Shown in pieces: positions 1 to 64,000 of a stretch of 64,000 nucleotides of DNA (position 1 is its first letter; every line of letters begins with the position of its first letter). The notes beneath the pieces were generated by a model. The model searched no databases and had not been told where the DNA came from. It saw only the letters and a program-made list of their open reading frames with translations. The stretch is from Desulfonatronovibrio hydrogenovorans DSM 9292 (GTDB lineage Bacteria; Desulfobacterota; Desulfovibrionia; Desulfovibrionales; Desulfonatronovibrionaceae), in the NCBI RefSeq assembly GCF_000686525.1, contig NZ_JMKT01000010.1:1-64000 (forward strand), read 5' to 3'. Both the position numbers and the translations under genes were made by a program.

Positions 1-222
<222 letters not shown>

Positions 223-363
223 AATAACTAGAAAGCTACCTATTAGTAACTCATTCAAAACAAACTAGACCCGTAAGCTTCCACTCGAAAATGAAAAACC
301 TACTTGAATCTTAAAAATCGGCTCACTATTTAATTGTCAAGGAACATGATGTCGAAACTATAA

Positions 364-392
364 TTTTTAGATGACTTTCAATTTCTTGTCAA
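364..392 (-). promoter_or_regulatory. Probable rRNA operon promoter P2
   Basis: On the minus strand TTGACA (392-387) is followed after 17 bases by TAAAAA (369-364), facing the 16S gene. With P1 upstream this makes a tandem pair, as is common for rRNA operons. A third TTGACA hexamer (340-335) has no convincing -10. Confidence 0.5.
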
Positions 393-475
393 TCATTTTT
401 TTAATTATTTAAAGTTTCGACTTTATAGCTGAGAATCAAAGATCACTTCCCGACTTTTCCGAGCCGGGAAGAGAG

Positions 476-504
476 TATTTAAATACTTGTAACTGGATTG
501 TCAA
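476..504 (-). promoter_or_regulatory. Probable rRNA operon promoter P1
   Basis: On the minus strand TTGACA (504-499) is followed after 17 bases by TAAATA (481-476). It lies about 255 bases upstream of the 16S 5' end and points towards it. A perfect -35, a 17-base spacer and a 4/6 -10 make a good sigma-70 promoter. A hairpin with CTTCCCG/CGGGAAG arms (about 446-472) lies just downstream in the leader. Confidence 0.6.
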
Positions 505-888
505 CAGAAAGTTTGCAAATCATCACTATCCACAGCAGCTTGAAATCATTAACAAGGCAAAACAGATAAATCTGGGAGGCCACGTCTGTGGCTGATGGAA
601 GAAAAAACTATTTTGTTGTTTGCACAAATAAATTTTCCGGATCCATCCAGGAAATTCACCCATGAGGGCCAGGACATCAGGTGTCCTTGCCAGGCCCTGC
701 CAGGAATCCTATATATGAATAATGAGTAAATGAGCCACAGACCGGCTTGCCAGAGATAAAAAACTGATCAGAATCGGCCATGACCAGCAGGCCATGGTTA
801 AGCAAGGCAAAGCAGACAAGCCTTCAATTAGGTTTCTTAATGAATCAATTGATTATACAGCCAGCGATAAACACCCAGGGAGCAAGAA

Positions 889-1329
889 ATGAGTCATGAC
901 CGGCCTTCCAGGGCCAACCTCAAAAACATCCTGACCCCCATCCAGTTTATGGTCACCCAGGAAAACGGAACCGAACCCCCTTTCAGGAATGAATACTGGG
1001 ACAATAGGGAGCCGGGCATCTATGTTGACGTGGTGTCAGGGGAGCCTTTATTCAGTTCAACCCATAAGTTTGAATCAGGAACAGGCTGGCCAAGCTTTAC
1101 CCGGCCCATAAGCCCGGACAGTGTAACAGAGCACCAAGACCAAAAGCTTTTCATGGTCAGAACTGAAGTCCGAAGCAGGCAGGCCGACTCTCATCTTGGC
1201 CATGTCTTTGATGACGGACCTGAACCAGACCGAAAAAGGTACTGCATCAATTCAGCAGCCCTGAGATTCATCCCGGTCAGCAAGATGAAGCAAGCCGGCT
1301 ATGAAGACTATCTGCATCATTTTGACTGA
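889..1329 (+). CDS. msrB: Peptide-methionine (R)-S-oxide reductase MsrB
   Basis: Reduces methionine-R-sulfoxide in proteins, a cytosolic oxidative-damage repair reaction. The 146-residue product carries the MsrB blocks: GTGWPSF (64-70), the [10 protein letters not shown] segment (102-111) and [11 protein letters not shown] with the catalytic Cys119. The two CxxC zinc pairs found in many MsrB proteins are absent: the positions read VDVVSG and RSRQAD, so this belongs to the zinc-free form. No second cysteine sits at the usual resolving position, so recycling may go directly through a reductant. The start is set by AGGGAG about 6 bases upstream of the ATG. It is a single gene, divergent from the rRNA operon. 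Confidence 0.93.
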
Positions 1330-1705
1330 ACCGGGGTTCATCCGACTGCAGCCTGCTTATGAGAAAAGAACTGCCCCTTTGGGTAAAGAAACAGAATATG
1401 TCATCTCCAAGCTGAAGCAGGTCTTGAACTCTGGAGTAAAACCCGGGAATAAAATCTGATATCCATACCCACCGAGGCAGTGGCCAGGAGTAGTCTGCCC
1501 CCTGTCCAGGACAAGAGATCTTTTCTCATTGCTGCACCTGGCAGACAACCTGTTCAGCCCTGGCCGGAAAGCAGGCAAAAGAAAAATATCAATACACTTT
1601 GCTCCAAAAAGGACCTCAATTGTCAGGCCTGCCATGGACGCCTGCCTTCCTTCAGAAAGCACGGTTCGAACCTTTTCCCGGCTATATTAAGAAGACTGCA
1701 GGACC
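1330..1705. other. Gap between msrB and pabBC
   Basis: About 375 bases at the convergent junction of msrB and pabBC. Small open frames on both strands (up to 101 codons) have no recognisable domain, no good ribosome binding site and compositions typical of chance frames. I see no gene and no clear terminator. Confidence 0.5.
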
Positions 1706-3448
1706 TTAGGTCAGCTTTGCCCGGAACATGCCCCGGACCGAATTGATCAAAAATACTCCGGAGCATTTTTGCATATCTTCTAAATAAAGAACCTTTTCCT
1801 GCAGGACACCTGATGCCAGCAGAAACTGTCTGTAAGTCCCGGCCAGCAGACCGCTTCTTACAGGAGGAGTCCAGAGAATCCCCCCTATTTCCAGGGCGAT
1901 GTTGGCCATGGAGGCTTCAGTGATCTCCCCCCTTTCATTCCAGAAAAGAGTACTGTGGGCCTTGGGGTTTGAAGACCCTGCGTCATCAAATGCCCTGCGG
2001 CTGGTTGTCTTATGATACAAAAAAGGGTCATCAGAACTTATTCCCCCTGCTGCCAGACTCAGCAGAAAGGGACTGGGAAGATCTTCAACCACCTGCTTTT
2101 GAATCCTTATCCGGCCTGTTTTATCAACCAGAAGCCTGACCTTCCAGTCCCTGGCTCCGAGATTTTTTCCAAACTCCCGGAGCGAACTCAGTACCTTTTT
2201 CATATCTACGCAAAAATCAAAATAAACACCTGACTCTTTAAGCCTTGCCATGTGGGCTCCCAAAAGGTGATAGCCGCCCTTTCCGGTCCAGAGAATGCTT
2301 TCCAGGAGTGAAAACTCCGGGCTGATCCTGTGCAGAGCCCTGCTCTTGGTTTTGCATTCATTCCACTCGTCTTCCGGGGTTGAATCCCAGACTATCCCTC
2401 CGCCCACACCATATTCGGCCTGTCTGGTTCTGTTATCCACCAGGACAGTTCTGATGGCCACATTGAACTGAGCCCGGCGTCCTGGCCCGGCATATCCGAT
2501 GCAGCCGGTATAGATACGCCGGGGCGAAACTTCCAGACCGGCAATGATCTTCATGGTGGACGGTTTGGGAGCACCGGTAATGGAAGACGGAGGAAACAGG
2601 GCCCCCATGACCGAGCCGAGCCTTGCCCTGGTCCGACAACTGACCCTGGAAGTCATCTGCCAGAGAGTCGGATACTTTTCAGCCTGGAAAAGGTCTTTAA
2701 CCTCAACGCTGCCCGGGTCGGCAATTCTTCCCAGGTCGTTTCGGACCATGTCTGTAATCATGACATTTTCAGCCCTGTTTTTGTCGCATGACCGGAGCAT
2801 TAACGCCTGGGACTGGTCCGGCCAGAATGCAGGTCTGCGGGCAAGGGTCCCTTTCATGGGCCTGGATTCCAGAATATCTCCGGTCAGCTTGAAAAAGAGT
2901 TCCGGAGAAAAGCTGCACACAGAGTATTGCCCGGTGTCAACAAAAGCTGCAAAAGGAGGATCATGACTTTGGGCCAGGCAGGTGAAAAAACAAAAAGGAT
3001 CCTGTTCCAGCCGGGTCCGCAGACGGTAGGTGTAATTGACCTGATAAGTATCACCCTGTTCAATATGCTTCTTGATGACCTTGATCCGGTTTTGATATTC
3101 CGGAAACTTGAGTTCCGGAACCCAGACCGGTCTGCCCGGCCTTATTCCAGGATCAGGCAGGGCCTCAAGTTTACGTAAGGACTGGAAAAGTCCGAACCAG
3201 AGCTTGGGAAAAACATCATCCGTAACAGTCTGATAAGAATCATCAAAAGCAGGCCCGGCCTCATAAGAAATAAACCCCGCAGCATAAACCCCTTTAAGCC
3301 GGATCTGATCCTGGATCTTAAGCAAGGCATCCTGAACTTCATCCAGGCTGAAGGTCTCAATTACTGCCACTGGCCTCTCAAAGCAAAGCCAGCAGTTCTC
3401 AGGCTGCGCCCTGAGCAGGACCCTGTGGCTGTCAGCCCTGGCCGTCAT
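1706..3448 (-). CDS. pabB: Aminodeoxychorismate synthase component I fused to aminodeoxychorismate lyase (PabB-PabC)
   Basis: Makes p-aminobenzoate for folate: the PabB half aminates chorismate and the PabC half releases pyruvate. Residues 1-370 are a chorismate-binding enzyme; RPMKGT (196-201) has the lysine that marks PabB rather than TrpE, and the DMVRNDLGRI, SITGAPK and YGVGGGIVWDS blocks follow. Residues about 375-580 are a class IV PLP lyase with the Schiff-base lysine in YHKTTSR (Lys480) and the GEITEASMANIAL block. PabB-PabC fusions are known in several phyla. The glutamine amidotransferase PabA is not in this window, so ammonia transfer must rely on a distant gene. It is last in an apparent htpX-tspO-pabBC run. 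Confidence 0.93.
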   Translation of the reverse strand: MTARADSHRVLLRAQPENCWLCFERPVAVIETFSLDEVQDALLKIQDQIRLKGVYAAGFISYEAGPAFDDSYQTVTDDVFPKLWFGLFQSLRKLEALPDPGIRPGRPVWVPELKFPEYQNRIKVIKKHIEQGDTYQVNYTYRLRTRLEQDPFCFFTCLAQSHDPPFAAFVDTGQYSVCSFSPELFFKLTGDILESRPMKGTLARRPAFWPDQSQALMLRSCDKNRAENVMITDMVRNDLGRIADPGSVEVKDLFQAEKYPTLWQMTSRVSCRTRARLGSVMGALFPPSSITGAPKPSTMKIIAGLEVSPRRIYTGCIGYAGPGRRAQFNVAIRTVLVDNRTRQAEYGVGGGIVWDSTPEDEWNECKTKSRALHRISPEFSLLESILWTGKGGYHLLGAHMARLKESGVYFDFCVDMKKVLSSLREFGKNLGARDWKVRLLVDKTGRIRIQKQVVEDLPSPFLLSLAAGGISSDDPFLYHKTTSRRAFDDAGSSNPKAHSTLFWNERGEITEASMANIALEIGGILWTPPVRSGLLAGTYRQFLLASGVLQEKVLYLEDMQKCSGVFLINSVRGMFRAKLT

Positions 3449-3496
3449 AAGATAGCCCTTTTATACCAGTGAAGGAGTAAAAAAAACTGGCCGGCA

Positions 3497-4018
3497 TCAG
3501 TTCAGGAGCACCAGACCCAGGTTGAGGTAAGCGGCAAAAGCCACCCACAGGGCATAGGGAATAAAAAGGATTGAAGCTGCTCTGCTCAGCGGGCGGGCCT
3601 TCCTGATAAAGACCAGGATAAGGAGAAACAGCATTAAGATGTTGACAAAGGCAGCTCCAGGACTTTGCAGGCCAAAGAAAAGCCAGGACCACAGCCCGTT
3701 CAAAACCAGCTGTCCGGCCCAGAGCAAAATGGCCGGCTGTCTCAGGACCGGTCTTTGAATCCACACCAGCCAGCCTGCCACAGCCATGAAAAGATACAGG
3801 ACCATCCAGACCGGAGTGAAAATCCAGCCTGGCGGGGTCAAGGCAGGCTTGACCAGTTCATCATACCACGGACCAGGCCTGAAAAAAGCTCCGAACATAG
3901 AGGCAGCAGCAACCAGGACCATGAACCCTGCCAGGGAAAGAATATGCTTTTCCCTGATAAGCTTGAAAAAAAACCCGGCAGATGATTGTCTACCGGGTTT
4001 TTGGGGGGTGCTTTTCAA
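3497..4018 (-). CDS. tspO: TspO/MBR family membrane protein
   Basis: A five-helix inner-membrane protein of the TspO/peripheral benzodiazepine receptor family, which binds porphyrins and related tetrapyrroles. The family blocks are clear: WYDELVKPALTPPGWIF, the VWMVLYLFMAVAGWLVW helix, the LNGLWSWLFFG segment and IPYALWVAFAAYLN at the C terminus. The open frame begins at a TTG (4018) preceded by AAGG, giving 173 residues, about 10-20 longer at the N terminus than usual. An intrinsic-terminator hairpin (3966-4002) lies inside this 5' part, so the true start may be further in. It sits 14 bases after htpX. Confidence 0.9.
   Translation of the reverse strand: MKSTPQKPGRQSSAGFFFKLIREKHILSLAGFMVLVAAASMFGAFFRPGPWYDELVKPALTPPGWIFTPVWMVLYLFMAVAGWLVWIQRPVLRQPAILLWAGQLVLNGLWSWLFFGLQSPGAAFVNILMLFLLILVFIRKARPLSRAASILFIPYALWVAFAAYLNLGLVLLN
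3966..4002 (-). terminator. Intrinsic terminator-like hairpin inside the tspO 5' end
   Basis: On the minus strand a 10-bp stem AAAAACCCGG/CCGGGTTTTT with a 14-base loop is followed by more T residues (eight T in total). It would stop transcripts leaving htpX. Because it overlaps the annotated 5' codons of tspO, it may act as an attenuator or show that the tspO start is further downstream. Confidence 0.6.
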
Positions 4019-4032
4019 AAAAGGTGCCTTTG

Positions 4033-4923
4033 CTATCTGTTAAGTTGGCCTTTAAGGGCCTTAATGCGATGATCCAGAGGCGGGTGGCTCATAAAAAGCA
4101 TTTTCCAGTCAAACCCGTCCGCCTTGCCATTAATGCCAAAAGAAGCCATCTGATCAGGAAGGGGCTCCTGAATTCCTTTTTTGAGCTTTTCCAGGGCTGA
4201 AATCATTTTTTCTGTCCCGGCCAGCTTGGCCCCGCCGGCATCTGCCCTGAATTCACGCTGCCTGCTGAACCACATGACAATGGTGCTGGCCAGGATACCG
4301 AAGACGATCTGGGAGACGATGGTGGCCACGAAAAATCCGATTCCATGTCCTTCCTCGTTTTTCAGGATCACCCGGTCCACAAAATGCCCCACCAGCCTGG
4401 AAATGAATATGACAAAAGTATTTACCACGCCCTGAATCAGGGTCAGGGTAACCATGTCCCCATTGGCCACATGGCTGACCTCGTGCCCCAAAACAGCTTC
4501 CACTTCATCCTGGTTCATGTTCCTTAAAAGTCCGGTGCTCACCGCTACCAGGGCATTATTTTTGTTCATGCCGGTGGCAAAGGCATTCGGGGCTGGGGAA
4601 TCAAAAACAGCCACCTCAGGCATGCCGATGCCAGCCCTGGAAGCCTGCTGTCTGACTGTCCGCACCAGCCAGCTCTCAAGCTCGGTTTTGGGCTGGGTGA
4701 TCACCTTGGCCCCGGTCATGCGTTTGGCCATCCACTTGGATATAGCCAGGGAAATGAACGATCCACCAAAGCCCAGCACAGCTGCCAGAATCAGCAGGTT
4801 GCCGTAATCAATGCCCACCCGCTGCTCATCCAGAATTCCGCTTACCCCTAAAAGGCTCAGAACCACGAACAAGACAGCCAGAATGGCTATGTTAGTCACC
4901 AGAAACAGAAAAACTCTTTTCAT
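4033..4923 (-). CDS. htpX: Membrane zinc metalloprotease HtpX
   Basis: M48-family inner-membrane protease that degrades misfolded membrane proteins. The 296-residue product has two N-terminal membrane helices, the zinc motif HEVSH (147-151), two further hydrophobic segments and the third zinc ligand in REFRADAGG. The start is the ATG at 4923, set by GGAGGA eight to nine bases upstream; the frame is open 11 codons further but without a ribosome site. A good promoter (5005-5033) lies about 80 bases upstream. It leads the run htpX-tspO-pabBC. Confidence 0.95.
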
Positions 4924-5004
4924 TTTGTATAGTCCTCCGGATAAATTATATTCCATGAGTTAAAAGCAAATCAACAAGCATAACAATCTGTTATATCAAA
5001 AGTT

Positions 5005-5033
5005 ATTATTATACAAAGGCTGCAGATTGTCAA
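5005..5033 (-). promoter_or_regulatory. Probable sigma-70 promoter of htpX
   Basis: On the minus strand TTGACA (5033-5028) is followed after 17 bases by AATAAT (5010-5005); an overlapping TAATAA gives a 16-base spacer. It points at htpX about 80 bases downstream. Confidence 0.55.
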
Positions 5034-5160
5034 CATTGGCCCTGTCAGCCGGTCCTTGACAAGAGCAGATTCTTTACAGTCCGGTTTGTTGCAGGTAAAA
5101 GAAAAATTTAAGGAAAAATAAGACCGTGCCGGGCCATGGTCAACACCAAAAACGGAGAAC

Positions 5161-5730
5161 ATGATGATATCCAGAGACCAAGCCCTGGAAATGCTTAAGC
5201 AGAATCTGAAAGAAGAAAACCTTGTCAGACACTCCCTGTCCACAGAAGCTGTTCTGAAAAACCTGGCCAGAGAGCTTGGTCGGGATGAAGAAGTGTGGGG
5301 TCTGACCGGACTCCTGCATGACCTGGACTATTCACTTACTGCGGATAACCCTTCCCAGCATGGAATAGAGAGCTCGGCCATGCTCACAGGCCAACTCCCT
5401 GAAGAGGCCTTGCAGGCCATAAAGGTGCATGCAGCTGAAATGAACCGGTCCGGTCATCCTGAATCTGAACTGGACTTTGGCCTGCGCTGCGGCGAAACAG
5501 TAACCGGGCTGATCATGGCTGCCGGGCTGGTCAGGCCCAATGGTCTGGATGGCATGAAGCCCAAAAGCCTGAAAAAGAAAATCAAGGATAAGGCATTTGC
5601 TGCTTCGGTCAACAGAGAAATCATCCAGGAGCATGAAAAACTTGGGTTGGACCTGACCTCGTTTTTGGCCCTGTCCATAGCCGCCATGCAGTCCATAAGC
5701 CGGGAAATCGGATTTGCTCAATCACCCTGA
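5161..5730 (+). CDS. HD-domain metal-dependent phosphohydrolase
   Basis: A 189-residue HD-superfamily protein of the kind often annotated as a predicted HDIG hydrolase. His24 (RHSLST), the His53-Asp54 pair in LLHDLDYS and the following HGIESS/KVHAAE histidines supply the metal ligands typical of the fold. The substrate cannot be read from the sequence; related proteins act on nucleotides or phosphoesters. The start is one of two adjacent ATG codons after GGAGAAC. Its 3' end overlaps hemC (opposite strand) by 13 bases. Confidence 0.85.
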
Positions 5731-6650
5731 GAAGAATATACTACATCCAGGATCTCCCTGCCACCGCCATCCAGAACCTTTCTGGCCAGCTCAACCCCGA
5801 TCTTTACGGCGTCCTTGGGCTTTCCGGTCTTGGTCCGGCGGATAACGGTCTGACCCAGGACATCCGACACCAGACCGGTGGCATAGAGACGATTGTTTTC
5901 CTGCAGGCACAGGCAGGCAATGGGGACCTGGCACCCTCCTTCCAGTTCAGCCAGAAAAGCCCGTTCACAGGTCACGCAGAATCTGGTACTGGAATGATCC
6001 ATAAAACCCAGGAACTCATCAAGCTCAGGCCGGTCTGAGGCATATTCAATACCCAGCGCCCCCTGCCCCACTGCCGGCAGAAAATAGGGCGGCACAAGTT
6101 CGCTCTGGTACGAAGCCCTGAAACCCAGCCTTTTCATGCCGGCAGTAGCTATGATGATGGCGTCGTACAGGCCGTCTTTCAGCTTTTTCAGCCTGGTATC
6201 CAGATTGCCCCTGAGCATTTCTATCTTGAGATCAGACCTTAAATGAAGAATCTGGGACTGCCGTCTCAAACTTGATGTACCCACCACTGCCCCCTGGGGC
6301 AATGACGCCAGATCAGGGTATTTCTCAGACAAAAGCAGGTCATACCGGGACTCTCTTTTAGGAATGATTCCCAGCTTGAGCCCCTCAGGCAGCACTGCAG
6401 GCACATCCTTCATACTGTGGACAGCAATATCGGCCCGTCCATCCAGGATGGCCTCTTCAATCTCCTTGACAAAAAGACCCTTGCCTCCAACCTTGGCCAG
6501 GGGCACGTCCAGGATTTTGTCTCCTGTCGTCTTGATCTTCAAAAGCCTGACTTCAAGCCCGGGATAGCGTCCCTTGAGCCTGGAGCCGATGTGTTCGGCC
6601 TGCCAGAGGGCCAGCTTGCTTCCCCTGGTGGCAATGGTAATTTTATTCAT
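5718..6650 (-). CDS. hemC: Porphobilinogen deaminase (hydroxymethylbilane synthase)
   Basis: Joins four porphobilinogen units into hydroxymethylbilane, the linear precursor of haem, sirohaem and cobalamin. At 310 residues it has the usual length. Visible blocks are [12 protein letters not shown] at the N terminus, HSMKDVP with the catalytic Asp82, [17 protein letters not shown], and EGGCQVPIA with Cys240, which carries the dipyrromethane cofactor. It is last in a minus-strand run with the thioesterase (18 bases upstream) and the DUF1786 gene; neither neighbour is a haem gene. Confidence 0.97.
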
Positions 6651-6667
6651 ACGAGTCTGATCCAGAG

Positions 6668-7057
6668 TTAAACATTTTCTGCGCAGGGTATGAATTCTTT
6701 TCTGACCGGCAGTTCTTTTTTTCTTCCCTGTTCATCCACCCGAACAAAGGTAATCCGGTTGGCAAAGACCCTTTTCTCCTGGTCCTGGCCGGGGCCATCA
6801 GAATAAACCACAACTTGGTAGGTGGCAGAAGTCCGGCCCTGGCGGACAAAATCAATACTAAAGCGCAGGATCGATCCCAGGGGCACCTGTTGAGAAAACC
6901 TTATCTCATCCATGGCCACGGTGACCAGTTTACACCCCCGGAACTCCTTGCTGGCGGCCAGCCAGGCAAATTCATCCACCCACTTGAGCATGACTCCGCC
7001 AAAAAGAAACCCGTGGTGGTTGAGATGTTCCGGCCGAACCAGAGTATAATTGTTCAT
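6668..7057 (-). CDS. Hotdog-fold acyl-CoA thioesterase (YciA/BFIT-like)
   Basis: A 129-residue single hotdog domain. The N-terminal block with [19 protein letters not shown] is the acyl-CoA thioesterase motif, with the nucleophile-activating acidic residue after the GG turn, and [20 protein letters not shown] is the second typical stretch. Such enzymes cleave acyl-CoA to free acid and CoA in the cytosol; chain length cannot be read. The start ATG follows GGTGA, nine bases after the DUF1786 stop, implying co-transcription. Confidence 0.88.
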
Positions 7058-7065
7058 TTAATTAT

Positions 7066-8097
7066 TCACCGAATAAGGAAATATCCTTTTAAAAGGCCGA
7101 AGCACCCTGCCAGCATCATGTCTCCGCCTGGACACAGAAAATTCACATCAAAGCCCTGAAGCATTGATCTTTTAGGCCCAAGCACAAAAGTAGGCTTGAA
7201 GTCATGATCCAGGGCCGAATCCAGAATCAGGCAGCCATGGCCGTTTTCATCAAAGACCTGCTGGTTGGTCAGGTGTCCGTGCTTGAAAAGATTTAACTTT
7301 TCCCACAGGCTTTGTCCATCCAAAAGACCGGTGTGGTGTTCCAGGATCCCATGAACCCTGTCCTGGTAAACCAGAAAAGCAATTGTATGGCTGTTGCCCA
7401 CGTTGACCACACAGATCCCCCTGTTCCTGGCCAGCTCTTCCACTTCCGGGACAAAAAGGGCTCCCAGCAGGGCAGCTGCACCGGTATCAGCCACAAAACC
7501 GGCTCCAATGGACTCTTTCAGACTGATCAGCCTGGTCATTTCAGCTGGCGGACGGGAAAAGATCAGCCTTTGAACATGACCGCTGCTCTGAAGCAGAAAT
7601 TTCTTCCAGATTTCAAAGCGACCAAGCCGGTTGCTTGCCCCTGGATGAAAACCGTGATCCTGGGCACAGGCCAGAATCATCTCAGGATAGGAAAGACCGG
7701 CCTGGGCCAGAAATGAACCCCAGAAGCCCGGATCAAAATCGGCCAGATAAACAGGAGCGTACCCCTCAGGACAATGGGCAGAGATCTCCAGCCCCATGCC
7801 TTTAACCGCCTCCATGGAATCGGAAAGGGAGTAAGCCGCCTCCGGATGGATAGCCGCCTGAAGTCCCTGCCCGAGACATTTTTTAAGGACCCTGTAGAAT
7901 CCTCCGCCCATATTCCGGCCATACAGGTAAATGCTTCTTCCGGCCCGGTGCAGTTCTTCAATCCTTTTTGCTGTTCCCAGAGCTGGAGATGGCAGCACAA
8001 ACTTGGGACAGTTTTCCAGCTCCCGACCGGACATAAAATAAAGCACATCCTGGGTTCCGCTTCCGATATCCAGGCAAAGTATGTTTTGATCAGTCAA
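7066..8097 (-). CDS. DUF1786 family protein, actin-like ATPase fold likely
   Basis: A protein matching DUF1786, sometimes labelled a putative pyruvate-formate-lyase activating enzyme although it has no radical-SAM cysteine motif. I see CLDIGSGTQDVLYF near the N terminus and VNVGNSHTIAFLVYQDRVHG further on, which resemble the two phosphate-binding turns of ASKHA (actin/sugar kinase) ATPases, so an ATP-dependent role is an inference. The frame is open to 8220, but a TTG at 8097 with AGGAG ten bases upstream and the family's usual N terminus argue for the shorter, 343-residue product. It leads the run ending in hemC. Confidence 0.75.
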   Translation of the reverse strand: MTDQNILCLDIGSGTQDVLYFMSGRELENCPKFVLPSPALGTAKRIEELHRAGRSIYLYGRNMGGGFYRVLKKCLGQGLQAAIHPEAAYSLSDSMEAVKGMGLEISAHCPEGYAPVYLADFDPGFWGSFLAQAGLSYPEMILACAQDHGFHPGASNRLGRFEIWKKFLLQSSGHVQRLIFSRPPAEMTRLISLKESIGAGFVADTGAAALLGALFVPEVEELARNRGICVVNVGNSHTIAFLVYQDRVHGILEHHTGLLDGQSLWEKLNLFKHGHLTNQQVFDENGHGCLILDSALDHDFKPTFVLGPKRSMLQGFDVNFLCPGGDMMLAGCFGLLKGYFLIR

Positions 8098-8221
8098 GAC
8101 AGGACTGCTCCTTTGGTTGCGGTTAATTACAAAAACAATCAGGTCATTACTCTGAGAGCTTTGATCCTTGGGACCAAACATCTGAAATTCAGTAATGACT
8201 CTGCCAGCCTGCTTTAACAAA

Positions 8222-8250
8222 TAAAAGGCAGGTAAAATACCTGCCTTTTA
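8222..8250 (-). terminator. Intrinsic terminator after clpB
   Basis: A 13-bp perfect stem (8222-8234 with 8238-8250) with an AAA loop and T-rich flanks on both strands; it ends the clpB operon on the minus strand and isolates the DUF1786 gene. The stem core is AAAGGCAGGTA/TACCTGCCTTT. Confidence 0.85.
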
Positions 8251-8271
8251 TTGACCCGGTTTGTCCAGGTC

Positions 8272-10878
8272 TCAGGAAGAAGTAATTTTCAACTGCCCGT
8301 CTTCCGTGTCCACCAGAACCTTATGACCATCCATGAGTCTGCCAGAAATAATCTCCTTGGCCAGCGGGGTCTCGATCTTCTGCTGAAGATACCTGCGCAG
8401 CGGCCTGGCTCCATAAACAGGATCATAAGCTTCCCTGGCAATAAATACCCTGGCCTGGTCTGTAAGTTCCAGCTCGATCTTCCGGTCAGCCAGGCGACTT
8501 TGGATATGCTTAAGCAGCAGATCAATGATTTTTTCAATTTCCTCAATAAGCAGGGGCTTGAAAAGAACCACTTCATCAATACGGTTCAAAAACTCCGGCC
8601 TGAAATGGGAGCGAACTGTTTTCAGGACCTGATCCCTGGCCTCCTCCTGCAGTTGTCCAGCGTTGGAAATCCCTTCCAGCAAAAACTGGGAACCGAGATT
8701 GGAGGTCATGATAATCACCGTGTTTTTGAAATCAACTGTCCGGCCATGGCTGTCAGTGAGACGACCATCATCCATGATCTGCAGAAGCACATTAAAGACA
8801 TCGGTATGGGCCTTTTCCACCTCATCAAAAAGGACCACACTGTAGGGTTTGCGCCGAACCGCTTCGGTCAGCTGCCCTCCTTCATCGTATCCGATATACC
8901 CTGGAGGAGCGCCAATGAGTCTGGCCACAGTATGCTTTTCCATATATTCAGACATATCCAGGCGAACCATGTTTTCCTCTGTATCAAAAAGGTTCTGGGC
9001 CAGAGTCTTGGTCAACTCGGTCTTACCCACCCCGGTGGGGCCAAGAAACAGAAATGATCCAATGGGCCGGTTGGGATCCTTGAGCCCGGACCTGGCCCGG
9101 AGCACGGCATCAGCCACGGCATCCACAGCCTCATCCTGGCCGATGACCCGTTCATGAAGGATATCCGACAACTTGAGCAGCTTTTCCCGCTCACCCTCCA
9201 TAAGCCTGGATACCGGGATGCTTGTCCATTTGGAAACTATATCCGCAATATCATCCGGACCCACTTCTTCCTTTAAAAGGGTCTTGGTGTCAGTGCCATG
9301 GCCCAGGGCCGACTCTTTTTCTGCCAGCTCCTTTTCCAGCTGATTGAGTTTACCGTACCTGAGTTCAGCTGCCTTATTCAGATCATAGGCCCGTTCTGCA
9401 TTTTCAATTTCATACCTGGTCTTTTCAATGGCCTCCTTTAAATTGCGCAGAGAGTTTATGGAGCCCTTTTCCCTTTCCCACTGAGCCTTGAGGGTGGTCT
9501 GGGCCTCCTTTAATTCGGCCAGCTCCTTGCCCAGTTTTTCCAGCCGATCCCTGGAAGCCTCATCCTTTTCCTTTTTCAAGGCCTCCTGCTCGATCTCCAG
9601 CTGCATGATCTTTCGGTTGATCTCATCAAGTTCAGTGGGCAGGGAATCGATCTCACTCCTGATCTTGGCAGCTGACTCGTCAATCAGGTCAATGGCTTTA
9701 TCCGGCAGGAAGCGGTCGGAAATATAGCGATGGGAAAGGATGGAAGCTGAGACCAGGGCGCTGTCACTGATCCGTACTCCATGATGGACCTCAAAACGCT
9801 CCTTGAGCCCCCTTAATATGGAAATGGTGTCCTCCACGCTGGGTTCATCCACCATGACCGGCTGAAATCTGCGTTCCAGAGCCGGGTCCTTCTCAATATA
9901 TTTTCGATATTCATCTATGGTGGTGGCCCCGATGCAGTGCAATTCTCCCCTGGCCAGCATTGGTTTGAGCAGGTTGCCGGCATCCATGGCTCCCTCGGCC
10001 TTTCCAGCCCCCACAATGGTATGAATCTCATCAATAAAGAGCAGAATCCGGCCCTGTGAATTCTGAATCTCCTTTAAAACAGCCTTGAGCCTTTCTTCAA
10101 ACTCCCCCCTGTACTTGGCTCCGGCAATCAGGGCACCCATATCCAGGGCGAAAATGGTCTTGTCCTTGAGTCCTTCAGGCACATCCTTATTCAGAATCCT
10201 CTGGGCCAGTCCCTCGGCTATGGCTGTTTTACCCACACCTGCCTCACCAATGAGCACAGGATTGTTTTTAGTCCTTCTGGACAGAATCCTGATGCAGCGC
10301 CTTATTTCGCTGTCCCGGCCAATGACCGGGTCCAGCCGGCCCTGTCTGGCCTCATCCACCAGGTCCCGGCCATATTTTTTCAAAGCATCATATGTTTCTT
10401 CAGGATTGGCAGATGTCACCCTCTGATTACCCCGGACCTCGGTCAGGGAAGCCAGGATCCTGTTCTTGTCCAGCTTTAGTTCCTGAACCACTTTGCCCGC
10501 TCCGGTGGAAGGAGATTCATCCAGCAGGGTCAGGAGAATATGCTCCACACTCACATATTCATCCTGCATGGCCTTGGCCAGATCCTGGGCCTTGAGAAGC
10601 AGGGAGTTGAGCCTCTGAGTAACATATATCTGGCCGGGCTGAACCCCGGGACCGCTGACGCTGGGCATTTTTGTCAACTTGTCATCTATGGCTGTTCTGA
10701 CTGCTTCCGGGTCATAGCCTGCATGCTTGAGCACCCTGGGAGCCAGGCCATTGTCCTGATCCATAAGGGCCTTGAACACGTGCTCCACATCCACCTGCTG
10801 ATGTCCAAGACGGACTGCGGTTTCCTGAGCCAGGGCCACAGCCTCCTGCGATTTCTGGGTAAATTTATTGATATCCAT
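8272..10878 (-). CDS. clpB: ATP-dependent protein disaggregase ClpB
   Basis: Hsp100 hexameric AAA+ machine that pulls proteins out of aggregates together with DnaK. The 868-residue product is full length: N-terminal Clp repeats ([14 protein letters not shown]), first ATPase domain with [15 protein letters not shown], the long coiled-coil middle domain (about 400-530) that defines ClpB against ClpA/ClpC, and second ATPase domain with [15 protein letters not shown]. The start ATG has GGAGGAT four bases upstream. It is third in the run cbpA-cbpM-clpB, and a strong terminator follows. Confidence 0.98.
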
Positions 10879-10923
10879 GCTTATCCTCCATTGTTCATTA
10901 TTGTGGATCTTAAGAAGACGTCA

Positions 10924-11244
10924 TCAGATCAGATTTCTGAGCTGAGTAATCTCTTTTTCCATGACCTCTATTCTCTCCAGAAGGTCAACAATTATAGTTC
11001 CGCCAATGGTGGGAAGCTCAAAATCCCGGCAGATTCGCATCAGCTTCTGGACCCTTAGGATCTCCCTTTCCGGAAAATGGAAATTTTCATCGGAAATCCG
11101 AATGGCTTCAACCCAGCCCATCTCCACAAGCTCAGAAAGACGATACGGACAGACTCCGGTTCTCTGGACGAACTGAGACCAGTGGATGAGGTTGGATCTT
11201 ATCAGAGACCCTTGGGTTTTCTTCTGAATTCCATGGTTTTGCAT
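10924..11244 (-). CDS. cbpM: Chaperone modulator CbpM-like, MerR-type helix-turn-helix
   Basis: A 106-residue protein with an N-terminal winged-helix segment (VCPYRLSELVEMGWVEAIR) and a C-terminal coiled-coil-like helix (LLERIEVMEKEITQLRNL). CbpM family members bind the J-domain of CbpA and modulate it. The start is the ATG at 11244 with GGTGGAGG eight bases upstream; the frame is open to a TTG at 11280 without a ribosome site. Its place directly between cbpA and clpB supports the call. Confidence 0.85.
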   Translation of the reverse strand: MQNHGIQKKTQGSLIRSNLIHWSQFVQRTGVCPYRLSELVEMGWVEAIRISDENFHFPEREILRVQKLMRICRDFELPTIGGTIIVDLLERIEVMEKEITQLRNLI

Positions 11245-11301
11245 ATAATCGGCCTCCACCTTGCTGAACAGACGATCCAAAGACCGCCCTGCTAAATAAT
11301 T

Positions 11302-12261
11302 CTATCCCCGGGGATTATAGTCCGAAGCTTTGGACAACTCCTCCCACAGCTCCCTTTCCCTGAGTGACGCTTCTCTGGGAACCCGGATCATGATCCGCAC
11401 CAGCTGGTCACCCTTGGCAGATCCCCTGCCCATGCCTTTTCCCTTGATTCGCATTTTCTGGCCGCTGCTGATTCCCTGGGGAATTTTCATTTCCACTTCT
11501 CCGTCCAGGGTGGGTACCCGGACCATGCTTCCCAGGGCGGCCTCCCAGGGAGCCAGAGGCAGGTCATAGATAATATTATTACCGTCAAGCTTAAACACCG
11601 GGTGTGGGATAATCCTGACCTTCAGATAGAGATCGCCGGATTGTCCGCTTCCCATACCCGGGGACCCCTGCCCGCTAAGCCTGATCCTGTTCCCATCCTT
11701 GATTCCCGGCGGAATATTCACGCTCAGGGTCTTGTTCTGGACCATGGGTCTTCCATCAGGTCCAATAACCTGCTCCTGAAGGGTTATACTTTTGCTCCCG
11801 CCCTTATAGGCTTCTTCCAGGCTGAGTTCCAAGGCTGCTTCAGCATCCTGTCCTTTGCGGGCAAAAGTCCTTCCGGAAAAAGGGTCCCTCTGGAAGCCCT
11901 GGGCACCACCCCGGCTGAATCCCCCACCAAAAATCGTTTCAAAAAAATCACTGAAATCAAAGCCTGCTCCCTGCTGGTCTCCACGAAATTCAAAATGGAC
12001 GTTTTCATAACCAGGAGGCGGCTGAAAATTCTGGCCGTGCTGCCAGTTGGGACCAAGGGAGTCGTAAAGCTTTCTCTTTTCATCATCCTTGAGCACTTCA
12101 TAGGCTTCGGTGACTTCCTTGAATTTGTCCTCTGCCTTGGGATCATTGGGATTGAGGTCTGGATGATACTTCTTGGCCAGCTTCTTGTAGGCCTTGGAGA
12201 CCTCCTCCTTGGACGATTTCTTGTTAACTCCCAGGATTTTATAATAATCCTTGTATTCCAT
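11302..12261 (-). CDS. cbpA: J-domain co-chaperone CbpA (DnaJ-like without zinc fingers)
   Basis: A 319-residue type II J-protein. Residues 1-70 are a J-domain with the HPD motif in KKYHPDLNP, followed by a glycine/phenylalanine-rich linker (about 75-135) and two DnaJ C-terminal substrate-binding domains. The CxxCxGxG zinc repeats of DnaJ are missing, as in CbpA. It stimulates the DnaK ATPase. The start ATG at 12261 has GGGGGAT upstream; the frame is open 31 codons further without support. It is first of the cbpA-cbpM-clpB run. I found no clear CIRCE element or sigma-32 promoter upstream. Confidence 0.93.
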
Positions 12262-12262
12262 A

Positions 12263-12574
12263 TTAAGATGATCCCCCTTGACATTTTTTTGCCTGATCAA
12301 AGCAATTATTATATTGACCGCCAAAGCTGCCATCCCATGGCCCTGGCCTGACAAAACTGACTATAATACTGGCCCCATGAACAGGTAACTTTTTAAAAAA
12401 CCGTACCAGGTCCGGCACTTTGCTGACCTGTTGAGTTCGCTGCTGCCTGTCCCGGTCCAGACCCAGAAAGCCTGGAATAACAACCAAAAAACTTTGCCTG
12501 GTAACGGTTTCCTGAACTGCAACCAGCCGGACATTGATGTCCCTTAAGGTCTGCACATCATAATAACCCGACAT
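12263..12574 (-). CDS. Small uncharacterised ORF upstream of cbpA
   Basis: A 103-codon frame ending just before the cbpA start. I do not recognise it. Codon choice (CTG, AGG, GAC, CGG) resembles neighbouring genes and the composition is not obviously a chance frame, with a hydrophobic [11 protein letters not shown] stretch and a SIIVSFV stretch. There is no ribosome binding site before its ATG, so it may instead be non-coding leader of the chaperone operon. Confidence 0.3.
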
Positions 12575-12692
12575 TCTTAATTAAGTCAGGATGCATCCAA
12601 GTCAAGTCATGACCTCCTCCGAGGTCTTGGCCAAGCCATAGCACAACCATCCAAAACCTTTCAACGAAAAAGGTGGAGGGGTTAAATAATCA

Positions 12693-12756
12693 AATGCCCC
12701 GGCCCCTTGAGGTACCGACCGTTTACTTGGTCAGCTTCCCAAAGGATCGGGGCATT
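12693..12756 (-). terminator. Possible terminator after thi4
   Basis: A 9-bp outer stem AATGCCCCG/CGGGGCATT (12693-12701 with 12748-12756) encloses a smaller GACC/GGTC hairpin. On the minus strand it is followed by TTTGATTATTT, a weak T tract. It would end thi4 transcription. Confidence 0.4.
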
Positions 12757-12795
12757 GCAGGACCGGGAAAGCCCTGTTAACCGGACAGACCCGGG

Positions 12796-13569
12796 TTAGA
12801 GCTTTTCCAGAATACTCTGGGCAACCTTTTTACCGGACATGAGCATACCCCCGAAGATAGGTCCCATGCGAAAAGACCCAAAAGTGGCATTGGCCGACAT
12901 CCCGCAGACATAAACCCCTGGGAATGCCTCCCTGGTATTCTCCAGGGTGCTTTGCTCGGCCTTTTCCGCCCACATGGACTTTTCTCCTTCAAGACTTCCG
13001 GAAGGAGTATTCAGTCTGGCATCTATCTTTCTCTGGATGACCTGCATGACTTCTACCGGATGTCCAGTGGATTCCACCATGTATTTGGTCCGTACAGTCA
13101 GGGGATCAACATGCAGACCAGAGGTTTCCACTGCTGACCAGTTTATGACCAGGCCGGTGACCCTGTTTTCCCTGATCATGACGTCTTCCACAGAAACCAG
13201 ATTAAAGAACCTGGCCCCGGCCCGGCAGGCTGCAGACCCAATGGTGCAGACCGCTTCCACTGAATCAGCAGTAAAGTATCCGGGCTGATATTCCCGGGAC
13301 CTGACTCCAAGCTCGTCCAGGATTTCCTTGGCTTCTTCCTGAATCACGATCTCGTTGAACATCATTCCTCCGCCCCACATTCCCCCTCCCAGGGAAAGCT
13401 TTCGCTCAAAAACCGCAACTTTCTTTCCTGCACCAGCCAGGTAATAGGCTGCAACCATGCCCGAAGGGCCTGCCCCGCAGATGGCCACATCAAGTTCAAG
13501 GCAATCCATCAGCTTTCTGGTGTAGGTGTCGATGATAGCCCGGGAAATAATGATCTCATCCAATGCCAT
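12796..13569 (-). CDS. thi4: Thiazole synthase Thi4, sulfide-dependent (archaeal-type)
   Basis: Makes the adenosine-diphospho-thiazole precursor of thiamine from NAD and glycine. The 257-residue FAD/NAD-binding protein has GAGPSG (32-37), [16 protein letters not shown], and [15 protein letters not shown] at the C terminus. At the position where the suicidal eukaryotic Thi4 has its sulfur-donating cysteine, this protein has His153 (GLHVDPLT), the mark of the catalytic form that uses free sulfide. That suits a sulfidic, anaerobic habitat. Translation starts at an ATG with AAAGGAG upstream. A TPP riboswitch and terminator in the leader control it. Confidence 0.93.
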
Positions 13570-13592
13570 GTTCTTCTCCTTTGGTTGGGGTT

Positions 13593-13628
13593 AAAAAAAA
13601 GGGCTGATTCCGGAGAAGGAAACAGCCC
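13593..13628 (-). terminator. Intrinsic terminator of the thi4 TPP riboswitch
   Basis: On the minus strand AGGGCTG and CAGCCCT arms, extended by TTCC/GGAA, form a hairpin followed by eight T residues. It lies between the TPP aptamer and the thi4 start, so ligand binding most likely controls transcription termination. Confidence 0.85.
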
Positions 13629-13672
13629 TGAAAAACACCCCAATCAGGAGGAATGTCCAAATTACTTCCAGT

Positions 13673-13759
13673 GCCGCTTTCCTACGCCGGTATTAACCGG
13701 ATCAGGTTCCAGGGGTCTTCCGGCAAACCGGAATCTCAGGAAAAACCTCCCCCAGCGAC
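13673..13759 (-). promoter_or_regulatory. TPP (THI-box) riboswitch
   Basis: On the minus strand the aptamer reads GTCGCTGGGGGAGG, then CTGAGATTCCGG, then GACCCCTGGAACCTGATCCG and GTTAATACCGGCGTAGG. These are the conserved THI-box elements, including CTGAGA and the ACCTGATC...GCGTAGG half. The closing P1 helix pairs GTCGCT with AGCGGC. It lies about 100 bases upstream of thi4 with a terminator in between. Confidence 0.96.
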
Positions 13760-13915
13760 TTAAACACAGGCTCCACAATCAGCCCGTAAACAAAGAACGT
13801 CAAACTGACCCCAGCTATACCTCAAAAAAAAAATCCGGGCAACTGCCCCAAACCGGAAACTTTCAGTACCAGGTCCGGATAATGACATTCAAAGGCTTTT
13901 GTATTACCAGGACCC

Positions 13916-14896
13916 ATGAATTTTATTTCCAGGTTAAGCTCCCTGGCCCTGAAATGGCTGGCTGTATTTGTAACCGGAGCAGCCCTTTTGGGGGCTTGGC
14001 AGCCTGAATTTTTCTCCTTTTTTACCGGCCATGTCCCCCTTCTTCTGGCCATCATCATCTTCGGCATGGGCGCCACCCTGACCCTGCCTGACTTTGGCCG
14101 GGTCCTGAAACATCCTGGAAAGATTTTCTTTGCAGCTCTGCTTCAGTACACCATCATGCCGGTGGGAGCCTGGGGCATTGCGGTTCTGTTCAGCCTTCCT
14201 CCTGAACTGGCCGTGGGTCTGGTCCTGCTGGGTTCATGCCCAGGAGGCACAGCATCCAACGTCATCACCTACCTGGCCAGGGGTGACGTGGCCCTGTCCG
14301 TGACCATGACCGCCTTCTCAACCATGCTGGCTCCCCTGGTCACGCCTCTGCTGGTCTGGAGCCTGGCTGGTCACTGGCTGGAAATTCCCGTGGCCGGCCT
14401 GTTCAGGTCCATCCTGACCATCGTCATTCTGCCTATTGCCCTGGGCCTTGCCTGCAGAAGCCTGTTCCCCAGGACCATTCAGGCAGGGATAAACATCCTG
14501 CCCATCATATCCATGCTGGCTATTTGTCTGATCGTTGGAGCCATCACCGGCCAGCACGCCCGGGAATTTTTCAGAATCAGCCTCATGGGAGCTGCTGCCA
14601 TTCTGGCCCACAACGTACTGGGACTTGGGCTGGCCTGGACAATGGGCTGGTGGGCAGGGTTTAAAAGACCTCAACTCAAGGCCTTGACCCTTGAAGTGGG
14701 TATGCAGAATTCTGGCCTGGCCGCCACCCTGGCCCTGGCCCATATCCACCCCCTGGCCACCCTGCCCGGTGTCCTGGCCAGCGTCTGGCAGAACATCACC
14801 GGCCCGGTTCTGGCCTCGTTCTGGACTTCAAAACCGGATTCAGGACCTGATGCCCTGGGTAAAAACAGGGCAGCCTGCCAAAAGAATATCACCTGA
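13916..14896 (+). CDS. Bile acid:sodium symporter family (BASS) transporter
   Basis: A polytopic inner-membrane protein of about ten helices, 326 residues. The SBF signature is clear: LVLLGSCPGGTASNVITYLA followed by GDVALSVTMTAFSTMLAPLVTP, and the second crossover region LEVGMQNSGLAATLALAH. Family members couple sodium to uptake of bile acids, pantoate, pyruvate or other organic acids; the substrate cannot be read here. It is divergent from the TPP-regulated thi4, but no thiamine motif lies on its own side. AGGACCC precedes the ATG. Confidence 0.9.
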   Translation: MNFISRLSSLALKWLAVFVTGAALLGAWQPEFFSFFTGHVPLLLAIIIFGMGATLTLPDFGRVLKHPGKIFFAALLQYTIMPVGAWGIAVLFSLPPELAVGLVLLGSCPGGTASNVITYLARGDVALSVTMTAFSTMLAPLVTPLLVWSLAGHWLEIPVAGLFRSILTIVILPIALGLACRSLFPRTIQAGINILPIISMLAICLIVGAITGQHAREFFRISLMGAAAILAHNVLGLGLAWTMGWWAGFKRPQLKALTLEVGMQNSGLAATLALAHIHPLATLPGVLASVWQNITGPVLASFWTSKPDSGPDALGKNRAACQKNIT

Positions 14897-14915
14897 CAAA
14901 AATAATTCAGATGCA

Positions 14916-15401
14916 ATGATCAATCCGGAAGATTTTTTCAAAAAATGGTTTAAAAAGGCCTTTGCCCTGGGCCGGAAACGGACTATGCAGTCCTGCGCCA
15001 TCAAGCTTGAGCAGACTGATTTTCCAGGTACTGGAAACAGCAGGGTCCAGGTGGAAAAAAAGGAGATATTGCGGCTCAACAACACTTTGATCAGTCCGGA
15101 ACAGGGGAAAAAATTCGTTGAGTTTGTGCTGAAGGATTTAAACAGGGGCCTGCAGGTGGAAGTGAATTTCTCCCGGCGCACAACCTCCAGATGCTGGGGA
15201 AGCGTCACCAGGAAAGGGAAAAGAATCAACATCTACCGCTGGTCTGCCTGGGTGCTGATTCATGAAATTGGACACGTCCTGACCAGAGTTGAAAAAAAAC
15301 AGAACGGACGCAGAATTATCCATGGCCCCGAATTCGGCTGGGCTACAACTCAAGTCTACAGACTCTGGCTCCAGTTCAGCCGGGATGACAGGTATTACTG
15401 A
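14916..15401 (+). CDS. Small HEIGH-motif zinc metallopeptidase-like protein
   Basis: A 161-residue protein I cannot name. It carries WVLIHEIGHVLT, an HExxH zinc motif, and about 20 residues later HGPEFGWATTQVYRLWL, whose histidine could be the third ligand. The arrangement resembles SprT-like and TIGR04338-type putative metallohydrolases. There is no signal peptide. The frame is open into the upstream transporter gene, but the ATG at 14916 lies just after the transporter stop and gives the sensible N terminus; its ribosome site is weak. It may be co-transcribed with the transporter. Confidence 0.7.
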   Translation: MINPEDFFKKWFKKAFALGRKRTMQSCAIKLEQTDFPGTGNSRVQVEKKEILRLNNTLISPEQGKKFVEFVLKDLNRGLQVEVNFSRRTTSRCWGSVTRKGKRINIYRWSAWVLIHEIGHVLTRVEKKQNGRRIIHGPEFGWATTQVYRLWLQFSRDDRYY

Positions 15402-15433
15402 CCCGGTTGCCTGCTGATCCTTTTACCGGACTC

Positions 15434-17275
15434 TCAGATGATCCTGTATAAAGGACCGCCCCGCTCTCCCAGCCTGTCTACCCGTTTTTCAACTTCAGGA
15501 TCATCTTCCAGCACTGGTGGATGATACTGTTTAAGCCTGGCATCAATGAGCATGCCCTTGGTCGCACCAAAATGCTTGCAATGGACGAATTCGCCGATGC
15601 CGTAAATATCTGTGGCCGGATCAGACCTGGTAAAAACAACCCACAAAAAATTGTTCCAGCCGGCAGCCGTAAAATCAGCATCATCCGCCACCACCACCAG
15701 GGGAAATTGTTCCATTCCTGGAACCTGCTCCAGCCTGGAGCCCAGCTCAGCCATGGCTGGATCATGACTGTCCCTGTTCCGGGTGTTTCCAGGTCCCTGA
15801 ACCACCATGATCCCCGGCGCCATGAACCTGACCCTGCTGAATCCCTGGCCAAGGTCCAGATCCCTGGGCAGCCTGGTACCCAGATCCCTTTTGATCCGAC
15901 CGGCAGCAGCCATAATCAGCTTGGACCCCTGATTCAGGCTGATACCAGAATAGTCCAGGGTATCCATGGTCGTTCTGGTGATGAAATGCAGGTCCCTGGT
16001 AAAGTCCAGGCGTTTAAGCACATGGCTGAAAAAAGCTGGAATGCGCTTGGCAGAAAGGCCTGGATCATCTTCCCTGGCTGCAATGATCAGGTACTTGGAT
16101 AAAGAGGTCTGACTCTGGCCAAGCAAATTCATGGCACAGGTCAGAAGCTCCTGGGGCTGCCTTTCCCGGGCAAAGGGTACATAACTTTCCCGGCCCACTG
16201 CCAGAAGCAGGGGGTGAACCCCGGCTGCATCCACGGCATGGACCTCGTGCACACCACTGAATACCGAAGGAATGAGCTGGTGGGTCAGTTCATGAATAAG
16301 TGTTCCAAAGACTGTATCCTCCTGGGGAGGTCGACCCACTGTGGTAAAGGGCCAGATGGCATCCTTGCGGTGGTGGATCTGGTCAACCCTGAGCACTGGA
16401 AAATCGTGTTTCAAACTGTAATAGCCCAGGTGATCCCCAAAGGGACCTTCAAGGAGTTCCCTGTTCAGATCGACCCGGCCTGAAATGCAGAAGTCCGCTT
16501 CAGCAGGCATGGGCAACCCATTGGCGGCTTTAACCATCTTGATCCTGTGTCCGGCCAGGGCCCCGGCAAAGATCAGTTCAGGCACGTTTTCCGGCAAGGG
16601 CATGACCGCAGCCAGGGTCATGGCCGGTGGTCCGCCGATGAACACGTTCACCCGCAATGGTTCATTCCTTTCAATGGCCTGCTGGTGGTGCAGACCAATG
16701 CCCCGGTGGATCTGGTAATGAAGCCCGACTTCCTGATTCAATTTGAAATCATTGCCTGTCAACTGGACCCGGTACATGCCGATGTTGGAATTCATAAGGC
16801 CCGGCCTGGCCGGATTCTGTGAATAAACCTGAGGCAGGGTCACATATGCACCGCCATCCATGGGCCAGGAAACAAGGTTTGGCAGATTCTCTATCCTGGT
16901 TTGTCCCTGCTGGATCGGTCCGGACTTGACCGGCCTGGGCCAGATCCTGGCCAGCATGGGCAGGACGTCAAAATACTTCCAGGGTGCCTTAAAAAAAAGC
17001 AGAGGGTCGATCTTGAGTTTAAACAGTTTGTCCAGGGTGGCCAGGGTGTCCCGGAAAATATACCTGGCCCTGGCCATGGTGCCGAACATATTGGCAGCCA
17101 TGGGAAACCCGGTTCCCTTGACATTGGTAAACAAAAGGGCCGGGCCCTTGTGCTGGAAGACCCTGCGCTGAATGGCCCCGGCCTCTATGTACGGATCAAC
17201 TTCCTGATCTATCCGGACCAGATCGCCCCTGGCTTCCAAAGCGTCAAGGCATTGCTTGGTATTCCTGTATCCCAT
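15434..17275 (-). CDS. UbiD family (prenylated-FMN) decarboxylase
   Basis: A 613-residue member of the UbiD family, which removes carboxyl groups from aromatic or unsaturated acids with prenylated FMN made by UbiX. The block EGPFGDHLGYYSLKHDFPV holds the conserved catalytic Glu and Asp, and the N-terminal ALEARGDLVRIDQEVDP is typical. It is longer than E. coli UbiD (about 497). In menaquinone-producing anaerobes such enzymes serve the futalosine pathway, but the substrate is not shown by context; no other quinone gene is nearby. AAGGAA precedes the ATG. Confidence 0.88.
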   Translation of the reverse strand: MGYRNTKQCLDALEARGDLVRIDQEVDPYIEAGAIQRRVFQHKGPALLFTNVKGTGFPMAANMFGTMARARYIFRDTLATLDKLFKLKIDPLLFFKAPWKYFDVLPMLARIWPRPVKSGPIQQGQTRIENLPNLVSWPMDGGAYVTLPQVYSQNPARPGLMNSNIGMYRVQLTGNDFKLNQEVGLHYQIHRGIGLHHQQAIERNEPLRVNVFIGGPPAMTLAAVMPLPENVPELIFAGALAGHRIKMVKAANGLPMPAEADFCISGRVDLNRELLEGPFGDHLGYYSLKHDFPVLRVDQIHHRKDAIWPFTTVGRPPQEDTVFGTLIHELTHQLIPSVFSGVHEVHAVDAAGVHPLLLAVGRESYVPFARERQPQELLTCAMNLLGQSQTSLSKYLIIAAREDDPGLSAKRIPAFFSHVLKRLDFTRDLHFITRTTMDTLDYSGISLNQGSKLIMAAAGRIKRDLGTRLPRDLDLGQGFSRVRFMAPGIMVVQGPGNTRNRDSHDPAMAELGSRLEQVPGMEQFPLVVVADDADFTAAGWNNFLWVVFTRSDPATDIYGIGEFVHCKHFGATKGMLIDARLKQYHPPVLEDDPEVEKRVDRLGERGGPLYRII

Positions 17276-17360
17276 AATATTTATTCCTTGATTACCAAAT
17301 CAGTAAAATCGACCCGGTCTTTATCCGAACATGACCCAATTGCGAATAAGGCTTTCTTGC

Positions 17361-17975
17361 TCACTGGTCTGCTGTAGCCAGCTTGATCCCGAGGACTGCA
17401 AAACAGGCTGCAAAAGAACGCTGCATCCACTTTGCCACAACCGGAGAGTTCACCACATATTTACGAAAACCATCAGCCGAAATTCCGTAAACAATAAAAA
17501 CCACCAGGGTCATGCACATGAACGCAATACTCAGCATGGTCATCTGCCAGATCGGAGAACCAGAACCCGGAGCAACGAACAAAGGCAAAAAAGCCAGAAA
17601 AAATATCGACAGCTTAGGATTTAAAATATTAATCAGAAACCCCCTCCTGACAATACTCCACACCCCAATATTAGATTGTCCGGAATCAAATTTCAAGGCA
17701 CCTGATTCACGCCACATGGTCCAGGCCAGATAAAGCAGGTATGCTGCCCCGACATATTTCATGACCTGAAAAGCCACTGCACTCATGTGCAAAATGGCAG
17801 ACAACCCCAGAACACTGGCCAGAAGATGGGGAACAATGCCCATGGTACAGCCCGCAGCTGCAGCCAGACTGGCCTTGCGTCCGCAGAACAGACCATTGGA
17901 AACCGTATAAATGACCCCTGTGCCCGGAATCATGACCACTACCAGGGAAGTAATCAGGAACTCCACACTGAACAT
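17361..17975 (-). CDS. LysE/RhtB family amino-acid exporter
   Basis: A 204-residue inner-membrane protein with about six helices. The N-terminal FLITSLVVVMIPGTGVIYTVSNGL and the following GRKASLAAAAGCTMGIVPH block carry the LysE/RhtB signature (PGP-like turn and GxxAGxxxAxG). Members export homoserine, threonine, lysine or similar molecules. The start is the ATG at 17975, set by GAGG six bases upstream; a TTG four codons earlier is less likely. Confidence 0.9.
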   Translation of the reverse strand: MFSVEFLITSLVVVMIPGTGVIYTVSNGLFCGRKASLAAAAGCTMGIVPHLLASVLGLSAILHMSAVAFQVMKYVGAAYLLYLAWTMWRESGALKFDSGQSNIGVWSIVRRGFLINILNPKLSIFFLAFLPLFVAPGSGSPIWQMTMLSIAFMCMTLVVFIVYGISADGFRKYVVNSPVVAKWMQRSFAACFAVLGIKLATADQ

Positions 17976-18072
17976 AATAGTCCTCAATAATAGTTATTTC
18001 AATGGTGTCTAAAAATTATCAGATAACGACCCAAACATGCATACCTTAAAACAGCCTTTTTCTGCCCTGTTC

Positions 18073-19965
18073 TTAACGGATGATGGCCCTGGGCCGGGTC
18101 ATGTTTTCCGGCTTTAACAGATCATCCAGCTCTTCCCTGGTCAGCCACCCCTTTTCCAGGACCAGATCAAAAACACTGCTGCCGGTTTCCAGGGCTTCCT
18201 TGGCAATGGCCACAGACCGTTCATAGCCCAGGACCGGATTAAGGGCAGTAACCAGGCCGATACTGTTCTGAACGTACTCCAGGCAGCGCTGTTCATTGGC
18301 TTCAATGCCTGCAATACACCTGCTGTTCAGGACTATGGCTGCGTTTTTCAGGATCATCAAGCCGTGCAGCAGGCAGTAGGCCATGATAGGCTCGGCCATA
18401 TTCAGCTCAAGGTCGCCTGATTCAGCAGCCATGGATACTGTAACATCGTATCCAACAATGGTGAAACAGACCTGGTTGACCATTTCCGGGATGACCGGAT
18501 TGACCTTGCCGGGCATGATGGATGAACCAGGCTGCATGGGTGGCAGGAGGATCTCGTTCAAGCCGCAGCGCGGTCCGGAAGAAAGCCAGCGCAGGTCCTT
18601 GCAGATCTTGGAGATCTGGACCGCAGCCCGCTTCATGTTCCCGGCCATCTGGACAAAACTGCCCGCATCCTGGGTGGACTGAACCAGGTTCAAGGCCTGC
18701 CGGACCGGAAGACCGCTGACTTCAGTCAGCTTGCTGGTAACCAGTTCAGCATAGCCTGGAGGGCTGTTAATGCCTGTGCCAATAGCTGTGGCTCCCATAT
18801 TGATTTCCAGAAGACCATGGGCTGCCACCTGCATGCTGTCCATGGCCGAACCAATGGTGATGGCATAGGACCCGAATTCCTGGCCCAGGGTCATGGGCAC
18901 GGCATCCTGATTTTCAGTCCGGCCCATCTTTAGAACATGAGAAAACTCCTGTTCCTTAATTTCCAAAACCTTTTTCAGCTCATCCAGGGCACCCAGAGCG
19001 TCCTGGATGGACAGATACACGGCCAGCTTGACTGCAGTGGGATAAGCATCATTGGTGGACTGGGAACAGTTCACACAATCATTGGGATGGACATGCTGGT
19101 ATTCTCCCTTTTGATGGCCCAGGATTTCCAGAGCCCGATTGGCAATGACCTCGTTGGCGTTCATATTGGTCGACGTGCCTGCCCCGCCCTGGAGCATATC
19201 CACTACGAACTGATCATGCAGTTTGCCGTCCAGGATTTCATCGCAGGCCGCACAGATGGCCTGCATGTTCTGTTTGGACAGAACGCCCAGCTCTGCATTG
19301 GCCATGGCTGAAGCCTTTTTCACAAAGGCCAGGGATCTGACCAGGTGGGAAAAATTTTTCAAAGGCGTACCGGATATGGGAAAATTTTCCAAGGCGCGCA
19401 TGGTCTGGATGCCGTAATAAACATTGTTGGGCACTTCGCGCTCTCCCAGGAGATCATGCTCCACCCGGACATCACGCAGCAAATTTTCTTTTCCACTGCC
19501 ATTTCCAGAGGTCAGCTTGTCCGTAGCATAGCGCAGCCGGTCATTGATCCTGCGAGCCACCTGGGCCACAATCCGGTAAAATACTTCAGGATTGTCCTGA
19601 CGCAGCTTTTCCCAGACCTCCCTGGACACCTGGACCACAGTAACCCCTTTACCAGTCAGTGCCCCCACTGCATGGGGCGCATCATCCAGAAGAGCAGCCT
19701 CACCAATCATGGCTCCGACTCCCAGGGAGGCAAGATGAACCTGAGAACCATGCAGACCGCGAACCAGCTCGACTTCACCCTCTTCCACAACCCCGAACCA
19801 CAATCTGGGCGTTGATTCATGAAAAAGCCAGGCACCTGGAGCATAGGTTTTTCTGACCCCTTGGCTCAGGATGGTCTCAAGATCCTTCTGGGCTATCCCG
19901 GTTTTGGAAGAAGTGCGTTCAACAACCCGTTCACCTATGGGTTGGGCCTGATTATTCTTGTGCAT
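18073..19965 (-). CDS. aspA: Aspartate ammonia-lyase with an N-terminal cyclic-nucleotide-binding-like domain
   Basis: Aspartase cleaves L-aspartate to fumarate and ammonia. Residues about 155-630 match a complete 478-residue aspartase: GGAGTSTNMNANEVIANRA, VNCSQSTNDAYPTAV and the catalytic loop GSSIMPGKVNPVIPE, where the V-x-PE ending favours aspartase over fumarase. Residues about 25-145 are an extra Crp-type beta-barrel (APGAWLFHE, GEVELVRG, VGAMIGEAALLDDAPHAV). The phosphate-binding cassette lacks the usual arginine before the final Ser/Thr-Ala (PHAV here), so cAMP binding is doubtful. The ATG has AAAGGAAA upstream. Confidence 0.92.
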   Translation of the reverse strand: MHKNNQAQPIGERVVERTSSKTGIAQKDLETILSQGVRKTYAPGAWLFHESTPRLWFGVVEEGEVELVRGLHGSQVHLASLGVGAMIGEAALLDDAPHAVGALTGKGVTVVQVSREVWEKLRQDNPEVFYRIVAQVARRINDRLRYATDKLTSGNGSGKENLLRDVRVEHDLLGEREVPNNVYYGIQTMRALENFPISGTPLKNFSHLVRSLAFVKKASAMANAELGVLSKQNMQAICAACDEILDGKLHDQFVVDMLQGGAGTSTNMNANEVIANRALEILGHQKGEYQHVHPNDCVNCSQSTNDAYPTAVKLAVYLSIQDALGALDELKKVLEIKEQEFSHVLKMGRTENQDAVPMTLGQEFGSYAITIGSAMDSMQVAAHGLLEINMGATAIGTGINSPPGYAELVTSKLTEVSGLPVRQALNLVQSTQDAGSFVQMAGNMKRAAVQISKICKDLRWLSSGPRCGLNEILLPPMQPGSSIMPGKVNPVIPEMVNQVCFTIVGYDVTVSMAAESGDLELNMAEPIMAYCLLHGLMILKNAAIVLNSRCIAGIEANEQRCLEYVQNSIGLVTALNPVLGYERSVAIAKEALETGSSVFDLVLEKGWLTREELDDLLKPENMTRPRAIIR

Positions 19966-20189
19966 GCAGGGTTTCCTTTAATTATTGGGCTGGGTTGATT
20001 TTGGACTGCTCCCGGCTTGAATAAGCCGGTTATAAAAAATACCATTTTCATCCAGAACTGGATCCGGCTGACAGGCATGAATCCAGGCCGGGCAGAATCA
20101 GTACCTGGCAAAGATAAAATGAGTATGGAGAAACATGACTTCTGTCAAATATAAAGCCGGGTTGGAGCAATGCTGAAACAGGCGGGCAA

Positions 20190-20477
20190 TCAGGAGCGGT
20201 TTGGCCTGAGCCTTTGCTTGCGCTGGGCAGTATATTTCCACCAGGGCCGGGCCGGGGCACCTTCCATGAACCGGACAATGGAGATAAACACATCCAGCAG
20301 GCACGGATCATGTCTCTGCCCGGTTTTTAAGTTGATTTGATCATACATGGCATAAGGGTCCAGGCCGGGCAAGTCCGACGGTTTATCAATACCCAGGGTC
20401 CTGAGTCTGGCAGCTATGGCCGGACCCACATTGGGCAGGTCTTCCAGCCTGTTTATCTTTGTCCTGGACTGCTCCAT
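20190..20477 (-). CDS. Cdd1-like helix-hairpin-helix protein
   Basis: A 95-residue protein resembling the Cdd1 family (named 'pathogenicity locus' protein). LEDLPNVGPAIAARLRTLGI is a helix-hairpin-helix DNA-binding motif, followed by the family's DPYAMYDQINLKTGQRHDPCLLDVFISIVRF and RPWWKYTAQRK stretches. The biochemical role of Cdd1 proteins is not known. Its ATG lies one base after the alkD stop, so the two are surely co-transcribed, suggesting a DNA-related task. Confidence 0.82.
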   Translation of the reverse strand: MEQSRTKINRLEDLPNVGPAIAARLRTLGIDKPSDLPGLDPYAMYDQINLKTGQRHDPCLLDVFISIVRFMEGAPARPWWKYTAQRKQRLRPNRS

Positions 20478-20478
20478 C

Positions 20479-21177
20479 CTAGACCTGACCTTTGAGGTAT
20501 TTCTGCCGCAGATCTTCAGGAAACTTTTCAATGGCATATCTTAACATGGTTCGAGGCATACTCTGATAATGGTTTTGCAAAAAAACATCTTCCACCTCTC
20601 TGTCCCGTTTGCCGATCTCCCTGAGCATCCATCCCACAGCCTTATGAATCAGATCGTGACTGTCAGATATGAGCTGTTCAGCGATCCTGAGTGTTTCATC
20701 AAACTCGCCTTTTTTTATAAAATAAAATGTAGACATGACTGCAATGCGCCGCTCCCAGATGTCGGTTGATTCGGCCAGCTGGTAAAGAAGAGAGCGGGAA
20801 CGGCTGAAGAGGTAGGCTCCAACAATGTGCTCAGCCGATACATCCACCAGGTCCCAGTTATTGATGTACCGGGTATGATCCAGGTATGCCCGGAAAATTT
20901 CCTCCTGCTCGTGCCTGGCCCCCTTTTGATACTTGTGCCCGAGAATAATCAGGGCCAGAAGACGTTCCTCATGAAAAACCGATTTAAGCAGGATCAAAGC
21001 CTGATCAAGTTCAATATTCCGGTACTTCTTAGCCACCAGACGGACTAAGGGAACACTGACCCCGAGAAACCGGTCACCCTGGCCATATTCTCCAGGGCCG
21101 GTTTTAAAGAAACGCTGCATGGTACTGGCCCTGTCCTGGTCAGCATGGTCCAGGAGTGCACTTCGAATCTCTTCCAC
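20479..21177 (-). CDS. DNA alkylation repair protein AlkD family
   Basis: A 232-residue HEAT-like repeat protein of the AlkD family, whose studied members are glycosylases removing bulky or cationic alkylpurines such as 7-methylguanine. Features include KKYRNIELDQALILLKSVFHEERLLALIIL, the NNWDLVDVSAEHIVG segment with the conserved Trp-Asp pair, and the LIHKAVGWMLREIGKRD block. It precedes the Cdd1-like gene by one base and follows mrr by 77 bases on the same strand. Confidence 0.9.
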   Translation of the reverse strand: MEEIRSALLDHADQDRASTMQRFFKTGPGEYGQGDRFLGVSVPLVRLVAKKYRNIELDQALILLKSVFHEERLLALIILGHKYQKGARHEQEEIFRAYLDHTRYINNWDLVDVSAEHIVGAYLFSRSRSLLYQLAESTDIWERRIAVMSTFYFIKKGEFDETLRIAEQLISDSHDLIHKAVGWMLREIGKRDREVEDVFLQNHYQSMPRTMLRYAIEKFPEDLRQKYLKGQV

Positions 21178-21254
21178 CCTTATATCCCCATAGATGACAT
21201 TTGAATTACCAGCTGCTCAAAAAACTTTATCAGGCAGTTAAAAAACAGTTCCGG

Positions 21255-22172
21255 TCAACCTTCAATGAAGTAGTCCGTATCCACCTTTTTGACTTCATAT
21301 ACTACGGCAGAACTAACACCAACCCCGTGATCAATCATCAGCTGAACAAGATCGGAGCCATCTATCAACACTACCTTAGGATCAATTTGGCCAACATAGT
21401 CCAATGCTTCTTTAGAAAAGTAACTGGTGGTGATAAATACGCCCTTCTTGGCCCGCTGACCATGAAGCGCGCCCACAAACTTTTGAATCTCTGGCCGACC
21501 AACAACAGCTTCCCATCGTTTGGCCTGCAGGTAGATAACATCCAGGCCAAGACGATCTTCCTTGATAACACCATCAATACCTTCATCTGCTGTTTTTCGG
21601 GTTGCCTTCCCAGCCTCTTTTACAGAGCCTCCGTATCCCATGGAAACGATAAGGTGCACAACTAATTTCTCAAAAAATTCCGGGGTATTGCCTTTGATCA
21701 GATTAATCAATTCATTGGCCACTTCGTCCCGCAGCTGTTGATATGCCTGCTCTAATGATTCCTCGGGAGTCGCAGGTGATATTTGGTCATCGTCAGGTTG
21801 AATGCTTTTTCCAGTTCGGCTCCTGTTGCTCGCCTGCCGAAACTCTTGAAACTCTTTAAATCTTTCCAAATATTTGATGTCAATTTTTTCAGGACCTTCT
21901 AAAATAATTTTCCGACCACGGTCAGAAATATGGAATCTCCCTCGTTTTGGCGATTCCAAAGCTCCGGCTTGGGTCAGGTAAACCTTGGCCCATGCCACAC
22001 GATTGGCAAAGGTGGTTTGCCGTCCACTTGGCAGCCTTTCCTGAAGATCTTCTTCGGAAAGCTCCATTATTTGTGCCAGTCCATCACGCGCTTCCTGCAT
22101 CGTGTGTTCAACCCCGTCAGCTGAAAATTTAAGCAGCGGCAACATCAATGATTGGAAATCAGGTACGGCCAA
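21255..22172 (-). CDS. mrr: Mrr-type restriction endonuclease (type IV)
   Basis: Cuts modified (methylated) foreign DNA. The N-terminal 100 residues are the Mrr winged-helix domain (ALESPKRGRFHISDRGRKIL-like); residues about 160-285 are the PD-(D/E)xK nuclease with FFEKLVVHLIVSMGYGG, EGIDGVI (Asp200) and YLQAKRW (Gln216-Ala-Lys218), as in E. coli Mrr. The 305-residue length is typical. The start is a TTG with AGGAG seven bases upstream. No methyltransferase is adjacent, consistent with type IV. It heads an apparent mrr-alkD-cdd1 run. Confidence 0.93.
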   Translation of the reverse strand: MAVPDFQSLMLPLLKFSADGVEHTMQEARDGLAQIMELSEEDLQERLPSGRQTTFANRVAWAKVYLTQAGALESPKRGRFHISDRGRKIILEGPEKIDIKYLERFKEFQEFRQASNRSRTGKSIQPDDDQISPATPEESLEQAYQQLRDEVANELINLIKGNTPEFFEKLVVHLIVSMGYGGSVKEAGKATRKTADEGIDGVIKEDRLGLDVIYLQAKRWEAVVGRPEIQKFVGALHGQRAKKGVFITTSYFSKEALDYVGQIDPKVVLIDGSDLVQLMIDHGVGVSSAVVYEVKKVDTDYFIEG

Positions 22173-22667
22173 GGATCACTCCTATTCTCTTGCAGGTTAT
22201 AGTAAAGTACTTCCCAGACTATATGGATATCCTAAAATACGACATTTTCACCGGTTACAGGCTTTGAACTACCAGCACCAAACGCTGAGAATCGTTGTCA
22301 AAAACCAGATTTTCAGTCTTCATACAAAATGCAGTTCTATTCCACAAGGAAAAAACTGTATTGCTGCAGGCTGTTTGCGGCAGACAAGTGAATAGTCCAG
22401 ACCGGCAGGGAGAAATTTTACAATGGCTGGGTGTTGGATCTGAAATACTTGGTATAAGATCCAAAAAACCCTTCACCCGCCTACTTAAAAACCCGTTTTG
22501 ATGGGCCTGCAATGCCCTTTCCATATTGACTGCACTGACAAAATACACCATATTATAAGAAAAGCCTTTGTCTTTTTGAAAGCAGGGCGGACCAGGTAAA
22601 AAATGTCTTTTTGTCAGACTCAGCTGATCAGCTGATGAGTTATTCAATATCTAAAAACAGGACTCAA
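22173..22667. other. Gap: divergent mrr and ldh upstream region
   Basis: About 490 bases between divergent genes. Open frames of up to 130 codons on both strands have no recognised domain and unlike codon use (many Cys, Ser, Phe), so I call no gene. A promoter for ldh is placed at 22526-22556. Confidence 0.5.
22526..22556 (+). promoter_or_regulatory. Possible promoter of the lactate dehydrogenase gene
   Basis: TTGACT (22526-22531) is followed by CATATT after 17 bases or TATTAT after 19 bases (22551-22556). It points at the dehydrogenase gene about 110-120 bases downstream. Confidence 0.4.
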
Positions 22668-23630
22668 GTGACTAAGATGCAGAAGAGCACACACCAACAC
22701 AGCAAGGTGGTCATAGTGGGCACAGGCATGGTGGGCATGTCTTATGCTTACGCCCTGACCACCAAGGGAACAGCCAGAGAAATCGGTCTGATTGATCGCA
22801 ACCAGGCCAGAGCAGAGGGCGAAGCCATGGATCTCAACCATGGCCTGCCTTTTGTCAAACCAGTGGATATTCAGGCCGGAGGCTATGAGTTATGCAGGGA
22901 TGCGCAGATTGTGGTCATCGCAGCCGGAGCCAGCCAGAAGCAGGGTGAAACAAGGCTGGACCTGACCAAACGCAACGTCAGGATAGTTGAAGAAATTGTT
23001 CCCAAGATCATGGCCTTTAATCCTGATCCCATAATCCTGATGGTCAGCAACCCGGTGGATATCCTGACATATGTAGCCTTGAAAATCTCCGGACTCCGGC
23101 CCGAACGGGTCATCAGTTCAGGGACTGTCCTGGACACCATGCGCTTCCGTTACCTCATTTCCAGACATTACAACATTGATTCACGAAATGTACATGGCTA
23201 TGTCATTGGAGAACACGGCGACAGCGAAGTCCTGGTCTGGAGCAGAGTGAACATTGCCGGAATATCACTGATGGACTGGTGCAGGGCCTGCTCAAAATCG
23301 ATTCACCCCCACAAACAGCAGATTGAAGACAATGTCCGGGATGCCGCCTATCACATAATCGAAAAAAAAGATGCCACCTACTATGCCATTGCCCTGGCCA
23401 TGAACCGGATCACTGAAGCTATATTCCTGAACCAGCAGAGCGTACTGACCGTTGGCACCCTGATGCAGGGTGAATACGGCATCAAGGACGTATGCCTTTC
23501 ACTGCCCTGCACTGTTGGCTCCGGCGGAGTCAGCCATGTGTTCTCCAACCCCCTGGCTGACAATGAAGAAAAGGCCCTGCGTGATTCAGCCCGTATCCTC
23601 AGAGAAAACCTGGCTTCTGTTGGGTACTAG
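22668..23630 (+). CDS. ldh: L-lactate dehydrogenase (NAD-dependent)
   Basis: Interconverts pyruvate and lactate. The Rossmann start VVIVGTGMVGMSYAYAL, the SNPVDILTYV block and the catalytic histidine in GEHGDSEV are clear. The specificity residue is glutamine (GASQKQGETRLDL), which marks lactate rather than malate dehydrogenase, where it would be arginine. The start is uncertain: GTG at 22668 has AGGA five bases upstream; ATG 22677, ATG 22635 and TTG 22611 are alternatives in frame. The fructose-bisphosphate response typical of Gram-positive enzymes cannot be judged. Confidence 0.9.
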   Translation: MTKMQKSTHQHSKVVIVGTGMVGMSYAYALTTKGTAREIGLIDRNQARAEGEAMDLNHGLPFVKPVDIQAGGYELCRDAQIVVIAAGASQKQGETRLDLTKRNVRIVEEIVPKIMAFNPDPIILMVSNPVDILTYVALKISGLRPERVISSGTVLDTMRFRYLISRHYNIDSRNVHGYVIGEHGDSEVLVWSRVNIAGISLMDWCRACSKSIHPHKQQIEDNVRDAAYHIIEKKDATYYAIALAMNRITEAIFLNQQSVLTVGTLMQGEYGIKDVCLSLPCTVGSGGVSHVFSNPLADNEEKALRDSARILRENLASVGY

Positions 23631-23662
23631 TTAGCCTGCTCTGTGGGATCTGACCGAAAAAC

Positions 23663-23687
23663 CATCCCTTTCCAGGTAAAAGGGATG
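23663..23687 (-). terminator. Terminator between ldh and the EamA transporter gene
   Basis: A 9-bp stem CATCCCTTT/AAAGGGATG with a short loop; on the minus strand it is followed by GGTTTTTC, so it mainly ends transcription of the EamA gene. A second small hairpin, ATTCCTG/CAGGAAT, lies at about 23691-23710. Confidence 0.55.
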
Positions 23688-23754
23688 ATTAATTCCTGCC
23701 AGACAGGAATGAAAGGCAAAGGTCATCTCTCAAGGGGGGGGTAAACCCAAAGCA

Positions 23755-24660
23755 CTACTCATCAGCCGGGTTAATCGTCAGAGGCTCATCCTGGGTACTC
23801 GAGTATACGCTCAGTGCAGTAACAGTCACCAGAATCAGCCCCATGCCGAAAAACTGGAGCAGAGCCAGATTTTCATTTAAAATCAGCAGGCCGAACAGCG
23901 ATGCAGTAACCGGCTCAACCATGGCCACAATGGATGCTACAGCCGGTGCAGTCCGATTAAGGCCGACAATATAAAAGATAAACGACAATCCAGCGCCAAA
24001 CACTCCCAGGATCACAAACAGCGGCCAGTCAGGTGTTGTCAGCACTGCCACGGCCTGATGGGAATCGCTGAACCAGAAAAGTATGGTGATAAGCACTGCA
24101 AAAGCCACCACCAGAATTGCCTGGGGGCTGCCATGGGGGGCTGCATACTTAAAGCCGAAGATAAATACGGCATAGGACAGTCCGGAAAGCAGCCCGGCAC
24201 CGGCAGCAATGGGGGTGACATCACCCGCTCCAATCTCATACACACCTGTAAGCAGCACAATGCCAAGCATGACCATGGCGATGGCAGTCCATTTGCCCAT
24301 AGTGGGCCTTTCCAGCTTCAAGGTGAAGGACACAAGATAGACAAACACTGGCGCGCAGTACATCAGGGTGGCTGCAACTGCGACGCTGCCCTTGGCAATG
24401 CTGATGAAGTAAAACGCAAAGTTGCCAGCCACTCCTACCCCGGCTATTACTGACCAGAACCATAATCGACTGTTTGCCAGTCCACTGCCCTGGGGTCTAA
24501 GGCCCAGCCAGGCCAGAACAAAAAGCAGCCCGATTACCCCCCTGTACAAGGAAACTACAACCGGGTCCCAGCCCTGGGCCGTGAGAATGCCTCCGATCCC
24601 GCCGGACAACCCCCAGAAAAGAGCTGCCAGGGCCACAAAAGCTGCACTGATTCCTACCAT
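23755..24660 (-). CDS. EamA/DMT family transporter
   Basis: A 301-residue protein with ten predicted membrane helices in two EamA repeats (about 1-140 and 150-290). The end of each repeat shows the typical motif, with RPTMGKWTAIAMVMLGIVLL in the first and VEPVTASLFGLLILNENL in the second. Family members export amino acids, metabolites or nucleotide sugars; no substrate can be assigned. It is a single gene facing ldh. Confidence 0.9.
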   Translation of the reverse strand: MVGISAAFVALAALFWGLSGGIGGILTAQGWDPVVVSLYRGVIGLLFVLAWLGLRPQGSGLANSRLWFWSVIAGVGVAGNFAFYFISIAKGSVAVAATLMYCAPVFVYLVSFTLKLERPTMGKWTAIAMVMLGIVLLTGVYEIGAGDVTPIAAGAGLLSGLSYAVFIFGFKYAAPHGSPQAILVVAFAVLITILFWFSDSHQAVAVLTTPDWPLFVILGVFGAGLSFIFYIVGLNRTAPAVASIVAMVEPVTASLFGLLILNENLALLQFFGMGLILVTVTALSVYSSTQDEPLTINPADE

Positions 24661-25034
24661 TTTATCTTACTTTTTCTTGATGAAATATTCACTGTTCCTG
24701 GACTCTCTCCAGACTGACGGCCCAGCACAAAACACTGGTCATTACAATGGCCGGCCCTGCAGAGTCAGCTCAATCTTCCAGGCAAACTTCTCCACCTGCT
24801 CCGGCAAAAGCTGCTCACCTTTATCCAGCCACAGCAGCTGCCCCTTGCAAGCAGGAGCGGTATTCAAAACCCCCTTAACTGGCTGGGCCAGCCTAACGGA
24901 CTTTTACTGCGATGTGAATATTCACCTGCCCTGTTTTTTACATAACCAACACAGCATTGACCAAGGCCCTTGCCATTAATGCTGTTCTGCATATATATGG
25001 ACATAGCCATTTCCAACCCAACAAGGAGGACATA
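24661..25034. other. Gap: divergent upstream region of the EamA and tpx genes
   Basis: No gene supported. Open frames here are extensions of tpx or opposite-strand shadows. It contains the tpx promoter near 24970-24997. Confidence 0.5.
24970..24997 (+). promoter_or_regulatory. Possible promoter of tpx
   Basis: TTGCCA (24970-24975), a 16-base spacer and TATATA (24992-24997), about 38 bases upstream of the tpx start. Confidence 0.45.
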
Positions 25035-25553
25035 ATGAAAGAGCGAACCGGTCTGGTGACCATCAAAGGAAATCCCGTAACCCTGCTGGGCGAGGAAGTA
25101 CAGGTCGGTCAGAAGGCCCCCGCATTTCAGGTAGTGGACAATGATCTCAAACCGTACACCTTTGAACCAGGACAGGGCAAAGTTACTATCCTGGCTGCAG
25201 TGACCTCTCTGGATACCCCGGTCTGCGACATGGAGACCAGGCGGTTCAATCAGGAAGCAGCCGCCCTGGGCAAGGATGTCCAGATCCTGACCATCAGCAT
25301 GGACCTCCCCTTTGCCCAGAAAAGATGGTGTGCTGCAGCTGGAGTGGACAGTGTCAAGACCCTGTCCGATCACAGGGATGCTTCATTCGGCCTGGCTTAC
25401 GGCCTGCTCATCAAGGAAGCAAGACTCCTGGCCAGGGCCGTGCTTGTCCTGGACAAGGGAGGGATCATCAGACATCTGGAGTTGGTGGATGAAGTGGGTA
25501 AAGAGCCCGACTACACTGCATCCCTGGAGGCTGTAAAAAACCTCATCAGCTGA
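25035..25553 (+). CDS. tpx: Thiol peroxidase Tpx (atypical 2-Cys peroxiredoxin)
   Basis: Reduces hydrogen and alkyl peroxides with thioredoxin as donor. The 172-residue product has the peroxidatic cysteine in TPVCDMETRRF (Cys64) and the resolving cysteine in KRWCAAAGV (Cys99), the Tpx arrangement. The start ATG at 25035 has AAGGAGGA upstream; the frame runs 26 codons further without support. Oxygen-defence genes of this kind are common in sulfate reducers. Confidence 0.95.
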   Translation: MKERTGLVTIKGNPVTLLGEEVQVGQKAPAFQVVDNDLKPYTFEPGQGKVTILAAVTSLDTPVCDMETRRFNQEAAALGKDVQILTISMDLPFAQKRWCAAAGVDSVKTLSDHRDASFGLAYGLLIKEARLLARAVLVLDKGGIIRHLELVDEVGKEPDYTASLEAVKNLIS

Positions 25554-25639
25554 CAGCCTTTTCCTGCCTGATTGCCCGTTGCCTTTCTCCTGAATATATG
25601 CTTTAAAGCTCGACATTACATGTCTCAGGGGGAAATCAA

Positions 25640-26626
25640 GTGGGTATCAATAAGTGGCTGAAGCAGAACTGGTTTCTAGTCGGACTTCTTGGTGCGGCCT
25701 TCCTGGCCTGGCTCACCCCGGGCCTGGGAGCTGCAGGAGGGGCCCTCAAGAGTGAGATGACCACTAGGCTGGGGGTGGTCCTGATTTTCTTTTTTCAGGG
25801 TCTGACCCTTTCCCTGGCTGTCCTGAAAAAAGGGGTTATGCAGTGGAAACTGCATGTTTTTGCCCAGGCTTTCATATTCCTGGTCATTCCCCTGGTGGCC
25901 CTGGCCATGATCCTTGTGGTCGGAGACCTGCTTTCACCGGATCTCAAACTCGGTATTTTCTTTCTAGGTGCCCTGCCCACCACCATAGCCACTTCTGTGG
26001 CCTACACCGCCATGGTCAAAGGCAATGTGGCCGGATCTGTATTCAATTCCACCGTGGCCAACCTGGCCGGCATTTTCATTACACCTTTGTGGATAAGCCT
26101 GTGGCTGCAGACCAGCGGGGAAACCCTGCCCCTGGGCAGGCTGTTCCTGGACATCTCTCTGATGCTTCTGGCCCCCCTGGTGGCCGGACAGATCATTAGA
26201 CCCCTGGTTTACCAATGGACCGATCCTCTGAAAAAGCTCTTCTCCACCCTTAGCAGCCTGATCATCCTCTTTATCGTCTATGCAGCCTTCAGCAATTCCT
26301 GGCAGCAGAATATCTGGGCAGCCCACGGAACCGGAACCGCTGTCCTGGCCGCTGCTGCAGCCATCATTCTGTTTTTCACGGTCATGGCTCTGGTCTGGTC
26401 GGGAATCAGACTTTTCCGGTTCAATCACGAAAACGCCATGTCCGCACTGTTCTGCGGCTCCCAGAAAACCCTGGCTGCCGGAGCACCCATGGCCAACCTC
26501 ATCTTTGCCTCCCAGCCGGGTCTGGGCATCATCTTGCTGCCTTTGATGTTCTATCACATCATTCAGCTCTTTCTGGGCGGACTTTTGGTCAACCGGATCA
26601 ACCAGAAGGCTGGGCAAGAAGATTGA
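25640..26626 (+). CDS. BASS-superfamily symporter, YfeH/SBF-like
   Basis: A 328-residue polytopic membrane protein of the SBF-like branch (YfeH, plant BASS4 relatives), distinct from the symporter at 13.9 kb. LGALPTTIATSVAYTAMVKGNVAGSVFNSTVANLAGIFITPL and ALFCGSQKTLAAGAPMANLIF correspond to the two discontinuous crossing helices. Substrate unknown. The start is a GTG with AGGGGGAA upstream. It may be read from the tpx promoter, as it begins 86 bases after tpx. Confidence 0.9.
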   Translation: MGINKWLKQNWFLVGLLGAAFLAWLTPGLGAAGGALKSEMTTRLGVVLIFFFQGLTLSLAVLKKGVMQWKLHVFAQAFIFLVIPLVALAMILVVGDLLSPDLKLGIFFLGALPTTIATSVAYTAMVKGNVAGSVFNSTVANLAGIFITPLWISLWLQTSGETLPLGRLFLDISLMLLAPLVAGQIIRPLVYQWTDPLKKLFSTLSSLIILFIVYAAFSNSWQQNIWAAHGTGTAVLAAAAAIILFFTVMALVWSGIRLFRFNHENAMSALFCGSQKTLAAGAPMANLIFASQPGLGIILLPLMFYHIIQLFLGGLLVNRINQKAGQED

Positions 26627-26820
26627 TCCGGTATTGCCCTGTTCCAGACCCGGCCTGAACAGGTTTATCAGGAATTAACCTGCAATCTGTTGTCACCCGA
26701 GCCCTGAAAGGGCCGGACAAGCCGGCATTTATCCCCTGAAGATGTTTCACCTCTCCCGGGTTGGAAAAAACCTTCCAGGCCGGATCAGTCCAGTTCGGAT
26801 ATCCCTGGGCTGGACACTGC

Positions 26821-27213
26821 CTAGAACCTGCGGATATGCACGTTGCCCTGGCTCATCCACTGGTCTATTTTCTTGATGAGCCAGAACTTGATGGGCTGTC
26901 TGGTGGGAGGAAACAGGATAAGTACACCCAGGACATCGGTCAGAAAGCCCGGGGTCAGAAAAACCAGGCCAGCGGCAAAGATCAGAAAGGCATCCAGGAT
27001 GTCACTGGTGGGTGGAATGCCCTGCTGCATGTTGGTCCGCATCCTGAGCATGGTCTGGGCTCCCTGCATCTTGGCCAGGTATGCCCCTACAAAGGCCGTG
27101 GCAATGACCAGAAACACGGTCCATCCGGCTCCGATATAAGATCCGATCTTGATTATCACATAGATTTCCAGGATGGGGATAATCACGAAGGCGGCAAACA
27201 ATTTCGCTAGCAT
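26821..27213 (-). CDS. fxsA: FxsA family membrane protein
   Basis: A 130-residue inner-membrane protein. The FxsA pattern is clear: LFAAFVIIPILEIYVIIKIGSYIG, then GAYLAKMQGAQTMLRMR, then LIFAAGLVFLTPGFLTDVLGVLILFPPTR. FxsA affects phage T7 exclusion when overproduced in E. coli; its normal role is unclear. The ATG has GAGGA upstream. Confidence 0.92.
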   Translation of the reverse strand: MLAKLFAAFVIIPILEIYVIIKIGSYIGAGWTVFLVIATAFVGAYLAKMQGAQTMLRMRTNMQQGIPPTSDILDAFLIFAAGLVFLTPGFLTDVLGVLILFPPTRQPIKFWLIKKIDQWMSQGNVHIRRF

Positions 27214-27271
27214 CTCATGTCCTCTGTTTTTCTGTATCTAAGTTGAAGCTGGGATCTCTATTTAAAGAAAC

Positions 27272-28675
27272 TCATTTCCCGGCTTTGAACTTGTTTATGG
27301 TGTTGCTGGGCTGAATGGCCCTTTTAGTTTTTTTCATGGAAAACCTGGTCCAGTCCTTGATCTGGTAAAAATAAAGCATAAGCAGAGCCTGGACAACCAT
27401 GGAGATGAACATGGCCAGCCAGATACCTGTAGCTTCCTGCATATGGACATGCCCCAGGTACCAGGCCAGGGGAATCCTGACCAGCCAGGCCGAAGAACCC
27501 ATAACAATCATCTGATAAAAGGTCGCACCAGCACCGGTCAGAGCCCCGCCAAGGATCATGGACACCAGCAGGAAAGGCATGGCAGCCATGTTATATTTCA
27601 GATAGTTAACTGCCTCCAGGCTGACTTCAGGATCCGGGGCAATGAATCCGGCTACAGGCTCAATGACCAGCCACAGGAGCAGAGTCAGGGTACTGACCAG
27701 CCCCAGACCAAAAAGCATGACCAGATACCCCATTCTCTTGGCCCCTTTTATGTCTCCCTGACCTAAATAGTTACCCACCAGAATGGAAGCTGTAAAATTA
27801 AAGGCAAAGCCGGGAAGAAAAAGAAGGGACTCCACCCTGATCCCAGCGCTCATCCCGGCCAGAGCTACCACACTGCCCAGGGGCAGAGCTGCAGTAATGG
27901 CATAAAGGACCATATAGGCAGAATGCCAGACCAATTGCATCAGCCCGGCCGGCCAGGCCACCTTGAACAGATATGGGAAGGCCTTTTTTATCCAGCACCA
28001 CGGGGCAAAGCTTTTTCTCTTTAAAAGACCATGCCTGTAAAGCACCACCAGGCTGAACACCGTACCGCACAAAACAGAACCAAAGGTGCTCCAGGCCAGC
28101 CCCTTGTATCCGTATTCGGGAAAACCCCACATGCCCAGGCCAAAGGCGAAATCACCAAAGGTATTCACAGCGGTCACGATCATCATGGCAAACAGGGGAA
28201 TCATGACCTTTTTCTGAGCCCGGAAAAAAGCATTACAGATGATCAGCAGATAGTATCCTGGCAGGACGTACAAGTAGACTTTAAGGAGGTAGGCGGCAAT
28301 GGGCATGATTTCATCCGGGACCTGCAGCAGCTCCAGCAGCCCATCCCGGAAAAGGAATCCTGCCACCAGAAACACAAACCCCAGAACAACGCCGATTTCC
28401 AGTCCAAGACCGATATACCTCTGAACCCGCCTGATGAGACCGGCACCAACAGACTGGCTTATGGCGGCCACGCTTCCATTAGCCAGGGCAATGGCCACCA
28501 CCAGGAAAAAAAACAGGGCCTGGGTAATCATGCCCATGCAGGCCTGGACGTCTCGACCCAGTCGGCCCGCCACCCAGACATCAACAAATCCGATGAGGAA
28601 ATGAAAGAGCATCATCAGAATCTGGGGCCAGGCCAGTTTCCATATGGCTTTATATGAAGAGCTTAATGAATCCAA
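27272..28675 (-). CDS. MATE family multidrug efflux transporter
   Basis: A 12-helix antiporter that exports cationic drugs or metabolites using sodium or protons. Two MatE repeats are visible, each starting with the WPQILMMLFHFLIGFVDVWVAGRLG type helix; the second begins near VAWPAGLMQLVWHSAYMVLYA. A TTG at 28675 with GGAG five bases upstream is the best start (467 residues); a GTG at 28690 is the alternative. The C terminus is basic and cytoplasmic (SMKKTKRAIQ). Confidence 0.92.
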   Translation of the reverse strand: MDSLSSSYKAIWKLAWPQILMMLFHFLIGFVDVWVAGRLGRDVQACMGMITQALFFFLVVAIALANGSVAAISQSVGAGLIRRVQRYIGLGLEIGVVLGFVFLVAGFLFRDGLLELLQVPDEIMPIAAYLLKVYLYVLPGYYLLIICNAFFRAQKKVMIPLFAMMIVTAVNTFGDFAFGLGMWGFPEYGYKGLAWSTFGSVLCGTVFSLVVLYRHGLLKRKSFAPWCWIKKAFPYLFKVAWPAGLMQLVWHSAYMVLYAITAALPLGSVVALAGMSAGIRVESLLFLPGFAFNFTASILVGNYLGQGDIKGAKRMGYLVMLFGLGLVSTLTLLLWLVIEPVAGFIAPDPEVSLEAVNYLKYNMAAMPFLLVSMILGGALTGAGATFYQMIVMGSSAWLVRIPLAWYLGHVHMQEATGIWLAMFISMVVQALLMLYFYQIKDWTRFSMKKTKRAIQPSNTINKFKAGK

Positions 28676-28736
28676 TTCAACTCCGGACACCCCTCGCCAG
28701 GATGCCTGGTCCAGTTAATATTCCTCTAAAAGCTGA

Positions 28737-29651
28737 TCAGAAGAGCATGTCCAGGAACCCGTGGCCGAAAAGGGCCATGAGCCAGGATTCAAGCACCAGA
28801 AACAGAGCGGACAGGCCAAACAGGAAATCAATTTTTTTCATGTTTTCCACTGTATCCACCATGATCATGACCAGCCAGCCTATGGCAAACCCGGCCAGAA
28901 GTCCAAAAAAATGGGCTCCCAGGTCAGTATTCTCCCCTCCCACACCCAGCAGGGCCAGGAGAGCCAGCCCCAGGACAACTGCATTACCTGCTGACAGCCT
29001 GGAATGTTTGATGGCATTGATGGACATAATGCCCACTGCCCCAAAAACTGAAGTGGAAAAGCCGATACTCAGGTGGGTCGAGGCCATGACCCAGGCATTG
29101 ACATAGTTGCCCAGGGCCCCGGCCAGGATGATGCACAGCCAGCCAAGGCCCATACCCAGACTGGAGCACACGGTCAGCACAAAAGGAGCCCCGATGATCA
29201 CGTTTCCCAGCACATGGGCCGGATCACTGTGCAGGGTCAGGGCTGTGACTGTCCGCCATATCTCACCTTGCATGATCAGGCCGGCATCCGCCCTGCCCTG
29301 TTCCAGCCAGGGAAGTTCGGCCCAGGCAGCATCCCCAAGCCCCTCATGGACCACGGTGAAAAAAAGCAGGAGCATGGACAGAACAAACAGATTGACGTAA
29401 ACATTTTCCTGCTGAAGGACCTGAGACGGCCTGGCAGCCGGAAACAGTTTTTCCTCTTCTTCATAAAGCCTTATCTGTTCCACAGCTTCCGCGCTCAAAG
29501 AGACCGGGACCATGAGCTGTCCATCATCCCAGGAATATTCAATATCCATGGCTGTGAGCACCAGGGCCCATTCAGATTTTTTCCTGGAGTCCGGGTTGAT
29601 TATTCCCGGAATCTTGAGATCATCAATTATGTTTCGTGTATTTTCTGACAT
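28737..29651 (-). CDS. Rhomboid family intramembrane serine protease
   Basis: Cleaves membrane proteins within the lipid bilayer. The 304-residue product has a cytoplasmic N-terminal 100 residues, then about six helices. The HSDPAHVLGN motif (HxxxN of the oxyanion site), the nucleophile serine in IGFSTSVFGAVG (a GFST variant of GxSG) and the partner histidine in DLGAHFFGLLAG are all present, so it should be active. Substrates are unknown. It is divergent from the CCA-adding enzyme gene. Confidence 0.92.
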   Translation of the reverse strand: MSENTRNIIDDLKIPGIINPDSRKKSEWALVLTAMDIEYSWDDGQLMVPVSLSAEAVEQIRLYEEEEKLFPAARPSQVLQQENVYVNLFVLSMLLLFFTVVHEGLGDAAWAELPWLEQGRADAGLIMQGEIWRTVTALTLHSDPAHVLGNVIIGAPFVLTVCSSLGMGLGWLCIILAGALGNYVNAWVMASTHLSIGFSTSVFGAVGIMSINAIKHSRLSAGNAVVLGLALLALLGVGGENTDLGAHFFGLLAGFAIGWLVMIMVDTVENMKKIDFLFGLSALFLVLESWLMALFGHGFLDMLF

Positions 29652-29815
29652 CTATTAAATCGCAAAAAAATAATTTCCAGACCAAGGTTCAGCAATATCT
29701 AATTTTTCTCCCCTGCAAAGTAAACACCGGATCAGCAGGGCCTGATTCTTGATTTCCGGGATGTCCGGCTATATGAAATCAGGAATGCTTATTGTCCATG
29801 CCCGGGAGTAGAAAG

Positions 29816-31183
29816 ATGCTCAGAAAGGCCCTGGAACTGATCCAGACCATCCACAAATCCGGATATGCCGCCCTGATGGTGGGCGGTGCAGTGCGTGACT
29901 CTGTCATGGCCCGGCCAATAAAGGATATCGACCTGGCCACCACCATGCCAGTGGCTGAACTGGCCAGGCATTTCCCGGTCTCTTCCATGGGCAGGGGGCG
30001 GGATTTCGGCCTGGTATCTCTCAAGTTTCAGGGACAGCGCTTTGAAGTAGCTCAGTTCAGGGTCAGTAAAATACTTGGAGGTGATCCCAGGACCTGGAAG
30101 ACAAAAGGATCTGAGCTTTTTAAGATGGACGCCCTGCACCGTGACTTTACCATCAATGCTCTGGCCATGGACCCTGCTGGACAGGTACTCGACCCCTTGA
30201 GCGGCCTGGAAGATATCAAAACTAAAGTCATCCGAACGGTCACTGACCCAGAATCAGTGTTCAAGGCTGATCCTTTGCGCCTGCTCAGGGCAGTCAGGTT
30301 TTCTGTCCAGCTGGGCTTCAGCATTGACCAGAAGGCCTTTGAAACAATTCACAGGCTGGCCAGACTTATTCTGGATGTCGCATCTGAGCGCATTGGCCGG
30401 GAGATAATTATTCTTTCGTCCCTTTCAGGACCTGACTTTGCCCGGTCTCTGAGCCTTATGGACCGGACCGGACTTCTGGTCCATGTCCTGCCGGAAATAC
30501 ATGCCCTTAAAGGACTGCCCCATGACCCGAAACACCACCCAGAAGGTGATGTGTTTGAGCATACCCTGGCCGCCCTGAAGGCCTCTCCCGGTCAAGACGC
30601 CACCCTGAACATGGCTGTCCTGTTCCATGATGCAGGCAAGGCCTGCTGCCTGGAAATAAAGGGCTCATCACCAGCCTACCCCGGACATGGCCAGGCCGGA
30701 ATTGAATTGATCCGGGCAGCAGGCAGACGTCTGCACCTGGCCGGCGATATGATCAGCAGCATGTGTTTTGTTGCTGCCGGTCACATGCAGGCCGCCCGGC
30801 TGGATGAAATGAGGCCTTCCCGGATATACCGGATCATGGACCATGACTGCTGGCCTCTGTTAAAAAAAGTAGTTCAGCTGGATCTCAGGGCCAGGTCCGC
30901 CAATAGGGCCGGCTTGCTGAAAGAAAAATTCCACCGGGCAGAAAAAAAAGTCGAGGCGTGGATAAACAGGGAGCAGGGCAAAATGTCACCGGTCATCACC
31001 GGGAGGCAGGTCCTTGAACATACCGGCCTGGCTCCAGGTCCCATGGTGGGCAGGGTGATCAGAATGACCACTCAGTGGGCCCTGGACCATGGAGTCACCG
31101 ACCAGAGCCGGATTCTGGGCCAGGCCCTGGAAATAGCGGTAAGATTGAGCCAGACAGCAGACAAAAACGGCAATTCATCCTGA
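29816..31183 (+). CDS. cca: CCA tRNA nucleotidyltransferase / poly(A) polymerase family, with HD domain
   Basis: Adds or repairs the 3' CCA end of tRNA. The nucleotidyltransferase head has LMVGGAVRDSVM and the metal-binding pair in KDIDLAT, then FTINALAMDP and the RRDF-like FRVSK region; an HD domain follows (MAVLFHDAGKACC). The HD domain points to the bacterial type with phosphatase activity. The best ribosome site (GGGAG, seven bases) favours the ATG at 29816; TTG 29792 and ATG 29798 are also in frame. Confidence 0.9.
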   Translation: MLRKALELIQTIHKSGYAALMVGGAVRDSVMARPIKDIDLATTMPVAELARHFPVSSMGRGRDFGLVSLKFQGQRFEVAQFRVSKILGGDPRTWKTKGSELFKMDALHRDFTINALAMDPAGQVLDPLSGLEDIKTKVIRTVTDPESVFKADPLRLLRAVRFSVQLGFSIDQKAFETIHRLARLILDVASERIGREIIILSSLSGPDFARSLSLMDRTGLLVHVLPEIHALKGLPHDPKHHPEGDVFEHTLAALKASPGQDATLNMAVLFHDAGKACCLEIKGSSPAYPGHGQAGIELIRAAGRRLHLAGDMISSMCFVAAGHMQAARLDEMRPSRIYRIMDHDCWPLLKKVVQLDLRARSANRAGLLKEKFHRAEKKVEAWINREQGKMSPVITGRQVLEHTGLAPGPMVGRVIRMTTQWALDHGVTDQSRILGQALEIAVRLSQTADKNGNSS

Positions 31184-31221
31184 ATCTACCCCATGCAAAG
31201 GAACAGAATTTTTCTTGTTCA

Positions 31222-31250
31222 TTGACAAGCCATGGCTTGTAGTATAAAAA
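31222..31250 (+). promoter_or_regulatory. Promoter of the glnHPQ-type genes with an embedded operator-like palindrome
   Basis: TTGACA (31222-31227) is followed by TATAAA after 15 bases or TAAAAA after 17 bases. The spacer contains a perfect 16-base palindrome, ACAAGCCATGGCTTGT (31225-31240), overlapping the -35. A dimeric repressor bound there would block RNA polymerase; the regulator is unknown. Confidence 0.55.
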
Positions 31251-31301
31251 TGATCGGCTAAGTAGGAATATTTTTCACATTAAAAAACTATGGAGGTCAA
31301 G

Positions 31302-32063
31302 ATGATCAAAAAAAGTATCTTAGCCGGCCTGATCGGCTGTCTTATGATTGTATCAGGACTGCTGGCCGGACCGGTTCAGGCGAAAAAACTGACTGTTGCT
31401 GTTGATACTGCGTTTGTGCCCTTTGAATTCAGAGATCCGGATACCGGAAAGTACGTCGGCTTTGATATTGACCTCTGGGACGCCATAGCCAAGAAAATCG
31501 GCGTGGAATACACTTTACAGCCCATGGACTTTTCCGGAATAGTTCCAGCTTTGCAGACCGGCAGTGTTGACGCAGCCCTGGCCGGAATTACCATTACCGC
31601 TGAAAGGGAAAAAGTGGTTGATTTTTCGCATCCATATTATGACAGTGGTCTGACCATCATGGTCATGGCCGATAATGACGAGATCAACGGACCTGAAGAC
31701 ATTGAAGGCAAGCGTATTGCAGTCCGCACCGGCACCACCAGCGCCAACTACGCCCCCCGCCTCAACCCCGCGGAAATCGTCCAGTTCCCCAACATAGAAG
31801 CAGCTTACATGGAAGTCAGGGCTGGCCGCGTTGATGCAGCCATGCACGATACTCCCAATGTTCTTTACTACATTAACACTGCTGGAGACGGCCAGGTCAA
31901 GTCTGTAGGCCCCCGCATGCAGGCCCAGTCCTACGGCATCGGGTTTCCCCTTGGCAGCAAGCTGAGAAATGATGTCAATGTTGCTTTCCTGCAGCTGGTG
32001 GAATCCGGCGAATATGCCGAAATCTACCGCAAGTGGTTTGGCCAGGACCCCAGCCCTAGGTAA
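31302..32063 (+). CDS. glnH: Polar amino-acid ABC transporter, periplasmic binding protein (GlnH-like)
   Basis: A 253-residue family 3 solute-binding protein with a Sec signal peptide (ILAGLIGCLMIVSGLLAGPVQA, cut before KKLTV). AFVPFEFRDPDTGKYVGFDIDL and the RTGTTSANY loop are typical of glutamine and other polar amino-acid binders, with the arginine and aspartate that grip the ligand backbone. GGAGGT sits before the ATG at 31302; an ATG at 31290 is unlikely. The permease, ATPase and a diguanylate cyclase follow. Confidence 0.93.
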   Translation: MIKKSILAGLIGCLMIVSGLLAGPVQAKKLTVAVDTAFVPFEFRDPDTGKYVGFDIDLWDAIAKKIGVEYTLQPMDFSGIVPALQTGSVDAALAGITITAEREKVVDFSHPYYDSGLTIMVMADNDEINGPEDIEGKRIAVRTGTTSANYAPRLNPAEIVQFPNIEAAYMEVRAGRVDAAMHDTPNVLYYINTAGDGQVKSVGPRMQAQSYGIGFPLGSKLRNDVNVAFLQLVESGEYAEIYRKWFGQDPSPR

Positions 32064-32073
32064 ACAACCCACA

Positions 32074-32115
32074 CAACCCCTGGGGAAAATTCCTTTCTCC
32101 AGGGGTTGTTTTTTT
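32074..32115 (+). terminator. Intrinsic terminator between glnH and glnP
   Basis: A 10-bp stem CAACCCCTGG/CCAGGGGTTG followed by seven or more T residues. As usual for ABC operons, it probably lets the binding protein be made in excess, with partial readthrough into glnP. Confidence 0.8.
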
Positions 32116-32135
32116 CCGGCACACCTGACTATAAT
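32106..32135 (+). promoter_or_regulatory. Possible internal promoter before glnP
   Basis: TTGTTT (32106-32111), 18 bases, then a perfect TATAAT (32130-32135), just after the terminator stem. It could supply glnP, glnQ and the GGDEF gene independently of glnH. Confidence 0.4.
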
Positions 32136-32243
32136 CCGGCCATCGTCTGAACTGGTATCATGAGACTAAAGCCCTTTCGCGGACCAAGGCCTGATGCATT
32201 GCGACCTGCAATCTACAAGTAACTTTTATCAAGCGGTCAACTT

Positions 32244-32900
32244 ATGGACTTTCAATACCAATTTGTGCTGAATACCCTCCCCCAGCTTATGCAGGGGGTC
32301 AAACTGACCATCTACATCACAGTCTACGGCCTGGTGGGCGGCATGATTCTCGGCCTTTTTACCGGCCTCTTTCTTGCCTACAAAATACCTTTACTCAATC
32401 TCATCGGAGCGGGTTACGTCTGGATTATCAGGGGGACACCCATTGTTGTTCAGGCCATGTTCGTATATTTTGCCCTGCCCCTGGCCATGGGAATCCGCAT
32501 GTCCGGCATTAATGCCGCTGTCCTGGTTCTGGCCATCAATGCAGGAGCCTATATCGCTGAAATTGTCAGGGGTGCGGTTCTGTCCATAAACAAAGGTCTG
32601 GTTGATGCCGGTCTGGCCCTGGGACTGTCCAGACTCCAGGTTACAGCCTTTGTAGTCGGTCCTCTGGCCTTCAGAAGAATGATCCCCCCTCTGGGCAACC
32701 AGTTCATTATCGGCCTCAAGGATACATCATTATTTATTGTTATCGGCGTGGGAGAACTCACCAGACAGGGCCAGGAAATCATGGCCTCGTCCTTCCGGGC
32801 TCTGGAGGTCTGGACAGCAGTAGCCATCATCTACCTGGTGCTGACAACGGTTCTGGCCCTTTCCCTGCGCTGGCTTGAACGGAGAATGAAGATAATATGA
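32244..32900 (+). CDS. glnP: Polar amino-acid ABC transporter permease (GlnP-like)
   Basis: A 218-residue inner-membrane permease of the HisM/GlnP group. The N-terminal LPQLMQGVKLTIYITVYGLVGG segment, RGTPIVVQAMFVYF, and the ATPase-contact loop (NAGAYIAEIVRGAVLSINKGLVDAGLALGLS, the EAA motif) are clear. Its last four bases overlap glnQ. With one permease gene, the channel is probably a homodimer. Confidence 0.95.
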   Translation: MDFQYQFVLNTLPQLMQGVKLTIYITVYGLVGGMILGLFTGLFLAYKIPLLNLIGAGYVWIIRGTPIVVQAMFVYFALPLAMGIRMSGINAAVLVLAINAGAYIAEIVRGAVLSINKGLVDAGLALGLSRLQVTAFVVGPLAFRRMIPPLGNQFIIGLKDTSLFIVIGVGELTRQGQEIMASSFRALEVWTAVAIIYLVLTTVLALSLRWLERRMKII

Positions 32901-33625
32901 AGATCGTTGAATGTAAGAAAATGTGCAAAAGCTTCGGCAAGACTGAAGTCCTCCATGATATTGACCTGTCCATCAACACCGGGGAGGTGGTAGTGGTCCT
33001 GGGCCCATCTGGATCAGGAAAGTCCACCCTGCTCCGGTGCATCAATGTCCTGGAAAAAATCACTTCCGGAGATTTGATAGTAGACGGAAAAAGCGTGATC
33101 GATCCCAGAACCGATATCAGGCTTATCCGCCAGGAAGCCGGGATGGTCTTTCAGCAGTTCAATCTCTTTCCCCAGATGACCGCCCTGGAAAACGTGGCCT
33201 TTGGGCCAAGGAAAGTCAGGAAAAGTTCCAAAAAGGATGCCAATGCCCTGGCCATGGATCTGCTAACCAAAGTCGGCCTGGCTGAGAGGGCCGGCCACTA
33301 CCCGTCCCAGCTTTCCGGAGGTCAGCAGCAGCGAGTGGCCATTGCCAGGGCCCTGGCTGTCAAGCCCAAGCTGATGCTTTTTGATGAACCTACTTCGGCC
33401 CTTGATCCCGAACTCAAGGGGGAAGTTCTCTCGGTCATGCGCTCCCTGGCCGAGGAAGGAATGACCATGATCGTGGTCTCCCACGAAATCAACTTTGCCC
33501 TCAATGTCGGCAGCAGACTGATCTTCATGGACGAAGGAAGGGTGATCCACGATGGTTCACCCAGAGAGCTCTACAACGACCCTCCAACAGACAGACTCAG
33601 GGACTTTCTGCACAATATCCAGTAA
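32897..33625 (+). CDS. glnQ: Polar amino-acid ABC transporter ATPase (GlnQ-like)
   Basis: A 242-residue ATPase that powers the GlnHP transporter. Walker A GPSGSGKST, Q-loop VFQQFNLFPQMT, signature LSGGQQQRVAIARAL, Walker B LMLFDEPTSALDPE and the switch histidine in VSHEINFA are all present. The ATG overlaps the glnP stop (ATGA), implying translational coupling. Confidence 0.97.
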   Translation: MKIVECKKMCKSFGKTEVLHDIDLSINTGEVVVVLGPSGSGKSTLLRCINVLEKITSGDLIVDGKSVIDPRTDIRLIRQEAGMVFQQFNLFPQMTALENVAFGPRKVRKSSKKDANALAMDLLTKVGLAERAGHYPSQLSGGQQQRVAIARALAVKPKLMLFDEPTSALDPELKGEVLSVMRSLAEEGMTMIVVSHEINFALNVGSRLIFMDEGRVIHDGSPRELYNDPPTDRLRDFLHNIQ

Positions 33626-33637
33626 CATGGGAAGACA

Positions 33638-34546
33638 ATGACCACAAACCGTCCCAAGATCCTCATAGTGGACGATACTCCCACCAACATCGAAATTATT
33701 GCTGAAATTCTTGAGCAGGAATATGAGATCGTCTTTGCCAAGGACGGACCTGAAGGGATAGCCATGGCTGAGCTGCACCGTCCGGACCTGATTCTGCTGG
33801 ACATAATGATGCCGGAAATGGATGGTTTTGAAACCTGCCAAAAGCTTAAGCAGAACCCGGTGACCAAAAACATTCCGGTCATTTTCATCACTGCCCTGGA
33901 CATGGAAGAAGACGAGGCCAGGGGGCTCCAGGCCGGGGCTATCGACTATATCACCAAGCCCATCAGACCATCGGTGGTCCGGGCCAGGATAAAAAACCAT
34001 GTGGAACTTAAAAGACACAGGGATTACCTGGAGAACATTTCCATGATGGACGGCCTGACAGGAATTCCAAACCGGAGACGCTTTGATGAGTACCTTCTCC
34101 AGGAATGGCGGAGGGCTCAGCGTCGCAGGACCTGGATTTCCCTGCTCATGCTGGATATTGACCATTTCAAGCTCTATAACGACAATTACGGACATTCAAA
34201 AGGCGACCAGTGTCTGAAAAAAGTAGCCAGGACCATTGAAGACGTTTTGACCCGGCCGGCTGACCTTGCTGCCAGATACGGCGGAGAGGAATTTGCCTGT
34301 GTCCTGCCCGAAACCGACCCTGCCGGAGCCTCCACCATGGCTGAGAAAATTCATGCAGGGATTGCTTCCCTCAAAATTCCTCATGAATACTCTCCCATCG
34401 ACCAATCTCTGACCCTTAGCATCGGTGCCTCCTCAACCATTCCTGAACCGGGTTCATCCCCGGATATCCTGGTCAGAAAAGCAGATCAGATGCTCTACCT
34501 GGCCAAACGTTCCGGCCGGAAACAGACCCGGTCTCAGAAGATCTGA
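33638..34546 (+). CDS. Response regulator with GGDEF output (diguanylate cyclase, PleD-like)
   Basis: A 302-residue protein: receiver domain (1-125) with phospho-acceptor Asp55 in LLDIMMPEMDG, then a GGDEF domain. The active-site signature reads GGEEF and is catalytically competent; five residues before it lies an RPAD inhibitory I-site (RxxD), so product feedback is expected. It makes the second messenger c-di-GMP. No transmembrane segment. It begins 12 bases after glnQ with GGGAAG upstream, so it is likely co-transcribed with the transporter; no histidine kinase is adjacent. Confidence 0.94.
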   Translation: MTTNRPKILIVDDTPTNIEIIAEILEQEYEIVFAKDGPEGIAMAELHRPDLILLDIMMPEMDGFETCQKLKQNPVTKNIPVIFITALDMEEDEARGLQAGAIDYITKPIRPSVVRARIKNHVELKRHRDYLENISMMDGLTGIPNRRRFDEYLLQEWRRAQRRRTWISLLMLDIDHFKLYNDNYGHSKGDQCLKKVARTIEDVLTRPADLAARYGGEEFACVLPETDPAGASTMAEKIHAGIASLKIPHEYSPIDQSLTLSIGASSTIPEPGSSPDILVRKADQMLYLAKRSGRKQTRSQKI

Positions 34547-34800
34547 TCACCTTTGCACATCAGTGGTTCAAGCCTGCCTGCCGTGGTTGGCTGGCCTTGA
34601 TTTTTTTGTTCCTGCCCGGACAATCCTGAACACCTGACTTGATCAATGCCCTGCAGGCCAGGATTAAATCCTTTGGATCCCTAAATAGCAGGCCCCAATG
34701 AATATCAGCTTTTTTCGGGCTTGACTTTTCCCCTGGCAACACCGATTGTGAAAATAAGAACTTAATTGTTTCACCTGGTTTAATATACCATTAAATTATC

Positions 34801-37800
34801 ATGGTTGAACATAAGACCAGAGATTTAAACCTTTCAGGCTATCCGGAAATCAACTGTGCTGAACAGGAGAATATTTCCCGGTTTTTTTTCGACAAGAGCG
34901 ACTATGAGCTCCTGCGTCTGGTTAATGATGTTTACAAAAAATCCAAATCACCTGAACAGAAAAAACTCCTGACCCCTTATCTCCACCCCCACGGCATCAA
35001 AGAGGCTGCCTCTCCCAGAGCCCTCAGGGTGGCATATTCAGTAACCCAGCTTCTGGGCTCCCTGAAAACCGGCCAGGCCAGTGACAGGATCAGCGCTCTG
35101 AATTCCCTGCGGGACGAGGTCCTGTCCACTTCCCACGGACCCATGCGCATCAATACGGCCAGGGTCCTCATCGAGATCATGAAAAACCTGGTCCGAAGCC
35201 ACGGTGACTGCCGAAAACAGCTTGAACTGGCCAGGGACTTTTCCGAGGTCTCTTCGGGTAAACCCAGGCTGGTCCGGGCTCAGCTCCGGAAATACCGCCT
35301 CCTGGAAATGCCCGAGGAGTGGAATCAGGTGGCTTTTGATGAACATGTCCACGACGTCAACACCACCGGCCGAAAATCACCCACCCACCTGATCATGGAC
35401 GCCTGGATCAAGGGCATCAGAAGCATCACCGTGGTCTATTACAACCACGTCCCCAGGGAGGCGGCCCGGGAACTTCTCCAGGCCGCTGCCATCATGGATA
35501 TAAATGTCAAGATCGGCATTGAGTTCATTGTTCCCTTTAGAGGCAAACAGGTTCAGATGATCTGGATTCCCAGAGGGTTCAGCGGATCACTGGGATTTCT
35601 GGAGTTCCTGAGCGTCCCCAGAATTGTAGAATTCATGGACCAGGGAAAGCTGGTTTCCAGAAAAAATCAATCCTATACATTGATGCTTCTTGATTCTTTC
35701 AATAAAAATCACCTGGAACCGGTGAATCAGAAATACGGAATCAGGATGTCCAGGCTCAAAGAGTCGGACTTCATCAGTTCAGTAGGGCCGGGGCAGGCCT
35801 CAGTCCACCATCTGGGAAGATATATCAGAGACTGCATAGCAGCCCATACCGGGGCCGGAACTGAACCTGACATCAGCCTTCAACCTGTTGGCAGTGACAA
35901 ATACGGTGCAGACAATACTTTTGAAGCCAGCCTGTCCATTCCGGATATCTACGACATCATTGAAGATTACCTCAGGCCCTCCAGGAACCCGCAGCTCCCC
36001 AGCCTGCTTGAGGGTTCGGACCTGCCGGAGCTGCTGACCCTTTCACCTTTTGAGCTGGCCTCCAGAATCAAGTCCCTGCACTCCAATTCCAATATCACCC
36101 TGAACCTGTGCGATTTGAAGGTAGAGGATGTCATTGAAATCCTCTATGACTGCCAAGGGCACATCACTCACCTGGAAATTCTCAACCTGAAAAATCAGGT
36201 CCTGGGCAGGGAGCATGACAAGGACCGGATCATCAATCTGCAGACCGCCATCAATGCCGGCAATATAATCAAGCTCAAGAAATACCTGAGCAAGATGCTG
36301 GACCAGGTCCAGGCCAAGGATGACATGGGCCGGGAAAGAAGAGGCAAGCTCATAGAAATCCTGTGCGACATCCCGACGTTTCAGTCCTTCTACAAAGACA
36401 ACCCCCTTGGCTCATGCATTGGGTCAGATTCCACCGGACGCTCCCGGAGACTCTACGGTATGGGCCTGGTCCTGGCTGACTCCCTTCCTCCGGGTGCCCG
36501 CCGAGAACTCCGGAAACAGAAAAGCTCTTCCTACAGCCGGACCAGCGTTGGGGTTAAGGCATACACCAGACATACCCTGGTTCCGGTCAACAGGTCTCTC
36601 TGGCTGGGAGTAGTCCGGCCTGGAAGAATCCCAGGCCTGGGCAGGCTCAGCCATCGAAAGATCACTGACTGGGATATCCACGATTATTTCCCAGTCCCGG
36701 CCAGGCAAAGCAATATCTACACCATGGGCGGGATAAAAAAACCTTCTGCCCCAACCCAGACATCAAAGCCGGAAAACGGGCCTGATCAGACCAGAAGAAT
36801 ATCCACCAGGTATCTGAACACCAAGATCAAGATCACGGCCAAGATCGCCCTGGGATTCATTCCTGCCTTTCTGACCTTCTACCTCAACCAGGACTGGTGG
36901 CTTCTGGCTTATTTTGGAGCCGTCATCTGGTTTGCCATTACCGGAATCAGGAACATTATCCAGTCGGTCCTGGGCTGCGGAGGTATCAACAGACCATCCC
37001 TGGTCAAATGGAACAGCTATGTCAGCTGGGACCGGCTGGCTGACTCTTTGATGTATACCGGATTTTCCGTGCCCCTGCTGGACTACCTCATCAAGACCCT
37101 TGTTCTGGATCAATCTCTGGACATGACCGTATCCACCAACCCGGTCCTGGTTTATTCTGCCATATCCCTGGTTAACGGCATCTACCTTTCCACTCACAAT
37201 TTTTTCCGGGGGCTGCCCAGGGCGGCTATAATCGGCAACTTCTTCAGGAGTATCCTGGCCATCCCCCTGGCCCTGACATTCAACTGGCTGGCCGGAGGAG
37301 CCCTGGCCCTGATGGGGGTGGTTGCTGTGGATCTTATTCTGCAGCAGTGGGCAGCCATCATTTCCAAACTGGCATCAGACACAGTAGCCGGAATCATTGA
37401 AGGGCTGGCTGACCGGGCTCAATACATCCGGCGCAGGGTCCTGGACTATAGAAGCAAGTTCAACCATCTGTTCAACACCTATGCCCAGCTGGAGGTCCTT
37501 TTCCCCCTGGACGACGTACTCTCCCTGCTGGAGTCCACCAAAGAACTGCTGCAAACCATTGAATACGAAAAAAGAGACATGGTGAACATCCTCATAGTCA
37601 ATGCCCTGGACCTGCTTTATTTCTGGATGTATCAGCCCAGAGCCAGGGACGTCCTCAGGCAGATGTTCAAAAAGATGACCAGGGAAGAAAGAAAGGTCAT
37701 TCTCCTGTCCCAGCATGTCCTGTTCAGGGAAAAACAGATCAGCCGGCTTCTCCTGGAAGGGCTGGTGGGAAAAAGATTTTCCAGACCACTGGCCTTTTAC

Positions 37801-37941
37801 CTGGATCACTGGAGAACGTATCTTGAAGAACTGGAATATATGGCTGAAAAATGTCCACCCCTGAAAAATGACTCCAGTGCAGGTTCTTTTATGGACGACT
37901 TCTCCAGCCCAGGCCAGGCCAGCCTCCAGAATAGAATCTGA
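34801..37941 (+). CDS. Large uncharacterised protein: PHP-like N-terminal part, polytopic membrane C-terminal part
   Basis: A 1046-residue protein I cannot name. Residues about 175-330 resemble a PHP metallo-phosphoesterase: DEHVH (180-184) matches the DxHxH motif, then GIRSITVVYYNH (a Tyr-Asn-His in place of the usual T-D-H), and KIGIEFIV with Glu241 as in GxE; later HHLGRYIRDC could supply more ligands. Residues about 400-640 are soluble and include GRSRRLYGMGLVLADSLPPGA. From about 675 to 850 there are several hydrophobic helices (KIALGFIPAFLTFYL, LVYSAISLVNGIYL, FFRSILAIPLALTFNWLAGG), followed by a charged helical tail. It appears to be a membrane-anchored enzyme. The ATG has no good ribosome site, and it stands alone between the GGDEF gene and asmA. 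Confidence 0.75.
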   Translation: MVEHKTRDLNLSGYPEINCAEQENISRFFFDKSDYELLRLVNDVYKKSKSPEQKKLLTPYLHPHGIKEAASPRALRVAYSVTQLLGSLKTGQASDRISALNSLRDEVLSTSHGPMRINTARVLIEIMKNLVRSHGDCRKQLELARDFSEVSSGKPRLVRAQLRKYRLLEMPEEWNQVAFDEHVHDVNTTGRKSPTHLIMDAWIKGIRSITVVYYNHVPREAARELLQAAAIMDINVKIGIEFIVPFRGKQVQMIWIPRGFSGSLGFLEFLSVPRIVEFMDQGKLVSRKNQSYTLMLLDSFNKNHLEPVNQKYGIRMSRLKESDFISSVGPGQASVHHLGRYIRDCIAAHTGAGTEPDISLQPVGSDKYGADNTFEASLSIPDIYDIIEDYLRPSRNPQLPSLLEGSDLPELLTLSPFELASRIKSLHSNSNITLNLCDLKVEDVIEILYDCQGHITHLEILNLKNQVLGREHDKDRIINLQTAINAGNIIKLKKYLSKMLDQVQAKDDMGRERRGKLIEILCDIPTFQSFYKDNPLGSCIGSDSTGRSRRLYGMGLVLADSLPPGARRELRKQKSSSYSRTSVGVKAYTRHTLVPVNRSLWLGVVRPGRIPGLGRLSHRKITDWDIHDYFPVPARQSNIYTMGGIKKPSAPTQTSKPENGPDQTRRISTRYLNTKIKITAKIALGFIPAFLTFYLNQDWWLLAYFGAVIWFAITGIRNIIQSVLGCGGINRPSLVKWNSYVSWDRLADSLMYTGFSVPLLDYLIKTLVLDQSLDMTVSTNPVLVYSAISLVNGIYLSTHNFFRGLPRAAIIGNFFRSILAIPLALTFNWLAGGALALMGVVAVDLILQQWAAIISKLASDTVAGIIEGLADRAQYIRRRVLDYRSKFNHLFNTYAQLEVLFPLDDVLSLLESTKELLQTIEYEKRDMVNILIVNALDLLYFWMYQPRARDVLRQMFKKMTREERKVILLSQHVLFREKQISRLLLEGLVGKRFSRPLAFYLDHWRTYLEELEYMAEKCPPLKNDSSAGSFMDDFSSPGQASLQNRI

Positions 37942-38032
37942 ACTATACCCGGGATAAATCAGCACCGGGCTGCGTTCCAAAGCTCATCATTCCGGCTGCA
38001 TCAGGATTTTTATCCTTGTCTGATATTTGATA

Positions 38033-38061
38033 TTGCCATCATCTGGTACGGGGGTTATTAA
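38033..38061 (+). promoter_or_regulatory. Possible promoter of the asmA-like gene
   Basis: TTGCCA (38033-38038), 17 bases, then TATTAA (38056-38061), about 45 bases upstream of the start codon. Confidence 0.4.
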
Positions 38062-38105
38062 TAGTTCAAAATTTACCAACAATTTATCCCAGATGGAGAC
38101 TTGCC

Positions 38106-40052
38106 ATGGCCAGAATACTGAAAATATTGGCGTCAGTGATGGGAATTTTCATCATCCTCATCATCCTGGCCGGACTTATCCTGCCCAGAATCATTGATGT
38201 AAATGACTATAAAGACAGAATATCCGTGGAAATAGAAAAGGCCACAGGTTTTGAGGTGGTCATGGAAGGGGATATTGAACTTTCAGTCTTTCCATGGCTG
38301 GGACTGAGCCTGGGCCACACCTATGTGGCCAACCCTCCTGAATTTGAGGACACACCCATGGCCTCCCTGCAGGAGCTGCAGGTCAGAATCAAACTCTGGC
38401 CCCTGTTCATTGGCCGGGTTCAGGCAGACAGAGTGGTTCTTAATGGATTCAATCTTGACCTGATTATTGATGAACAGGGCCGGGAAAACTGGGCTGTCCA
38501 GAGGGTCCGGGACCCTGCACTTCCGGATCAGGGACAAGACCAGCCAGAGGAAGCTCCCCAGACCGAGGCCGGGACACTGGTCCTGCCGGAGATTGACATT
38601 GACGGACTGACCATTGCCGAGGCAAACATTTCCTACCAGGACAGACAGAAAAACCAGGTGGTCCGGGTCCGCAATCTCCACCTGAACACCGGCAGAATCA
38701 GCCTGGACAACCCGTTTGATGTATCAGGCAGCCTGAATTTTGAGGGCATTGACCCGGATCTCACCGCAGCCCTGCAGTTCAGCACCCAGACTTTGCTGGA
38801 CACCCGCAACGAAATCGTCCAGCTCAACGGCCTTAGTCTTGCCGTGGATGCCACGGGCCAGATCCTGCCCAGGGAGATCAAAGACGCAAGTCTCAATGCT
38901 GACCTGATCTATGAGATCGCTGGCAACGCCCTCAGGCTGGACAACCTTGAGCTAAACATCCTGGACGCCAGAATCACCGGCCAGGCCGCAGTTCTGGATC
39001 TGGACGGAACCATGGACGTCCGCTTTGACATCCAGGGCCGGGATCTGGATCTGGACAAAATCCTGGCCCTGGATCAGGCCGGGACTGACCAGGCTTCTGC
39101 CAGGGAACAGACAGCCCAGAACACTCAGGCAGGATCTTCATCCAATGACCCCTTCAATCTTTCATTCCTGCATGATTTCAAAATCCAGGGAACAGCCGGG
39201 TTTGAGCGGATCAAAGTCGCCAACATCCGCGTGGATGAAGCTGGAGCAGACATCAGATCAGGTAACGGACAAATGACCCTGGAGCCGCTGACTGCCTCTT
39301 TGTATCAGGGAACTTACCAGGGGCTGATCAACCTTCAGGACTCAGGAGGGGGGGCGCTGGTCCTCAACACTTCCCAGAGTCTGGAAAACATGCAGGTAGG
39401 TCCTTTTTTAAGGGACCTGACCGACAATGACCTTTTGTCCGGGACTGCAATGATTCAAAGCGATGTCCGGTCAACCGGCCGAAACAGCGATTCCCTGGTC
39501 AAAAACTTGTCAGGCAAGGCCCGGTTCTCTGTGGATGATGGAGCCATCAAGGGGGTTGACCTGGAAAAAATGATCAGAGAGGTTTTTGCCCTGGCTGCCG
39601 GCCAAATCGACTCAACCTCGGAACAGGAAGGCGAAACAGAGTTCACCAATCTGGGAGCGACCTTCGACATCACCAGCGGGATAGCCGTATCCAGAGACCT
39701 TTCCATGAGTTCACCCGTCCTGGGCCTGCTCGGGGATATGACCCTGGATCTGCCTGAATCGAGCCTGGATTCCAGATCCAGGATCAGCCTGGACGGAGCC
39801 CTTAAGGAGGAATTGAGCTCAAGGTACAACCTGAGGGAAGTCACTATTCCCCTGCGGGTCAGAGGTCCTTTTGATAACCTCAGCTTCGGTCTGGACACTG
39901 AGACAATAATCAAAAGTTTTGTCCAGGAAAGAGGCCAGGAAGTGATCCGTGATCTTCTGGACCGGGTTGCCCCCCAGGAAGAAGCCGGAGAAAACGGCCA
40001 GGCTGAGGACCCGGTTGAGGGTATCTTAAGAAGAATTATTCCCGGCAGATAG
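38106..40052 (+). CDS. AsmA family envelope protein
   Basis: A 648-residue AsmA-like protein with one N-terminal membrane anchor (SVMGIFIILIILAGLIL) and a long periplasmic beta-rich body. The N-terminal INDYK-like VNDYKDRI, the LSVFPWLGLSLG block and the C-terminal AsmA_2 region (GLLGDMTLDLP, RVRGPFDNLSFG) are typical. AsmA-type proteins are thought to help move lipids to the outer membrane. GGAG seven bases before the ATG. Confidence 0.9.
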   Translation: MARILKILASVMGIFIILIILAGLILPRIIDVNDYKDRISVEIEKATGFEVVMEGDIELSVFPWLGLSLGHTYVANPPEFEDTPMASLQELQVRIKLWPLFIGRVQADRVVLNGFNLDLIIDEQGRENWAVQRVRDPALPDQGQDQPEEAPQTEAGTLVLPEIDIDGLTIAEANISYQDRQKNQVVRVRNLHLNTGRISLDNPFDVSGSLNFEGIDPDLTAALQFSTQTLLDTRNEIVQLNGLSLAVDATGQILPREIKDASLNADLIYEIAGNALRLDNLELNILDARITGQAAVLDLDGTMDVRFDIQGRDLDLDKILALDQAGTDQASAREQTAQNTQAGSSSNDPFNLSFLHDFKIQGTAGFERIKVANIRVDEAGADIRSGNGQMTLEPLTASLYQGTYQGLINLQDSGGGALVLNTSQSLENMQVGPFLRDLTDNDLLSGTAMIQSDVRSTGRNSDSLVKNLSGKARFSVDDGAIKGVDLEKMIREVFALAAGQIDSTSEQEGETEFTNLGATFDITSGIAVSRDLSMSSPVLGLLGDMTLDLPESSLDSRSRISLDGALKEELSSRYNLREVTIPLRVRGPFDNLSFGLDTETIIKSFVQERGQEVIRDLLDRVAPQEEAGENGQAEDPVEGILRRIIPGR

Positions 40053-40151
40053 GATCAGCCCATAACGCACACTTTTTTGAACAATGCCCAGGGATGTCCG
40101 GCAGTGGTTCAACCATGACCAGGACCTGTTCCATGACTAAAAGGACTGAAA

Positions 40152-41705
40152 ATGTCTCGTAATAACTGCCCAAAGCTGACTAAGGTCGGCTGGTTCCTCT
40201 GTATTCTTATCTTCTTCTGTTTCAGTCAGGCTTCAGCCAGACCAGTGGAAGTAGTACTTTTTCCGGATTCAGCCAGGGTCTGGGAGGAGGCTGTGCTTCC
40301 CATTGAGCAACAGGGCCACCGGCTATCAACAAGATTCAACCTGCCATCCCAGGCTGATCCGAACACAGTTACCATAACTCTGGCCCAGGAAAGTCCCTTT
40401 TCAATCACGGATATTGCATGGGAAAAGACAATGGCCCCTGAGACCGATCAGATGGCCGGGCTCAGAGAACAGCTTGATGAATTGCAAAAACAAAAGTCAG
40501 GACTTGAAACAACCATCAAGTCCCGAAAAATAGGAGCGCTTTTCTGGGAAAACCAGGCTGGCTTCCAGGCTGATACAGGGGCAGACATGGCAGACCTGGC
40601 CGGGATCATCACCACCAGCCTTGAACAGGCTTACTCTGCAATAGAAAAGGACCAGCAGCAGCTGGAAAAAGTAGTCAGCCGGATTGAAGAGATAAAATCA
40701 AGGATGGAACAAATTGCCGGACCTGACAATATGGTCTGGAAGGCGCGCATTCTTCTTGACGGGCCCGGTAATGTCCGCCAGCTGGAGGTGGCCTACAGCT
40801 ACATCCTGGGGAACAGCGGATGGAGTTCATTCTACCGCCTGGAAGCCAGACCAGGACAGGATCTGGTGGAATTTTCATGGGATGCGGAAGTCTGGCAGAC
40901 TAGCGGCACTGACTGGGATAATGTCCAGATGAGCCTGGCTACCCTGGAACCACAAAGAAAGCTTGATCCCCGCCCTCTGCCCGAATGGATAGTTGGCCCC
41001 AGGCAGGTCCTGGGCCCGATGGTCCGCACTATGGACATGGCTAGAAAATCAGAGCCGGCCCTCATGGCCATGGAGTCGCAGCCCATTCTGGAAAGGACCG
41101 GGACCTTTTCCCAGTGGCGCCTGGGTCCAAGAAGTCTGGCTGCGGGTGAAAAATCCAGGTTCAACATCCAGCAGGAAGACTGGCCTGCCCGGTTCACCCA
41201 CCTGTTAAGACCCAGTCTGGGAAACAGCGCCTTTATCAGGGCTGCTGTTGAGTTCGAGCTGGGCGGTGATTATCCCGGGGGACAGGCTCTGTTTTTTCTG
41301 GAGAGAGCCTTGACGGGTAAGAAATGGTTCAGTCTGACCGGGACAGAAGAAACTCTTTTCTTTGGCCAGGACCCCTTTGTCAGTGCCGAACTGATAACCA
41401 GGGAAAAGAAATCAGGTGCAGCCGGCTTCCGGGGAAACCGGCAAACCTATCTGTGGGACTTTGTAATTGGTCTGGAAAATAACCATTCATACCCGGTGGA
41501 CTTAAGGGTGGAAGAACCAAGACCGGTTATCAGTGATGAACGAGTCAACGCCTCCTTTGATTTCCGACCAGAGCCCACGGAAAAGACCCAGGATATGTTC
41601 ATCTGGGAACTGCCCCTGGAGCCCGGGCAAGAGGCTGAAATTCATATCAGGATAAACATGCAGGCTCCCAAAGACATGGATATGGACTGGGGCTGGAGAA
41701 GATAG
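40152..41705 (+). CDS. DUF4139 / MuiA family protein
   Basis: A 517-residue exported protein: signal peptide (WFLCILIFFCFSQASA), a DUF4140-like N-terminal beta domain starting ARPVEVVLFPDSARVWEEA, a coiled coil (about 95-190), and a C-terminal DUF4139 domain with SGTDWDNVQMSLATLEP. Homologues are called mucoidy inhibitor A, but the activity is unknown. AAGGA precedes the ATG. It lies eight bases before fapA. Confidence 0.85.
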   Translation: MSRNNCPKLTKVGWFLCILIFFCFSQASARPVEVVLFPDSARVWEEAVLPIEQQGHRLSTRFNLPSQADPNTVTITLAQESPFSITDIAWEKTMAPETDQMAGLREQLDELQKQKSGLETTIKSRKIGALFWENQAGFQADTGADMADLAGIITTSLEQAYSAIEKDQQQLEKVVSRIEEIKSRMEQIAGPDNMVWKARILLDGPGNVRQLEVAYSYILGNSGWSSFYRLEARPGQDLVEFSWDAEVWQTSGTDWDNVQMSLATLEPQRKLDPRPLPEWIVGPRQVLGPMVRTMDMARKSEPALMAMESQPILERTGTFSQWRLGPRSLAAGEKSRFNIQQEDWPARFTHLLRPSLGNSAFIRAAVEFELGGDYPGGQALFFLERALTGKKWFSLTGTEETLFFGQDPFVSAELITREKKSGAAGFRGNRQTYLWDFVIGLENNHSYPVDLRVEEPRPVISDERVNASFDFRPEPTEKTQDMFIWELPLEPGQEAEIHIRINMQAPKDMDMDWGWRR

Positions 41706-41713
41706 GAGAAATA

Positions 41714-43585
41714 ATGCTTCGGGATCCGGGAAACATCGAACTCTACGTTACTGACGATGGACTGGCTGTAAAAGTGAAAAGCTATGCCCCGCCTGGGGGC
41801 AGCAAAGCTCCCCTGACCCAGAAACAGATCACCGGGCGACTTAAAAAGGTCGGCATCCGGATTGATATTGACCACGAATTGATCAATGCTGTGGTGGCCA
41901 AAGCAGCTGCTGGGTCGGACATCACCGGGTTGACCGTTCTCAAGGGCAAGGTTCCCTTGAAAAAAGGCACCCTCTATTTCAAGCCCAGGGGTAATCCTGA
42001 GTTTCCGGTATTCAAGGGTATGGTCATAGGAAGCATGGAAAAACATGACCAGGATGTTCCGGGAGTGGATGTCTTTGCCCAGAAGGTTCTTCCGGAAAAC
42101 AGCACCCGCTCCACCCAGAGCTTCAAAGTTGGATCAGGATGTGTCCTGGATAAGGAATCAAACCAGATCCTGGCCAGAGGATACGGTCAGGTCCTGAATT
42201 CCTCCCTGGAGGTGAAAGTCAAACCCCTCTTCCGCATCAGTCCGGACAAGACCAGGATAACCAGCATCATCTTTCATTCTGATTTTCAAGGTGAATCCAT
42301 CACTCCGGAAAGAATCGTGCAGAGCCTGACTGAAATGAAGCTTGGCAGCAGTATTGACCATAAATCCATTGAAGCAGCCCTTTCCAAGGCCTACCAGACC
42401 AGGGCTCCCCAGATTGCGGTGGTGGCCAGGGGCAAACCGGCTCTTGACGGCCGGGATGGATATTTTGATCCTTCAGAAGCGGTCAAGCCACCGGATGTCA
42501 ATGATCAGGATGTGAATGTCCGGGTCAATTTCCGGGAACAGAGCATTTTCCGGTCAATTGTCCAGGGTACTGTTTTGGGCAGGCTTTATCCCCCGGAGAA
42601 AGGACAGGATGGCCTGGATGTGTTCGGAAACACCATTTCAGCCCAGCCCGGCAAGGACTCCCCAATTCAACCGGGCAAGAACGTGGAAGTCCTGGATTCT
42701 GGAGATGTTTCCGCCCTGATCTCCGGTCTGGTTGTTCTGGACAACAGCCAGATTTCTGTTCTGGATTTTTTAAGTATCAACGGAGACGTGGACTATAACA
42801 CCGGGAACATCCGGCTGGACAGCGGCTCTGTAGAGATCAAGGGGTCTATTAAAGAAGGCTTTTCCGTCAAAAGCCCGGAGCACGTCCTGGTCCACAAAAA
42901 CATTGAAGAGGCCCAGGTTCTGGCCGGTGGAAACGTGGAGGTCTCATTCGGCATCGTCATGAAGGGTTCCGGAAAAATCAAAGCCGGAGGGCTGGTGCGC
43001 TGCAAATTTGCAGAAAATGCAGTTATTCAGGCTGGAGGCAACATAATCTTCTCCAGTAACCTGAACAACTGTCAGGTCAGCTGTACAGGGGTGGTATCCT
43101 CAACCGGCAAAGGCATTGTCATCGGCGGCAAAATAAGTGCCGAGGATCACCTGGAACTGGGTCAGATCGGATCGGACTACGGGGTCAAAACCGATGTCTT
43201 TGCCGGTCCCAGGCAAAAAAACGTGTCCAAGCTTCAGGATGAAAAGACAAAACTCATTAAACACCACAAGGAAATTAAGGAGATCCTAGTCCAGCAGGCC
43301 ATGCAGAGTAAGACCGGCGGACTAAACGACCAGCAGAAGCAACGGACCAAGGAGCTGATGGAGACTTACAACACCATCCAGAACCGCATCAAAAAAATGG
43401 ACAGGCTGATCCTGGAGAAAAGCACGGACTCTGTTGATCCCCAGAAACATTATGTGCTGGTCAAGAATATCGCCTACCCCGGCACCACCATCCACATTGC
43501 AGGCAAACAGCTGAAAATTCACGAACCTATCCGTTCAGCCCGCTTCTTTTTTGATCCATCCAAAGACGCTGTGGTCTGGAGCTGA
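41714..43585 (+). CDS. FapA/DUF342 family flagellar assembly protein A
   Basis: A 623-residue DUF342 protein. After an N-terminal domain there is the family core: FRSIVQGTVLGRLYPPEKGQDG, LDVFGNTISAQPG, then a beta-helix made of short repeats (SVEIKGSIKEGFSV, NVEVSFGIVMKGSGKI, GKGIVIGGKISAEDHLELG), and a coiled-coil tail. FapA-type proteins are tied to flagella or polar localisation. The neighbouring flaG supports a flagellar role. GGAG precedes the ATG. Confidence 0.88.
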   Translation: MLRDPGNIELYVTDDGLAVKVKSYAPPGGSKAPLTQKQITGRLKKVGIRIDIDHELINAVVAKAAAGSDITGLTVLKGKVPLKKGTLYFKPRGNPEFPVFKGMVIGSMEKHDQDVPGVDVFAQKVLPENSTRSTQSFKVGSGCVLDKESNQILARGYGQVLNSSLEVKVKPLFRISPDKTRITSIIFHSDFQGESITPERIVQSLTEMKLGSSIDHKSIEAALSKAYQTRAPQIAVVARGKPALDGRDGYFDPSEAVKPPDVNDQDVNVRVNFREQSIFRSIVQGTVLGRLYPPEKGQDGLDVFGNTISAQPGKDSPIQPGKNVEVLDSGDVSALISGLVVLDNSQISVLDFLSINGDVDYNTGNIRLDSGSVEIKGSIKEGFSVKSPEHVLVHKNIEEAQVLAGGNVEVSFGIVMKGSGKIKAGGLVRCKFAENAVIQAGGNIIFSSNLNNCQVSCTGVVSSTGKGIVIGGKISAEDHLELGQIGSDYGVKTDVFAGPRQKNVSKLQDEKTKLIKHHKEIKEILVQQAMQSKTGGLNDQQKQRTKELMETYNTIQNRIKKMDRLILEKSTDSVDPQKHYVLVKNIAYPGTTIHIAGKQLKIHEPIRSARFFFDPSKDAVVWS

Positions 43586-43704
43586 TTTTTTTCAATACTG
43601 CTTAAGTTTTTTTTTCATCCGCCGATAACCAGACTATACCCAACCGGTCCTGGGTTCCAGGACCGGCAGCACAGCTGCAACCCCCCCCAAGGCAGGATGA
43701 TGTC

Positions 43705-44067
43705 ATGAAAATAACTGAGTACTCCTTAAACCTGGACAGACCGTCCATGGTCTCCCCCGGTCCCGGTCCGGACATCAAAAGCACCCCCTTAAAGCAGGCC
43801 CAGGATCTGCCTGAAAAGCTCGACCTTCCCCGGGACACCCTGGATCAGGACAAACTGACCAGTGCAGTAACTTCCATCAGCCAGTACGTTTCTTCCATGG
43901 GAGTCAAACTCAAATTCAATATCCATGAGGAAAGCGACCAGTACCAGGTGGAGGTGGTCAACCCGGAAAACGACAAGGTCATTCGCAAAATCCCCCCGGA
44001 TGAACTACTGGATCTGGCCGTATCCATTGAAAAAATGCTGGGGCTTTTTGTAAACAGGAATTTATAG
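43705..44067 (+). CDS. flaG: FlaG family protein
   Basis: A 120-residue FlaG protein. The C-terminal half (KLKFNIHEESDQYQVEVVNPENDKVIRKIPPDELLDL) matches the FlaG domain; the N-terminal half is proline-rich and poorly conserved. FlaG affects filament length in some bacteria. It normally sits beside fliD, but here the next plus-strand gene is absent and a strong bidirectional terminator follows. Confidence 0.88.
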   Translation: MKITEYSLNLDRPSMVSPGPGPDIKSTPLKQAQDLPEKLDLPRDTLDQDKLTSAVTSISQYVSSMGVKLKFNIHEESDQYQVEVVNPENDKVIRKIPPDELLDLAVSIEKMLGLFVNRNL

Positions 44068-44250
44068 CTGCCTCATCCGGGAATACCTTGAACTGTCTTT
44101 CAATTTCCCTGACCATGATCACCCAGGATTGCTTGGCTTTGCCCGCAGCCACAGAGGTGCCAAGCTTCTAAACTGAAAATCTCCCTGGTCCGGGCCGTAG
44201 ATTCTAACCAGTCCAGGCCATAAACCAGGTCATATCTTTATTTTGCATCC

Positions 44251-44292
44251 AAACCAAAAAGGACCACCCCCAGGGGTGGTCCTTTTTGGTTT
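44251..44292 (+). terminator. Strong bidirectional terminator between flaG and flgE
   Basis: A 20-bp perfect stem (44251-44270 with 44273-44292) with a minimal loop; core GGACCACCCC/GGGGTGGTCC, flanked by A and T tracts on both sides. It serves flaG on the plus strand and the flagellar hook operon on the minus strand. Confidence 0.88.
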
Positions 44293-44338
44293 GTTGATAC
44301 GTCTGTTAGATTTTCTACTGGTTCAAGCCTTTAATTAA

Positions 44339-46402
44339 CTACCTCTTCATCTGGATGAGCACGTTAAGCATCTGGTCCGTGGTGGTAATGATCTTGGAAT
44401 TGGCCTGGAAGCCTTTTTCCGTGGTGATCATTTTGACAAACTCAGTGGCCAGATCCACATTGGACATTTCCAGGGAGTTAGCTGATATTGATCCCAAACT
44501 TCCGGTACCTGCCAGGCCGGTGATAGCCGGACCCGAACTCCTGGTCTCGGTGAACAGGTTGCCCCCTTCCCGTCTCAGACCCCACTGGTTGTTGAAATCC
44601 GCCAGGGTCAGGGCGTAAAGGTCCAGGACCTGGCCATTGGAATATCTGCCTGTGAGCACGCCATCCCGGTCAATGGATATATTCTGCAGAAAGCCAGAGG
44701 TATATCCGTCCTGGGTCTGGAACAGGGTGGTGGAGGCAGAGCTGTAGTGGGTAGTGGACAGGGCGCTACGTTCGGTATCTATAAAATTTGGAAGATTACC
44801 CGGGTCAGTGCCAATCATATTTGCATTAAAAGTATCTGGATTGACATTCCAACTCCCTGTCCTGTTACGCAAACCAAAATTCATTTCTATATTTCTGGCA
44901 TTGTCAGCCCCAGTATAGCTGGCATTATCTTCTCCCAAAAAGTTTGCTGTAAACACGGGATATCCATTTTGGGAAAAATCGGCAGGAACCCAGCTTGCGA
45001 GATTATCAGGGTTACCCAAACCATCCTCATCCAGGGTAAAGGCACTTTGCCCAATAATGTCGCCAGCAGCATTAAAAGTTAAAGAACCTGTCATGAGCAC
45101 GCCTTGGCTCTTAGCTCCTTCCATTCCTTCCCTGTTGTCATTAATGGGATTTACCGTGACCATATATTCCCATTGCCTGTTCCCTCCTGATCCCGCAATT
45201 ACATCAGGATCTCTGACAGGATCAAAATATGTAGTCAGATTATAAGACGAGCCATTGGCATCATATACTTTGATAGTACTTTGATAAGCATACCTGGCAT
45301 CACCCAGAGGAACATCTTGATTAGCATCCCAGTTATTGAACATTGAAAAAAATGGATAAGGTTGCAATACGTTTACACCATGCTCAGATGCTGGATCTCC
45401 ATCTAGAGGCCCTGCACCTACTAATATAAATTCATCTCCATCCCACTCAAGTTCATAGTTATTACCTCCAACATCTACAGTATACGGATTTCCTTCATCA
45501 TCAATTAAACGATTCTCATCATCACTCCTTAAATATACTTGTGTGCCATCAATCTCATAAGTTAGAAAACCTTGGTTTATTGACACATCCACACCATGCT
45601 CAGATGCTGGATCTTCATCTAGAGGCCCTGCACCTACTAATATAAACTCATCTCCATCCCACTCAAGTTCATAGTTATTACCTCCAACTTCTACAGTATA
45701 CGCAGTTCCATCTGCATATTTTAATCTATCATCACCTGGATCAAGAAAAAGCTCATCACCACCTACTTGATAGAGAACTGCAAAGCTACCCATCTCCTCT
45801 TCAGCTCTTCTAGGAAAACTTCTTGATCTCTCCACACTGTTGGAATCCAGGTTGACCATCATTTCAACCTGCCTGGTCGCTTCTGGCGGAGACTGAAAGT
45901 TTTCCAGCCTGATGTCTGTAGGTACACCCTGGATTTGAACTCCAGAAGCTGCAGCCAGAACCTGATCATCATCTGCAATGCCACCATCTGTATCCTGGCG
46001 CACCGACCATCCCTGGACAGCGTTGCCATGGGGGTCCACCAGGAATCCGTCCTTGTCGAACCGGAAATTCCCGGCCCTGGTGAAAAACTGCTGTTCACTG
46101 TTCTTGGGGCTGACCACAAAAAAACCATCACCACCAATGGCCACGTCTGTGGCTTCATTGGTGGTCTCCAGGGCTCCCTGCTGGAAGTCAGCCATAATGG
46201 CCCCTGTGGCTACGCCGCGTCCCACCTGGCCCACTCCGGCCGAGGTGTTCACATCCTGGCTGATAAAGTCCTCGAAATGCAGGCGTGACCCCTTGAACCC
46301 AACTGTGTTCACGTTGGAGATGTTGTTTCCAATAACCCCCATTTTCTGGCCGTGCCCCTTAAGGCCGCTGACCCCGGTATAAAGGGATGATGAAAGGCTC
46401 AT
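44339..46402 (-). CDS. flgE: Flagellar hook protein FlgE
   Basis: Forms the flagellar hook. Residues 1-90 are the conserved rod/hook N terminus (SLYTGVSGLKGHGQKMGVIGNNISNVNTVGFK) and the end has NVDLATEFVKMITTEKGFQANSKIITTTDQML. At 687 residues it is longer than E. coli FlgE (402), as is common in this group. The middle holds a variable domain with a tandem repeat of about 72 residues; the YTVEVGGNNYELEWDGDEF core is nearly identical in both copies. This middle part is AT-richer than the ends. AGGAGGAT precedes the ATG. Confidence 0.97.
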   Translation of the reverse strand: MSLSSSLYTGVSGLKGHGQKMGVIGNNISNVNTVGFKGSRLHFEDFISQDVNTSAGVGQVGRGVATGAIMADFQQGALETTNEATDVAIGGDGFFVVSPKNSEQQFFTRAGNFRFDKDGFLVDPHGNAVQGWSVRQDTDGGIADDDQVLAAASGVQIQGVPTDIRLENFQSPPEATRQVEMMVNLDSNSVERSRSFPRRAEEEMGSFAVLYQVGGDELFLDPGDDRLKYADGTAYTVEVGGNNYELEWDGDEFILVGAGPLDEDPASEHGVDVSINQGFLTYEIDGTQVYLRSDDENRLIDDEGNPYTVDVGGNNYELEWDGDEFILVGAGPLDGDPASEHGVNVLQPYPFFSMFNNWDANQDVPLGDARYAYQSTIKVYDANGSSYNLTTYFDPVRDPDVIAGSGGNRQWEYMVTVNPINDNREGMEGAKSQGVLMTGSLTFNAAGDIIGQSAFTLDEDGLGNPDNLASWVPADFSQNGYPVFTANFLGEDNASYTGADNARNIEMNFGLRNRTGSWNVNPDTFNANMIGTDPGNLPNFIDTERSALSTTHYSSASTTLFQTQDGYTSGFLQNISIDRDGVLTGRYSNGQVLDLYALTLADFNNQWGLRREGGNLFTETRSSGPAITGLAGTGSLGSISANSLEMSNVDLATEFVKMITTEKGFQANSKIITTTDQMLNVLIQMKR
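45375..45486 (-). repeat. Intragenic direct repeat copy A in flgE
   Basis: A 112-bp segment that recurs at 45591-45702 with only three visible mismatches. It encodes residues about 306-343 of FlgE. The period is 216 bp, in frame. Confidence 0.9.
45591..45702 (-). repeat. Intragenic direct repeat copy B in flgE
   Basis: The partner of 45375-45486, about 97 per cent identical by eye over 112 bp, encoding residues about 234-271. Flanking codons show only weak similarity between the units. Confidence 0.9.
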
Positions 46403-46414
46403 ATTATCCTCCTG

Positions 46415-47149
46415 TTAATTATCTTCAGATTCCTGATCGTCTGAATCTTCATACTCATCGTAAGAACCGACAATCTCGGTTACTTCTGAGAACTTGAGCA
46501 GGCGTCCGTCAGTAAGCCTGAGATAAGGCTCTCCTCCGAAATTCTGCACTCCGGACACCCTGCCGGACACGTAGCTGTCGATCATGACCGGCTCACCATT
46601 CAGCCCTTCGGCCGCCATGTACACCAGGTAGTTACCGTCGGCCAGACTGTTTCCATTGTAGTCCTTGCCGTCCCACTTGAACTCGTAATTCCCGGCCTGC
46701 CGGCCCTGGAGTTCAACTGTCTGAACCATGTTTCCATTCTGGTCAAAAATATTAATGTACATTTTCTTGGCTGCTTCAGGCAGGGTGTAGTACATGGTGG
46801 AAACATGACTGCCGTCCTTGCTCAGTTCATATCCATAGGCCATGACTTCCCTGCCGATGAAGCCCACCGCTCCAGTCAGATCATGGACCGTGCTGTTTTC
46901 CCGGATAGCGTTCACGTCCTCGGCAATATTGGTCATCTGCTCAAGACTGGAGAACTGGGCCAGCTGAGCAACAAATTCCTTGTCATCCATGGGATTAAGG
47001 GGATCCTGATTTTCCAGCTGGGTAATCAACAGTTTCAGAAACTCCATCTTGCCCAGTTGACCATGCTTGTCTGCACTGGGAATCTTTTCCGCTTCTCTGT
47101 CCCTGTCCCATTGTCCCACCATGCTGGGAGCTGCACTGCTGGTGTACAT
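46415..47149 (-). CDS. flgD: Flagellar hook assembly (capping) protein FlgD
   Basis: Scaffold that guides hook subunit assembly. The 244-residue product has the N-terminal FlgD motif (MEFLKLLITQLENQDPLNPMDDKEFVAQLAQFSSLEQM), then the FlgD Ig-like and Tudor-like domains (GNYEFKWDGKDYNGNSLADGNY). The C terminus is unusually acidic (DEYEDSDDQESED). The ATG at 47149 has ACAGGAGA upstream, in preference to a start six codons earlier. It begins 145 bases after fliK and ends 12 bases before flgE. Confidence 0.95.
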   Translation of the reverse strand: MYTSSAAPSMVGQWDRDREAEKIPSADKHGQLGKMEFLKLLITQLENQDPLNPMDDKEFVAQLAQFSSLEQMTNIAEDVNAIRENSTVHDLTGAVGFIGREVMAYGYELSKDGSHVSTMYYTLPEAAKKMYINIFDQNGNMVQTVELQGRQAGNYEFKWDGKDYNGNSLADGNYLVYMAAEGLNGEPVMIDSYVSGRVSGVQNFGGEPYLRLTDGRLLKFSEVTEIVGSYDEYEDSDDQESEDN

Positions 47150-47294
47150 GATTTCTCCTGTTGCCACTTACCTGTTAATTTTGTTGGTTATGATCCAGTT
47201 TCTGTGCTCTGTCCTGGCCGATCAAATACATCGGATATTTTTTGCTGCAAGATTTCCGGCTGCTGCACTTTGTTTCCTGGTTGAGCCTGAATGG

Positions 47295-49001
47295 TCAGGC
47301 AAAGATATCCAGGCCCCTGCCACTTAAAAAGTCATCACTGATGATTATCCCCCCATCTTCAGAAGGAGCATCCTGCCCGGCCTCCCGGTCCAGACCGCGC
47401 ATCCTGGCCATTCTCACTGCCTCCCGCATCCTTTCCCTGGCCTTGTTGTGCTCTTCCTGGCCTTGCCAGGTCTGGGTCTGCCCCTCCTGGGTCTGAGTCT
47501 GGACTTCAATCTTGTTTACCCTGAGCCCCTGCTGTTCAAGACTTGCTTTGAGCCTGGCCAGGTTGTCGCTGATGATCTGGGCCACTTCAGGGCTGGTGGG
47601 CCTGATGACCGCCCGGACCTCCTTGTCTTTCATCTGCAGCAGCACCCCCACCCGTCCCAGGTCCGGAGGATCAAGCTGGAGTGAAATCTGGGTCCTGCCG
47701 GCATCCATCCTTTTGAAAATCCCGTTCTGAACCTGCTCCAGGATCTGGCGGGAAACAAATTCCCGCTGCTGGAGATGGGGGTTCTGTCTGATTGACTCCG
47801 CCGAGTTCCTGGCCCTGAAGTCTCCGGCCACTGCGCTTTTCAAGTCAGTGGAATCAGGCGATGTTCTGATTCTACTCAAAAATTTATCCCAGTTATCATC
47901 ATTTTTCTGTGGCTGGCCGGATGACTCACCTTTGGTCTGGTGACTGTTCAGCCGATCAAACAAAGAACGCTCATCTCTGGAATTGCCCTGGTGGTTCCTG
48001 GAATTGTCTGACTGGTCATGAAACCTGGCCATAGTCTCATCCTGCCTGATCCGACCGCTGCCCTCTTTATTTCCATCCAGGCCCTGGCTGACGATTCCCT
48101 TGGGTGCGTTCTCTTTTTTGGCCTTGATAAAGGACAGCTCCTTGATTTTGTCCCCCTTGTCCACTGCTGGTTCCTCTCTGGAGGCGATCCTGGCTATTTC
48201 TGCCAGCAGTGAAGACAGATTGCCTGACAGGGCTGCCTTCTGACCCTGAGGTCCGGTCAGCAGCTCGTTCAGGGTACTGCCTGTGCTGCCTGATGCTTCC
48301 TTCCTGACCATGGCCAGAAAGTTGCCCATTTCAGACTTTCCCAGGTGACGACCCAGAAATGAGTTGAACTTTTCCTGCTGGTCACTGCCTATGCCCATGA
48401 CCTTGAAAAGGGCCTGAGCATGCTCCCTGCTAATGCTGAATCCTCTTTCCCCGGAGGCCTGGTCAAGTCTCTGAGAGACCTGTTCCCATGCCTGGGAAAA
48501 TTTTCCATTCTCAAGCTTGTGAACAAGGTTTCCGCTTTCCAGGGGATTAAATCCCAGCATGCTGAAAAAGCCCATGAGCCGACTTTTTTCATTATTGGTC
48601 AGACCAGTTGAAGTCCGGGAAAGCCTGGTAAAGTCAAGGGCTGATAAAAGCTCTTTCCAGGTCAGACCGGACTTTTCAAACCTTTTTTCCAGCTCCTTGA
48701 TCTCTCCGGCACTGACTCCGTGATCACGGAGCACCTTCTTGACTGCGGCAAAATCTTCCCTGCTCAGATCATCATCCTTGAACTGGCTCTGGCCGGTCCT
48801 GGAATTACGGTTTTTGTCCAGAGAGCTTTGTTTGGCTCCTGCGCTTCTGGGACTCTGATCATCCTGACCGGATTCCACTGCGCCTTTGAACACGCTTTTG
48901 AAATCATCTGTCCAGGTCCCGTGACCAGAGCTCTTCCTGGGCCCTGTATCAAAAAAGCCCGCTGCACCGGACAAAGGATCTGTGGTGGGAAAATTTTGCA
49001 T
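47295..49001 (-). CDS. fliK: Flagellar hook-length control protein FliK
   Basis: Sets hook length and switches export specificity. The 568-residue product has a low-complexity Ser/Gln/Asp-rich N-terminal ruler region and a C-terminal Flg_hook domain (ISLQLDPPDLGRVGVLLQMKDKEVRAVI, then LARLKASLEQQGLRVNKIEV). A glutamine/threonine-rich stretch follows (QTQTQEGQTQTWQGQ). The ATG at 49001 has GAGGAG upstream. A weak sigma-54-like site lies about 30 bases upstream. Confidence 0.93.
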   Translation of the reverse strand: MQNFPTTDPLSGAAGFFDTGPRKSSGHGTWTDDFKSVFKGAVESGQDDQSPRSAGAKQSSLDKNRNSRTGQSQFKDDDLSREDFAAVKKVLRDHGVSAGEIKELEKRFEKSGLTWKELLSALDFTRLSRTSTGLTNNEKSRLMGFFSMLGFNPLESGNLVHKLENGKFSQAWEQVSQRLDQASGERGFSISREHAQALFKVMGIGSDQQEKFNSFLGRHLGKSEMGNFLAMVRKEASGSTGSTLNELLTGPQGQKAALSGNLSSLLAEIARIASREEPAVDKGDKIKELSFIKAKKENAPKGIVSQGLDGNKEGSGRIRQDETMARFHDQSDNSRNHQGNSRDERSLFDRLNSHQTKGESSGQPQKNDDNWDKFLSRIRTSPDSTDLKSAVAGDFRARNSAESIRQNPHLQQREFVSRQILEQVQNGIFKRMDAGRTQISLQLDPPDLGRVGVLLQMKDKEVRAVIRPTSPEVAQIISDNLARLKASLEQQGLRVNKIEVQTQTQEGQTQTWQGQEEHNKARERMREAVRMARMRGLDREAGQDAPSEDGGIIISDDFLSGRGLDIFA

Positions 49002-49026
49002 GGTTGCACTCCTCAGGGGAGTACAT

Positions 49027-49042
49027 ATCAATTCTTGTTCCA
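49027..49042 (-). promoter_or_regulatory. Weak sigma-54-like site upstream of fliK
   Basis: On the minus strand TGGAAC-N5-TTGAT has the -24 GG and the spacing of a sigma-54 promoter (consensus TGGCAC-N5-TTGCW), but the -12 dinucleotide reads GA instead of GC. Hook genes in many bacteria use sigma-54. Confidence 0.3.
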
Positions 49043-49075
49043 GATTGAAGAGACAGGATAAAAAAAGACCGGAAA

Positions 49076-50476
49076 TCAGGGTCCAGGGGAAAACAGATCT
49101 GCAAGCTGAGCAGCCAGCTCAATGGACCGGGTCAGGGACTGGCTGGAATAGTCGCTGTTCTGCCACATCAGGTGGACATAGCCGGTAAACGGCCTGAAAT
49201 ACGGAGGAGTATCCCTCCAGAAGGTACGGTCCGGCAGGCTGCCCCGGGCCATGAGCCTTTTCAGTTCCGCCAGGAAACTTACAGCGCATCGGGAAAACCT
49301 GTCCTTTAAAAAGGGGTGGGCATCATGTATTGCCAAAGCATTTTGAAAAAGACTTTCTTGGGATTCCAGGCCGAATTGAAATTTCCAGAAACTTTGCCAG
49401 AATCCGGCCAGGTCATTGGAAAGGACATGTTTGGCCTTGACAGATTCCAGGGCGTACAGGCCTCGCTTCCGGCCGGTCCTGAACACGTTGACCCCCTTGA
49501 AATCCCTGGCTGTGGCTTTTTCCGGGCCGGAGCAGAGCATCTCCCGGACCAGAACCATAACCTGCCGGACCCGAAAGGTGCCAGCACACATCGGATCCCT
49601 CCTGGTACATTCCCAGCAGCCGGTACAGCTGACACTGGAACGCATGACCAGATGACCGGGCTGATAAGGGCCTGTCTCCCATGGATTTACCGGCCCAAGG
49701 GAGAGGTTCAGGGTCTTCAAGCCGATCCAGGCAGCCAGATGCATGGGACCGGTGTCCGGGGTAATGAGCAGGTTCAGTCCCCGGCAGACCTTTCCCAGCT
49801 GGATAAGGTTCAGCCTGCCTACAAGGCTTAAGGGTTTGACCCGGCACCGCCCGATTATTTTTCCGGCCAGGTCCTTCTCACCTGGACCGCCCAGGATCAC
49901 AGGCTGGTAACCGCATCTCACAAGTTCATTACATAAAAGGGCGTAAAACTCGGTCCCAGGCCTCTTGTTGCTCTGGCTGGCTCCAATAAAAAGACCGATC
50001 CGCTGATTTCCAGCAGTGGTTTCCGGCTGATTCCACCTGGTATTGCCTATGAGCTGCCAGGGTACGACATCCAGAGCATTGAGTTCAGCCCAGTGGAACC
50101 GGTTGTAGCGGTTGTTGTGTACAATACTTGATCGGTATAGCTGCCACTGACCAGCAATCCGCAGGACCTTGCTGTCTGTCAGGTAAGGCCCGGCCAGCTC
50201 TTCTGACTTGACCTTTCCTGCCAGCCAGGCCGCTTCTGGCCGGTGACTCAGGTTGATCACCAGGCGGTAGTCCTCTTTCAGGGCAAACTCCCGTCTCTGC
50301 CAGGGGACATATAAAACCTCCGGGGACATCTCCACCAGACCTTCATAAAAGATCTTTTCCCCCACAACCTGTATCCTGTGGCCCGGATATGTCTTTTTCA
50401 GCCACAAAAAAAGGGGGAATGACATGATCAGGTCCCCCATCCTCTGCATCTGAAGAATCAGGATCGGTTTAGCCAT
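49076..50476 (-). CDS. Glycosyltransferase family 9 (heptosyltransferase-like)
   Basis: A 466-residue GT-B glycosyltransferase related to ADP-heptose:LPS heptosyltransferases. ILQMQRMGDLIMSFPLFLWLKKTYP is the family N-terminal block, and ITPDTGPMHLAAWIG the nucleotide-sugar site. A cysteine-rich loop follows (SCTGCWECTRRDPMC) and there is an extra C-terminal region of about 120 residues. Its ATG overlaps the CgeB-like stop. Sitting with CgeB-like and hook genes, it may glycosylate flagellin, but LPS is equally possible. Confidence 0.88.
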   Translation of the reverse strand: MAKPILILQMQRMGDLIMSFPLFLWLKKTYPGHRIQVVGEKIFYEGLVEMSPEVLYVPWQRREFALKEDYRLVINLSHRPEAAWLAGKVKSEELAGPYLTDSKVLRIAGQWQLYRSSIVHNNRYNRFHWAELNALDVVPWQLIGNTRWNQPETTAGNQRIGLFIGASQSNKRPGTEFYALLCNELVRCGYQPVILGGPGEKDLAGKIIGRCRVKPLSLVGRLNLIQLGKVCRGLNLLITPDTGPMHLAAWIGLKTLNLSLGPVNPWETGPYQPGHLVMRSSVSCTGCWECTRRDPMCAGTFRVRQVMVLVREMLCSGPEKATARDFKGVNVFRTGRKRGLYALESVKAKHVLSNDLAGFWQSFWKFQFGLESQESLFQNALAIHDAHPFLKDRFSRCAVSFLAELKRLMARGSLPDRTFWRDTPPYFRPFTGYVHLMWQNSDYSSQSLTRSIELAAQLADLFSPGP

Positions 50477-52175
50477 AAATCTTCTTCATTTGAGCACACA
50501 GGGCTCGCAGCCTGTGGTCATAGGTATGCTCATCCAGAACCCTCTTCCTGGCCCTGGCAGCAACTTCATTTCTCTGGTCCGGATTTTTCAAATAATACCT
50601 GACCAGGTCACCTATTTCATCCAGTTCATGATAACAGACAACTTCCCTGCCCGGCTCCAGCAGATCCTCCAGCTGTCTGCGGTGATCAGTGATCAGAAAC
50701 GACCCGCAGGCCGGGACATCAAAGACCCTCTGGTTGACTGCCCCTTTCATCTGGGCGCTGGTAGTGTTGAAATTTATCCTGGCATGGGCATAAAAGCCAG
50801 GCAGATCAGCATAGTAATTCAGTTCAGGAACGTATGCCCATTTGTCTGAGCCAATAAAAGTCTCCTTCCATCCGTCATCTCCGGCAATCAGGGGATGAAA
50901 GGGGAGGATCCGTTCCACGCACTTTTTTCTGTAGATCCTGGTGGATTCCCAGGTGACCAGTGCTTCGTAATCCAGCCTTGACTCCATGTCCGGCAGGTCC
51001 TGGAAATCCCTCCACAAAGCAGGAAACTTTTCTTCCAGCAATGAGGATACCAGATTATGCCTGCTTTGAATAAAGGCCCCTGCCACCTCCTGAAAACCGG
51101 CCCCCAGCCTTTTGCCCTGGTCGGCCTTGAGCACCCTGTCCAGTCTGGCCCTCACCTTGTGGACCATAGAATTGCCCACAAAGGATATATCCCGGGCCTG
51201 TCCCGGGAATCCGGACAGCAGCCTGCCAGGGACAAAACGTTGGGCATCAGTGGCCAGGGGCAGATAATGCACCCTGTTAAACCCCCTTGCACTCAGGCTT
51301 GGCAAGTTGTCTGAGTCCCAGGTGAAGATTGTGCACAACGGGCTGGCCAGATTCTGGTAGCGGTAGAGGATCAGGTGGGGATTGTCCACAAACCAGGATG
51401 CCAGAGGCAGCTCCATTTTTTCCAGCAGGTCCACCAGGACCCCCTCCCTGTCCAGCCCCATGTGGTTGATGGTGAAGACAAAATCAGGCCGGAATTCCAG
51501 TACGGCCTGCAAAAAGTCCCGGACAAAATCTTCCCTGCCCATTTCCTTGTCCTGAAGATCAAGAAGGCGGTGGGGAACATCCAGGCGCTGGCAGGCGGCA
51601 ATGATCTCCCCCATGAGAAAGTAGTCAGTGGTGATCAGGAGTATCCTGGGGTTATCAGCCTTGAATTTTGAATATCTGGACCTGGCCCAGAAGTCGTACT
51701 TTGCTCCTGTTTTGAGGGCTGTATCCAGTTCCTTGTAATAGCTTCGATCCAGGCGCAAGTAGGAGGGAAGGGACAAGCTCAGGAAAGGACGTCCCTGGTT
51801 TTGCATCTGCCATCTGGTCAGGACGGTCAGAGCGTCCGTGGAAGAGCCGGAATGAATCAAAAGGACCCGGTCCCTGAATTTTGCAAGGACCTGGTCGGTG
51901 CCGGTCATCTTCATGATCTGTTCTTCCTTGTCCACAACAGCCATGGGGCCTGGATGGGCTTTAAGAACCGCTTCCAGATATTGCCTGGAACCTGCCCCAA
52001 CAAGGACCGGCAGCAGATCCTTTCCTTCTTCCAAAGCCTTGACAGCGCTGTCTGTCAGCCGGTGGCCAAAACGGCCCATGAGCCTGAATGTCCGGTTGCA
52101 GGCTGATATCTCCACATCCTCGACCTGTTCAGATCTTTGGACTGGGGACAGGGAATAGCTTATTTCAGCACTCAC
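50469..52175 (-). CDS. CgeB/DUF3880-type glycosyltransferase
   Basis: A 568-residue GT-B type protein. The middle shows the DUF3880-like pattern (VFTINHMGLDREG, SWFVDNPHLILYRYQN, IFTWDSDNLPSL) and the end is a glycosyl transferases group 1-like domain (VNQRVFDVPACGSFLITDHR). Such genes are commonly found with flagellar genes in Desulfovibrionales and are believed to glycosylate flagellin. The likely start is GTG at 52175 with AGGA nine bases upstream; the frame opens at a TTG (52184). Both positions lie within the last codons of the STAS gene. Confidence 0.82.
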   Translation of the reverse strand: MSAEISYSLSPVQRSEQVEDVEISACNRTFRLMGRFGHRLTDSAVKALEEGKDLLPVLVGAGSRQYLEAVLKAHPGPMAVVDKEEQIMKMTGTDQVLAKFRDRVLLIHSGSSTDALTVLTRWQMQNQGRPFLSLSLPSYLRLDRSYYKELDTALKTGAKYDFWARSRYSKFKADNPRILLITTDYFLMGEIIAACQRLDVPHRLLDLQDKEMGREDFVRDFLQAVLEFRPDFVFTINHMGLDREGVLVDLLEKMELPLASWFVDNPHLILYRYQNLASPLCTIFTWDSDNLPSLSARGFNRVHYLPLATDAQRFVPGRLLSGFPGQARDISFVGNSMVHKVRARLDRVLKADQGKRLGAGFQEVAGAFIQSRHNLVSSLLEEKFPALWRDFQDLPDMESRLDYEALVTWESTRIYRKKCVERILPFHPLIAGDDGWKETFIGSDKWAYVPELNYYADLPGFYAHARINFNTTSAQMKGAVNQRVFDVPACGSFLITDHRRQLEDLLEPGREVVCYHELDEIGDLVRYYLKNPDQRNEVAARARKRVLDEHTYDHRLRALCAQMKKIYG

Positions 52176-52482
52176 TGCGGACAATCCTGAAATAATCAGC
52201 CAGATTGACCAGCTTCAAAGTCTTAAGGACCTGGTCCGAGGGATTCTCCAGGACAAAGCCCCTGTTCATCTGGCAGGCCCTGTTGTTCATGGCGGTCAAG
52301 AATCCGATGCCTGAACTGTCCATAAACCTGACTCCAGAAAGATCAACCACCAGACTGTGCCAGTCCCGCATGAACACATTATTGAACAGTGTCTTTAACT
52401 CGGCAATGATCTCCAGGGTGATCTCCCCTTCCACAAAAATCTTTACCAGCCCATCCTCATTAATCAGACGCACTCTTTCCAT
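52165..52482 (-). CDS. STAS-domain anti-sigma factor antagonist (RsbV/SpoIIAA-like)
   Basis: A 105-residue single STAS domain. The regulatory serine is Ser56 in RFMDSSGIGFL; its phosphorylation by the neighbouring RsbW-like kinase and removal by the REC-PP2C phosphatase would form a partner switch. It overlaps rsbW-like by 19 bases and the next gene by about 11-20 bases. Confidence 0.93.
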   Translation of the reverse strand: MERVRLINEDGLVKIFVEGEITLEIIAELKTLFNNVFMRDWHSLVVDLSGVRFMDSSGIGFLTAMNNRACQMNRGFVLENPSDQVLKTLKLVNLADYFRIVRSEC

Positions 52483-52877
52483 TGATCCCTTCTTATTGTC
52501 TTTTTAAAGCAGAGAATATTGGACCCGTCCTTTCGCTCATAGCTGAAACCGCTGGCCACCCTGCGGATTATATATATCCCCCTTCCTGAATGAGAATCCT
52601 TGCCAGGCAGATCCAGGGGACAGGAAAACTCAACCCCCTGGTCAACCAGTTGAAAGCTGATTTCCCTGTTCAGGCTGACCGTCATCCGGATCCAGACCGG
52701 CCCTGAGCCACCGGGATAAGCGTGCAGGGCAACATTGGAGCAGGCCTCGGTCAGGGCCAGCTCGATGTCGTGCAGCACATCATCAGTTATCAGTTCCCTG
52801 AGAAAGTTGACCATGCCCCGGGTGATCATCCTTGCCCTGCATGGAGAGATGGTTGTCTTCAAGGTCAGGTCAAGCAT
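52464..52877 (-). CDS. RsbW-like serine kinase / anti-sigma factor (GHKL ATPase)
   Basis: A 137-residue histidine-kinase-type ATPase fold. The N box reads ALTEACSNVALHAYPG and the G box GRGIYIIRRV. In partner switching it phosphorylates the STAS antagonist and may bind a sigma factor or another target. The target is not encoded nearby: no sigma factor gene lies in the window. It begins seven bases after the phosphatase gene. Confidence 0.93.
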   Translation of the reverse strand: MLDLTLKTTISPCRARMITRGMVNFLRELITDDVLHDIELALTEACSNVALHAYPGGSGPVWIRMTVSLNREISFQLVDQGVEFSCPLDLPGKDSHSGRGIYIIRRVASGFSYERKDGSNILCFKKTIRRDQWKECV

Positions 52878-52883
52878 GGGGCG

Positions 52884-54017
52884 TCACAGGGCAGAGGTTT
52901 GAACCACCAGGGCGGTCAGGTCATCCCGGAAAGCCGGGGGCATTTCAGGAATGGATTCCAGATGCGTCTTTAATCGCTGCAGGCAGAAATCATCTTCAGC
53001 CATCATGTTCCCGGCCAGGTCCAGGAACCTGGGCAGCCCCAAGAATTCATTCGGTTCCACTTCCCACTCATAAAATCCGTCAGTGAAAAGCATAATCTTG
53101 ATCCAGTCGGAATAGGCAATCTTCACCGGCTGCAGGTCCAGTTTAAAGAAGCCCAGAGGTCTGGCAGTGGGCGGAGAAGCAAAGAATACCTGGTGGTCAA
53201 TGCAGAACAGCCCGGGGCAATGTCCAGCATTTATAAAAAGTACGCTCTTCTCCTGAAGATTAAGATCACAGGCCGCCAGGGTGACAAAGTCCATTTCATC
53301 TCCCACGCTTCCGCACAGGTCTTCATTGATAAAAGTGATGACCTGGTCCAGGGACAGATGGTGCCGCCTGGATACCTGAAAAATCGTGCGCACCGTGTTC
53401 ATGATAAAGGCAGCCCTGGCCCCGTGCCCTGAGACATCGGCCACCACAAACCGCAGCACATGATCATTTACCGCAAAATAATCAAAGTAATCACCACTTG
53501 CCCTTCCAGAAGGATGGTAAAGCCAGTCCAGGTTGATTCCAGGGATAACCGGATGTTCCCTGGGCAGAAGACGGTTCTGCAGATCAGCAACAGTATCCAT
53601 TTCCGAAGATATGCGCCTGTAAGCCAGATGAAGCTGATGGACCAGACTGATCTGCCTTCTGGCCACCTCCAGCCGGGCCAGAAGTTCCTCCCGGACCAGA
53701 GTCTTCAGGATATAGTCATTGGCTCCGCAGTTAAGGGCCCTGATCATGAGTTCATTAGATGCCTGTCCGGACAGGACAAGAATGAACACATCATTGTCAT
53801 TGGCTTGACTTCTGATGTATCTTATAGCCCCCAGGGATTCAGCTGCGTCTCGGCTTACATCCATAAGGACTATCTGAGGAGAAAAGGAAAGGTATCTGTC
53901 GATGAGACGATTCCGGTCAGAACAGGTTTCAACAATATAGTCGCTTCCCAGCAGGCTGACCAGAAACCTTCTGTACTCTTCTGAATTTTCCGCAATAAGA
54001 ATTCTGATACCGTCCAT
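52884..54017 (-). CDS. Response regulator with PP2C/SpoIIE phosphatase output
   Basis: A 377-residue protein: a receiver domain (1-120, acceptor Asp53 in IVLMDVSRD), a linker helix with MDTVADLQNRLLP, and a SpoIIE-type phosphatase (DYFDYFAVND, VADVSGHGARAAFIMNTV, LFTDGFYEWE). It is an RsbU/IcfG/RssB-like phosphatase that would dephosphorylate the STAS partner when phosphorylated on Asp53. The receiver acid pocket is E10-N11 rather than two acids, so phosphorylation may be weak. No sensor kinase is nearby. It starts 17 bases after dtd. Confidence 0.92.
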   Translation of the reverse strand: MDGIRILIAENSEEYRRFLVSLLGSDYIVETCSDRNRLIDRYLSFSPQIVLMDVSRDAAESLGAIRYIRSQANDNDVFILVLSGQASNELMIRALNCGANDYILKTLVREELLARLEVARRQISLVHQLHLAYRRISSEMDTVADLQNRLLPREHPVIPGINLDWLYHPSGRASGDYFDYFAVNDHVLRFVVADVSGHGARAAFIMNTVRTIFQVSRRHHLSLDQVITFINEDLCGSVGDEMDFVTLAACDLNLQEKSVLFINAGHCPGLFCIDHQVFFASPPTARPLGFFKLDLQPVKIAYSDWIKIMLFTDGFYEWEVEPNEFLGLPRFLDLAGNMMAEDDFCLQRLKTHLESIPEMPPAFRDDLTALVVQTSAL

Positions 54018-54034
54018 AAGTCAATCCAGTCTGA

Positions 54035-54499
54035 TCAGCAGAAAAAATCATCACTGTCCAGCATGATCGTCACTGGACCGAAATTGTTCAGTTCAACTTC
54101 CATTTCAGCCCCGAATACTCCAAGCGCAACCCCTGGCCCTTCCCGGGCAAGATCAGCTGCAAATCTTTCAAATAGATCCCTGGCCACGTCATAAGGCGCT
54201 GAGCCGGAAAATCCTGGTCTGCGCCCCTTCCGGCAGTCAGCGTACAAGGTGAACTGAGGTATGAGCAGTATCCGGCCCTGGACATCCTTCAGACTCAGGT
54301 TGAGATTTCCCAGGTCATCAGAAAATACCCTCAGCCTTGGAAGCTTGGCTATGATGGTCTTCCAGGGCCTTTGCCCCGGAAGGTCAGTATCCCGGGCTGA
54401 AAAGCCGATTAGAACCATGAGCCCGTTTTCAATCTCCCCGGCAACCAGACTGTCAACCTTGACCCTGGCCCATTTCACCCTTTGCACAAGAAGTCTCAT
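54035..54499 (-). CDS. dtd: D-aminoacyl-tRNA deacylase
   Basis: Removes D-amino acids wrongly attached to tRNA. The 154-residue product has RLLVQRVKWARVKVD at the start and the NFGPVT motif at the end. The first signature, normally SQFTL, reads PQFTLYAD, with proline in place of the serine; this is a departure from the family pattern but the rest is typical. AGGAT precedes the ATG. Confidence 0.9.
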   Translation of the reverse strand: MRLLVQRVKWARVKVDSLVAGEIENGLMVLIGFSARDTDLPGQRPWKTIIAKLPRLRVFSDDLGNLNLSLKDVQGRILLIPQFTLYADCRKGRRPGFSGSAPYDVARDLFERFAADLAREGPGVALGVFGAEMEVELNNFGPVTIMLDSDDFFC

Positions 54500-54591
54500 A
54501 ATCCTGACATGACCCCTTTAAACCTTGAGGCGGCAATACACCGCCCTGTTTCAACTGATCTGGACCTGCTGGTGCCTCCAGTCAGTACTGG

Positions 54592-55392
54592 TCAATCTTC
54601 CCGGTAACAGTGCTCCTCTCTGGGGAATCCTCCTGATCGGACATCCTGGACGTAATCCGTCAGGGCCTTTTTGATAATCACGGAAAGATCAGCATACTTT
54701 TTCACAAACCTGGGAGTGAATTCATCATTCATGCCAAGCAGATCGTTAATGACCAGGACCTGTCCATCGCACTCAGGCCCGGCCCCGATCCCTATGGTGG
54801 GAATGTTCAGTTTTTTTGTAATTCTTCCTGCCAGACCCGGAGGAATCGCCTCCAGAACCAGGCAAAAACATCCTGCTTGTTCCAACTGACCAGCCTGCTC
54901 AGCAATCAGTTCTCCCGACTTTCCCCGTCCCTGAACCTTGAAACCGCCGAACATGGCCACATGCTGCGGGGTCAATCCCAGGTGTCCCATGACCGGTATT
55001 CCGGATTCCACCATGGCCCGGATCTGAGGCACTATAGCGGCCCCGCCTTCCACCTTGACTGCCCCGGCCAGGGATTCCTTCATGAACCGGCCTGCATTGT
55101 AAACGGCCCGGCCTACCCCGGTCTGATAGGACATGAACGGCATGTCAGCCACCACCAGGGCCTTGTCTACTCCCCTGGCCACGGCCCGGGTATGGTGGAG
55201 CATATCCTGCATGGTCACCGGCAGAGTGCTGTCGTAGCCAAGACTTACCATGCCCAGAGAATCACCCACCAGAATCATGTCCAGTCCGCACTGATCTGCC
55301 AGTCTGGCCATGGAATAGTCATAAGCCGTGACCATGGCCAGCTTGTTTTGTCCCTTTGCCCTTAACACATCCGGTACAGTTGTCTTGTTCAT
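54592..55392 (-). CDS. panB: 3-methyl-2-oxobutanoate hydroxymethyltransferase
   Basis: Converts alpha-ketoisovalerate to ketopantoate, the first committed step to pantothenate and CoA. The 266-residue protein shows VTAYDYSMARLADQCGLDMILVGDS, the metal and substrate residues in PFMSYQ, VKVEGG and GHLGLTPQ, and IGIGAGPECDGQVLV. panC, panD and panE are not in the window. A promoter (55426-55455) precedes it; dtd follows after 92 bases. Confidence 0.96.
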   Translation of the reverse strand: MNKTTVPDVLRAKGQNKLAMVTAYDYSMARLADQCGLDMILVGDSLGMVSLGYDSTLPVTMQDMLHHTRAVARGVDKALVVADMPFMSYQTGVGRAVYNAGRFMKESLAGAVKVEGGAAIVPQIRAMVESGIPVMGHLGLTPQHVAMFGGFKVQGRGKSGELIAEQAGQLEQAGCFCLVLEAIPPGLAGRITKKLNIPTIGIGAGPECDGQVLVINDLLGMNDEFTPRFVKKYADLSVIIKKALTDYVQDVRSGGFPREEHCYRED

Positions 55393-55425
55393 TGCTTACC
55401 CGCTTGCTATCTAAACTGACTCTAC

Positions 55426-55455
55426 TTTATAAAACTACACCAAGTTCGGCAACAA
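55426..55455 (-). promoter_or_regulatory. Possible promoter of panB
   Basis: On the minus strand TTGTTG (55455-55450), an 18-base spacer, then TATAAA (55431-55426), about 35 bases upstream of the panB ATG. Confidence 0.45.
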
Positions 55456-55634
55456 TTTAATCCTGCCAGCCGGCTGGCCCGACACCATTGCTGAAATTCA
55501 TGTCTCTGCCTGCAGGATCAAAGCAAACCCTGTTTTCACACAAAACCATCTGCCAGCAACCTGTTGACAAAGGATCATGGCAGCAGCATAAAATGATTAC
55601 AAGAATAAAGTCATCTGATTACAGCCGTACTGCC

Positions 55635-56579
55635 ATGAATTATTTAAAACAAATTGCTTTTACAGCTGCTGCTGTCCTGGTCACGGGGTTAATAGTGGGC
55701 ATGCTGTCCGGGTGTCAGGATGATCAGTCATCCCGGGATTCCGGCATTGCTGACCCGTTTCCCGTAACCAGTCCAGCAGCATATCCGGACAGGACCAGGA
55801 TCGTCCTGACCGGTCTGGTCGAGCCTGTTCAGGAGATCAGGGTCCATGCTCCGGTCCCGGCCAGGATCGAATACGTATCACCCAGACTGGACCAGGGTGA
55901 AATCATTGCCGCCCAGGAGGAAATAATCATCTTGGACAGTCAGGCCCAAAGATCAGCCTTTAAATCAGCCCAAAACCGGGTCCTGAGAGCTGAACAGCAG
56001 CTGGCCCTGCTGGAACATGCGGTTCTTGACGACCACCAGGACTGGAAGCTTTTCCAGACCAGGAGATATACTGAACCGGACCCCTTGCTTGTTTACGCCC
56101 CGCAACTGGAAAAGGCCAGACAGGAAATGACCAAGGCCCGGAATGAACTGACCAGGGCACGCAGGGAACTGGACGGAACTGTGATCAGATTTCCCTTTCC
56201 CTGCCTGGTTGTCTCCAGCCGGGTTTCTGCCGGAGAGCAGGTTACCCCTGACCAGAGTCTGGCTGTCTTGATACCCCTGGACCGGGCCAGAATCATGGCC
56301 CATATCCCTTCTGCCTCAGCAGGATGGCTGAACATTTCCGAAATCAACGACCAAAGTAATGCTCCCCGGGTCAAAATCAGGCTCATGGGCGACCATGTCC
56401 AGCGCTTTCGCGCCGGCAAAGTCACCAGAACAATTGAACGGCTGGATCCGGAAACCGGAATGACGGGCATAGTTGTTGAGTTCATCGACCCTTACGGGTT
56501 TGATGATCATCCAGGTGACAGATTCAGGATTCCTCTAGGTTCGGTGGTTGAACTGGAAATCACCAGCCAGGCTCCTTAA
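55635..56579 (+). CDS. RND-type efflux adaptor lipoprotein, orphan
   Basis: A 314-residue periplasmic adaptor. The N terminus MNYLKQIAFTAAAVLVTGLIVG followed by MLSGC is a lipoprotein signal with the lipobox cysteine at residue 27. Then come a biotinyl-lipoyl-like beta segment (IRVHAPVPARIEYVSPRLDQGEIIAAQEE), a coiled-coil hairpin (about 105-180), and a barrel domain with VSSRVSAGEQVTPDQSLAVLIP. The start is uncertain; the frame opens at 55488, and an ATG at 55593 is the other candidate. No RND pump or outer-membrane channel gene is adjacent. Confidence 0.8.
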   Translation: MNYLKQIAFTAAAVLVTGLIVGMLSGCQDDQSSRDSGIADPFPVTSPAAYPDRTRIVLTGLVEPVQEIRVHAPVPARIEYVSPRLDQGEIIAAQEEIIILDSQAQRSAFKSAQNRVLRAEQQLALLEHAVLDDHQDWKLFQTRRYTEPDPLLVYAPQLEKARQEMTKARNELTRARRELDGTVIRFPFPCLVVSSRVSAGEQVTPDQSLAVLIPLDRARIMAHIPSASAGWLNISEINDQSNAPRVKIRLMGDHVQRFRAGKVTRTIERLDPETGMTGIVVEFIDPYGFDDHPGDRFRIPLGSVVELEITSQAP

Positions 56580-56689
56580 GCGTTTTAAATAGGCCATTTC
56601 CACCGTTGCACAGGATTAAAGGCCTGCACTGTTTAAAGAGGCTAACAGAAACTTTACCCAGTCATCCAGAAAATCAGCGGATAATTCAA

Positions 56690-57109
56690 ATGACCAGCCT
56701 TGAAGGCCGAACCACTCTCCTGTTCAAGACCAGAACAGCACCCGGATTCACCCCGGACTCAATCACCCTGGAGGATGACCAGGAACGCCCCGGCAAAGGT
56801 CAAATCATCTGCAGCCTCTGCAGGGCCATCATTACAGAGGATGTTTACGCCGTAAACATCAACGGCAGCCATGCTCATGTCTTTGTCAATCCTCAGGGTC
56901 TGGTCTTTGAGGTGGGCTGCTTCTCCAAAGCAGAAAATATCACCGGGCTGGGTCCGGTAACTGAAGAGTTCACATGGTTTCCCGGCTACTTCTGGCAGAC
57001 AGCCCTGTGTACTGCCTGCCGGACTCAGCTGGGATGGATCTATTCCGGATCTGAGTCTGGAGCCGTTTCTTTCTTCGGGTTCATCCTGGACCGTCTGATC
57101 CGGGAGTAG
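56690..57109 (+). CDS. Cereblon-like CULT domain protein
   Basis: A 139-residue single-domain protein matching the CULT domain, the ligand pocket of human cereblon. Two zinc pairs are present, CSLC (Cys41, Cys44) and CTAC (Cys107, Cys110). The three aromatic-cage tryptophans are in FTWFPGYFWQTALC (Trp96 and Trp102) and LGWIYSG (Trp116). The length is close to the Magnetospirillum CULT protein (about 124). Natural ligands in bacteria are not established. The frame opens at a TTG (56606); the ATG at 56690 gives the compact domain but has no clear ribosome site. Confidence 0.88.
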   Translation: MTSLEGRTTLLFKTRTAPGFTPDSITLEDDQERPGKGQIICSLCRAIITEDVYAVNINGSHAHVFVNPQGLVFEVGCFSKAENITGLGPVTEEFTWFPGYFWQTALCTACRTQLGWIYSGSESGAVSFFGFILDRLIRE

Positions 57110-57131
57110 CTGCTAACCCTGAAACGGTTCC

Positions 57132-57971
57132 TTATTTTTCACCCAAAAGGACCAGGGGATCAACCGCCTCCCCCAGGATATAGACCCCCAAATGCAGATG
57201 CGGTCCAGTGGCCCTGCCGGTCATGCCCACCAGGCCGACCTGATCTCCCCTGGAAATAAATTCTTTCTCATTTACCTGGATTTCACTCAGGTGCATATAA
57301 ACCGTCTGAAACCCGAGACCATGATCAATAATCACGGTCTTTCCTCCGTAATAAAAATCCCCGGTTAAAATCACCTGCCCGGTCTCCATGGCTGCCACTG
57401 GTACCCCTTCTGCCCCGCGCAGGTCCACGCCGCGATGGGGTGCCCGGGGCTGGTCATTTAAGAACCGGCGCACTCCAAAAGGCGAACTCACGCTTCCGGG
57501 AACCGGACGGACAAAGGAATCAGACCAGAACCGGTCAAGGCTGAAGGTGTTCACTGCTGCCAGGGTCTTTTCCCTCTCCCTGGCTATCCTGTCCAGGACT
57601 TCTGCGGGTGGAGTGACCATGGACTCGGGCAGACTGAGACGCTGAACCGGGTAATCTTTTTCAACTATTCTTATCTGCTTCTGCCTGTCCAGGCGCGAAC
57701 CATTGATTTCAAAAGCAAGGCTCAGGGGATAACTTCCCTTATGATCCAGCCCGGCCCCCAGCAGGATGGCCTGGGTACCAGGCAGCTCTACGGGATAGTC
57801 CCGGGTCTTGTTCATCCAGGAGACCGATATTCTTTCAGGCTGGCGGTCCCAGCTGATTTCAACCAGAAAAGGCTCACCCTGCCCTACCTGCTCGGGAATT
57901 GATATGGAGACCGCATGGGCCGGAAGAGACCACAACATCAATATCAGACTGATCAATAATATCCTTCTCAC
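57132..57971 (-). CDS. M23 family metallopeptidase (peptidoglycan)
   Basis: A 279-residue exported LytM/M23 protein. A signal peptide (RRILLISLILMLWSLPAHA) is followed by an Ig-like N-terminal region and the C-terminal peptidase with zinc motifs HRGVDL and HLHLG. It probably cleaves peptidoglycan cross-links. The start is taken as the GTG at 57971, with AGGAGG five bases upstream; the frame is open to an ATG at 58004. Confidence 0.9.
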   Translation of the reverse strand: MRRILLISLILMLWSLPAHAVSISIPEQVGQGEPFLVEISWDRQPERISVSWMNKTRDYPVELPGTQAILLGAGLDHKGSYPLSLAFEINGSRLDRQKQIRIVEKDYPVQRLSLPESMVTPPAEVLDRIAREREKTLAAVNTFSLDRFWSDSFVRPVPGSVSSPFGVRRFLNDQPRAPHRGVDLRGAEGVPVAAMETGQVILTGDFYYGGKTVIIDHGLGFQTVYMHLSEIQVNEKEFISRGDQVGLVGMTGRATGPHLHLGVYILGEAVDPLVLLGEK

Positions 57972-58138
57972 ACCTTCCTCCTGAAATTCTTTTTTACGGA
58001 TCATCCGGCAGGTTCAGCAGTCCTGCCCGGACTGAACATGTATTTGACGGCCAGTACGCTTCAAGATATTTTTTTCACCCGGACATTACCAGCCCAGGAC
58101 CTTTCAGCTAACACTTTCACTGGGAAATATGACTAAAG

Positions 58139-58780
58139 ATGAAGCAACCCGGCTTCCCTCAAAACAGCTGCCGCAAATGCGGAACATGCTGCCGAAAAAA
58201 CGGACCTGTGCTCCACATGCAGGATCTGGGACTTGTTACTGAAAAAATCCTCCTGCCTGAGAACCTTGTTCTCCTGCGCAAGGGTGAACCAGCCCTGGAC
58301 AATATTCTGGGAAGACCGGTCCTGCTGGACAGAGAGCTTATCAAGGTCAAGGGGAAAAGGCCCGGGACCTGGTCCTGCATCTTTCACCATCAGGCCACGA
58401 ACCTCTGCACCATCCACGACCGCAGACCAGCTCAATGCAGGCTCCTTGAGTGCTGGAACACCGGCAAAATAACCCAATCCTACAATCAGAACACCCTTTC
58501 CAGAACAAATATCTTCAAAAAGGGGACCGCCCTGGAAGAGCTGATCCAAATCCATGAAAACCAGTGTCCGGTGAACTTGCTGGTGGACCTGCTCAAAGAG
58601 GATAAACATTTCCCCGGCAAGGCCGGACATGAGATCAAACTGATCTTATCCCGGGACCAGCAGTTCAGAAACTCATTCATGGAAAAAACCGGAGCAGGGC
58701 CACCAGTACTCGACTACTACTTTGGCCGTCCTCTGACAGAGCTGGTCATCCCGGTTAAGACCTTCCTGGAGCATCACTGA
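58139..58780 (+). CDS. YkgJ family cysteine-cluster protein
   Basis: A 213-residue protein with the CRKCGTCCRK N-terminal cluster (CxxCxxCC) and a second set, TWSCIFHHQATNLCTIHDRRPAQCRLLECW, the YkgJ/CxxCxxCC zinc- or iron-chelating pattern. The function of the family is not established; some members modify or bind metals. The 3' end overlaps the next, opposite gene by seven bases. Confidence 0.87.
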   Translation: MKQPGFPQNSCRKCGTCCRKNGPVLHMQDLGLVTEKILLPENLVLLRKGEPALDNILGRPVLLDRELIKVKGKRPGTWSCIFHHQATNLCTIHDRRPAQCRLLECWNTGKITQSYNQNTLSRTNIFKKGTALEELIQIHENQCPVNLLVDLLKEDKHFPGKAGHEIKLILSRDQQFRNSFMEKTGAGPPVLDYYFGRPLTELVIPVKTFLEHH

Positions 58781-59817
58781 TCCTGGATGGATCCGGCATC
58801 ATTCTCCAGAAGCTTTTCCGACCTTTCCAGGGCCTGATCAGCAACTATCCGGGCGGCTTCAGCCAGGGCCTGGATGGACTCGCCTGAAAATCCGTCAACC
58901 TCCATCCGCCGGTAAATCCACTGAACCTCATAGACATGGTCATGCCCGGCCTGACGCATTTCAGAATCAGCCACCCTGGAAATGATCTTTTCCCTGATGT
59001 TTTCCCTCTGCATGATCAGGGACTTGATTTCATTGCCAAGTCTTTCTCTTTCAGAGGCATTCGAGTCTTCATCCAGTTGCCAGTACTTGAAATAGGTGTC
59101 CCGCAGTTCATCCACCACCAGCAGATAGTCCCCTACCAGATCCAGGGTTCCCGGATCAGCAGCGGTCCGTTCAAAGACCTCTGATAACTGGTTCAGTCTT
59201 TCAGCCAGCAATCTGAACAGCTCTGCTGTTTCATACCTGGTCAAAACCCTTTCCTGCGGCTGGGCAGGGGAAGGAATGGTCCTGATCCTGGTCTGGGCAA
59301 GGTCTTGAATACGGTCCAGGAGCCTGGGACCGTAAAATGAGGTTGCTGATCTGATCACCACAGGCTGCAGCAGATGCCCCAGGACCTCCTGTCTGCCCCT
59401 GAGGATATCTTCCTGATCCACCCTGAAGCCGGTAAGATCAACAGCATAATTCATGTTCACCTGCTTAAAGGTCAGAGCAAATCTGCCAGGTCCTCCTGCA
59501 GGACCTGCCGGAATATAGGCGTTGAAAATCTTCTCAGCCAGCCTGCCTGAAAAGTCATCAGAAATCATCTCATCGGCCAGGTAGATATCTTCATCCTCAG
59601 CCACGGGCCTGGAATCAGCCTCGTCTGTTTCAGGCTGAACACCATCGCCCACCCTGAGATCTTCAAAACGGGTTGTAAAGTCTATCCTCCTGGTCTCCTC
59701 AGGCTGTTCCTCTTCAGGAGAAGGTTTTGGACCGGCAAAGTGAAAAAACCACAGGCCCCCGGCCAGCAAAAGACCAAGCAATCCTGCTCCAAGGACAACA
59801 ATCATTTTTTTAGACAT
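58774..59817 (-). CDS. Uncharacterised membrane-anchored protein
   Basis: A 347-residue protein I do not recognise. A single N-terminal membrane helix (VVLGAGLLGLLLAGGLWFFHF) is followed by an acidic linker rich in Glu/Asp (about 35-80) and then a mainly helical domain (KIFNAYIPAGPAGG; ETAELFRLLAERLNQLSEVFERT). AAGGGGTGA precedes the ATG. It sits 24 bases after the helicase gene on the same strand and may be co-transcribed. Confidence 0.72.
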   Translation of the reverse strand: MSKKMIVVLGAGLLGLLLAGGLWFFHFAGPKPSPEEEQPEETRRIDFTTRFEDLRVGDGVQPETDEADSRPVAEDEDIYLADEMISDDFSGRLAEKIFNAYIPAGPAGGPGRFALTFKQVNMNYAVDLTGFRVDQEDILRGRQEVLGHLLQPVVIRSATSFYGPRLLDRIQDLAQTRIRTIPSPAQPQERVLTRYETAELFRLLAERLNQLSEVFERTAADPGTLDLVGDYLLVVDELRDTYFKYWQLDEDSNASERERLGNEIKSLIMQRENIREKIISRVADSEMRQAGHDHVYEVQWIYRRMEVDGFSGESIQALAEAARIVADQALERSEKLLENDAGSIQDQ

Positions 59818-59841
59818 GGTTCACCCCTTGAGCCTTGAATT

Positions 59842-62694
59842 CTAATTCCAGTCCACCGGGATTCTGACTTTCCGTCCGGACCTGTTCTGAAAAACAAGAT
59901 GACCCTGTTCCCGACCAAATTGATACAAATCCCTGGTAATGGCCACATCCTGTCGGCAATACTCAATTATTTTGTCCATTTTACCCTGCTTCCACCACTT
60001 AAGGGCCAGCAAGCCGCTGGCTGACTTGTTTACCCCCAGGGTGTGCCCAGCCAGGTGGTCCAGGGAAAGTCGGTGACCCAGCCTTTTTTCCACGTCAGCC
60101 AGGATATCAAGGGTTGGCAGATCGTGAAAGTTGAAACCTGACTGTCCTTTCAGAACCCGGTAATCAAACCGGATGAGATTGAAGCCCACCACCAGGTCGA
60201 AACTGCTCAGATATTTTCCCAGATCATCGGTCTGTTCCTGAAAAAAAGTCAAGAACTCATTGGAGCTGGAATCATAAACAACTGAACAGCTCACTCCCAT
60301 GAGATGGCTGTTGCCCCATCCCCCTACCTCCTGGGCAGAAAGCCTGGTTTCAATATCAAGTACTGCAAAATTCTTCATCCGGCTCTTTTCCTTGCTTTTA
60401 TCTTTTTCCAGCCGGGCAGACCCGGCTGGACAGGATACAGGCTGTACTTTTTTCCCGGCCAGCTCCCTCAGCATGACCATGGCTGCTTCCTTATCCAGGG
60501 GTCTGTTCCCGGATCCGCATTTGGGAGAATGAACACAGGCCGGACAGCCATTTTCACACGGACAGCCGGAAATGACCCTCACAGCCCTGTCCAGGAGCTG
60601 GTCCATAAGGGTGAAGGCCTGGGAGCAAAGCCCTATGCCGCCCGGGATTCCATCATAAATGAAAATCGCACCAGTGCCCAGCTGTTCATGGGCCGGAGTG
60701 GATATCCCCCCCAGATCATTACGATCAGTGAGGATCAGCAAGGGCAGGCACCCAATGAGACAATGCTCCACAGCATGAATCCCCCCCATAAAGTGCATCA
60801 TCTTTTTTTCTATCTGCTTGTGCAGATCAGGGTCTATGGTCAGCCAGATTCCCTGAGTCTCAAAGATCACCGGGGGGAGATCCAGGGGTACACTCCCTAT
60901 CCTTCTCTGCCCTTTGACCTGCCTCTTTTCATAACCCACCACCTGTTCGGTAACCTTCAGTTTTCCCAGGCAGACCTTCCCTGCTCCAGTGACCCCGGAT
61001 TGAAGTGTTTCAACAATCTCGGTCTGCTTCTGGGTACAAGCCCGGGTATAGTAACTGAGCCTGGTTTCAGCTGCAAAAACAGACCTGGTTTCCAGACTGA
61101 GTTCATGGACCAGGTATGTTTTGCCCAGATGCAGATAAACTGCTCCAGGGTGTGTTTCATAAAATACCCTGGCCTGGTCAATATCCCCCAGGAACTCCCC
61201 GGTGATCTGGTCAAAAATACTGTAATTACCACCTGATCCCCGCAGATCAACATCCTTGTGAGGATACTTCTCCAGGGTATAATAGTAATCACCCCTGCCT
61301 GCTGGAATCAGTCTCCCCTGCTTTGCAAGATCGCAGACACTTTTTTGAGCCTGGTGCTCCAGAAACTTTTCTTCAGTCTGCAGAGGAAGATCTGCAGCCG
61401 CACACACCAGGTGGTTTGACATGATTCGGGGATTGTAAGGATCAATTACTGCGCTTTCAGGTTCCATGGAAAAAAACTCCTGGGGATGACGCAGAAAGTA
61501 CTGGTCCAGGGCATCCTCATGCCCGATGAGCATCACGGCACTGTCCCGACCGCTCCGGCCCACCCGTCCGGCCCGCTGCCTCGTGGCCATGACCGATCCC
61601 GGATATCCCACCAGCAGACATAAATCCAGGTGACCAATATCTATGCCGAGCTCCAGGGCACTGGTTGATACCACGGCCAGAAGCCTGCCAGAGGATAGCC
61701 CGGCCTCGATTTCCCGGCGCTGCTCAGGCAGGAACCCGGCCCTGTAAGCGCTTATTCTGTTTTTAAACGGCCCGGCCTTTTCAGCACACCACATGGCAAT
61801 GAGTTCGGTCATCTTTCTGGACTGGGTATAGACTATGGTCCTGAGCCCTGCTTCCAGGGCTCTGCCCAGAAGCCTTATTGCTGCTCCAGCTGCTCCCTGC
61901 ATCAAAGGATCAACCAGAAGCAGGTGTTTTTTTCCCTGAGGCGCCCTGCTTTTAGTCAGACTGGTGCAATCCATTCCAGTCAGCTGTGAGGTGAACTGAA
62001 CCGGATTTCTGATGGTGGCTGAACTGAAAATAAAGACCGGCTCCCGGCCGTAGTGAGCGCAGATCCTGGCCAGACGCCGGAATACCCAGGCCATATTGGA
62101 GCCCATAACTCCCCGGTAGGTGTGGACTTCATCCACAATCACATACTTAAGGCCGGAGAAGAAGCCCTTCCACTTCCGGTGATAAGGCAGAAAGGACCGG
62201 TGAAGCATGTCCGGATTGGTCAGGATTATCCTGGGCGGGTCCTTCTTGATCATGGACCTGACAGCATGGTCAGTATCACCGTCATACACGGCTGAAGATA
62301 TATCCTGATTTTCCTTCAGACGTCCGGCCAGTTCAGCTATGAACTGATGCTGATCCTGGGTCAGGGCCTTTAAAGGAAAAAGATACAGGGCCCTGACTTC
62401 AGGGTCTTCCAGGATGGATTCAAAGACCGGAAGATTGTAGATCAGGGACTTGCCACTGGCCGTGGGCGTTGAAACAACCACGTTTTTTCCGGATCTGACC
62501 AGATTGATGGCCTCTGCCTGATGGGTGTACAAAAACCTGATCCCGCTTTTTTCCAGGGCCTGGACCAGGGAGTTATCCGTGCAGCTTAATCTGGCATATT
62601 CGCCCTTTTGAGCGGGGAAAACCTTATGACTGACAATGTTGATACCCAGGGCTTCATCCCCGGAGACCTGTCTGATAAATTTTTCTATGGACAC
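59842..62694 (-). CDS. MrfA-like helicase fused to a YprB-type exonuclease (MrfA-MrfB fusion)
   Basis: A 950-residue two-part DNA repair protein. Residues 1-720 are a superfamily 2 helicase: Walker A STPTASGKS (75-83), DEVH (188-191), SAT, and the second RecA motif QRAGRVGRSGR, then a C-terminal four-cysteine region (GCPCENGCPACVHSPKC, about 710-725) typical of the MrfA/YprA group. Residues about 770-950 are an RNase H-like DnaQ exonuclease of the YprB type, with acidic residues in LDIET, FDYRVL and YCRQDVAITRDL (YxxxD). In Bacillus subtilis MrfA and MrfB are separate, adjacent genes that repair mitomycin C damage. The start is a GTG with no clear ribosome site. Confidence 0.9.
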   Translation of the reverse strand: MSIEKFIRQVSGDEALGINIVSHKVFPAQKGEYARLSCTDNSLVQALEKSGIRFLYTHQAEAINLVRSGKNVVVSTPTASGKSLIYNLPVFESILEDPEVRALYLFPLKALTQDQHQFIAELAGRLKENQDISSAVYDGDTDHAVRSMIKKDPPRIILTNPDMLHRSFLPYHRKWKGFFSGLKYVIVDEVHTYRGVMGSNMAWVFRRLARICAHYGREPVFIFSSATIRNPVQFTSQLTGMDCTSLTKSRAPQGKKHLLLVDPLMQGAAGAAIRLLGRALEAGLRTIVYTQSRKMTELIAMWCAEKAGPFKNRISAYRAGFLPEQRREIEAGLSSGRLLAVVSTSALELGIDIGHLDLCLLVGYPGSVMATRQRAGRVGRSGRDSAVMLIGHEDALDQYFLRHPQEFFSMEPESAVIDPYNPRIMSNHLVCAAADLPLQTEEKFLEHQAQKSVCDLAKQGRLIPAGRGDYYYTLEKYPHKDVDLRGSGGNYSIFDQITGEFLGDIDQARVFYETHPGAVYLHLGKTYLVHELSLETRSVFAAETRLSYYTRACTQKQTEIVETLQSGVTGAGKVCLGKLKVTEQVVGYEKRQVKGQRRIGSVPLDLPPVIFETQGIWLTIDPDLHKQIEKKMMHFMGGIHAVEHCLIGCLPLLILTDRNDLGGISTPAHEQLGTGAIFIYDGIPGGIGLCSQAFTLMDQLLDRAVRVISGCPCENGCPACVHSPKCGSGNRPLDKEAAMVMLRELAGKKVQPVSCPAGSARLEKDKSKEKSRMKNFAVLDIETRLSAQEVGGWGNSHLMGVSCSVVYDSSSNEFLTFFQEQTDDLGKYLSSFDLVVGFNLIRFDYRVLKGQSGFNFHDLPTLDILADVEKRLGHRLSLDHLAGHTLGVNKSASGLLALKWWKQGKMDKIIEYCRQDVAITRDLYQFGREQGHLVFQNRSGRKVRIPVDWN

Positions 62695-62705
62695 GTAACA
62701 GCAGG

Positions 62706-64000
62706 CTATTTGGCCTGGATATTATACTTCTTGAGCTTATACTGCAGAAGACTCTTGGAAATACTCAGGAGTTCCGCCGCCTTGACCTGGACAAAATTGC
62801 TCCTGACCAGGGCTCTTCTGATCAGGGCCGCCTCTATCTTCTCCAGGGTTCCGGACAGCTCCAGCCTGATAGGCAGCAAATCCACCGCACTCTTGAACTG
62901 GGCTTCCTCATCCTTGATCTCACTGGGCAGATCATCAACTCCGATCAGATCCTTGGCAGCCAGGACCATGCATCTTTCCACCACGTTTTCCAGCTGGCGG
63001 ACATTACCGGGCCACTCATAAGCACTCAAGTATTCCAGGGCATCAGGAGAGAATTTTTTCCTGGACTGGATGTTCTCCCCTGCTAATTTCTGCATGAAAT
63101 GAGCCACCAGCAGAGGGATATCCTCCCTTCTTTCCCGCAGGGGTGAAATATTGATATTGACCACATTCAGGCGGTAGTACAGATCTTCCCTGAATTCTCC
63201 CCTGGCCACGGCCTCTTTGAGATTCTTGTTGGTGGCTGCCACCAGGCGGATATCCACGCTGATGGTTTTGCTGCCGCCCACCCGCTCAAAGGACTTTTCC
63301 TGCAGCACCCGCAGCAGTTTGACCTGAAGATCGCTGGAAAGTTCTCCGATTTCATCAAGAAACAGGGTCCCTCCGTGCGCCAGTTCAAACCGGCCTTTTT
63401 TCATGGCTGTAGCCCCGGTGAAAGAGCCTTTTTCGTGTCCGAATATCTCGCTTTCCAGGACCCCGGGACTCAGGGACATGCAGTTCACAGAAATAAACGG
63501 TCCGTCCTTGCGGGGTGAGGAATAGTGTATGGCCTTGGCCACAAGCTCCTTGCCCGTACCGGACTCCCCGGTGACCAGGACTGTGGATTTGCTGGGGGCC
63601 ACCTTGGCCACCACCTGAAGAACCTCCCGCATGGGCTTGCTCTTGCCTACCAGCTTGTGCGGCCCGTGCTGCTCAGCCAGGGTCTGCCGGAGCAGGATGA
63701 TCTCCTGCTCGGACCTGGAAAGCATGACTGCTTTTTTGACCGACAGCAGGAGCTCATCGTTGGCAAAAGGCTTGGAAATATAGTCAAAGGCCCCGCACTT
63801 CATGGCCTCCACTGCTCCGTCTATGCTGCCATAGGCGGTCATGATCAGGACCGGTATATGGGGATAATTCTTATTGACGTGTTCAAGTATCTCCTGTCCG
63901 GTGACTCCGGGCATCTTCATATCCGTAATCACCACATCCACTTCTGACTCATCAAGGTAGTCCAGGGCCATCTGGGAATCGTTCAATGCAGTCACATTGT
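62706..64000 (-). CDS. Sigma-54-dependent response regulator, NtrC family (5' end outside the window)
   Basis: A response regulator activating sigma-54 promoters. The visible 430 residues hold most of a receiver domain (acceptor Asp in VVITDMKMPGVTG), the AAA+ domain with GESGTGKELVAKAIH, GSFTGA (the sigma-54 contact, a GAFTGA variant), LFLDEIGELSSDLQ and the R-finger region, and a C-terminal Fis-type helix-turn-helix (QVKAAELLSISKSLLQYKLKKY). The start codon lies beyond base 64000; the first codons of the receiver are missing. The stop is 11 bases before the helicase start. Confidence 0.93.
   Translation of the reverse strand, partial: NVTALNDSQMALDYLDESEVDVVITDMKMPGVTGQEILEHVNKNYPHIPVLIMTAYGSIDGAVEAMKCGAFDYISKPFANDELLLSVKKAVMLSRSEQEIILLRQTLAEQHGPHKLVGKSKPMREVLQVVAKVAPSKSTVLVTGESGTGKELVAKAIHYSSPRKDGPFISVNCMSLSPGVLESEIFGHEKGSFTGATAMKKGRFELAHGGTLFLDEIGELSSDLQVKLLRVLQEKSFERVGGSKTISVDIRLVAATNKNLKEAVARGEFREDLYYRLNVVNINISPLRERREDIPLLVAHFMQKLAGENIQSRKKFSPDALEYLSAYEWPGNVRQLENVVERCMVLAAKDLIGVDDLPSEIKDEEAQFKSAVDLLPIRLELSGTLEKIEAALIRRALVRSNFVQVKAAELLSISKSLLQYKLKKYNIQAK

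Follow-up and report, generated by a model that had tools for sequence, protein, structure and literature searches.

A degenerate PHP barrel of the RNase AM/TrpH branch joined to a predicted membrane domain in an unnamed protein family

We analyzed a 64,000-nucleotide stretch of the Desulfonatronovibrio hydrogenovorans DSM 9292 genome (the window) and found that in the product of one of its genes a PHP barrel of the RNase AM branch is followed by a predicted membrane domain. We computed the fold of the protein, its nearest relatives, the losses of metal ligands, the predicted membrane helices, and the distribution of the family. An earlier reading of the DNA letters alone (the sequence-only reading) had proposed a PHP-like domain joined to a membrane region, and this architecture is borne out by the structure model, by matches in the PDB, and by profile comparison with hhalign. 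The parts of the protein are as follows.

34801..37941, + strand: entire ORF, ATG start, 1046 amino acids (ORF call and orthologues)
34882..35295, + strand: N-terminal all-helical region, residues 28-165 (model, conservation)
35317..35586, + strand: first half of the PHP barrel (beta1-beta4), residues 173-262, the soluble part with the highest conservation (profile, model, structural alignment, conservation)
35344..35352, + strand: HxH metal ligands H182 and H184, sites 1 and 2 (family alignments)
35353..35388, + strand: conserved loop after beta1, DxNTxGRKSPTH (residues 185-196), with D185, G190, R191, K192, and H196 (family alignments)
35521..35523, + strand: E241, site 5 (family alignments)
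35587..35850, + strand: helical insert, residues 263-350, which corresponds to the insertion domain of TrpH/RNase AM (hhalign through the insert, model helices)
36028..36489, + strand: second half of the PHP barrel, residues 410-563 (model strands 430-435, 457-462, and 537-541; structural alignment over 176-627)
36421..36438, + strand: GSDSTG (541-546), counterpart of the PHP motif GSDxHG, with D543 retained (site 8) and T545 in place of His (site 9) (family alignments)
36820..37428, + strand: membrane domain, residues 674-876, six predicted helices (models, conservation)
37429..37851, + strand: C-terminal helical region, residues 877-1017, predicted to be cytoplasmic (models)

The ORF is a real gene of a conserved family. 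The sequence-only reading had suggested gauging how widely the family occurs; a search for relatives returned 184 stretches from the GTDB collection, and among the best 80 of these, almost all are labelled Desulfobacterota or deltaproteobacterial, and one comes from candidate division KSB3. Of 101 related genomes, 82 contain relatives, mostly full-length, with identities of 38-77%. The copy number in this set is usually one, and some close genera are without the gene. Across the phylum, 51 of 394 genomes carry the family. One Desulfobacteraceae contig (L030) has two well-diverged copies arranged tail to tail (219-3386, + strand, and 3416-6598, - strand) with approximately 30 bases between them. 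The supposition that there is no named family was sound: none of the models in Pfam, NCBIfam, PHROG, or PADLOC attains its cut-off with the 1046-residue protein, PF02811 gives no match to it at E values up to 10, and the gene is absent from the five PF02811 places in the genome. Literature searches, which covered mainly open-access papers, found no paper on the family. A thousand-residue protein widely conserved in sulfate reducers goes unrecognized by all four profile libraries scanned. A strong match to dsrA (dissimilatory sulfite reductase) is present in 46 of the 51 family-positive genomes, as counted from tables in which about half of all sampled genomes are dsrA-positive, many dsrA-positive genomes are without the family, and phylogeny is not controlled. 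We therefore draw no functional link between the two. A plasmid search found no member of the family on plasmids. We note that the PLSDB "plasmid" from Neisseria gonorrhoeae (L223, NZ_CP119142.1) measures 2.17 Mb and that three PLSDB records from Acinetobacter baumannii (H4-H6) measure 3.7-4.1 Mb; these are chromosome-sized and likely to be mislabelled chromosomes.

The assignment of the barrel to the RNase AM/TrpH branch of the PHP fold, in both fold and descent, is well supported. An AlphaFold model of the whole protein, made from a 34-sequence alignment, has a mean pLDDT of 76.6. Its strands (178-184, 208-214, 235-246, 249-257, 430-435, 457-462, and 537-541), together with the intervening helices, form the distorted seven-strand beta/alpha barrel of the PHP superfamily; the sequence-only reading had named such a barrel as the outcome to look for in a predicted structure. 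The top PDB matches of the model are 3e0f, 3o0f, 9etk (RNase AM), and 2yb1 (CV1693), with Z scores of 17.6-18.5 over 254-265 residues and, for 3e0f, 9etk, and 2yb1, Foldseek E values from 6e-6 to 1.5e-3. Polymerase PHP domains match with Z scores of about 9-12. The closest solved structures thus belong to the RNase AM/YciV/TrpH group (E. coli YciV, Chromobacterium CV1693 [2yb1], Vibrio 9etk, and Bifidobacterium 3e0f), a family characterized by 5'-3' exonuclease or pAp phosphatase activity.

Evidence independent of the model points the same way. When residues 160-575 were compared with 30 TrpH proteins by hhalign, the score was 42.8 (E of 5e-5), against 14-20 for reversed and ten column-shuffled controls and 15-19 when other regions of the sequence were used. 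The alignment extends from the HxH motif across the insertion domain as far as residue 341 and, together with the model helices at 263-350, places an insertion domain after the fourth strand, as in RNase AM/TrpH. The second half of the barrel, compared alone with TrpH by profile, does not rise above background. We assigned it from the strands of the model, the GSDSTG motif that immediately follows the last of them, the spacing from this motif to the next glycine (GSDSTG...GMG and GSDFHG...KLG are, by eye, of equal length), and a structural alignment that continues to residues 627-630. The domain had been taken as residues 150-350 in the sequence-only reading; it reaches to about residue 630, and GSDSTG with its D543 had been overlooked.

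We then compared the metal ligands with those of characterized PHP proteins. PHP domains have nine metal-binding residues (PMC3666897), and RNase AM binds three manganese ions through His13/Glu72/Asp255, Glu72/His83/His198, and Asp20/His45/His257 (PMC9410882). Four of the nine ligands are retained in the family (H182, H184, E241, and D543) and the other five are replaced. By alignment, the retained four would make up exactly one metal site, the His13/Glu72/Asp255 set; the identification of D543 as the putative last-strand aspartate ligand rests on motif, spacing, and the modelled strand. The position of Asp20 is occupied by Lys or Thr at residue 189, that of His45 by Tyr214 or a neighbour, and that of His257 by T545, and the positions of His83 and His198 hold variable residues. 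No conserved arginine stands at the places aligned with the RNase AM 5'-phosphate arginines (Arg107, Arg110, and Arg141), where the alignment of the insert is loose. Like RNase AM/TrpH, the family has the barrel with an equally placed insertion domain, and it retains HxH, Glu, and the GSD motif of the last strand. It differs in the loss of five of nine ligands, including the third-metal equivalents of Asp20/His45/His257, in its fusion to a membrane domain and additional helical regions, and in giving no Pfam PHP match.

The motifs on which a degenerate PHP catalytic pattern had been proposed (DEHVH at 180-184, YNH at 214-216, and GIEF at 239-242) are all present as letters. The pattern holds insofar as four ligands of one site are kept; YNH, however, is not a ligand triad. 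Residue 216 varies among 141 sequences (67 Tyr, 36 Phe, 30 His), and the ligand of Thr-Asp-His is lost (Tyr214 or its neighbour), which speaks against Tyr-Asn-His as an alternative catalytic triad. Conservation of the other residues singled out at the time, D180, H182, H184, and E241, was confirmed in most relatives, whereas H216 is variable and replaced by Tyr or Phe in most.

Even the four retained ligands have been lost repeatedly. The complete H-H-E-D set is present in 136 of 181 sequences, and both HxH histidines are kept in about 154. On a tree of 153 rows, built from an alignment from which the ligand regions were excluded, D543 changed at least six times, E241 at least four times, and HxH at least twice. 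An altered HxH pair is always accompanied by loss of D543 among the 181 sequences, an association that has no statistical power, as the tree holds just two independent HxH events. In one genus (g12), every one of the 18 genomes sampled carries a copy with H184Y and with Ser, Asn, or Gly at position 543. A further copy is present in 10 of these genomes, nine of which keep an H-H-E-D copy, and the degenerate copy is the sole one in the remaining eight. In genomes with both an intact and a degenerate paralogue, the role of a metal-free PHP fold is directly testable by genetics. Among 14 degenerate copies, the first half of the barrel is the most conserved part, with a mean pairwise identity of 0.90 as against 0.74-0.84 elsewhere, and D185 and K192 are unchanged in all 14. 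Across all 181 rows, D180, D185, G190, K192, D200, K204, and G205 are invariant. This conservation of the loop and of the first half in copies without ligands suggests that a conserved use of this face of the barrel outlives the metal site. The family shows how a PHP barrel was transferred out of RNA or nucleotide chemistry to become part of a membrane protein, shedding its metals stepwise. A distant homologue on another contig (L178, G237:C1:4409000-4423000; ORF from 6196, + strand; 954 residues, 27% identical to the window protein over the membrane part) has "NHP" where TrpH has "AHP", so that the seventh PHP ligand is apparently retained, but D543 is lost. Degeneration here may have followed an earlier or a separate route.

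We consider the chances about even that the barrel is a degenerate PHP module for binding or for regulation of the membrane domain. The protein would be integral to the membrane; its N-terminal half would lie in the cytoplasm and consist of a barrel of RNase AM/TrpH type, insertion domain included, that holds at most one metal site and no longer serves as the usual three-metal phosphoesterase. Either a partner or a ligand would bind to the barrel; a ligand might be phosphorylated or anionic and be contacted by the conserved HDxNTxGRK loop. The signal would then reach the six-helix membrane domain, where the activity itself would take place, on the cytoplasmic side. That a ligand is bound, that the membrane domain is controlled, and that there is any substrate are inferences. 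The pattern of a site kept in most members and lost in some, beside a loop conserved throughout, is more in keeping with binding or contact between domains than with a conserved hydrolase. Against this stands the full one-metal site in about three quarters of the sequences, which would be odd if the metal never mattered, and neither a ligand nor a partner nor the operon context points to a signal.

It is fairly unlikely, in our judgment, that the PHP domain is still an enzyme, acting in most members as a one-metal hydrolase on a phosphorylated substrate near the membrane, with K189, R191, and K192 replacing the lost metals. The ligands of exactly one site remain intact in the majority noted above, conserved basic residues lie in the loop beside it, and positively charged side chains can replace metals in variant PHP domains (PMC3666897). 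However, known PHP enzymes have a three-metal site, and the RNase AM active-site mutants D20A, E72A, and D255A/H257A lose activity (PMC9410882), while the family is without equivalents of D20 and H257. In eight genomes, moreover, every copy is without the site. That the remaining ligands were lost more than once makes hydrolysis less likely as the conserved function, and it counts likewise against the membrane-tethered enzyme of the sequence-only reading.

We regard as unlikely a barrel that is a mere structural scaffold stabilizing the protein. The precedent is E. coli DNA polymerase III, whose PHP domain was retained after loss of its metal ligands and has a role in stability (PMC3666897); the alpha subunit (2hnh) matches our model with a Z score of 11.6, and repeated ligand loss in the family would suit such a role. 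The polymerase PHP domain derives from another parent subfamily, has lost other ligands, and is attached to a polymerase in place of a membrane domain. In the family of the window protein, however, the conserved residues D185, G190, R191, K192, and H196 cluster in the loop after beta1, by the old active site, and not across the core; they remain when the ligands go, suggesting a surface that is used.

A module for binding or regulation would act on the membrane domain, for which the sequence-only reading had placed helices near 675-850. Both models, of the whole protein and of the membrane part alone (pLDDT of 83), have long helices from residue 674 to about 876. The turns that connect them on one side are very short, and the opposite side has basic segments, from which six helices with an N-in, C-in topology are predicted by the positive-inside rule. 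Residues R717, N718, Q721, R745, D748, H799, N800, R803, N813, R816, D860, E867, and D871, at least 95% conserved, lie in the cytoplasmic halves of the helices. Polar positions conserved at this level number 14 of 84 in the cytoplasmic halves versus 2 of 84 in the outer halves, a contrast for which Fisher's test ignores shared ancestry and uneven exposure. Compared alone with the PDB, the membrane part gave no Foldseek match below an E value of 0.5 and no Z score of 5 or more, which is not proof of a new fold. A viral structure library gave no match at an E value of 0.001 or below.

What we took to be a short-motif resemblance of this domain to the SpecificRecomb (Gcr, PF10136) membrane proteins was followed up by profile-profile comparison with ten PF10136 proteins. 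Remote kinship is very improbable, and we rejected it: one weak 28-residue match at the expected place scores 24.5, a single-sequence score of 27.4 is higher but aligns the wrong part of the protein, and the scores over the helices lie within or barely over the background of shuffled, reversed, and unrelated-membrane-protein controls. The likeness, a helical soluble part followed by several membrane helices, is superficial only. Tentatively, and with well under even confidence, we can picture an unnamed family of proteins that are either membrane transporters or enzymes acting on lipids; their membrane fold would be absent from the PDB, and a cytoplasmic RNase AM-type pseudo-enzyme, sensing a nucleotide or another phosphorylated metabolite, would control them.

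The gene stands alone, as the sequence-only reading had it: among 81 loci, no linked partner recurs beyond the genus, apart from one weak case. Its neighbours are a response-regulator/GGDEF gene on one side and an AsmA-family gene downstream, and the AsmA neighbour recurs on two contigs of the same genus and in the one case of weak similarity elsewhere. Farther along the window, a DUF4140/DUF4139 protein (40152-41705) is followed 8 bases on, on the same strand, by a FapA-domain protein (41714-43585). The same genome encodes an ordinary TrpH protein (L144), so the family is not a replacement for RNase AM/TrpH, as well as a second small PHP protein (L145) and a 1161-codon open frame, similar in size to a polymerase III alpha subunit, whose PHP match is the strongest. 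A further gene of this genome (L146, 64-2433, + strand) encodes a 789-residue protein that seems to be a secreted PHP protein: its N-terminus reads like a signal sequence, and its second half contains a PHP-like region, with PF02811 below cut-off.
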